A stretch of DNA of 33,508 nt from Xenococcaceae cyanobacterium MO_188.B29 (GTDB lineage Bacteria > Cyanobacteriota > Cyanobacteriia > Cyanobacteriales > Xenococcaceae). The notes under the pieces are model-generated. The model did not search any database and was not told the origin of the DNA. It was given only the letters and a program-made list of their open reading frames with translations. The first letter of the stretch is position 1; every line of letters starts with the position of its first letter. The position numbers were made by a program, and so were the translations under genes. The DNA lies in assembly GCA_030065155.1 (NCBI GenBank), contig JASJDI010000035.1:1-33508 (forward strand). Reading direction: 5' to 3'. Positions 1 to 33,508 of this stretch are shown here, in pieces.

Positions 1-90
1 CGCGAAACGCCCCTACAGGGGTTGGGGGTTTTGCCAATAAACAAACGTGGTATGTAATATCGTTTTACTTTTTAATTGATACAGATGATT

Positions 91-121
91 GACGCAGGGA
101 CGCGGGGACGGAGAGACGCGG
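91..121. repeat. GACGC-rich short degenerate tandem repeat
   Basis: Three imperfect copies of a GACGCGGGGA-like unit lie downstream of the oxidase stop. The first 259 bases hold no gene that I can support. They also contain a CCCC-TACA-GGGG mini-hairpin near position 10-21. Such GC-rich repeats stand out in AT-rich DNA and are common intergenic filler in cyanobacteria. No function is evident. Confidence 0.5.
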
Positions 122-259
122 TGAAATTATGTGTCTCAAGTATTTTCTAAATTGATGTAATTCGGATTTGGCATGAAATATAACGAAAAGAATTTGAAGT
201 ATGCATTGAAAAAGGTAATAGCTGATAGCTAAGAATCGGATGATTATCAGTTTGATACT

Positions 260-1363
260 TTAAATCAGCAACACCAGATCTTTAACCTCTTGTGCAGTGG
301 CAGGGGCAAGTAAAACACCGTTACGATAATGTCCTGTAGCTAGTAGAACATTGCTGTAGCCATCTAATTTACCAATAATTGGTGCTGGTTGTCCTTGGGG
401 ACGGGGACGTTTGCCGAACCAGGTAGCTTCAATCTTACCATCAGCTAACGCGGGACAAAAATCGATCGCCTGTTGTGTAATCTGTTCTAATAATTTGGCT
501 TTAGCATCTACTTTTCCCCACTCATCAGGAAATTCTACTGTTGCCCCTAGCCAATATTCTCTATTTCCCAAAGGTACAATATGGATATCATCTCCTGTAA
601 TTACGGGTTGGAAATCTCTATTACCTAAATCTCGATCGAGTTTTAATTTGAGTGCTTGTCCTAAAACTGGGCGAATATCAACGGATTGTTGTAGAGAAGT
701 AGTTAGAGGGGTAGAACCTAATCCTGCGGAGAGGATTAACCAATCTACTGCTAATTCTCCTTTAGTAGTTTGTAGATGGGAGCAAGTTTGCAGATTAGAA
801 TTATTGGCAGTTTGAGTAATAAATTTGGCTACTTTAACTCCAAATTGACAGTTAACACCGTTTTTTTGCGCCCCAGCAACTAAAGCTTCCGTTAAACTAC
901 TAGGATTAATTTGTCTGTCTTGGGGAGAGTAAACCGCAGCAATAATATCTTTATGAGTAAGATCGGGACATTGTTGGTGTAAATAGTTTTTATCCCAAAT
1001 TTCTAGCTGCCAACCTTGATTATGGCGAGTTTGTTGTAGTTTTTGCCATTTCTCTAAGCGATCGCCTGTAAATAATAATTTGACGATTCCTTGACGATTA
1101 ACGGGAATAGTGATCCCTGTTAGTGCTTCTAATTCTGGCAATAGAGTTTGATAACGTTTTAAGCTTACTTCTCTTAACCGCCACGCCCTACTTTTAGTTT
1201 TATGCGAGATCGCCCCCATCAATACCCCTAAAGCTGCCCCCGTAGAACCAGATGCAGGGGTATTTTGTTCAATAAGCGTAATTTCTAAATCTTCTATCTT
1301 GCTAAGTTCATAGGCGATCGAAGCACCTACAACGCCACAGCCAATAATAGCAACTTGGATCAT
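260..1363 (-). CDS. FAD-dependent amine/glycine oxidase (DAO family, ThiO-like)
   Basis: This 367-residue protein starts with a Rossmann FAD-binding strand carrying GCGVVG at residues 8-13, then an acidic strand end (LIEQ) and the DAO-family SGSTGAALG segment. Near the C-terminus it has GHYRNGVLLAP, where glycine oxidases place a substrate-carboxylate arginine. The family oxidises amino acids or sarcosine to imino acids with release of H2O2; ThiO supplies the glycine imine for thiazole synthesis. No thiG domain is fused and no thi gene adjoins, so the substrate is uncertain. The ATG start fits the Rossmann fold beginning at residue 3. A tandem heptamer array begins 5 bases upstream of the start codon, so any promoter or leader lies within or beyond it. 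Confidence 0.8.
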   Translation of the reverse strand: MIQVAIIGCGVVGASIAYELSKIEDLEITLIEQNTPASGSTGAALGVLMGAISHKTKSRAWRLREVSLKRYQTLLPELEALTGITIPVNRQGIVKLLFTGDRLEKWQKLQQTRHNQGWQLEIWDKNYLHQQCPDLTHKDIIAAVYSPQDRQINPSSLTEALVAGAQKNGVNCQFGVKVAKFITQTANNSNLQTCSHLQTTKGELAVDWLILSAGLGSTPLTTSLQQSVDIRPVLGQALKLKLDRDLGNRDFQPVITGDDIHIVPLGNREYWLGATVEFPDEWGKVDAKAKLLEQITQQAIDFCPALADGKIEATWFGKRPRPQGQPAPIIGKLDGYSNVLLATGHYRNGVLLAPATAQEVKDLVLLI

Positions 1364-1367
1364 TTTG

Positions 1368-1409
1368 AGTAGTAAGTAGTAAGTAGTAAGTAGTAAGTAA
1401 TAAGTAATG
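1368..1409. repeat. Heptanucleotide tandem repeat (AGTAGTA)n
   Basis: Four perfect AGTAGTA copies (1368-1395) are followed by two degenerate copies ending near 1409. The array lies immediately 5' of the oxidase gene. It resembles the short tandemly repeated repetitive (STRR) heptamers known from cyanobacterial genomes. Copy number may vary between strains, and here the array would be transcribed in the leader of the minus-strand gene. Confidence 0.85.
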
Positions 1410-1440
1410 AGTATAGAATTTGAGGGATTGTTACTGAGTT

Positions 1441-1483
1441 GAGATTTATACTCTTAGATAAATCTCCCTTTTTATTTTATTTT
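1441..1483 (+). terminator. Terminator-like hairpin with T-rich tail
   Basis: Perfect 9-bp arms GAGATTTAT (1441-1449) and ATAAATCTC (1458-1466) enclose an 8-base loop, followed by CC and a T-rich tract to 1483. The shape is that of a Rho-independent terminator on the plus strand, but with an AT-rich stem. No plus-strand gene lies upstream in the window. It could be an attenuator in a long leader of the MFS gene, the end of an unannotated RNA, or chance. Confidence 0.4.
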
Positions 1484-1664
1484 CCAATTATTTCCCAAAA
1501 ATGCCCTTTAACATGGAATGTAATGCAGGGTTTGATGGAGTTAAAGTTAGGTTGTCTCTTTTCAGTACAAAAATATTGCGCAACGACTATAAACCCCGAG
1601 CGATAGAGGTTCTCCGTCTAAATTGTCAACTTATTAACGTCGCAAACAACAGTATTTCACACCT

Positions 1665-2960
1665 ATGAATACAAAGATGAATTTAGAAAATCAGAGTCAG
1701 AATTTGAAATTATTTGGGTTGCCTGCCGAACAGGGACGATGGATTCTGATTGCCCTGGGAATGCTCTTGTTACTCTGTTTGGGAACGGTTTATTCTTGGA
1801 GTATTTTTAGAAAACCGCTAGAAACTTTACTAGATCTTGGTGCAACTGAGAGTCTTTTACCTTATACCTTCGTATTACTATTTTACTCGGCTCTGATGTC
1901 TGTTACTGGATTTTACGTCGATCGCCTGGGAACTCGGCGAGTAACAATGATTGGTGGGGCAATTTTGGGGATTGGTTATATACTCTCTAGCTTTGCTACT
2001 AATATTTCGATGCTCATTTTTACCTACGGGATATTAGTAGGAACAGGAGTTGGTATAGCTTATGGGATACCCATGGTTATTGCTGCTAGATGGTTTCCTG
2101 ACAAGAAAGGATTAGCAGTAGGCTTAACTATTGTTGGTTTTGGATTATCTCCAGTGGTAACAGCACCATTAGCTAAAGTTTTGATTAATGTCTATGGAGT
2201 GCAGCAAACTCTATTAATTTTTGGCATTGTCTTTACGGTAATTATCCTCTCCATTGCAACCATGCTTAAACTACCACCCAAGGGATGGCAACCCCAAGGA
2301 TGGCAGATAGCGAGTCAAAATACAGTTAGCAATAACTCTCCTCAACCTCGTCTATTTCAAACCCGTTCCTTCTATGGCTTATGGATTTGCTATGCAATTG
2401 GTACTTTGGTTGGTTTGAGTGCTATTGGGATTTCTAGTCCCGTAGCTCAGGAAATTATTAAAATGAATCCAAATCTAGCTGCTAGCAGTGTTTCTTTGTT
2501 TGCTTTGTTTAATGGTTTAAGTCGTCCTTTATTTGGCTGGTTGACAGATCGGTTTTCACCCCGTTATGTTGCGGTTGGTTCTTATACTCTGATTATCATT
2601 GCGACAATTTTGATGATGAATGCCCAAGAGGGACAGGTGGCTACTTATTTAACTGCATTCTGTCTTTTTTGGTTTTGTTTAGGAGGTTGGCTTGCTCTTG
2701 CCCCTGCAGCAACCTTAACTTTATTTAGCCCTGAGAATTATGCTCGCAATTATGGCATTGTCTTTACTGCTTATGGAATAGGTGCTGTGCTGGGAACTCT
2801 GACTGCGGGGCGTATTCGGGATATTTTTGGTTCTTACACCTACGCATTTTATCCGATGGCATTACTCGCGGTGATAGGTATCTTTGTAGCGATCGCAACT
2901 CTCAAACGGGAACTTATTATAGTAAAAGAAGTTGATAACATTGAGATTGCTTCAAGATAA
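1665..2960 (+). CDS. MFS transporter, oxalate/formate antiporter (OFA) type
   Basis: A 431-residue inner-membrane protein with about 12 hydrophobic segments. The N-terminal helix has the OFA-like LGTVYSWSIFRKPLE sequence. The MFS loop 2-3 motif is DRLGTRR (about residues 87-93), and a second copy after TM8 reads GWLTDRFSPR. Helix 4-5 has the glycine-rich GILVGTGVGIAYG, and RWFPDKKGLA follows, as in OFA carriers. Known members exchange oxalate and formate or carry other small monocarboxylates, so the substrate is not fixed by sequence. ATG at 1665 was taken; a second ATG four codons on is possible. A Crp-family regulator follows after 39 bases and is probably co-transcribed. Formate transport for PflB (6.1 kb) is an inference. 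Confidence 0.75.
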   Translation: MNTKMNLENQSQNLKLFGLPAEQGRWILIALGMLLLLCLGTVYSWSIFRKPLETLLDLGATESLLPYTFVLLFYSALMSVTGFYVDRLGTRRVTMIGGAILGIGYILSSFATNISMLIFTYGILVGTGVGIAYGIPMVIAARWFPDKKGLAVGLTIVGFGLSPVVTAPLAKVLINVYGVQQTLLIFGIVFTVIILSIATMLKLPPKGWQPQGWQIASQNTVSNNSPQPRLFQTRSFYGLWICYAIGTLVGLSAIGISSPVAQEIIKMNPNLAASSVSLFALFNGLSRPLFGWLTDRFSPRYVAVGSYTLIIIATILMMNAQEGQVATYLTAFCLFWFCLGGWLALAPAATLTLFSPENYARNYGIVFTAYGIGAVLGTLTAGRIRDIFGSYTYAFYPMALLAVIGIFVAIATLKRELIIVKEVDNIEIASR

Positions 2961-2999
2961 ATTGGTTAATCTTTGTATCTAAGCAATTTTCCTTGATTA

Positions 3000-3707
3000 A
3001 TGATAATGATTGTTAAAGGTTGCTCGTCGCTCGATCAATTGCAACAAATTTCGATCTTGCACGATTTAGCTACAACAGAATTAAAAAATCTTGTTCCTTA
3101 CAGTTATGTTCGAGAATATCAACCAGATGAAATAGTAATGCAAGAAGGCGATCGCCTTCCTCTACAACTTCATGGTTTAATTACAGGTAGACTGGAAATT
3201 AAAAAGACTGCTGCTAGCGGTAAAGAAACAGTAGTGCGTCTGATTCCCCCAGGAGAACTTTTTGCTGCACCAGCTATTTTTGGTAATGGTATTGCTCCTG
3301 CTACAGTAGTCTGTCAGCTAGAATCACAAGTATTAACTATCGATCGCGAAGCTTTATTAACAGCCATTGCTCATACCCCAGAAATTAGTTTAAGAATACT
3401 AGAAGTATTTAATCAAAGACTGCAACAACTCCACAATACGGTGCATGGATTAATTTCCGAACGGGCGATCGTACGTTTAGTCAGGTTGATTCAATATTAT
3501 CGCGATCGCGATGGTAGTTATTCTGTCACAGAAGGCGATCGTTTAAATATTAAACTGCCTTATTATCAAATTGCTCGCAGTATTGGCATTACCTATGAAG
3601 AATGTGTGCGTTTGTTTAAAAAACTGAAGGGAATTGTAATTTACAAACGAGGTGGAACAATTATTATTCAAGATTGGGATCGATTGGAAAAAGTTATTGT
3701 TGAGTAG
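3000..3707 (+). CDS. Crp/Fnr-family transcriptional regulator
   Basis: The protein has 235 residues. An N-terminal cyclic-nucleotide-binding-like beta roll spans about residues 15-130 (FAAPAIFGNG lies in the roll), followed by a long dimerisation helix and a C-terminal winged helix (about 150-230) with YYQIARSIGITYEECVRLFK as the recognition region. The N-terminus lacks the cysteine cluster of Fnr, so it is not an obvious iron-sulfur oxygen sensor; the ligand is unknown. It lies 39 bases behind the OFA carrier on the same strand, which suggests local control of that carrier. Two nearby ATGs (3000, 3006) are both usable as starts. Confidence 0.8.
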   Translation: MIMIVKGCSSLDQLQQISILHDLATTELKNLVPYSYVREYQPDEIVMQEGDRLPLQLHGLITGRLEIKKTAASGKETVVRLIPPGELFAAPAIFGNGIAPATVVCQLESQVLTIDREALLTAIAHTPEISLRILEVFNQRLQQLHNTVHGLISERAIVRLVRLIQYYRDRDGSYSVTEGDRLNIKLPYYQIARSIGITYEECVRLFKKLKGIVIYKRGGTIIIQDWDRLEKVIVE

Positions 3708-3755
3708 AGTTAAAAATTAAGCTTGGAGTAGGGATTCTTTATTGTCTTAATAAAA

Positions 3756-4226
3756 ATGAATTTCAAAATACGACAAGCACAATCATCAGAATCAGAATTA
3801 ATCAGTAGTTTAGCATTGCGATCGAAAGCTTATTGGAATTATTCACAAGAGTTTATTCTTGCTTGCCGTCGAGAGCTTACTTATTCACAACAAGATATAC
3901 AAAACAATCATTTTTTTGTAGCTGAAATTAATAATTTAATTATTGGTTTTTTTGCACTTGAAATATTATCCGAGCGCGAAATAGAGTTGGCAGCTTTATT
4001 TATCGATCCTGCATATATCAACCAAGGTTATGGTCGTAAATTAATCGCTCGCGCTAAACTTATCGCTAGGGAATTAGGAAGTAAAGTAATGATAATTCAG
4101 GGCGACCCAAATGCTACAAACTTTTATCTTAAAGTAGGAGGAAAACTTATAGGTGAAAGAGAATCTGCAAGTATTCCAGGTCGTTACTTACCTGTATTTC
4201 TAATTAAGTTATATAATTTGTTATAA
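3756..4226 (+). CDS. GNAT-family N-acetyltransferase
   Basis: A 156-residue single-domain GNAT protein. It has the beta-4 strand IELAALFIDPAYINQGYGRKL, containing the acetyl-CoA pyrophosphate-binding signature (Q/R-x-x-G-x-G/A as QGYGRK, about residues 89-94). Further on, NATNFYLKVGGKLIGE is the usual helix-4/strand-5 segment. The substrate cannot be deduced. It starts 48 bases after the Crp-type gene on the same strand and could share its transcript. It is typical of small acetyltransferases acting on small molecules or protein termini. Confidence 0.75.
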   Translation: MNFKIRQAQSSESELISSLALRSKAYWNYSQEFILACRRELTYSQQDIQNNHFFVAEINNLIIGFFALEILSEREIELAALFIDPAYINQGYGRKLIARAKLIARELGSKVMIIQGDPNATNFYLKVGGKLIGERESASIPGRYLPVFLIKLYNLL

Positions 4227-4249
4227 CAAAGTTCCTTGCGAGCAAAACC

Positions 4250-4471
4250 ATGAAACTAAAAGTAACCACAGTGGGTAATTCAACTGGAGTGATTTTACCC
4301 AAAGAGCTTCTCGAAAAGCTACGAATAGGTAAAGGTGATACACTCTATGTCACAGAAACCCCTAGAGGAGTAGAACTTAGTCCTTACGATGAAGAATTTG
4401 CCACGCAAATGGAAATAGCTGAATCGATCATGCGTGAAGATCGCGATGTGTTAAGAAAATTAGCAGAATGA
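4250..4471 (+). CDS. AbrB/MazE-type antitoxin
   Basis: A 73-residue protein with a SpoVT-AbrB swapped-hairpin DNA-binding fold: the VTTVGNSTGVILPKELLEKL segment near the N-terminus is diagnostic. The acidic C-terminal third (YDEEFATQMEIAESIMREDRD) would wrap the toxin. The stop overlaps the start of the following doc gene by four bases (ATGA), so translation is coupled. By analogy with other antitoxins it probably neutralises Doc and represses its own promoter. Confidence 0.85.
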   Translation: MKLKVTTVGNSTGVILPKELLEKLRIGKGDTLYVTETPRGVELSPYDEEFATQMEIAESIMREDRDVLRKLAE

Positions 4472-4857
4472 TTTCTCCTATATGGATTGAGGAAGCAGTA
4501 GTAATTGCTATCCACCGTCGCCAATTGGCAGAACATGGTGGTAGTGATGGAATTAGAGATAAAGGATTACTAGAATCTGCATTATTTAGACCAAAAAATC
4601 AGCTTGCTTATGGCAATCCAACTATCTTTGATTTAGCAGCAGCTTACGGATATGGTATTACCAAAAATCATCCCTTTATAGATGGAAATAAAAGAACTTC
4701 TTATGTGGTAACCAGAACTTTTTTAAAACTGAATGGCTACGATATTCAAGCATTGGCAATTGAAAAGTATCAATTATGGATGGGTTTGTCTGATAGCCAG
4801 ATAAATGAAACTCAGTTGGCTAAGTGGATTAAAGAAAAGTCGATAAAAGTAAAATAG
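4468..4857 (+). CDS. Fic/Doc-family death-on-curing toxin
   Basis: A 129-residue Fic-fold protein with the catalytic loop HPFIDGNKRTSY at about residues 68-79. The second arginine of AMP-transferring Fic enzymes (HxFx[D/E]GNxRxxR) is replaced by tyrosine, as in Doc, whose P1 homologue phosphorylates EF-Tu rather than adenylylating it. The start overlaps the AbrB antitoxin stop by four bases. The frame and motif are intact, so the toxin looks functional. Pairing with an AbrB-fold antitoxin instead of Phd is a known alternative in bacterial doc loci. Confidence 0.88.
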   Translation: MISPIWIEEAVVIAIHRRQLAEHGGSDGIRDKGLLESALFRPKNQLAYGNPTIFDLAAAYGYGITKNHPFIDGNKRTSYVVTRTFLKLNGYDIQALAIEKYQLWMGLSDSQINETQLAKWIKEKSIKVK

Positions 4858-4912
4858 AAATAGGGATAAAAGCTTATAAAGATATTGGTATTGTCTATAT
4901 TTGACTTAAAAA

Positions 4913-5332
4913 TCAAGTCATTAAATTCAAAGCTGCTTGTTTGACTTGTACTACATCAATCATTTGCTCTAATTCATCACTGTCATGCCTACCCTCAAAA
5001 GCTTCAAGTGCTGCTCTTTTGATTGCTGCTTCAAACGCTTCATCGATGGTTTCAATTAGTTCTTCTTTGCTGGCATAGTAACCGCCAGATTTACGTCGCT
5101 TATTGGTTCGCTTAATCTCTCTAACAGAGTTATCGATCGAAACATCCCAAGATCTTGTAGTTCTTTTTTCTGCTTGCTGTTTAATGAGATGAACTAAGAG
5201 AATTACAGCATAGCTGTAAATTTTGTTGAGTTTATCCTCTTTAGACATCTCTTCCAATTCACCAACAAGTTCTAAAGCTTTGATATAATTTTTTTCTTCG
5301 ATGTATTTTCTTAAAGTAATTAATTCTTCCAT
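4913..5332 (-). CDS. DUF29-family protein
   Basis: From the ATG at 5332 this encodes 139 residues starting MEELITL, matching my recollection of cyanobacterial DUF29 proteins. The HLIKQQAEKRTTRSW segment near residue 50-65 is the family hallmark. It is mostly helical, with no signal peptide. The frame is open for 19 more codons upstream, but that extension reads as a MazF N-terminus and is best seen as a remnant of another gene, so I chose the internal start. DUF29 function is unknown. It lies 24 bases behind the RHH antitoxin gene and may be co-transcribed with it. A short inverted repeat (TGACTT/AAGTCA, 4902-4920) overlaps the stop. Confidence 0.7.
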   Translation of the reverse strand: MEELITLRKYIEEKNYIKALELVGELEEMSKEDKLNKIYSYAVILLVHLIKQQAEKRTTRSWDVSIDNSVREIKRTNKRRKSGGYYASKEELIETIDEAFEAAIKRAALEAFEGRHDSDELEQMIDVVQVKQAALNLMT

Positions 5333-5341
5333 TGTGTAATA

Positions 5342-5389
5342 AGGATCAAAACATACTAGCCAGATACTTCCGCATCGATAATCGCGCAA
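5342..5389 (-). pseudogene. MazF toxin remnant (N-terminal ~16 codons)
   Basis: From a TTG at 5389, out of frame with and overlapping the end of the RHH antitoxin gene, the frame reads RDYRCGSIWLVCFDP. This resembles the first beta strand of MazF/PemK toxins (xYxxGSIWLVxFDPSxG). After FDP the similarity stops and the same frame runs into the DUF29 gene. The overlap geometry is that of an intact mazEF pair, so the toxin body was probably deleted. The call rests on about 15 residues. Confidence 0.55.
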
Positions 5390-5601
5390 TTTTGTTCCTC
5401 TTCACTCCAGCCAAGGTTTAATTCATCAACTGCTGCTGCTGCCTCCAGCATCATTGCTCTTTTCTGCTTGGCAACTTCTTGCTTAAGTAAGTAACTAAAA
5501 AATGCACTTCGATTGCGTTTACTTAAATTTGGACTATTGGCAATCAAATCATCTAAATCTTTTAATTGCTCGTCATCTAGATAAATTGATATTTTAGCCA
5601 T
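5356..5601 (-). CDS. Ribbon-helix-helix antitoxin (MazE-like)
   Basis: An 81-residue protein. The first about 45 residues form an RHH fold: strand KISIYLDD, then helices around LKDLDDLIA and SAFFSYLLKQE. The tail (LNLGWSEEEQNCAIIDAEVSG) is acidic, like antitoxin tails that occupy the MazF groove. The closing AEVSG overlapping a toxin start is typical of cyanobacterial mazEF pairs as I recall them. Here the toxin is reduced to a remnant, so this would be an orphan antitoxin able to repress its own promoter or neutralise related toxins elsewhere. Confidence 0.75.
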   Translation of the reverse strand: MAKISIYLDDEQLKDLDDLIANSPNLSKRNRSAFFSYLLKQEVAKQKRAMMLEAAAAVDELNLGWSEEEQNCAIIDAEVSG

Positions 5602-5789
5602 GAATCTTTACTGTTACTTAAATATCTACTGTATAGTAGCATAAATAGTAGGATAAATTTTCAGTAATTTTAATTCAAAACCACTATTAAAGAGCATTTA
5701 GATTGTTTGGTGAATATCTTTGAAATAAAGTAAAAAAAAGCGATCCCATTATTATTAATAATACCTTTGAGTTAGTTACAGAGAAAATC

Positions 5790-6122
5790 ATGAAAACTGC
5801 AATTCTTACACCACTTCAAAAAGAGTTAACTATTCTGGTAGCTAAACTAGAGCAATTAGGGTTACGAAAAAGCTTGTTTCGATTGGGTTGTATGGAAATT
5901 TTTGAATTTAGCGAAGTTAATTTATTAGTCACTTGTGGCGGACATGGTAAGACACAATTTGGAATACAAGCCCAGTATTTGCTTTGCCAAGATCCACAAA
6001 TAGAACTACTAGTATGTGCTGGAGCTTGTGGAGCTTTGTTCAATGGAAAACAACGCAGAGACACAACTAAAAAAAGTAAGGCAGAGTATAACTCCACCCT
6101 ACTAATGACAAAAAACAAATGA
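5790..6122 (+). pseudogene. Truncated nucleoside phosphorylase / MTA-SAH nucleosidase
   Basis: Residues 1-86 resemble the N-terminal third of the PNP/MTAN superfamily: MKTAILTPLQKEL, a central CGGHGKTQF phosphate-loop-like segment, and IELLVCAGACGAL, equivalent to the core strand of nucleosidases. Full family members have about 200-230 residues; here similarity ends at GALFN and about 24 unrelated residues follow. The catalytic C-terminal part is absent and the pflB 3' end begins 12 bases later. The gene is therefore 3'-truncated and probably dead. The trailing DNA resembles low-complexity filler (repeated ATGACCAATAAC-like words). Confidence 0.65.
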
Positions 6123-6134
6123 CCAATAACGAAC

Positions 6135-8363
6135 CTATACCCTTTCGTGGAAGGTACGATTAATTACGTCTAGTTGTTGTTCGCGGGTGAGTTTGATAAA
6201 GTTGACTGCATAACCCGATACACGAATTGTTAACTGCGGATATAATTCAGGATGCTCCATGGCATCGATTAAAGTTTCGCGATTTAAAACATTGATGTTG
6301 ATATGGTGTCCTGTGCTGTGGAAGTAACCATCGAGCATTCCCGCTAGATTATTGGTTTTACTATCTTCAGTTTTACCCAACGCTTCGGGAACGATCGAGA
6401 AAGTATAGGAAATACCATCTTGGGCATGTTCATAAGGTAGTTTGGCAACGGATTCTAAAGCTGCGATCGCACCTTTGGTGTCTCGCCCGTGCATGGGGTT
6501 TGCACCAGGAGCAAAGGGTTGTCCTGCTTTGCGTCCATCGGGGGTATTACCTGTTTTCTTACCGTAAACTACGTTAGAAGTAATAGTCAGAATTGACTGG
6601 GTAGGTACTGCACCGCGATAGGTTTTGTGTTGGCGGACTTTGTTCATAAAGTCTTCTACTACTTTGGCAGTAATTTTATCGACGCGATCGTCGTTGTTAC
6701 CAAATTTGGGATAGTCTCCTTCTATTTCATAATCTACTGCCAAACCTTTTTCGTTGCGGATAACTTTTACTTGGGCATATTTAATTGCCGATAAGGCATC
6801 TCCTACTACCGATAAACCTGCTACCCCACAAGCCATTGTCCGATAAACATCGCGATCGTGTAATGCCATTTCTAGCCTTTCGTAGCAATATTTATCGTGC
6901 ATATAGTGGATCACGTTGAGGGTGTTAACGTAAAGTTTTGCCAACCAACCCATCATCAGATCGAATTTGGCAGTTACTTCTTCATAATCTAAATATTCAG
7001 AAGTTATAGGTGCAAACATAGGAGCTATTTGATCCCCTGCTTTTTCGTCTTTACCACCATTGATCGCATAGAGTAAAGCTTTGGCTAAATTAACCCTTGC
7101 ACCAAAGAATTGCATCTGTTTACCAATGCGCATTCCCGATACACAGCAAGCAATACCGTAGTCATCACCGTAGTAACCACGCATCAAGTCATCGTTTTCG
7201 TACTGAATGGAACTGGTATCGGCGGAGACTTTAGCACAGAAGCGTTTGAAGTTGACAGGCAGTTTTTCCGACCACAGTATAGTTAAATTGGGTTCGGGAG
7301 CAGGCCCTAAATTGTATAAAGTATTTAAGAAGCGGAAACTGTTTTTAGTAACTAAGGTTCTGCCATCTTCTCCCATACCACCGATCGATTCTGTTACCCA
7401 GGTAGGATCGCCAGAAAATAGTTCATTATAAGCTGGATGACGCAGGAAACGCACCATCCGCAGTTTCATCACGAAATGGTCGATCAGTTCTTGAATTTCT
7501 GCTTCAGTGGCATCGCCATTATCTAAATCTCTTTGGCAATAAATGTCAAGGAAAGTAGAAACTCGACCCAAAGACATGGCTGCGCCATTTTGTTCTTTAA
7601 CTGCCCCTAAATAGCCAAAATAAGTCCATTGCACTGCTTCAGTTGCATTAGCTGCGGGTTGAGAGATATCGCAACCATAACTAGCAGCCATTTGGATTAG
7701 TTCTTTGAGGGCTTTGATTTGTTCGGAAATTTCTTCTCTTAAGCGAATTACCTCTTCATCGATGGTATCTACTTCGAGGGAGAATAATTGTTGTTGTTTG
7801 TCTTCGATTAGGCGATCGCAACCATACAAAGCTACCCGACGATAATCCCCAATAATCCTGCCTCTACCATAAGCATCGGGTAAACCAGTAATAATCCCTG
7901 AATGTCTTGCCAACTTCATTTCACGAGTATAGGCATCGAAGACACCATCGTTATGAGTCTTGCGGTATTTAGTGAAAATTTCTTGGGTTTGAGGATCTAA
8001 CTGATAACCATAAGCTTCGAGGGAACTTTTAACTACCCTAATACCACCGAAAGGCATAATTGCCCGTTTTAGAGGCTTATCTGTTTGCAAACCGACAATT
8101 TTTTCTAATTCTTTGTCGATATAACCAGGTGCATGGGCAGTAATAGAAGAAGGAACTTTGGTATCAGTATCTAAGATACCTTTTTCCCTTTCTATTGCCA
8201 TCAAGTCTTTAACTTGTTCCCAAAGTTGATGGGTAACTTCTGTTGTACTGGCTAAAAAAGATTCATCTCCTTCATAAGGAGTATAGTTTTGTTGAATGAA
8301 GTTGCGGAGATTAATTTCTTCCGCCCATTTACCTGAAACGAAACCTTTCCATTGTTGCAACAT
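6135..8363 (-). CDS. pflB: Pyruvate formate-lyase (formate C-acetyltransferase)
   Basis: A 742-residue cytosolic glycyl-radical enzyme, near the usual 750-760. It converts pyruvate and CoA to acetyl-CoA and formate anaerobically. The adjacent active-site cysteines C406-C407 lie in [12 protein letters not shown], and the radical glycine G717 in RVSGYAV near the C-terminus. The frame is uninterrupted. An unusually good Shine-Dalgarno sits 8 bases before the ATG. The activating radical-SAM enzyme PflA is not next to it or elsewhere in the window, so it must be encoded at another locus if the enzyme works. Few cyanobacteria carry PFL. The divergent neighbour is an ADP-forming acetate-CoA ligase, which fits a route from acetyl-CoA to acetate with ATP gain. 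Confidence 0.97.
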
Positions 8364-8371
8364 TAGATATG

Positions 8372-8379
8372 CCTCCTCT
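8372..8379 (-). promoter_or_regulatory. Strong Shine-Dalgarno of pflB
   Basis: On the minus strand AGAGGAGG precedes the pflB ATG with an 8-base gap. Most genes in this window have weak or no recognisable SD, so this near-consensus site suggests efficient translation and confirms the start. Confidence 0.8.
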
Positions 8380-8869
8380 GTTTTCTCTTATTTTTTGGTC
8401 TGAGGTTGCTGCCTAATTAAGCTTTTACGTTAGGATTAATTATAGCTTAAGTAAAGAAAAGTTTGGCAATTTTAATAACTAAATTTATCTCCGATTAATT
8501 AAGAATTTTGAGTACATTATAATGAATATTTTCAGTATTTATCAAAGTAAGCTATAGGTTATATCAATGTTGACTAATACCCTAATAACTTAATTCCATC
8601 CCCCACATTAACAGTATAAAAAGACTTGTGCCAATTAGTTTACAAAAATTAAAGATGTTTTGATTCTCTCAAATAAGCAATTTTTATATTGTTTTAATAT
8701 TAATCGTATAATTAATGGCTAAAGATTTTTTTGTATCTTGAATAACCATAATTTTTCTAGATATTAATTAAAATTTAAAAGCAAAATAGGAAACATTTTT
8801 TTAAAATCAATTGCTTATAATTGAAAGAAAAAATCGAGCAACCCTTCACCCAACTCGGAAAGATATTTT
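8380..8869. promoter_or_regulatory. Divergent promoter region, pflB / acetate-CoA ligase
   Basis: About 490 AT-rich bases with no supportable ORF or tRNA separate the two divergent start codons. The only dyad I can point to is TCAATT-N6-AATTGA at 8807-8824, 45 bases before the ligase start. Its two 6-base arms with a 6-base gap have the geometry of Crp/Fnr-family sites but not the TGTGA or TTGAT sequence. No clear -35/-10 pair stood out. The region must hold both promoters and is the natural place for redox or carbon control. Confidence 0.4.
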
Positions 8870-11686
8870 ATGACTATTTCCCTGAATTTAACCGTCGATC
8901 CAGCCCATGATATTGCCAACTATCGACGGCGACCTCTAGATGTTATTTTCGCTCCCAAAACTGTAGCGGTTATTGGTGCTACAGATCGTGCTGGCAGTGT
9001 AGGTAGAACTTTACTCTGGAATTTAATTAGTAATCCTTTTGGTGGTACGGTATTTCCCGTCAATCCCAAGCGAGATAATGTTCTAGGAGTCAAGGCTTAT
9101 AAAGATATCGCCTCTATTCCCGAAGCGATCGATCTAGCCGTTATTGCCACTCCTGCCCATACAGTACCTAACATAATCCGTCAGTGTGCTTTAGTAGGAG
9201 TAAAAGGAGTAATTATTCTCTCAGCAGGATTTAAGGAAATTGGCCCAGTAGGAATTGAATTAGAACAGCAAATTTTAACCGAAGCAAGTCGTCACCAAAT
9301 GCGAATTGTCGGCCCTAATTGCTTAGGCTTAATGAGTCCCCATCAAGGTTTAAATGCGACTTTTGCTAGTAATATGGCACGTCCTGGTAATGTAGGGTTT
9401 ATTAGCCAGAGTGGAGCATTGTGTACGGCCATTTTAGACTGGAGTTTTCGGGAAAACGTTGGTTTTAGTGCCTTTGTCTCCATTGGTTCTATGCTAGATA
9501 TCAGTTGGGGAGATTTAATTTATCATCTGGGTGATGATCCCACTACTACTAGTATTGCCATATACATGGAATCGATCGGTGATGCTCGTTCTTTTCTCTC
9601 CGCTGCCAGGGAAGTCGCTTTAAGCAAACCAATCATTGTGATCAAAGGGGGACGTACAGGAGAAGCAGCCAAGGCAACAGCTTCTCATACAGGTACTTTA
9701 GCAGGTAGTGATGAAGTTTTAGATGCTGCTTTCCGTCGCTGTGGGGTACTACGAGTAGATACGATCCAAGACCTCTTTAATATGACTGAATTGCTAGCGA
9801 AACAACCCCGCCCTAAAGGTAAAAGTTTAACTATTTTAACCAATGCTGGAGGGCCAGGAGTACTAGCAACGGATGCCTTAATTAAAAAACAAGGAGCATT
9901 AGCTCAATTATCCCCTGAAACTATTACCCAGTTGAATCAAGTCTTACCCTCTCATTGGAGTCATAGCAATCCCATTGATATCTTAGGAGATGCTACCCCA
10001 GAACGCTATACTCAAGCCATGAAAGTAGCAGCAGCCGATCGTAATAGTGATGGTTTGTTGGTCATCCTTACTCCTCAAGCTATGACTGATGCGACAAAAA
10101 TAGCCTCTCAGCTACAAGAAACTGTTAAGGAATTAAAAGGCAAACCTTTACTAGCTAGCTGGATGGGAGGAGAAGATGTCGCCGAAGGAGAAGCTATTCT
10201 CAATCGTGCGGGGATTTATACTATGCCTTATCCTGATACGGCAGCACACCTATTTAGCTTAATGTGGAACTACAGCTATAATCTTCAAGGTTTATATGAG
10301 ACTCCCACATTAGCCGAAAATGGTGATGGTAATATCATCCGTACCCAAGCAGCAGCAATTTTAAATCGAGTTAGAGAGACAGGACGTACTCTACTCACGG
10401 AATACGAATCGAAACAGTTATTAAATACCTATGGCATTCCTACCGTCGCTACTCATATTGCTACCACAGAAGACCAAGCAGTAGAAATAGCGGAAGAAAT
10501 TGGTTATCCTGTCGTCCTTAAACTCCACTCCGAAACTATAACCCACAAAACCGATGTAGGTGGGGTACATCTAAATTTACATGATGCTGATGCTGTCAGG
10601 GATGCTTACCAATTAATCCAACAAGCAGTTGAAGAAAATAACTCGCTCTTACCACCTCACCTTGGTGCGCTTGCGTACTTTGAGGAGAACTCGAAAACGG
10701 ACGCACCCCTCCCTGTCTCCTTGTCTCCTTTCCTTGGTGTTACTGTACAATCAATGGTCAAACTTGATGGCTATGAATTAATTATTGGTAGCAGTATTGA
10801 TGTTCAATTTGGTCCTGTGCTGTTATTTGGGATGGGAGGACAATTAGTAGAAGTATTTAAAGACCGTGCTTTAGCCTTACCACCACTCAATACAACCTTA
10901 GCACGGAGAATGATGGAACAAACTCGCATCTATGAAGCCCTCAAAGGAGTTAGAGGCAGAAAAGCGGTGGATTTAGATGCTCTAGCTAAATTAATGGTAC
11001 GTTTTAGCCAGTTAGTAGTAGAGCAACCTTGGATTAAGGAAATTGATATCAATCCCCTATTAGTATCGAGCGATCGCCTTTTAGCTTTAGATGCCCGCGT
11101 AGTTCTTCATGATAGCGAAACTGAACCAGAAAATTTACCTCGTGTGGCAATTCGTCCTTATCCTACTCAATACATCAAACACTGGACTTTAAAAGATGGT
11201 AAACAAGTAACTATTCGTCCTATTCGTCCCGAAGATGAACCACTAATTGTTAACTATCACCAATATCTTTCCGAAGAAAGCGTCTACTTCCGCTACTTCC
11301 ACATGATTAAGTTACAAACTAGAGTGGCACACGAAAGACTGACGCGCATCTGTTTTATCGATTACGATCGCGAAATGGCTTTAGTGGCAGATTACCTCGA
11401 TCCCAATACAGGAGAAAGAGAAATTTTGGGGGTAAGTCGTTTGAGCAAAATCTACGGCACTAATGAAGCAGAGTTTGGAATGTTAGTTAGCGATCGCCAT
11501 CAAGGTCTAGGATTAGGTACAGAATTACTACATTCTTTGCTTGATATCGGTCGTCAAGAACAATTAAACTGCATCACTGCGGAAATTCTTCCTGAAAATT
11601 ACACCATGCAACATTTGTGTAGAAAACTGGGTTTTAATGTTCAGAGAAATATGGATGTAGTTAGCGTTTATTTCGATCTAGAGTAA
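8870..11686 (+). CDS. ADP-forming acetate-CoA ligase fused to GNAT acetyltransferase
   Basis: A 938-residue protein. A CoA-binding Rossmann domain (about 25-120, [14 protein letters not shown]) is followed by succinyl-CoA-ligase-like domains with the phospho-histidine H273 in [10 protein letters not shown]. An ATP-grasp domain (about 500-720) has H559 in THKTDVGGV, and a GNAT domain lies at about 780-935 ([12 protein letters not shown], acetyl-CoA site). The order matches enterobacterial Pat/PatZ lysine acetyltransferases. The catalytic histidine, reported missing in Salmonella Pat, is present here, so acetate-forming, ATP-yielding ligase activity is plausible as well as protein acetylation. 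About 24 residues (598-621) look like a repeat-borne insertion. It is divergent from pflB, with which it could form a fermentative unit. No gene symbol is assigned because family names differ. Confidence 0.9.
10660..10739. repeat. 8-bp direct repeats bounding a 72-bp in-frame insert
   Basis: CCTTGGTG occurs at 10660-10667 and again at 10732-10739, exactly 72 bases apart (24 codons). The DNA between includes GAGGAGAACTCGAAAACGG and a CTCCCTGTCTCC-type tract unlike the surrounding gene. It encodes a proline/serine-rich stretch between two well-conserved parts of the ATP-grasp domain. The arrangement looks like a small insertion with duplicated target, or slipped duplication. Confidence 0.6.
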
Positions 11687-11703
11687 TTGTTAGTCAACCA
11701 AAA

Positions 11704-11729
11704 TAGGGACGTGACCTGGTACGTCCCTA
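11704..11729. terminator. Palindromic hairpin between convergent genes
   Basis: TAGGGACGT (11704-11712) and ACGTCCCTA (11721-11729) are perfect 9-bp arms around loop GACCTGGT. The element lies 18 bases after the ligase stop and 63 bases from the ATPase stop, so it could end transcription in both directions. No T-run follows. The GTAGGGACGT palindrome also resembles dispersed cyanobacterial repeats, so it may be a mobile repeat serving as terminator. Confidence 0.5.
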
Positions 11730-11791
11730 CAGAATTTAGAATCAACAATTAACACAAATCCCACACATATAATGATGTGGAATTAGTTTAT

Positions 11792-14527
11792 TTAAGGTGG
11801 ATCGATGAGATGTGCCAAAACCGCCATGGGTATCATTGGGATCATGGGTAATAAACAGATAAGCCATTGATTCCAGGTTAGGGGAGCAGTTTCAAATAGT
11901 GTATTCATCACACCCCATTGGCTAAAGATAATTTGCAGAAAAGCAGCCGTAACAATACCCATAATTAGAGTAGGAGCTTTAGTGATGGATGTTGCTCTAC
12001 GTTTTAGATAATTAACTAAACTTATTCCTAATTGGCTGATACCGATAAGATAAATAACCCTAGCTGCCACAAGAGATTGAATTGCCATGGTGCGAGCAAC
12101 TGCAATATCTCCTGTTGTCGATTTAGCCCACTCAAACATCCCGAAAATCAAAATCCAGTTGAACAATGACACGGCTAAAATACGCATTAATAATTTGCGG
12201 GTTAGCAAAGGCTCATTAGGATTACGGGCTGGCTGTTTCATAATCCCCTGAGATTTGGGTTCAAAAGCCAGAGGCACAGTCATAGTGATGGAGTTAATCA
12301 TATTGAGCCAGAGTATTTGTAGAGAGAGAATCGGTAAATCTCTTGCTAGTAAAGCACTAATGAGAACTGTCATGGATTCGCCACCATTGACAGGTAAGAG
12401 AAAGGCGATCGCCTTCCGCAAATTTTGGTAAACTGTACGCCCTTCTTCTACTGCAGCTTCGATGGAGGCAAAGTTATCATCTGTCAGCAGCATATCAGCA
12501 GCTTCTCGGGCTACTTCTGTCCCTCCTTTTCCCATCGCAATACCAATATCTGCTTGCTTGAGGGCAGGAGCATCATTCACTCCATCTCCAGTCATAGCAA
12601 CGATTTCTCCTTTAGATTGGAGTGCTTCTACTAGTTGCAATTTTTGGCTGGGAGCAACTCTAGCAAAGACAGAACCAGCTTCGATCGCCTGAGTGATTTC
12701 GCCATCGCTCATCTGGGCTAATTGTTGTCCCTCAAAAGCTAAGACTTGCCCAGCCTTTTGAATACCCATTCTTTCGGCGATCGCTTGTGCTGTGGCAATA
12801 TGATCGCCAGTGATCATTTTGACTTGAATTCCCGCAGCCTGACAAGCATGGATGGCAGCGATCGCCTCTGGACGAGGAGGATCGATCATGCCCTGTAATC
12901 CCAGAAAAACTAAATCTGTGGCGATGTCTTGATGGTCGATAGAATGCTGATGAGAACTAGGTTCTTTTTTGGCAAAGGCTAATACTCGTAACCCATGCTT
13001 TGCCATTGTTTCTACTGCTTGTTCAATTTCTACAGAGTTGAGGGGAATAATTTCACCATTGCGATCGATCATTTGGGAACAACGACTCATCAGCGACTCC
13101 ACCGATCCCTTGACATAAATCATGGGAAAAACTGTATCGTGCAAGGTTGCCATGTATTGATACTGAGATTCAAAGGGAATCGAATCCAATCGAGGTTTTG
13201 AAGCTACCAGACCAGATTGACTAAGACTAGCTTTGACTGCTGCCGTAATCAATGCGCCTTCTGTGGGGTCTCCAACCACTGACCAGTCTTCTCCTGTTTG
13301 TTTTAGCTGAGAGTCATTACAGAGTACTCCAGCCACCAGACACTCCTCCAAGGCTAAGGGCAATCCATCCTCAAAAGGACTGCCAGGTTTACCATCCCTC
13401 ATTAGACTAATTTCTCCTTTGGGACTATAACCACTGCCACTGATTCCATAGTATTCTCCTGCCACATAAATACTCTGTACAGTCATTTGATTTTCCGTAA
13501 GAGTTCCAGTTTTGTCCGAACAAATGACAGTAGCACCACCCAAAGCTTCTACTGCTGGCAGTTTGCGAATAATGGCATGACGACGTGCCATACGATTAAC
13601 TCCAATAGCTAGGGTAATAGTAACTACGGCTGGTAATCCTTCGGGAATAGCACTAACCGCCAGGGCAACAGTGGCTTCAAACATATAGAGCCAGGATTCA
13701 CCTTGTCCCAACCCAATGACAAAGGTTAGGGTTGCTAGAGTCAAAACTGCGTAGAGTAGAGTATGGCTAAATTTAGCAAACTTGCGAGTTAACGGGGTAC
13801 TAAGATTAACTCTTTGTTCCATGGATTGAGAAATTTGCCCGACTTCAGTAGCATTGGCTGTGGCTACGACAACACCCTTACCCTGTCCAAAAGTAACAAA
13901 ACTACCAGCATAAGCCATGTTGGTTCGCTCTGCCAGTGGGGTATCTGGTGGTAAAGACTGTATCGATTTATTTACTGGTACTGATTCTCCCGTCAGTGCA
14001 GACTCATCCACCTGCAAATTACGAACTTTGAGTAACCTCAGATCTGCGGGTACTTTATCTCCTGATGTCAGTAAAACTATGTCTCCTGGAACTAAGTCCT
14101 GAGATGGAATCCGCAGGTTTTGCCCTTCTCTTAACACAGTTACTTCGGTGGTTACAGCTTTGGTCAGAGAAGCGATCGCTCCTTCTGCCTGAGCTTCTTG
14201 AACATAGCCAATGACGGCATTAATCACCGTAACTCCCCAGATTACAGATGCATTCATCCAGGAACCTAAGATGGCTTTGATAGCCCCTGCCAGTAAGAGA
14301 ATGTAGAGCAGAGGCTGATGAAATTGCAACAGAAATTTTAGCCAAGCTGGTTTTCCTGGTTTAAATTGAAGTTCATTCCAGCCATATTGTTCATAGCGAC
14401 GGGCAACTTCTTCGGCGGATAAGCCATATTCCGAATCACTACTGAAGGTTTCAATAGCCTCTCCCGTAGAAATTTGATGATAAGCAGCAAGTCGATCGTA
14501 AGATTGTGTTTGTAATTGAACTGACAT
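11792..14527 (-). CDS. P-type cation-transporting ATPase (P2/PMR1-like)
   Basis: A 911-residue pump from the ATG at 14527. An N-terminal cation-ATPase domain comes first, then the TGES dephosphorylation loop (about 179-182), PEGLPAV in M4 and the phosphorylation site DKTGT (D338). The hinge MTGDGVNDAPALKQADIG is followed by six C-terminal helices. PEGLPAV is typical of Ca/Mn or Na pumps. M6 reads WLNMINSITMTVPLAFEP, lacking the aspartate that Ca-ATPases use (NLVTDGLPA), so substrate is uncertain. The open frame extends to a TTG at 14539, but that codon lies inside the Shine-Dalgarno GGAGGG (14532-14537), so I favour the second of two adjacent ATGs. It is monocistronic. Confidence 0.9.
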   Translation of the reverse strand: MSVQLQTQSYDRLAAYHQISTGEAIETFSSDSEYGLSAEEVARRYEQYGWNELQFKPGKPAWLKFLLQFHQPLLYILLLAGAIKAILGSWMNASVIWGVTVINAVIGYVQEAQAEGAIASLTKAVTTEVTVLREGQNLRIPSQDLVPGDIVLLTSGDKVPADLRLLKVRNLQVDESALTGESVPVNKSIQSLPPDTPLAERTNMAYAGSFVTFGQGKGVVVATANATEVGQISQSMEQRVNLSTPLTRKFAKFSHTLLYAVLTLATLTFVIGLGQGESWLYMFEATVALAVSAIPEGLPAVVTITLAIGVNRMARRHAIIRKLPAVEALGGATVICSDKTGTLTENQMTVQSIYVAGEYYGISGSGYSPKGEISLMRDGKPGSPFEDGLPLALEECLVAGVLCNDSQLKQTGEDWSVVGDPTEGALITAAVKASLSQSGLVASKPRLDSIPFESQYQYMATLHDTVFPMIYVKGSVESLMSRCSQMIDRNGEIIPLNSVEIEQAVETMAKHGLRVLAFAKKEPSSHQHSIDHQDIATDLVFLGLQGMIDPPRPEAIAAIHACQAAGIQVKMITGDHIATAQAIAERMGIQKAGQVLAFEGQQLAQMSDGEITQAIEAGSVFARVAPSQKLQLVEALQSKGEIVAMTGDGVNDAPALKQADIGIAMGKGGTEVAREAADMLLTDDNFASIEAAVEEGRTVYQNLRKAIAFLLPVNGGESMTVLISALLARDLPILSLQILWLNMINSITMTVPLAFEPKSQGIMKQPARNPNEPLLTRKLLMRILAVSLFNWILIFGMFEWAKSTTGDIAVARTMAIQSLVAARVIYLIGISQLGISLVNYLKRRATSITKAPTLIMGIVTAAFLQIIFSQWGVMNTLFETAPLTWNQWLICLLPMIPMIPMAVLAHLIDPP

Positions 14528-14554
14528 CATACCCTCCAATTAAATAAAAAAATC

Positions 14555-14572
14555 ATCTCGATCGCTCGAGAT
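14555..14572 (-). promoter_or_regulatory. Perfect 7-bp dyad in ATPase 5' leader
   Basis: ATCTCGA and TCGAGAT are separated by TCGC, about 27 bases upstream of the ATPase start. It could be an operator or an mRNA hairpin ahead of the ribosome site. The core CGATCGC is a partial HIP1 octamer, so part of the symmetry may be incidental. The rest of the 315-base gap (14540-14854) holds only a heptamer array and no gene. Confidence 0.35.
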
Positions 14573-14790
14573 AGAATAATCGCCCGATTAATGAGTGGTT
14601 TAATTAATTCTTCTTAGATATGAGTTTGGTGCAATAGTTTGGGAAAATGTAGATAGAGATACAAAATTGTTGAGCTTAAATATCAGTATAGAAGAAAACC
14701 AATCTTTTATCAGATACTATTTATTTATCTAAATAATAAGGGGATCGGAAGCTACTTTAAACCTCGTCTAGTTCGAGAAGTGGAGTTTTG

Positions 14791-14832
14791 AGGTAGGTAT
14801 TAGGTGTTAGGAGTTAGGTGTTAAGTATTAGG
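14791..14832. repeat. Heptanucleotide tandem repeat (NNTTAGG)n
   Basis: Six seven-base units, mostly of the form TGTTAGG, TATTAGG or AGTTAGG, run in register just beyond the 3' end of the M16 peptidase gene. This is an STRR-type array, more diverged than the others in this window. Confidence 0.75.
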
Positions 14833-14854
14833 TAAGCTAATAACGAGATATTTT

Positions 14855-16114
14855 CTAACAATTAGGACCAACCTTAGAAATATAAGGTTTAGTTAAGTAA
14901 GCATTAACTACTTTATGTACCTGCTCAGCAGTTACTTGAGCTACATGTTCTTGAAATAAGCGATCGAATTCGATACCTAGTCCTAAACTTTCATACCAAC
15001 CTAAAATTTGAGCTATTTCGCTATTAGTTTGCTTACCTAAAGCATATTGACCTAATAACTTATTTTTTGCGCCCTGTAACTCTGATTCTGTTAGTTCAAC
15101 TTCAGCTAGTCGTTCTATTTCCGTCTGGAGTCCTACCATGGCAATTTCTGTATTTTCGGGAGCAGTGCCAATGTAGGAGACAAAAGGAGCTATGTCTAGA
15201 CGAGTAGGATAGAAAGCAGAAACATCATAAGCTAATCCACGCTTTTCTCTGAGTTCGACAAAAAGACGACTAGATAATCCATTACCTAAATAGGTACTGA
15301 TCAGTTTTAAAACGGGATAATCTTCGCTATCAACAGAAGTAGCTAAATAACCAAGCATAATAATCGACTGTTGCGTGTCTTGAGTAATACTTTGGTGAGA
15401 AGGATTGAGACTGAGAGAAGATAAATTTCTGGGTGGTAAAGGCTGAGGGGGAATTTGCCAATCACCAAATACTGCTTCGAGCAAACTAATTGCTTCTGTT
15501 GTAGTAATACGTCCAGAAATACTAATGACTAAATTATCGGGACGAAAATAAGTTTGATGGTACTTGTGTAAATCTTGCCGACTCAAATTCGCTACAGTTT
15601 CTTCTGTGCCTAAAATAGAAACGCCATAGAGATGTTTTGGGTACATCATCTGACGAAGTTGATTAAAAGCAACATTAAAAGGCTGTTCTTGCTGAGAACG
15701 AATACTTTGAATAGTTATTTTTTTTTCTAATTCTACTTCTGCTTCTGGAAAAGTAGGCGATCGCATAATTTCCCCCATTAGTTTGAGCATGGCAGGAAAA
15801 TCATGAGTAACGGTTTTTAAGCTAAGTAAAAAATAATCTGTCGAGGCATCTGCACCTAAACTTGCTCCCGTAGATTCAACTTTTTCGGCGACTTCGATCG
15901 CTGATAAGTTTTCTGTTCCTTTAGTAATTACTGCTGCTACTAAATGAGACAATCCTGCTTGAGATTGATTTTCCCAAATTAAACCAGCATTTTTCAGAAA
16001 AAAGCGACCAGATATCAAGTTAGCAGCTTGATTTTCGACAATAATTAAGGTAATTCCGTTCGGTAAAACAATTCGTTCAATACCTTGATTAGATTCTCCC
16101 AAGTTTAAAGACAT
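14855..16114 (-). CDS. M16-family peptidase-like subunit, catalytically inactive
   Basis: A 419-residue protein with the two-domain M16 (pitrilysin / processing-peptidase) fold: N-terminal M16 domain about 15-160 and C-terminal M16_C about 170-350 (the GLAYDVSAFYP region). The zinc motif HxxEH is degenerate: GLSHLVAAV keeps the first histidine but replaces glutamate and second histidine with alanines. It therefore cannot bind zinc normally and probably acts as the partner of the active M16 protein encoded just upstream on the same strand. This resembles the alpha/beta pair of the mitochondrial processing peptidase and the bacterial PqqL-like pairs. The order active then inactive, 124 bases apart, is usual in cyanobacteria as I recall. 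Confidence 0.85.
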   Translation of the reverse strand: MSLNLGESNQGIERIVLPNGITLIIVENQAANLISGRFFLKNAGLIWENQSQAGLSHLVAAVITKGTENLSAIEVAEKVESTGASLGADASTDYFLLSLKTVTHDFPAMLKLMGEIMRSPTFPEAEVELEKKITIQSIRSQQEQPFNVAFNQLRQMMYPKHLYGVSILGTEETVANLSRQDLHKYHQTYFRPDNLVISISGRITTTEAISLLEAVFGDWQIPPQPLPPRNLSSLSLNPSHQSITQDTQQSIIMLGYLATSVDSEDYPVLKLISTYLGNGLSSRLFVELREKRGLAYDVSAFYPTRLDIAPFVSYIGTAPENTEIAMVGLQTEIERLAEVELTESELQGAKNKLLGQYALGKQTNSEIAQILGWYESLGLGIEFDRLFQEHVAQVTAEQVHKVVNAYLTKPYISKVGPNC

Positions 16115-16124
16115 TCTTAATTTT

Positions 16125-16188
16125 AGTAGTTCAGTAGTTCAGTAGTTCAGTAGTTCAGTAGTTCAGTAGTTCAGTAGTTCAGTAGTTA
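16125..16188. repeat. Octanucleotide tandem repeat (AGTAGTTC)n
   Basis: Seven perfect AGTAGTTC copies (16125-16180) and an eighth ending TA fill half of the gap between the two M16 genes, 10 bases upstream of the second start codon. The unit is eight bases, not the usual seven. Two CTGTAACTC copies follow nearby. Length variation could change spacing between the two cistrons. Confidence 0.9.
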
Positions 16189-16238
16189 TTATTCTGTAAC
16201 TCCTGTAACTCCTCAATTCTGAACTTCTCTAACCTAGT

Positions 16239-17513
16239 TTACATTGGTTTGAGTATGGTAATAGCATAACGCTCAGGAGACAAATATTGCCTAGCAATAC
16301 GTTGAATTTGTTCTGCCGAAAGAGAATTAATAATTAAAGGATACATGATCGACTGTTCTACTGTCGCGATCGTATTGTAGTAGCCATAGACTCCTGCTAA
16401 TTGACCAGGGGTTTCTGTGGAGAAAATATAATCATTGTATAGTAAACGGCGAGTACGATTTAATTCTGCATCTGGGATTAGGGTATCTTGAAGTTCGTGC
16501 AAGCGATCGCAGATAATTTTTTCTACTAAGTCTAAATTTGCCGTTTCTAGCCAAGCACTAATGGTAAATAAACTGGAATCTTTCTGTAGGGAAAAATCGC
16601 TATAAATATCTAAAACTAGTTGTTTTTCCTCTCTTAATTCTTGTACTAATCGAGAACATAGACTTCCAGCGAGAATAACTGACAGAATATCTAAGCCGAT
16701 ACCATCTTCGAGACATTCTACGCCTACAGATAACCATGCCATAGTTAAACGAGCTTGTTCGATGCGGGGTAGATATAATTCTTGGCGCGCAATTTCGATG
16801 AGGGGTGGTTCTGCTTCAATGGTATGAGATGGACATTCTGAGCGAATACTAAACTCGGCAAAAGATTCATTAACTAGTGATATAGCTGCTTCTTGTTCTA
16901 TACCTCCAACTAAAACAACGGTCATATTTTCTGGTTGATAATGGGTGCGATGGAAACAACGCATTTGATTAGGAGAGTGCTGCATGAGCAATTCTTCTTC
17001 CCCTAAGATCGATCGCTTGTAGGGATGTATTTTATAAAGATTCTGGCAGAGGGCTTGAAAACCAACCCAGTCAGGATCATCATAACTAGAGCGAATTTCT
17101 TCTAGAACTACACTTCTTTCGCGGATAAACTCATCTTCTGGGATAGTGGCGTGTAAGAGAATATCAGCTAAATAGGGTAAAGTATTGGGTAGTTGGGATG
17201 CTGCTGTAGTTAAGAAAAAATGGGCATAGTCATGGCTAGTAGCAGCATTAGCTATACCTCCACTATTTTCGATCGCCCAGTCAAATTCCCCTGTAGCTAC
17301 TTTAGGGCTACCTTTAAAAACCATGTGTTCTAAAAAATGAGCCATACCTGACCATTCTTCTGGTTCACTGCTAGCCCCAGCTTTAACCCAAATATCTGCT
17401 ACTACTACTGGAGTGGCAGATAAATGTTGATGAATTATGGTTAATCCATTATCTAGTCGAAAGATATTAGCAGGAAATTGTGCTTGCTCTAGAGTCGGTG
17501 ATAGTCTTTGCAT
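16239..17513 (-). CDS. M16-family zinc metallopeptidase, catalytic subunit
   Basis: A 424-residue protein with the inverted zinc motif HFLEH at residues 59-63 (GMAHFLEHMVFKGS) and the third ligand glutamate E139 in VVLEEIRSSYDD, 76 residues on, as expected for M16. A C-terminal M16_C domain follows (ARLTMAWLSVG; SRLVQELREEKQL). It degrades or processes peptides as a two-halved chamber; with only one active half per chain it needs a partner, most likely the inactive homologue encoded downstream. No signal peptide is seen, so it is probably cytosolic. ATG at 17513 was chosen because similarity starts within 20 residues. Confidence 0.9.
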   Translation of the reverse strand: MQRLSPTLEQAQFPANIFRLDNGLTIIHQHLSATPVVVADIWVKAGASSEPEEWSGMAHFLEHMVFKGSPKVATGEFDWAIENSGGIANAATSHDYAHFFLTTAASQLPNTLPYLADILLHATIPEDEFIRERSVVLEEIRSSYDDPDWVGFQALCQNLYKIHPYKRSILGEEELLMQHSPNQMRCFHRTHYQPENMTVVLVGGIEQEAAISLVNESFAEFSIRSECPSHTIEAEPPLIEIARQELYLPRIEQARLTMAWLSVGVECLEDGIGLDILSVILAGSLCSRLVQELREEKQLVLDIYSDFSLQKDSSLFTISAWLETANLDLVEKIICDRLHELQDTLIPDAELNRTRRLLYNDYIFSTETPGQLAGVYGYYNTIATVEQSIMYPLIINSLSAEQIQRIARQYLSPERYAITILKPM

Positions 17514-17660
17514 TCAGTCGCTACTATTTTGGTAGTATGAACCATCGTAGCTCCTCTAAAAATTTTAACTTGGTAATTTTGATACAGAAATAGTAGCACC
17601 ATTTGGTAGTAATTCTTAACTTATTCTTAAATTTGAAGTGTTAGAGAACTGCTATGGTCA

Positions 17661-17735
17661 CTACTGACTCAGATTTTTTTGCGCCCAAAGGGCTGCTTGA
17701 GTACGGTCGCGTACTCCTAGTTGAATAAAAATAAT
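17661..17735 (-). pseudogene. C-terminal remnant of a LuxR/NarL response regulator
   Basis: About 25 codons ending in TGA-free frame to a stop at 17661 read IIFIQLGVRDRTQAALWAQK, the last helix of the NarL/LuxR winged-type HTH found in cyanobacterial response regulators. Nothing upstream in any frame continues the HTH or receiver domain. The fragment abuts, head to head, a fragment of another gene. It has no plausible start of its own, so it is debris of a rearrangement. Confidence 0.6.
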
Positions 17736-17740
17736 GGAAT

Positions 17741-17948
17741 GTAGCTGGATTGCAACCAGGTGGTTTTGCCTTTGGAACTCTATTACGGTTCTGCTGCAAC
17801 GGTGGCAAGTCATCGGTTCATCTACGATTCCTCTACAGGAGAAATATTTTTTGATGTTGATGGTATTGGTGGAGTGGCTCAAACCCAATTGGCTACGTTA
17901 TCATTAGGAACCAATCTAGACTCTAGCGATATTGTTGTCACCGCCTAA
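17741..17948 (+). pseudogene. C-terminal remnant of an RTX/hemolysin-type calcium-binding protein
   Basis: The frame from 17741 reads AGLQPGGFAFGT, then a frame change of about 13 extra bases near 17772, then SAATVASHRFIYDSSTG, FFDVDGIGG, QLATLS and a terminal DIVVTA. These are the closing motifs of cyanobacterial RTX-like secreted proteins (FIYD-S-TG-LFFD-DG-G). Only the last about 65 residues remain, without calcium-binding nonapeptide repeats. It is broken by both truncation and frameshift. The 17514-18135 stretch otherwise holds no intact gene. Confidence 0.6.
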
Positions 17949-17983
17949 TAAGCTGGTCAACATCAAATTTGACGAGCGACCCT

Positions 17984-18000
17984 GCCGAGGTTTCCTCGGC
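17984..18000. terminator. GC-rich perfect hairpin
   Basis: GCCGAGG and CCTCGGC flank a TTT loop, 36 bases after the RTX remnant stop. No T-run follows. It may be the old terminator of that gene or a dispersed repeat. Confidence 0.35.
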
Positions 18001-18030
18001 TAAGGAACGCGCGAGTTATCGGTTGAGACT

Positions 18031-18066
18031 GATGGGGAGATAGGGAGATAGGGAGATGGGGAGAGA
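18031..18066. repeat. GGGAGAT-type purine tandem repeat
   Basis: Units of GGGAGATA / GGGGAGAT repeat about four times. The complement (CTCCCTATCTCC) resembles the tract inserted in the acetate-CoA ligase gene at about 10708-10730. Confidence 0.6.
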
Positions 18067-18135
18067 GTTTGAAGGTTTGTTTCCTAAATAATAAATATGC
18101 AAGTTAAATGTGGATTAGCTTATTAAGATTGATAT

Positions 18136-18483
18136 TTATGTGCTGAGTGTAATAGGTAGCTCAAACATTCCATCATCTTTGCAGGGAAAATCGTGTATGG
18201 CAACCACTGCGCTCCACGGTAATTGACCATAAATGTGTGGAAACAACTCACCACTTGCATACAAGTCTTCATCTATTATCTCGCAGTTGAGATGAGTCTT
18301 ATCAATTTCGAGTAAGACAAGGTCAGTTTGTCCTTTGTATAAAAAATTAGCTACTCGACAAACTTGCATAGAATAAGAACAGTGAATAAAGCCTTCGTTA
18401 ACGAGGCTAGGTGGCTGATAAAAACCTTTAGCTTTTGCTATATCAGCCTCTTGTTTGGAAATGATGTGAAAAACTTTTTCCAT
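18136..18483 (-). CDS. DUF952-family protein
   Basis: A 115-residue protein matching DUF952: FHIISKQEAD at the start, EGFIHCS (residues about 30-36), VLLEID in the middle and the FPHIYGQLPWSAVV segment near residue 80-95. The fold is related to small ADP-ribosyltransferase-like domains, but the activity of the family is unknown. It is a single gene, with no clear operon partner; the next gene is divergent. It is full length for the family. Confidence 0.85.
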   Translation of the reverse strand: MEKVFHIISKQEADIAKAKGFYQPPSLVNEGFIHCSYSMQVCRVANFLYKGQTDLVLLEIDKTHLNCEIIDEDLYASGELFPHIYGQLPWSAVVAIHDFPCKDDGMFELPITLST

Positions 18484-18604
18484 GCAATCGTGTCAAATTA
18501 TATAGGCTCTTATTATATGTCAACGGTCTGGATATCTAGCCTCTATAAATCAGAAAATATTAAAAACCGCGATCGCGCTTGATCTATCCCAATCCTCTAA
18601 AACT

Positions 18605-19165
18605 ATGACATCTCCTTGGTTCTCGAAACTATTTTTGCTGTTGTTAATTTCTACTGGTTTACTTTTAGGTTGTCAGACTGCGAGACAATCACCTGTTGAT
18701 GAGCCTATTGCCAATACCAATACTTCAGAGGAAACAGAACCAGATTTATCTTCCCAGCGTGTTGAAATTCAGTCCGAGGAAGATGCCCTAAAAGTGCTGA
18801 AAGAAACTCCTCTGTTGGAGGCAGATACATGGATGGGCTATTACCACTCTACTATGCAGGAAAATAAGCCTGTATTGGATGGAACATTTCAAATTGTTTC
18901 TAAGCGGAAAGTAGCAGATTATTCTATACCAATACAAATAACTTATACAGGACAGTATCGACAAGGAGTTCGCTACGGAGAATTTATCGCTATGGTAGAT
19001 GGAGTAGAAGCAGAGACGAAATACACACTAGTGTATGGAGAAAACGGTAAGTGCCAACAGGGGCTAATTTACCAAAAAGGTGAAGGAATGGTGGATGAGC
19101 AAGTTGTAGAGAAGCCACGCTGGTGTACTTTTAAGATGCTGCGGGACATTCTCTATGGATTGTGA
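18605..19165 (+). CDS. Putative lipoprotein
   Basis: A 186-residue protein with a basic start, a hydrophobic run and the lipobox LLLGC (cysteine at residue 23), then a Ser/Thr/Glu-rich linker to about residue 55. The remaining domain contains two cysteines (GKCQQG and RWCTF) that could form a disulfide, and beta-rich sequence (GTFQIVSKR, IPIQITYTGQY). I do not recognise the domain. It should be a lipid-anchored envelope protein. It lies 72 bases before a DUF2235 hydrolase on the same strand. Confidence 0.7.
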   Translation: MTSPWFSKLFLLLLISTGLLLGCQTARQSPVDEPIANTNTSEETEPDLSSQRVEIQSEEDALKVLKETPLLEADTWMGYYHSTMQENKPVLDGTFQIVSKRKVADYSIPIQITYTGQYRQGVRYGEFIAMVDGVEAETKYTLVYGENGKCQQGLIYQKGEGMVDEQVVEKPRWCTFKMLRDILYGL

Positions 19166-19237
19166 AAATTTAAAAGCGATCGACTATTAATCATTAATAC
19201 AATGTTAGTCTACATAAGTCTCCTGAGGAGAAAGCTG

Positions 19238-20359
19238 ATGAAACGTTTAATAGTTTGTTGTGATGGAACTTGGCAAAGCCAGGATAATCAAGTTCCGACC
19301 AATGCCTTCAAAATTGCTCAAGCAATCGAACAACTAGATAAGCGAAATAATATTCCTCAAGCTCTTTATTACGACCAAGGAATTGGTGCAGTTCCCAGCA
19401 GAGGAGGAACGCAGGCATTTTTAAAAAGCATTGGAGATGCTATCGAAAAAATAGGTGGGGGAGCTTTTGGCTGGTGGATCGATGAAAAAATTGAAGAAGC
19501 TTATATTTTTCTTTGTCTAAATTATGAAACTGGGGATGAAATATATTTATTTGGTTTTAGCCGAGGAGCTTACACAGTTCGGAGTTTGGTTGGTTTAATT
19601 AACTGTTCTGGTCTACTTAAACGTCCCGATATTAACAATACGGCTGAGGCTTATAGTATTTATCGTATCGGCGATCGACAAAGACGTGACGAGTCAGCTA
19701 AAAAATTTCGTCAAAAAAATAATATTTACGAATCGGTCAAGATTAACTTTCTGGGATGTTGGGACACTGTTGGGTCTTTGGGTATTCCTAATCTTACTCC
19801 CTTACTTTTAGTTGACGACTATCTCAATGTGAGATATCAATTTCACGACAACGAACTCAGTTCGATTATTGAGAATGCCCGACACGCGATCGCTATAGAC
19901 GAAAGAACACCAGGCTTTGATGTTGCCATTATGAAACCAGGAAAGGATTTTCAGGGAACATTAAAACAAGTTTGGTTTCCAGGAAATCATACTTCGGTTG
20001 GCGGTGGTGAAAAAGAAACTTTGGGTTTGTCAAATGCTGCTTTGAGATGGATGGCAGATGAAGCTAGTGAGTTGGGTTTAGATTTGGATTTAGACTTAGC
20101 TGAAAATACGGACATTATCGACTTTAAAACTGATTTTCAAAACAATTGTATCTCAAAGATCTTAGATGTTTTAGATCCTTGCGGAATAACAGAGCGCGAT
20201 ATTACCAATTTGAATGATAAATTGCCCGATGGATTTAAATTCGATCTGGACAATAGCTTTCATGAAAGCGTTAAAAAACGTTGGTGCGCTGACATAGAAT
20301 ACCATCCTAGTAAACTCAAGGAATTTATTGGCAATAACCCACATAATTGGTGTTTATAA
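19238..20359 (+). CDS. DUF2235 alpha/beta hydrolase (Tle1-like)
   Basis: A 373-residue protein from the ATG at 19238, preceded by GAGGAG with a 7-base gap; 12 more codons are open upstream but lack such a site. LIVCCDGTWQS at the N-terminus, the nucleophile elbow GFSRGAYT (S108), CWDTVGSLG (D176) and FPGNHTSVGGG (H251) form the expected Ser-Asp-His triad. DUF2235 includes type VI secretion phospholipase effectors (Tle1), but many members are stand-alone and no secretion or immunity gene is seen here. No signal peptide is visible, so it is probably cytosolic. The substrate is unknown. Confidence 0.85.
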   Translation: MKRLIVCCDGTWQSQDNQVPTNAFKIAQAIEQLDKRNNIPQALYYDQGIGAVPSRGGTQAFLKSIGDAIEKIGGGAFGWWIDEKIEEAYIFLCLNYETGDEIYLFGFSRGAYTVRSLVGLINCSGLLKRPDINNTAEAYSIYRIGDRQRRDESAKKFRQKNNIYESVKINFLGCWDTVGSLGIPNLTPLLLVDDYLNVRYQFHDNELSSIIENARHAIAIDERTPGFDVAIMKPGKDFQGTLKQVWFPGNHTSVGGGEKETLGLSNAALRWMADEASELGLDLDLDLAENTDIIDFKTDFQNNCISKILDVLDPCGITERDITNLNDKLPDGFKFDLDNSFHESVKKRWCADIEYHPSKLKEFIGNNPHNWCL

Positions 20360-20449
20360 CTACGAAGATAGTAATTAGATAATTGCTGCCTTTGCTAGTC
20401 ATTTAGCTCTCTTTTATTAGATAAACAATAGAGCAAAGTAGAACGTATT

Positions 20450-20608
20450 ATGTACCAAAATCAAAACTTTAGCAATCATCAAGCTCAAGTTGCCTGGAAT
20501 AAAGGCGCAGATGCTTGGAATCATTTTGTTGAATCAAAAGTGGATTACAGCAATTCTCATTTTGGAAAAAAAAGGGGATTTAAACTGCGTCTAATTGGAA
20601 ATGCATAG
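20450..20608 (+). pseudogene. N-terminal fragment of a SAM-dependent methyltransferase
   Basis: Beginning at ATG 20450 the frame reads 52 residues. The first 33 (QVAWNKGADAWNHFVESKVDY) match the start of class I SAM methyltransferases in which AWN-GADAW-xFVES precedes the Rossmann domain. After VDY (near 20548) similarity ends and about 20 unrelated residues lead to a stop. The SAM-binding motif is absent. The break coincides with the beginning of the hairpin-rich element described next, which suggests disruption by insertion; no downstream methyltransferase half was found. Confidence 0.6.
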
Positions 20609-20840
20609 TTTAAGTGACGCACACTTGGGGTAAACCCACACGGGCTTCCTACTTCGACGATAGTTGACTAGACAAAGGGATAGCTGTGTCCCCGACACAA
20701 TAAAGTTTTCTTGAGAAAATAGAAGATTCTCAAGCAATTAGTTCACCGCCACGCCGTTTTACCTCAGTTTATGACCTGGAAAACCCAGGTGGGTATCTGT
20801 GCTGTATGCATTCCATTTCCGAGTACAAGCTCGGTCTACT
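20605..20840. ncRNA. Hairpin-rich element, candidate structured RNA
   Basis: About 235 bases without coding potential but with dense inverted repeats: TGGG/CCCA at 20626-20638; TGTGTC/GACACA at 20685-20699; CTTGAGAA/TTCTCAAG at 20710-20734; ACCTGG/CCAGGT at 20774-20790; CCGAG/CTCGG at 20819-20834. An alternative longer pairing joins 20638-20649 (ACACGGGCTTCC) with 20677-20689 (GGGATAGCTGTGT). Local GC is higher than the flanks. It follows a broken methyltransferase gene, so it may be a mobile-element RNA such as an IscB- or TnpB-type omega RNA, without its protein. That identity is a guess. The remaining bases to 21092 hold only TTAGTTATTAGT-like filler. Confidence 0.4.
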
Positions 20841-21092
20841 TTTGCAAAAGCTACTGATTCCCGAATAAATCAAGCATAGATCAACAAACTATATTGGCAG
20901 TCACCAACGTAGCAGTGGAACTCTTTCTATGATAATAATTTTTGAATTTTTAGCAAGTCCTAATTAGTTATTAGTACTAGTCATCAGTTAGATAAAGTTC
21001 GCGAACCACCCTTACAGTTATTAGTTAACAGTTATCAGTTAACACTAAGCGATAGGATAAAAAAGATATCTAGATAATAATTTAAGTTTTAA

Positions 21093-22013
21093 GTGGAGCT
21101 AAAGCACGTAATCATTGCGTATAAAGCAGGAGACAGCAATAGTAAAATCTGGGCAGAAAGATGTGCGAAAGAACTAGAAGTACGTCACTGTCAAGTTTTA
21201 CTTGGACCAAGTGGGTTCAAAGACAATCCTTATCCAGTCTTTTTGGCTTCTGCCACTGCTAAAATTGATTTAGCGGTAGTTTTAGGAGGAGATGGTACAG
21301 TTTTGGCTGCTGCCCGTCATCTCGCGCCAGAAAATATCCCTATCCTAGCGGTAAATGTTGGTGGACATTTAGGTTTTTTGACTGAGCCTTTTGAATTATT
21401 TAAAGATACAGAAAACCTTTGGCAACTTTTAGAATCTGATTTATATGCCGTACAGAAACGGATGATGTTAGAAGCCAATCTTTTTGAGGGCGATCGATCT
21501 ACTTCAATACCAGTAAGTGAGACGTTTTTTTGTCTCAATGAGATGTGTATTAAACCCGCTAGCATAGACAGAATGCCTACTTCTATTCTAGAAATGGAAG
21601 TAGATGGGGCAGTAGTAGATCAGTATAGTGGGGATGGATTATTAGTAGCTACCCCTACTGGTTCTACTGGCTATACTATTTCTGCTAATGGCCCTATTTT
21701 ACATCCTGGGATGGAAGCAATTTCGGTAACACCAATTTGTCCTCTCAGTCTTTCTGGTCGTCCTCTTGTGCTTCCTCCAGGTAGTATCGTCGATGTGTGG
21801 CCTTTAGGAGATTACGAAGTTAATACCAAACTATGGACTGACGGAGCTTTAGCCACTACTATTTGGCCAGGACAAAAAGTATCTGTAAGAATGGCAAAAT
21901 GTCAAGCAAAATTTATTCTTCTACGCAAAAGTTATTCTTTCTATCAAACTTTAAGAGAAAAATTGCAATGGACAGGAACAAGAGTTCACTATGAAAATAA
22001 TGGTTCTTCTTAA
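21093..22013 (+). CDS. nadK: NAD kinase
   Basis: A 306-residue NAD(+) kinase making NADP from NAD with ATP or polyphosphate. The GGDGT motif is at 65-69 in VVLGGDGTVLAAARH. The second hallmark, TPTGSTGYTISANGPI, lies in the middle, and NVGGHLGFLTE near residue 90 is typical. It starts at a GTG (21093, VELKHVIIAYKAG), which agrees with the N-terminus I recall for one of the two cyanobacterial NadK paralogues. It is 32 bases before the MscS gene on the same strand, so probably first in a three-gene operon. Confidence 0.93.
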   Translation: MELKHVIIAYKAGDSNSKIWAERCAKELEVRHCQVLLGPSGFKDNPYPVFLASATAKIDLAVVLGGDGTVLAAARHLAPENIPILAVNVGGHLGFLTEPFELFKDTENLWQLLESDLYAVQKRMMLEANLFEGDRSTSIPVSETFFCLNEMCIKPASIDRMPTSILEMEVDGAVVDQYSGDGLLVATPTGSTGYTISANGPILHPGMEAISVTPICPLSLSGRPLVLPPGSIVDVWPLGDYEVNTKLWTDGALATTIWPGQKVSVRMAKCQAKFILLRKSYSFYQTLREKLQWTGTRVHYENNGSS

Positions 22014-22045
22014 CCAATAAAATTTGACTTTTAATTAATTATTAT

Positions 22046-23755
22046 ATGAAGCTTAAAAAGCTACTTTATTTAGTTAAAACGGCAGTAGTTACTTGTTTAC
22101 TAGTAGTGTTTTTGGCTAGTTCAGGAGTAGCACAGTTTAGTATTGATAATACTCCGTTAATTTTTGATAATTTTCTCATCAATCCCCAAAGAACTACTGA
22201 TACTCTTAAATCCCCTGTTGTTTTGGATGGAAGAGAGTTATTTTTTGTTAGTGAATCTAGAGATGTTAGTGCTAAAGATCGTGTTAACCAAATTCAATCT
22301 GAATTACAGTTAGCTATTAATTCGGTACAAACTCCTCAGGTTGATATTGAACAAAGAAATCAATTACCTGTTTTATATTTAAATGAACGATATCTACATA
22401 CTGTTACTAATCAGGATAAATTAGATGCAGAGACTTTACAAGAACGAGCAGAAAGATTAAAAACTATTCTGGAACAAGCAATAACTATCGGCAAAAGAGA
22501 GAGGGATTTTAGATATTTAACGCAACAATCTATTATTGCAATTGCAATTTTGGCGATCGCTATTTTCGGTAGTCGACTTTTAAAACAGTTAGAAGAACAC
22601 CCTTTATCTGAAGCAATCCAAAAAGTAGTTTCTTTTAAGTTCAAAGCAGAAGATCAAGCACAAACCGAAGAACAGCAGGAAAATTCTAAGTTTTTAACTA
22701 TTCTTTTTCGTTTGCAATTAAGTATTGCCCAATTTATTCTTTGGGGCGTGGTTATTTTTATTATTAGTGATTTATTTCCCTATTCTCGCCAGTGGAGATA
22801 CTACTTAATTAATCATTTTGGCAATGGTTTTATTAGTATTTTTACCACTAAGCTTTTTACTCTTAGTGGTACAAGTTATTCTATTTTAGATTTACTAATT
22901 ATTCTGGGTTTATTTCTTGCACTACTAGCAATTATTCGCTTTCTTACTAATCTGTTACGTACTAGAGTTTTACAAGCAACGGGGATCAACCGAGGTTCTC
23001 AAGAAGTTATCTTAGTTATCACTAGATATGGTTTAATTTTTATTGGTACGATTATTTTATTGCAAGCCTCAGGACTTAATCTTAGTTCCCTAACTATTAT
23101 CGGTAGTGTGTTAGGGGTAGGTATTGGCTTCGGTTTACAAGATATTGCCAAAAACTTTGCTAGTGGGTTAGTGCTTTTGTTTGAGCGATCGGTACAAGTA
23201 GGAGATTTTATTCAAGTAGGGGAACATATTGGTACAGTGGAACGAGTGGGAGCAAGAAGTATTGTCCTCAAAACCCTAGATTGTGTTTCTATAATTGTTC
23301 CTAACTCTCGCTTATTGGCAGAAGAGGTAATTAATTGGACTCATGGTAATCCTTCTGCTAGGTTACATATACCTGTCGGTGTTGCTTATGGTTCTGATGT
23401 ACCTAAGGTTAAAGCAAGTTTATTACAAGCAGCCGAAGAACATCCAGAAGTTTTACGTTATCCCCAAACTCAAGTCTTTTTTACTGGTTTTGGGGACAAT
23501 TCTCTTAATTTTGAGTTGTTAGTGTGGACTTCCGATCCCAGTCGTCAAGCAATTATTACTAGCGATCTTTATTATTGTATCGAAGAGATATTAAGAAAGG
23601 AAGAAATTCAGATTCCTTTTCCTCAGAGAGATTTGCATCTACGCATGGGAAATTTATCTTCTTTGTTTTCACCCGAATTAGAAACTAATCTCTCTCAATG
23701 GTTAAAAAGTTTGACGGCACAGCAAGTTAATAATAAAAATAATAGTTATGAATAA
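22046..23755 (+). CDS. MscS-family mechanosensitive ion channel
   Basis: A 569-residue membrane protein. A signal peptide (about 1-29, ending SSGVAQ) is followed by a periplasmic, coiled-coil-prone region to about 150, then hydrophobic segments around 165-185, 225-250, 275-300 and 325-345. The pore helix and MscS core come last: GIGFGLQDIAKNFASGLVLLFERSVQVGDFI, the beta domain IVLKTLDCVSIIVPNSRLL and a C-terminal alpha/beta domain. The core matches MscS; the long N-terminal part is like the larger MscK-type channels. It would release solutes on hypo-osmotic shock. It overlaps the next gene by 8 bases. Confidence 0.9.
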   Translation: MKLKKLLYLVKTAVVTCLLVVFLASSGVAQFSIDNTPLIFDNFLINPQRTTDTLKSPVVLDGRELFFVSESRDVSAKDRVNQIQSELQLAINSVQTPQVDIEQRNQLPVLYLNERYLHTVTNQDKLDAETLQERAERLKTILEQAITIGKRERDFRYLTQQSIIAIAILAIAIFGSRLLKQLEEHPLSEAIQKVVSFKFKAEDQAQTEEQQENSKFLTILFRLQLSIAQFILWGVVIFIISDLFPYSRQWRYYLINHFGNGFISIFTTKLFTLSGTSYSILDLLIILGLFLALLAIIRFLTNLLRTRVLQATGINRGSQEVILVITRYGLIFIGTIILLQASGLNLSSLTIIGSVLGVGIGFGLQDIAKNFASGLVLLFERSVQVGDFIQVGEHIGTVERVGARSIVLKTLDCVSIIVPNSRLLAEEVINWTHGNPSARLHIPVGVAYGSDVPKVKASLLQAAEEHPEVLRYPQTQVFFTGFGDNSLNFELLVWTSDPSRQAIITSDLYYCIEEILRKEEIQIPFPQRDLHLRMGNLSSLFSPELETNLSQWLKSLTAQQVNNKNNSYE

Positions 23756-24872
23756 TTACTTCGCTACAGTTGCTCGTGGGTTAGAAGCGATCGCTGCTCA
23801 AGAATTAGAGCAATTAGGGGCAAAAAACATTAGTCCTGATTTTACTGGGGTTCATTTCCAAGGAGATAAAGCTTTACTTTATCGGGTAAATCTCTGGGCA
23901 AGAACTATTTTTCGCGTGCTTGTTCCCCTTGCTGAAGTTAAAAGTTACAATGCTCAACAACTTTATCGTAGTGTGCAAAAGCTAGATTGGACAGAATACC
24001 TCCAGCCTGACATGAGTATAGCAGTTAACTGCACTGGTAAAAATAATAATCTTAACCACACTCACTTTACTGCCCTCCAAATTAAAAATGCGATCGTCGA
24101 TCGGCAACGAGATCAATATGGAGAACGTTCTGATGTCGATATCAAAAATCCCGATTTACTGATTAATGCTCATATCCATAAAAATCACTGTATTCTCAGT
24201 CTAGATAGCTCTGGTTCTAGCTTACATCGACGCGGATATCGTCCAGCTATGGGTATTGCTCCTCTCAAAGAAACCCTTGCTGCTGCTTTGATCGCTATGT
24301 CGGAATGGAATCCCGATTTACCTTTTCTCGATCCTTTATGCGGTTCGGGAACTTTACCCATTGAATCTGCTTTAATAGCTTTGAATATTGCTCCTGGTTT
24401 ATATCGTCAGCAATTTGGTTTTCAAACTTGGCTCGATTTTGATGAATCTTTGTGGCAAGAAATACGCCAAGAAGCAGAAGCAGGTAAATTATTTGAATTA
24501 TCTGAACCTATTAGGGGAAGCGATCGCGATTTAGATATTATTGAGCAAGCCGAAGATAATGCTATCAATTGTGGACTGGCAGCACAAGTTGAATTTTACC
24601 AACAAGAATTAGCTGAAATAGAAGCACCAGCAGACAAAGGCGTGATTATTTGTAATCCTCCCTATGGTCAACGCATTGGCAATACAGAAGAATTGGGAGC
24701 ATTGTACAAATTACTAGGGGATATTTTTAAACAACGCTTTACTGGTTGGACAGCCTATGTGCTGACAGGAAACAAAGAATTATCTAAAAAAATAGGTCTA
24801 AGAACTTCTCGCCGTCTACCTGTTTATAATGGTTCTTTGCCTTGTACGTTACTGAAATATGAGCTTTATTGA
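23748..24872 (+). CDS. THUMP-domain RNA guanine-N2 methyltransferase (RlmL N-domain-like)
   Basis: A 374-residue protein. The N-terminal THUMP RNA-binding region spans about 1-160 (FATVARGLEAIAAQELEQLG; HIHKNHCILSLD). A class I SAM methyltransferase follows, with FLDPLCGSGTLPIESALIA as the SAM loop (about 195) and IICNPPYGQRI as the N6/N2-methylating NPPY motif (about 302). Size and order correspond to the RlmL half of E. coli RlmKL, which makes m2G2445 in 23S rRNA; tRNA-acting relatives exist, so the target is not certain. Start ATG lies inside the end of the MscS gene (8-base overlap), giving translational coupling. Confidence 0.88.
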   Translation: MNNYFATVARGLEAIAAQELEQLGAKNISPDFTGVHFQGDKALLYRVNLWARTIFRVLVPLAEVKSYNAQQLYRSVQKLDWTEYLQPDMSIAVNCTGKNNNLNHTHFTALQIKNAIVDRQRDQYGERSDVDIKNPDLLINAHIHKNHCILSLDSSGSSLHRRGYRPAMGIAPLKETLAAALIAMSEWNPDLPFLDPLCGSGTLPIESALIALNIAPGLYRQQFGFQTWLDFDESLWQEIRQEAEAGKLFELSEPIRGSDRDLDIIEQAEDNAINCGLAAQVEFYQQELAEIEAPADKGVIICNPPYGQRIGNTEELGALYKLLGDIFKQRFTGWTAYVLTGNKELSKKIGLRTSRRLPVYNGSLPCTLLKYELY

Positions 24873-24904
24873 CAACTTGCTGTGGGGAAATATTTATTAG
24901 TTAG

Positions 24905-25275
24905 TCATAGACAGATATTCTGTTCTGTTCTTTCTCCCCATTCTGTTACTGTACAGCCCAAATACTTTCCAACAGAAGTCTCAGATGGAGCAAACAACTC
25001 AATTTTACTAAAACCAGACGCATCACCGTGTTCGACCATTAAATGACTACCGATAAAACCGATATGAGAAATACTGCGAAAGGAATAACTAGAAAATTCA
25101 TCAGGTAAGGTTTTTTCTCCTGGTAATTGGACAGGATAGATTTCATAATCAAGCCAACTATCTTGTGGTTTCAATATAAAGACAGCACTGTACTGAGTCT
25201 CAACGCATTCATCCATTAATACTCCAACTGCCACATTACCAGTTTTTCGATCGATGGCATGGTCAAAAAATAACC
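24905..25275 (-). pseudogene. 3' part of a lipoprotein gene split by an IS
   Basis: This stretch continues, in frame, the gene whose 5' half lies beyond the insertion element. Reading from the target duplication it gives RLFFDHAIDRKTGNVAVGV and on to EWGERTEQNICL and the stop at 24905. It has no native start. The C-terminal part has two cysteines (GCTVTEW and NICL). No domain is recognised. Joined to the 5' half with one target copy removed, it makes a 219-residue lipoprotein. Confidence 0.8.
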
Positions 25276-26504
25276 TAGGGAAAACGCATCTAATTGATGA
25301 AATCCTTGTCAGATAATGTTTTTACTTAACCAAAAAAGTGTGATGACACTTGTCATCAGGAAAAAACAAGAGTAGTTCTCAATAAATCCCCGAAAATTAG
25401 CTATTTTTTGACCGAAGGCAACTAAAATAAACAAGGCAATCAATATCAGTTATCAACTGACGAAATAAGAGGAAAATATCCAATTTGTTTTCTGGAAATT
25501 TGCCAGATTAACTAGTTAAAACTTTGAGTAAATATTTATTGTCCCATCCCGCGTTCTTGCGTTTATTCTTCACTCCTGCTTTGAGAGTTTTTTCCTGTTT
25601 TAAAAGATTTAAAGCTATGTGTCTAATTACAGCTAAATTCTCAGGTGCATGCTCTTTTCTAATCCGAGAAGCATCTTCATTAAAACTCACATCTAAAACC
25701 CAATGTAATTGATTCTCTATACACCAATGTTTTCTGATAGCTATAGCAATTGCTTGGTGATTTTCAGCCTTTAGGCTACTAATAAAATATCTTCTTTCCA
25801 GAGTAGTTCCCCCTTTTTCTGTTCGTAAATAATCTACATAAGCTATGGAATTTAAACCCTTCCATTCTCCCTTGGGGTCAATGTCTTGACTGATATTAGT
25901 TAAGATTTGACAATATCTGGTTTCCTGACGTCCATGGTCATCTTCAGACAGTCGATATTCAGTTTTTATCAACCCTTTAAAATCCTGAAGAATGGCTTGT
26001 TCAAATAGTTTTTCTACTCGCTCATACAAACCACCTTGGTTTTTCTTTAAGGCAATTACATAATCCCCCTTAAAAAACATTGTTGCAATTGTTCTGGATT
26101 AAGTAGAGAAAATACTCGGGCAAATGTATCATGAGATGGAATTCCATTGGGCAGTTCTAAAAATTTTTTCAACCATTTATACTTACATTTTCCATATAAT
26201 TCGATATCCTTCCACCCATCTGCTCCACAAATAACTGCACAAATACTAATGGTAATAATATCAATTAATTTATGACGTTTTGTTCTTTCTATTCTCGGAT
26301 CTTCTAGTTCGCTAAAATGGTCGTTAATTGTAATTTTCGGTCTGAGTTTCATTACCTGTCAATTAATCTTTTTGAAGATTATAGCGGTTGCGAAAACTGG
26401 AAAACCTCGGTTGGCGAATCGGCGATCGCCCTAGGTTACATCACGAGGACTTGAAACCCACATAACTAGCAATTTGTCAAGAGCATTAAGATGCGTTTCC
26501 CCTA
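25276..26504 (-). mobile_element. ISAs1-family insertion sequence (internally deleted)
   Basis: The element is 1229 bp. Terminal inverted repeats start TAGGGAAAACGCATCT at the left and TAGGGGAAACGCATCT (complement) at the right, with about 18 of 21 positions matching. It is flanked by a 10-bp direct repeat AAAAATAACC at 25266-25275 and 26505-26514, matching the 8-10 bp target duplication of ISAs1 elements. The transposase on the minus strand is broken. Both flanks belong to one lipoprotein gene. The intact duplication implies that insertion is fairly recent. Confidence 0.85.
25508..26352 (-). pseudogene. ISAs1-family transposase with internal deletion and frameshift
   Basis: The N-terminal part (26352 down to about 26070) reads HFSELEDPRIERTKRHKLIDI and [21 protein letters not shown], typical of the ISAs1 DUF4338/H_repeat-like start. 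The second frame (26080 to 25508) resumes at [13 protein letters not shown] and continues to the [22 protein letters not shown] block that holds the catalytic glutamate. The intervening about 90 residues known in the family, with the two catalytic aspartates (in IDGK and IDAMGCQ), are missing. The junction is near 26065-26080 and shifts frame. Full transposases have about 370 residues. It is inactive. Confidence 0.85.
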
Positions 26505-26803
26505 AAAAATAACCTACCAGGAAATTGATTTTCAGAAAGTTCAGAATCACTAACACAAAAGGAAGGAGGAGTATCCATCAATTTAATTTTCAAGCTACTA
26601 GCTTTTATTGTTTGTGTTGTGTTGCCATTCTTAATGATTAACTCAGTGCGGTTGCTAAATTCAGTATCGTTATAAGATATGCTTGGTATTGATATAGCTT
26701 TTTTTGTGTTTTCAGCAGATGTACTGCTATCCTTTGCCAAATTACAACTGCTGACTAGACCTAGACTTAGCAATAAAGTTGTCAGAAAGAGTTTGATTTT
26801 CAT
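26486..26803 (-). pseudogene. 5' part of a lipoprotein gene split by an IS
   Basis: Residues 1-100 begin MKIKLFLTTLLLSLGLVSSC: a signal peptide with lipobox VSSC (cysteine at 20), then a Ser/Thr-rich linker and a beta-rich region with IIKNGNTTQTIKASSLKIKL. At RLFF the frame enters the IS end and picks up five foreign residues (RGNAS) before a stop at 26486. The remaining coding sequence lies at 24905-25275. The truncated product may still be made and lipidated but lacks the C-terminal half. Confidence 0.8.
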
Positions 26804-26953
26804 TGAGTGGATTTAAATTAGTATAAGTTTGATCTTTTAAGATGCTACATTAGCATTTAAAGAGTTGGTTGTTAGTTGTTAGTCATAACTTTTATCCAAA
26901 AAAGCGATCGACACAGAAATTAATTTTTATCAAGGGAAATTGTTTAAGACCTG

Positions 26954-26988
26954 CTATTACCTATTACCTATTACCTATTACCTATTAC
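26954..26988. repeat. Heptanucleotide tandem repeat (CTATTAC)n at gene 3' end
   Basis: Five perfect CTATTAC units overlap the 3' end of the EamA transporter gene. On the minus strand they encode its last residues (VIGNR) and supply the TAA stop. Confidence 0.9.
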
Positions 26989-27867
26989 TCTTGCTGTTCT
27001 AGTCCAGTTAACACACAATAAAACAACTATTAAAACCAATATCATAGTAGTTGAAATTGATTCGTCAAATAAAAAATAAGAAACAAAAATAGTAATAAAA
27101 GGTTGTAGCAATTGTAACTGTCCGATTTTGGCTATACCTCCCATTTTCAAGGCTTTATACCAGGCGAAAAAACCAAGAAACATACTAATAAAACTTAAAT
27201 AACCAAGTCCTAACCATGAAGATAATGAATTATAGGACGAGTTCATTTCTGCCGTAGTTATAGCTAGAGGAAGAGTAATAGGTAGTGAAATAACCAAAGC
27301 ATAACAAATTACTCGCCAACTGCTTAACTCTTTAGCTAATCTTGCTCCTTCTGCATAACCAATACCCCCACTTAAAGCAGCAAATAATAAAGCCAAATCA
27401 GTAAGCTGTAAACTTCCTTGACCAATATAAAGAGAATAAATAATAATACTTGAACTTCCTGCTACTCCTGCTAACCAATATTCTAATGATGGTCTTTCTT
27501 TAGCTAATAAAACACCAAAAATAGCAGTAAACAAGGGTAAAACACCAATAATAATTGCGCCATGAGAAGCTGGTGCATATTTCATACCATAGGCACTCAA
27601 AATAGGAAAGCCAAAAACAACACCTAAAGCAACAATTACCAATCCTTTAATATGTCTAAATCTAGGGAAAATACTACCTGTAACTTTTAGTAAAATTAAG
27701 CTTAATATTCCTGCTACTGCTGCTCTACCGAAACCAACGGCAGTAAAACCAAAAAAAGGCACAGCAAGTTTAGTAGCAGGTAAAGTTAGAGCAAATGCAG
27801 TAACAGCTAATAAACCCAAAAGATACGCCTGTAATTGTTGCTTAATAAGTATATTGTTTCTGCTCAT
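26971..27867 (-). CDS. EamA/DMT-family transporter
   Basis: A 298-residue inner-membrane protein with ten predicted hydrophobic helices in two EamA repeats (about 15-140 and 155-285). Examples are GLLAVTAFALTLPATKLAVP in the first and LGYLSFISMFLGFFAWYKALK with GQLQLLQPFITIFVSYFLFDE in the second. DMT proteins usually export amino acids or other metabolites; the substrate is unknown. Its ATG overlaps the stop of the preceding NTF2-like gene by one base, so the two are translationally coupled. The cluster is divergent from a MocR regulator, a frequent controller of such exporters. The C-terminus is formed by a tandem repeat. Confidence 0.85.
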   Translation of the reverse strand: MSRNNILIKQQLQAYLLGLLAVTAFALTLPATKLAVPFFGFTAVGFGRAAVAGILSLILLKVTGSIFPRFRHIKGLVIVALGVVFGFPILSAYGMKYAPASHGAIIIGVLPLFTAIFGVLLAKERPSLEYWLAGVAGSSSIIIYSLYIGQGSLQLTDLALLFAALSGGIGYAEGARLAKELSSWRVICYALVISLPITLPLAITTAEMNSSYNSLSSWLGLGYLSFISMFLGFFAWYKALKMGGIAKIGQLQLLQPFITIFVSYFLFDESISTTMILVLIVVLLCVNWTRTARVIGNR

Positions 27868-28235
27868 TATTCAAGCTCGATCGAAATGTAATGAGCTTTT
27901 ACTTGAGTTATTAAATTTTCACTATTTACCATGACAAATTCGGCTGATAGTGAATTATCTTTGCGGTAATACATAACGATACTTTCGACACCAATTAAGG
28001 TTTTAATTAGATCGAATCTTAGTTCAGGATAGACTTCTAATCCTTTAGCAAAATATTCTCTTAACGCCGTTTTACCTTTAACTTTACCATCAGGATGTCC
28101 GAGGATTTTAATAGCTAAGGGTGATACTAGTTCAACCTCTTCTGCGTAATGAGACATGATGGCATCTAAATCATGATTATTCCAGTCTTCAATCCATTTC
28201 TGGGCAAATTCAATTCCTTCTTGTTCTGTCAGCAT
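27867..28235 (-). CDS. SnoaL/NTF2-like protein
   Basis: A 122-residue cone-shaped NTF2-like domain protein: FAQKWIEDWNNHDLDAIMSHYAEEVELVSP at the start, GKTALREYFAKGLEVYP in the middle and a beta-rich end. This fold occurs in polyketide cyclases, dehydratases and many ligand-binding proteins; the role is unknown. It sits between a small protein gene (15 bases upstream) and the EamA exporter (one-base overlap), probably in one operon. The exporter's substrate might be its ligand, which is inference only. Confidence 0.75.
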   Translation of the reverse strand: MLTEQEGIEFAQKWIEDWNNHDLDAIMSHYAEEVELVSPLAIKILGHPDGKVKGKTALREYFAKGLEVYPELRFDLIKTLIGVESIVMYYRKDNSLSAEFVMVNSENLITQVKAHYISIELE

Positions 28236-28250
28236 AATCCTTTAAACAAC

Positions 28251-28469
28251 TTAAAATCTTGAATGGTAGCGTTCCTCTAACCAGATTCTTACTTCTCCTT
28301 CAGAGCTAAATGTACCCTTCCATCGTGTTTGTGGATCGTAAACTTTAAAATATGCATTTCCACAATTGTTTTTTCGAGAAATAATCTTAGGTTCGTTCGC
28401 TTTCCCTAGCAAATTAGCTAATAATTCTTTTGGTTTCAAGTTAGAAAATAATGAGGCGATCGCTTTCAT
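28251..28469 (-). CDS. Small conserved-looking protein, unknown function
   Basis: From the ATG at 28469 it has 72 residues; GAGGG lies 7 bases upstream, so this start is better than the TTG six bases earlier. The N-terminal 30 residues are a basic amphipathic helix (IASLFSNLKPKELLANLLGK). The second half (NAYFKVYDPQTRWKGTFSSEGEVRIWLEERY) looks like a small folded beta-alpha domain. I do not recognise a family. It is first of three minus-strand genes with the NTF2-like protein and the EamA transporter. Confidence 0.6.
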   Translation of the reverse strand: MKAIASLFSNLKPKELLANLLGKANEPKIISRKNNCGNAYFKVYDPQTRWKGTFSSEGEVRIWLEERYHSRF

Positions 28470-28512
28470 AATCAATCCCTCTTAAATAAATTAAATAATT
28501 GTCAACTGTCAA

Positions 28513-28533
28513 TTATCAATTGCCCATTGATAA
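28513..28533. promoter_or_regulatory. Inverted repeat in divergent intergenic region
   Basis: TTATCAAT and ATTGATAA flank TGCCC, between the small-protein gene and the MocR gene. Perfect 8-bp arms make it a candidate operator, but neighbouring TTATCAATTG-like words are common filler in this genome. Confidence 0.3.
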
Positions 28534-28572
28534 CTAACAGCTAATCACTTCTTTAATTTTGTAATATTTTTA

Positions 28573-28601
28573 TTGACAAAAACAGAGGCAGTTGATCTAA
28601 A
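28573..28601 (+). promoter_or_regulatory. Candidate promoter of the MocR gene
   Basis: A perfect -35 TTGACA (28573-28578), a 17-base spacer and TCTAAA (28596-28601, four of six matches to TATAAT) lie about 77 bases before the chosen ATG. Confidence 0.4.
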
Positions 28602-28677
28602 TTGTGATCGGTACAGTTAATTTTTTACTAACTGTTATGCTCGTTTGAAAGCCAAACTGTATTGGTTACGATCGATA

Positions 28678-30117
28678 ATGAAAAATTATTTATCAACTCT
28701 TCCATCTCAACAAAAAAATCTCTACGAACAAGTAGCAGAATATGTTCATAATTTAATTAATGAAGGAATTTTACAACCAGGCGATCGCTTGCCTTCGGTA
28801 CGTAAATTACATCAACAATTATCGGTGAGTATTTCTACAGTTTTAGAAGCTTATCGTTTACTGGAAGATCGTCATTTAATTACGGTTCGTCCCCAGTCTG
28901 GATACTATGTTAAAACAACCATTAAAGCAGCAGAACCATTTCCCTCACAACCTTCTACTCAAACAGCTTGTTTTGTCGATACTTCTCTAGCTTTCCGCAT
29001 TCGGACAGCAATTAATAATCCTCAACTGATTCAATTGGGTGCAGCCATACCAGATCCAGCACTTTTTCCTGTAGCCACTCTTAATCGTTTGATGGGACAG
29101 GAAATTCGCGCTCAACCTGAAGCTGTTCATCGCTATAATGTGCCTATCGGTTGTGAATCTCTCCGCCAGCAGATTTCTAAACGTTTAATTGATGCTGGTT
29201 GTTCTGTTAATCCTAATCAAATTGTCATTACCAACGGGACAACCGAAGCAATCTTCTTAGCTCTTAAGGCAGTAACTAAACCAGGAGATACTGTAGCGAT
29301 CGAATCTCCTACCTATTATGGATTATTAGAAGCCTTAGAAGCTTTACACTTGAAAGCTTTAGAATTGCCTACCCATCCTAGAGAAGGAATTTCTTTGGCA
29401 CATTTAGAATCTGCGTTCCAAAAACAACAAGTTGCTGCTTGTGCGATCGTTTCTAATTTTAGTAATCCTTTGGGAAGTTGTATGAGTGCAACTAAAAAAC
29501 GGCAGTTAGTTTCACTGCTAAATCAATACAATATTCCTTTAATTGAAGATGATATCTTTGGAGATCTTTATTTTACGGAACAACGTCCCCAAGCAATTAA
29601 AGCTTTTGATACTGAGGGGAAAGTCCTCCACTGCGCCTCCGTTAGTAAAACCCTCTCCCCAGGATTAAGAGTGGGTTGGATTGTCGCCGAAGCTTATCAG
29701 TCTAAAATAGAACAGTTAAAAGCAGTTATGAATTATAGTACTACTATTGCTCCTCAGTTAACAGTAGCAGCGTTTTTAGCTAATGGTGGTTACGATCGCC
29801 ATTTAAGAAAATTACGTCGTTCTTATCGATCGCACATGGAACTTATGCTACAAGCCATTTGTCATTATTTTCCTGCTGAAACAAGAGTAACTCAACCTCA
29901 AGGGGGTCATGTTTTATGGTTAGAATTACCACAACATTTTGATGCGATGGTTTTATATCAGCAAGCTTGCGAACATAATATTAGTATTGCTCCAGGAATC
30001 ATTTTTTCTGCATCAGGGGGTTATAACAATTGCTTACGCCTAAATTGTGGTATTCCCTGGTCAGATTCTTTGGAAAAAGCCATAGAAACATTAGGAATTT
30101 TGAGTAAACAGCAGTAA
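28678..30117 (+). CDS. MocR-family regulator (GntR HTH + aminotransferase domain)
   Basis: A 479-residue protein from the ATG at 28678; an in-frame TTG 33 bases earlier is less likely. An N-terminal GntR winged helix (about 10-75, PGDRLPSVRKLHQQLSVS and YRLLEDRHLITVRPQSGYYV) is linked to a type I aminotransferase domain (about 105-479). The PLP lysine K324 is in ASVSKTLSPGLRVGW; NFSNPLG and EDDIFGDLYF are further fold-type I motifs. MocR proteins sense PLP or amino-acid aldimines and control vitamin B6, GABA, taurine or exporter genes. It is divergent from the EamA-exporter operon, its likely target. Confidence 0.88.
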   Translation: MKNYLSTLPSQQKNLYEQVAEYVHNLINEGILQPGDRLPSVRKLHQQLSVSISTVLEAYRLLEDRHLITVRPQSGYYVKTTIKAAEPFPSQPSTQTACFVDTSLAFRIRTAINNPQLIQLGAAIPDPALFPVATLNRLMGQEIRAQPEAVHRYNVPIGCESLRQQISKRLIDAGCSVNPNQIVITNGTTEAIFLALKAVTKPGDTVAIESPTYYGLLEALEALHLKALELPTHPREGISLAHLESAFQKQQVAACAIVSNFSNPLGSCMSATKKRQLVSLLNQYNIPLIEDDIFGDLYFTEQRPQAIKAFDTEGKVLHCASVSKTLSPGLRVGWIVAEAYQSKIEQLKAVMNYSTTIAPQLTVAAFLANGGYDRHLRKLRRSYRSHMELMLQAICHYFPAETRVTQPQGGHVLWLELPQHFDAMVLYQQACEHNISIAPGIIFSASGGYNNCLRLNCGIPWSDSLEKAIETLGILSKQQ

Positions 30118-30120
30118 GTA

Positions 30121-30167
30121 GGCAGAGGGGCAAGGGAGCAGAGGAAGCAGAGGGTGCAGGGGAGCAC
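30121..30167. repeat. GGAGCAGAGG-type short dispersed repeat
   Basis: A purine-rich run of degenerate GGGAGCAGAG units follows the MocR stop by three bases. The same sequence type recurs inside the exoprotein gene at 32595-32658, where it is translated. Confidence 0.65.
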
Positions 30168-30248
30168 TTTCAGGGGTATGATTTTAAGCTTTAACGGTTG
30201 AGATGAGCAGAGGAGGAAAGATGACTGTAAATATACTTAATTAATATA

Positions 30249-30287
30249 CAAAGAATTTGGCTTACCTACTTAAGCTCAAATTCTTTG
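30249..30287. promoter_or_regulatory. Long near-perfect hairpin upstream of exoprotein gene
   Basis: The arms are CAAAGAATTTG + GCTTA (30249-30264) and TAAGC + T bulge + CAAATTCTTTG (30271-30287), giving 16 base pairs around loop CCTACT. It lies about 118 bases before the exoprotein ATG and 130 bases after the MocR stop. A pyrimidine-rich stretch follows (CCTGTTCTCTCTC) but no clean T-run. It may be a MocR terminator, an mRNA leader structure or a small palindromic repeat. Confidence 0.5.
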
Positions 30288-30405
30288 CCTGTTCTCTCTC
30301 GTTGCCAGAATACTTTTTCCGTAAGCTTGATGTCTTACCAGCTGTCGAGCGCATCTATTCTGTTATTTGTATAATTTAGAGGAATCAATTCGAGAAGTAT
30401 CTACA

Positions 30406-32778
30406 ATGAAAACCTGGTATTCTCTACTGGTCGGATTATTTCTGAGTAGTTCTATAGCACTACCCGTTAAAGCACAAATAACTACTGACGGAACTACTAA
30501 TACTACTTTAACTAACATTGATACTGGCATTAGAATCGATGGTGGGAATAGGGCAGAAGGTAATTTATTTCATAGTTTTGAGCAGTTTTCTGTTCTTAAT
30601 GGCAGCGAAGCTTTTTTTAATAATGCTAACGATATAGTTAATATCTTTTCTCGCGTTACAGGCGGAAATATATCTACTATTGATGGTTTATTGCGAGCCA
30701 ATGGTACAGCCAATTTATTTTTACTTAACCCCGCAGGGATTATTTTTGGGGAGAATGCCCAATTAGATATCGGTGGTTCTTTTTTGAGTAGTACGGCTGA
30801 TAGTATTGTGTTTAGTGATGGGGAATTTTTAGCTACAGATGCAGATGAGCCTCCATTACTGACAATCAATATGCCTATTGGTTTGAATTTGGGTAATAAT
30901 CCAGGTCAGATTGTTAATCGCTCCTACAATGGGAATGGGTTAGAAGTAGCTACAGGAGAAAGCATTACTCTGATAGGAGGCAATATCAACTTAGAGGGAG
31001 GAAGACTGTTTGCACCAGAAGGAAGAGTAGAGTTAGGAGGATTATCCGCAGCAGGAGAAATTGGGATTAATGCTGATGGTAGTCTCAGTTTTCCTGAAGG
31101 TGTAGCTAGAGCAGATGTTACCTTGACTAATGGGGCTAGGGTAGATGCCAGTACTTTTGGAGATGAAAATGGTGGAGGCATACAAATTACTGGAGATTCA
31201 GTCACAATTCAAAACGAGAGTTTAATCACAACTCAGACATTAGGAGAAGGCAATGGTGGCAACATCGAAATCGATGCTAATCAGTTCAAACTGGAAAACT
31301 CCTTAATTAATGCCTCTACTCTTTCTACTGGAAGTGGTGGCACAGTAACAATTGATGCTGCTGAATCCGTTGAAGTTATTGGGTTTGGTTTTTCTCGTTT
31401 ACAAGAGACTTTGTTAGATCCTGCACTGCTGAGTCCAGATTCAGTACCAGATCTTATCAGAAATCTAGATGCTAGCTTCTTGCAAGGAATCCTAGCTTCT
31501 ACTGGAGGACGAGGAAAAGCAGGAGGAATAGAAATCAATACCCAACGCCTTAGTATCTTAGATGGAAGTTTAATCGCTACTGCTACTCTAGATCAAGGTT
31601 CGGCAGGAGCAGTCGTCCTTAATACCTCAAATTTGCTTGAAATTAATGGCTCGATCGTTTCTACTTCTACCATAGGTATAGATGAAAATAAGTCTGGCAA
31701 TGCTGGCAGTATAGAAATTAATACGGGACAACTTTCAATAAGTGAGGGAGGACAGGTAGTGGCTTCTACTCTTGGTAGTGGCAAGGGAGGAGAATTAATA
31801 GTTAATGCTACAGATTTAGTGGAGTTGAGAGGAAGATTTAATCAAGATAATCCCAGTAGTTTAATAGTAGGGTCACAGCAACCAGCGTCAACTGGAGATG
31901 GAGGTAACTTGAAGATTTTTACTCCTCAGCTAATAGTTAGGGATGGAGCGCAAATAAATGCTAGTAGTATAGGGAAAGGAAATGCAGGTGATTTTTTTAT
32001 TCAAGCTAACTCTATAGCCTTAGAAAATGGAGCATCATTGTTCGCATCAACTCTAGTGGGTACAGGTGGCAATATTACGCTGGAAATTGCAGAGAGTTTA
32101 ACTTTAAGAGATGACAGCTTTATTTCAGCGGAAGCATTAGGAGATGCCAATGGCGGTAATATCGATATTAATTCTGGGTTTGTTCTTACTTTCCCTTCTC
32201 AAAATGAAGGTAATGACATAATTGCTAATGCTCAACAAGGACAAGGTGGAAATATTAATATTACCGCTCAAGGAATTTTTGGGTTAGAAGAAGGAACAGC
32301 CACGGATAATGATGGCAATCGTCTCAGAAATGGTACTAATGAGCTTGATGCTAGTTCCCGATTGGGGACAGATGGCATAATTACTATCAATGAACTGGAG
32401 GCTAATCCTGCCGAAGGAATAGAAGACATACCTAGATTTGTAATCGATCCCGATAAATTAGTGGTTTTCAGTCTTTGTAGTTTAGCCAGAGATAGTGAAT
32501 TTTATGTCACAGGACAGGGTGGTAACGCACCGAATCTTGCGGAAATAAGGGACGAGGGAGTTATTGCGGTAGATTTGGTTGAACCTGTACCGTTGGAGGA
32601 AGAAGAGCGGAGGAGCAGGGGAGCAGAGGAGCAGAGGAGTAGGGGAGCAGGGGAAGAGATTGTGGAGGCGCAGGGATGGATTTTTCATGAGAACGGGGTT
32701 GTGGAGTTAGTTGCTTATAAAACCGCTCCTAATGGTGCGCCTTCACAACCGAAAGATCCTAGAGTTTGTCCGAAGTAA
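30406..32778 (+). CDS. Filamentous hemagglutinin N-domain exoprotein (two-partner secretion)
   Basis: A 790-residue secreted protein from the ATG at 30406 (MKTWYSLLVGLF, signal peptide ending LPVKAQ). The TPS domain (about 25-170) has FHSFEQFSVLNGSEAFFNN, NIFSRVTGG and the conserved NLFLLNPAGIIFGENAQLDIGGSFL. A beta-helical stalk of NGGNI-type repeats follows (GNGGNIEID, GSGGTVTID, GSAGAVVLN, GKGGELIVN). A C-terminal segment has two cysteines (FSLCSLA and RVCPK), as usual in cyanobacterial members. It would need a TpsB/Omp85 pore, not present here. About 21 residues (LEEEERRSRGAEEQ and on) near the end come from repeat DNA. Confidence 0.9.
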   Translation: MKTWYSLLVGLFLSSSIALPVKAQITTDGTTNTTLTNIDTGIRIDGGNRAEGNLFHSFEQFSVLNGSEAFFNNANDIVNIFSRVTGGNISTIDGLLRANGTANLFLLNPAGIIFGENAQLDIGGSFLSSTADSIVFSDGEFLATDADEPPLLTINMPIGLNLGNNPGQIVNRSYNGNGLEVATGESITLIGGNINLEGGRLFAPEGRVELGGLSAAGEIGINADGSLSFPEGVARADVTLTNGARVDASTFGDENGGGIQITGDSVTIQNESLITTQTLGEGNGGNIEIDANQFKLENSLINASTLSTGSGGTVTIDAAESVEVIGFGFSRLQETLLDPALLSPDSVPDLIRNLDASFLQGILASTGGRGKAGGIEINTQRLSILDGSLIATATLDQGSAGAVVLNTSNLLEINGSIVSTSTIGIDENKSGNAGSIEINTGQLSISEGGQVVASTLGSGKGGELIVNATDLVELRGRFNQDNPSSLIVGSQQPASTGDGGNLKIFTPQLIVRDGAQINASSIGKGNAGDFFIQANSIALENGASLFASTLVGTGGNITLEIAESLTLRDDSFISAEALGDANGGNIDINSGFVLTFPSQNEGNDIIANAQQGQGGNINITAQGIFGLEEGTATDNDGNRLRNGTNELDASSRLGTDGIITINELEANPAEGIEDIPRFVIDPDKLVVFSLCSLARDSEFYVTGQGGNAPNLAEIRDEGVIAVDLVEPVPLEEEERRSRGAEEQRSRGAGEEIVEAQGWIFHENGVVELVAYKTAPNGAPSQPKDPRVCPK
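32595..32658. repeat. GGAGCAGAGG repeat inside the exoprotein coding region
   Basis: Degenerate GGAGCAGGGGAGCAGA units are read in frame as ERRSRGAEEQRSRGAGEE. The same repeat type occurs in the intergenic run at 30121-30167. Conserved protein sequence resumes right after (EAQGWIFHENGVVELVA). Confidence 0.75.
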
Positions 32779-32838
32779 GAAATATAGCAATCCCGTAAAT
32801 CTATTGTTACGAGTTGATTTTTAGCCAATTAAATATTT

Positions 32839-33066
32839 GTGCCACAAGATCAACAAGATCAAGTTGCAATGATGATTTTGAAAAAAATACAAGTAGAGGG
32901 TTGGTTAAATTCCTCGACTACAACTAATCGAGTTGTTGAACCAAAAGATAAACTATCTTCTCTATGGCAAAAGGTAGATGAATTGGGTACGGATGAAAAT
33001 GAACCTACTATGGCAGAAATTACCGCAATGGTAAAAGAGGTAAGACACAGCCAAAATCGAGAATGA
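32839..33066 (+). CDS. Antitoxin of a PIN-domain toxin (possibly N-terminally shortened)
   Basis: A 75-residue acidic protein beginning at GTG 32839 (VPQDQQDQVAMMILKKIQ). The LPQDQQDQVAxxIL-like opening is what I recall from cyanobacterial small antitoxins, where about 15 residues usually precede it; here a stop codon lies three codons upstream, so the N-terminus may be lost. ATGs exist at codons 11 and 12. The stop overlaps the toxin ATG by four bases (ATGA at 33063-33066), the classical coupled arrangement. DNA-binding fold not evident. Confidence 0.6.
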   Translation: MPQDQQDQVAMMILKKIQVEGWLNSSTTTNRVVEPKDKLSSLWQKVDELGTDENEPTMAEITAMVKEVRHSQNRE

Positions 33067-33449
33067 AAGTATTACTAGATACAAATATTTAGATTTCTGG
33101 TTTACTTTGGGGTGGAAATCCTCGAAAAATTATACAATTAGCGATCGCAGAGCAGATTGTTCTTTATAGTTCAAAGTTATTAATTGACGAGTTACAAGCA
33201 GCCTTAGCTTATCCCAAGCTTCAACGTCGGCTAAAAAAGTTGGAGATAACTACCGAGGAATTATTAGTTGAAGTGTATCGATTAATTCAATTATCTCAAC
33301 CTATTTTGTTATCTAATATTTCTGAATTGCGTGATTCCAAGGACAAGATTGTTTTAGAAACTGCTTTGAGTGTACCAGTAGAAATAATCATATCTGGTGA
33401 TGAGGATTTACTGGTTTTAGGTCAATTTCAAAATAATTATCAATTCTGA
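33063..33449 (+). pseudogene. PIN-domain (VapC-like) toxin with nonsense codon
   Basis: The frame reads MKVLLDTNI, TAG (33090-33092), ISGLLWGGNPRKIIQLA and on for 118 codons to a TGA at 33449. D6 of LLDTN is the first catalytic aspartate of PIN RNases, and DSKDKIVLETAL and SGDEDLLVL carry further acidic residues, so the rest is intact. Relatives as I recall read LDTNVWISGLLWGG, so the stop probably arose from a TGG tryptophan codon by one base. It overlaps the antitoxin gene by four bases. The toxin should be silenced unless TAG is read through. Confidence 0.8.
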
Positions 33450-33508
33450 TACTTTTCCCAAATATATAAATCTTCTGGTCGATCGATATCATTTAAAGTA
33501 GTCAGATA
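33440..33508 (-). CDS. C-terminal end of a probable nucleotide-sugar/glycosyltransferase (partial)
   Basis: The minus-strand frame entering from the window edge reads LTTLNDIDRPEDLYIWEKYQ and stops at 33440. DID-PEDL endings are typical of nucleotidyltransferase-like and TIGR04282-type glycosyltransferases. Only 22 residues are visible. It meets the PIN gene tail to tail with a 10-base overlap. Confidence 0.45.
   Translation of the reverse strand, partial: YLTTLNDIDRPEDLYIWEKYQN

Follow-up and report, generated by a model that had tools for sequence, protein, structure and literature searches.

What accounts for the cluster of hairpins at positions 20605-20840 of the window, the whole 33,508-nucleotide stretch of DNA from Xenococcaceae cyanobacterium MO_188.B29 that was analysed? 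A preliminary description of the locus had drawn a single inserted element. In this study, we found from the sequence that the interval is a composite of two neighbouring minus-strand features, and not one element. The features are listed below.

20929..20956, minus strand: promoter-like site TTGCTA-16-TATCAT, upstream of 6S (consensus scan, suggestive only)
20739..20921, minus strand: 6S RNA (ssaA) gene, full length (cmscan match to RF00013, fold z and covariation)
20698..20738, minus strand: spacer of 41 bp with an 8-bp hairpin, CTTGAGAA/TTCTCAAG, at 20710-20734 (inverted repeat)
20614..20697, minus strand: decayed right end of an IS200/IS605-type TnpB element, the 3' part of its omega RNA, or reRNA (homologous copies and covariation)
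20649..20696, minus strand: last 15 codons of tnpB, VGDTAIPLSSQLSSK, and the stop codon (translation compared with the relative copy L085)
20622..20644, minus strand: right-end hairpin of the TnpB element, with two pairs lost in the window copy (alignment columns 65-90)
20450..20560, plus strand: gene fragment for the N-terminus of a class I SAM methyltransferase (48% identical over 33 residues)

The interval therefore did not hold the element that had been drawn. It held only half of the 6S gene (20739-20840), together with the spacer, the transposon end and a piece of flank (20605-20613). Read along the minus strand, the 6S RNA gene (20921 to 20739) comes first, followed by the dead transposon end (20697 to 20614). 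We regard this arrangement as very probably the best explanation of the locus. It is a known global regulatory RNA next to a common transposon scar, a curiosity and not a discovery. The result mainly has value for annotation, as it places the only 6S RNA gene detected in this organism beside a scar that accounts for the remaining hairpins.

The 6S RNA gene and its downstream side

A cmscan search matched RF00013 at 20739-20921 of the minus strand (84 bits, E 4.6e-17, model positions 1-187). The match was full length and exceeded the gathering score of the family, 46.4 bits. This was the sole RNA found by cmscan across the whole window. The fold of the region had a z of -4.0. When 22 homologues were aligned, double-sided changes appeared at 17 of the 43 pairs, and 96.6% of cells were paired compared to 34-44% in slid controls. 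The gene gave a single match in its own genome, and a search of 60 related genomes found it in 58. One genome of the same genus was searched; there, 6S lay inside a match of 240 bp at 95% identity, and the divergent NAD-kinase neighbour of 6S was common to both genomes. A promoter-like TTGCTA-16-TATCAT fitted a 6S start near 20921-20924, and the scan called 3 sites in the region against 1.9 expected.

The RNA shares its closing stem, central bubble, apical stem and single copy with the cyanobacterial 6S RNA known as SsaA, 6Sa or Yfr7, and we found no structural difference between them. Its length of 183 bases is as expected for cyanobacterial 6S, reported at about 175-185 nt. The neighbour differs, being NAD kinase here and purK in Synechococcus and Prochlorococcus (PMC1242208). 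The preliminary description had suspected a TnpB remnant at this locus, which was right in part, but the 6S RNA, the larger and surely functional part, had gone unrecognised.

6S RNA forms a long hairpin whose central bubble imitates an open promoter, and it binds RNA polymerase with the housekeeping sigma factor. It is freed once a short product RNA has been templated on it by the polymerase, and in cyanobacteria it aids sigma factor switching on nutrient change. This action (promoter mimicry, product-RNA release and support of SigA recruitment) is described from other species (PMC5721685). Binding of the RNA polymerase holoenzyme and templating of product RNA were observed in vitro for the Synechocystis homologue (PMC5721685). 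We infer that the gene is expressed and functions in MO_188.B29.

The 8-bp hairpin in the spacer (20698-20738) may be the 6S terminator. In relatives, a hairpin and a T run often occur soon after 6S, with a different sequence. A terminator scan did not call the spacer hairpin, and its T tract is poor. Since the 6S terminator is doubtful, transcription could read through into the transposon stub. In the same-genus genome, 6S was followed by a Cu-oxidase_4 (pgeF-type) gene, which lies on another contig in the own genome. This displacement indicates that one of the two lineages underwent a rearrangement downstream of 6S.

The TnpB element remnant

A search with 20590-20720 (minus strand) matched 18 sites among relatives and a single additional site in the own genome. 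A check for copies in relatives had been proposed as a way to define the ends, and these copies supplied a shared GTCAC terminus. The segment 20614-20697 was 80-93% identical to copies in the own genome and in relatives. At eight of the matching places, the right end continued the zinc-ribbon end of a tnpB frame; five of these eight were full-length tnpB (384-390 aa), with 90-100% identity to each other's type sequence. The TnpB proteins of L085 and L086 (384 and 390 aa) carried OrfB_IS605, HTH_OrfB_IS605 and Cas12f1-like TNB domains (Pfam) and matched ISDra2 TnpB structures with E of about 1e-73. We aligned 14 copies, namely the window copy and 13 related ones. All 14 ended in GTCAC (20618-20614 here), and the flanks diverged past it. 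Both this terminus and the covarying right-end hairpin were common to independent copies. A plasmid search gave one match, on a Stanieria cyanosphaera PCC 7437 plasmid, and the exact 26-base pattern had no match in viral contigs.

In ISDra2, the guide RNA of TnpB spans the tnpB 3' end, the right end and some 16 nt of flanking sequence (PMC8612924). As in ISDra2-type IS200/IS605 elements, the tnpB 3' end here runs into a right-end hairpin with a sharp terminus, and the TnpB of intact relatives is close to that of ISDra2. The window keeps the tnpB C-terminus in frame, with VGDTAIPLSSQLSSK before the stop where L085 has VGDTAIALSSQVSSK. Unlike IS200/IS605 TnpB elements, the window copy has lost its left end along with almost the whole of tnpB; the helix 1 5' arm is also missing, and three further pairs besides helix 1 are broken. 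Because only 15 tnpB codons and the stop remain, compared to full genes in relatives, it is a remnant and not an element. The idea of a TnpB omega RNA left without its protein applies to about 84 bp (20614-20697) and fails for the remainder of the interval.

Three omega RNA helices were backed by covariation in the 14-copy alignment. In the right-end hairpin, 5 of 7 pairs showed double-sided changes; the score was 0.381, compared to 0.01-0.14 for slid versions. Unpaired cells numbered 8 of 266, and the window copy accounts for all 8. Five of them lie in helix 1, which lost its 5' arm to truncation at 20697; helix 2 has one and the right-end hairpin two. The own genome holds a second stub with 67% identity over 36 matched residues, but otherwise none of its TnpB matches exceeded 41% identity to the cognate TnpB; the best full-length one was 40% identical, and the 41% refers to a 278-residue partial match. 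The would-be guide, the 16-base flank, had no second exact target in the genome. The assembly consists of 383 contigs and is about 90% complete, and a cognate TnpB could be missing from it. Given the truncation, the mispairing, the lack of a close cognate TnpB in the draft assembly and the lack of a second guide target, the TnpB stub is most likely dead. Intact copies transcribe the tnpB end and right end as omega RNA, which with about 16 flank bases guides the TnpB nuclease. A stub without the left end, most of tnpB and one omega RNA helix arm most likely does nothing. Covariation across transposon copies can thus tell an omega RNA that has decayed from solo ones that are intact.

Such omega RNA-like right ends standing alone were also observed at L002:1451-1584 (own genome, contig 78), near 1501 in L007 (Stanieria plasmid NC_019765.1) and near 1136 in L006. 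These had little or no tnpB left, yet kept every pair of the three helices. No closely cognate TnpB was found in the own genome (at most 41% identity over more than a stub) or in genome G002 (52%). These solo ends may be recent scars or trans-acting, and they are a better lead than the window copy. In one genome, L006, L014 and L016 shared a stretch about CACCTTAATTAACAACTTAAAATAAAAGCCCCCTTCCGCAGCCTAGGTCGATACCTC immediately before the right end. It was joined to a cut tnpB end in two of the three copies, as if a small element had inserted.

Hairpin density and alternative readings

All stems named in the preliminary description were present in the sequence. Besides the 8-bp stem of the spacer, they include TGTGTC/GACACA at 20685-20699 and the hairpin GGG-TAAA-CCC at 20628-20637. 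ACCTGG/CCAGGT at 20774-20790 is a hairpin in the 3' half of 6S RNA, and CCGAG/CTCGG at 20819-20834 is its apical stem. The mutually exclusive pairings pointed out earlier reflect the broken state of the window copy: GACA can pair with a TGTC that lies 3' of it, forming the omega RNA hairpin GACA..TGTC, or with one that lies 5' of it, forming TGTGTC/GACACA. The competition between GTGT and GACA thus agrees with the omega RNA hairpin. The claim that the stems are far denser than in other gaps was unsupported. Dinucleotide shuffles predicted 3.3 stems of 5 bp or longer, and 8 were counted (p 0.03); for stems of 6 bp or longer, 0.7 were predicted and 3 counted (p 0.04). These numbers are only marginally above shuffles. 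The density was unremarkable among window gaps, with 3.39 stems per 100 bases here, 4.35 in the gap 8364-8869 and 2.99 in the gap 24873-25507. The region looks structured because two known features nearly abut. The inverted repeats TTAAACT/AGTTTAA and TGCGTC/GACGCA lie in pseudoknot order across the transposon terminus (window 20580-20621). These repeats are probably due to chance, and they were missing from the second copy in the own genome.

The marginal counts favour the reading of the stems as a chance cluster without history, as does the fold of 20590-20740 alone, which did not surpass shuffles for either strand (z -1.3 and -1.5). However, two independent homology results, both covarying, span almost all of the interval; the homologues already refute this reading, and we consider it highly improbable. 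An IscB-type (HEARO) omega RNA, which the preliminary description had named as one possibility, or an intron relic would match the general impression of dense hairpins, but the related copies carry tnpB and not iscB. Rfam models searched over 20400-21100 at E up to 10 found the 6S RNA (RF00013) and no match to HEARO, group II, an intron family or any other Rfam family. With tnpB-linked homologues already refuting it, this reading is scarcely credible. A tRNA/tmRNA search found none.

The stub might instead be a working omega RNA, used in trans with a TnpB encoded elsewhere and perhaps made by read-through from the 6S promoter. The strand shared with 6S, the doubtful terminator, the mostly retained right-end hairpin and helix 2, and 19 own-genome matches to the TnpB zinc-ribbon family agree with this. 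However, the loss of helix 1 and the three more broken pairs occur only in the window copy, the nearest full-length own-genome TnpB is as distant from the cognate as given above (40%, or 41% for the partial match), and the guide flank lacks a second exact target. These points make a working stub very unlikely. A fused 6S-omega RNA transcript, arising by such read-through and used in trans by some TnpB, is less probable still; if true, a transposon guide RNA stub would be expressed from a global regulator gene. A 6S RNA gene followed by a dead TnpB transposon end remains the preferred reading.

The methyltransferase fragment and window neighbours

The broken methyltransferase gene reported earlier is real. 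The plus-strand fragment from 20450 is the N-terminus of such a gene and showed 48% identity over 33 residues to a 262-aa class I methyltransferase (VLDMGCGQGRF); the fragment alone had no Pfam match. No intact methyltransferase was found in close relatives or plasmids, and a distant one was found in a WOR-3 MAG. The preliminary description placed the element directly at the methyltransferase end, as if inserted there. The similarity stops at about 20548-20560, roughly 50 bp short of the transposon terminus, and interruption by the transposon was not supported.

Just before the fragment, the gene at 19202-20359 encodes a Tle1-like phospholipase catalytic domain (PF09994, E 6e-81), with a 47% relative on another contig in the same-genus genome. 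A DDE_Tnp_1 transposase fragment at window 25508-26352 is a second transposon remnant in the window.
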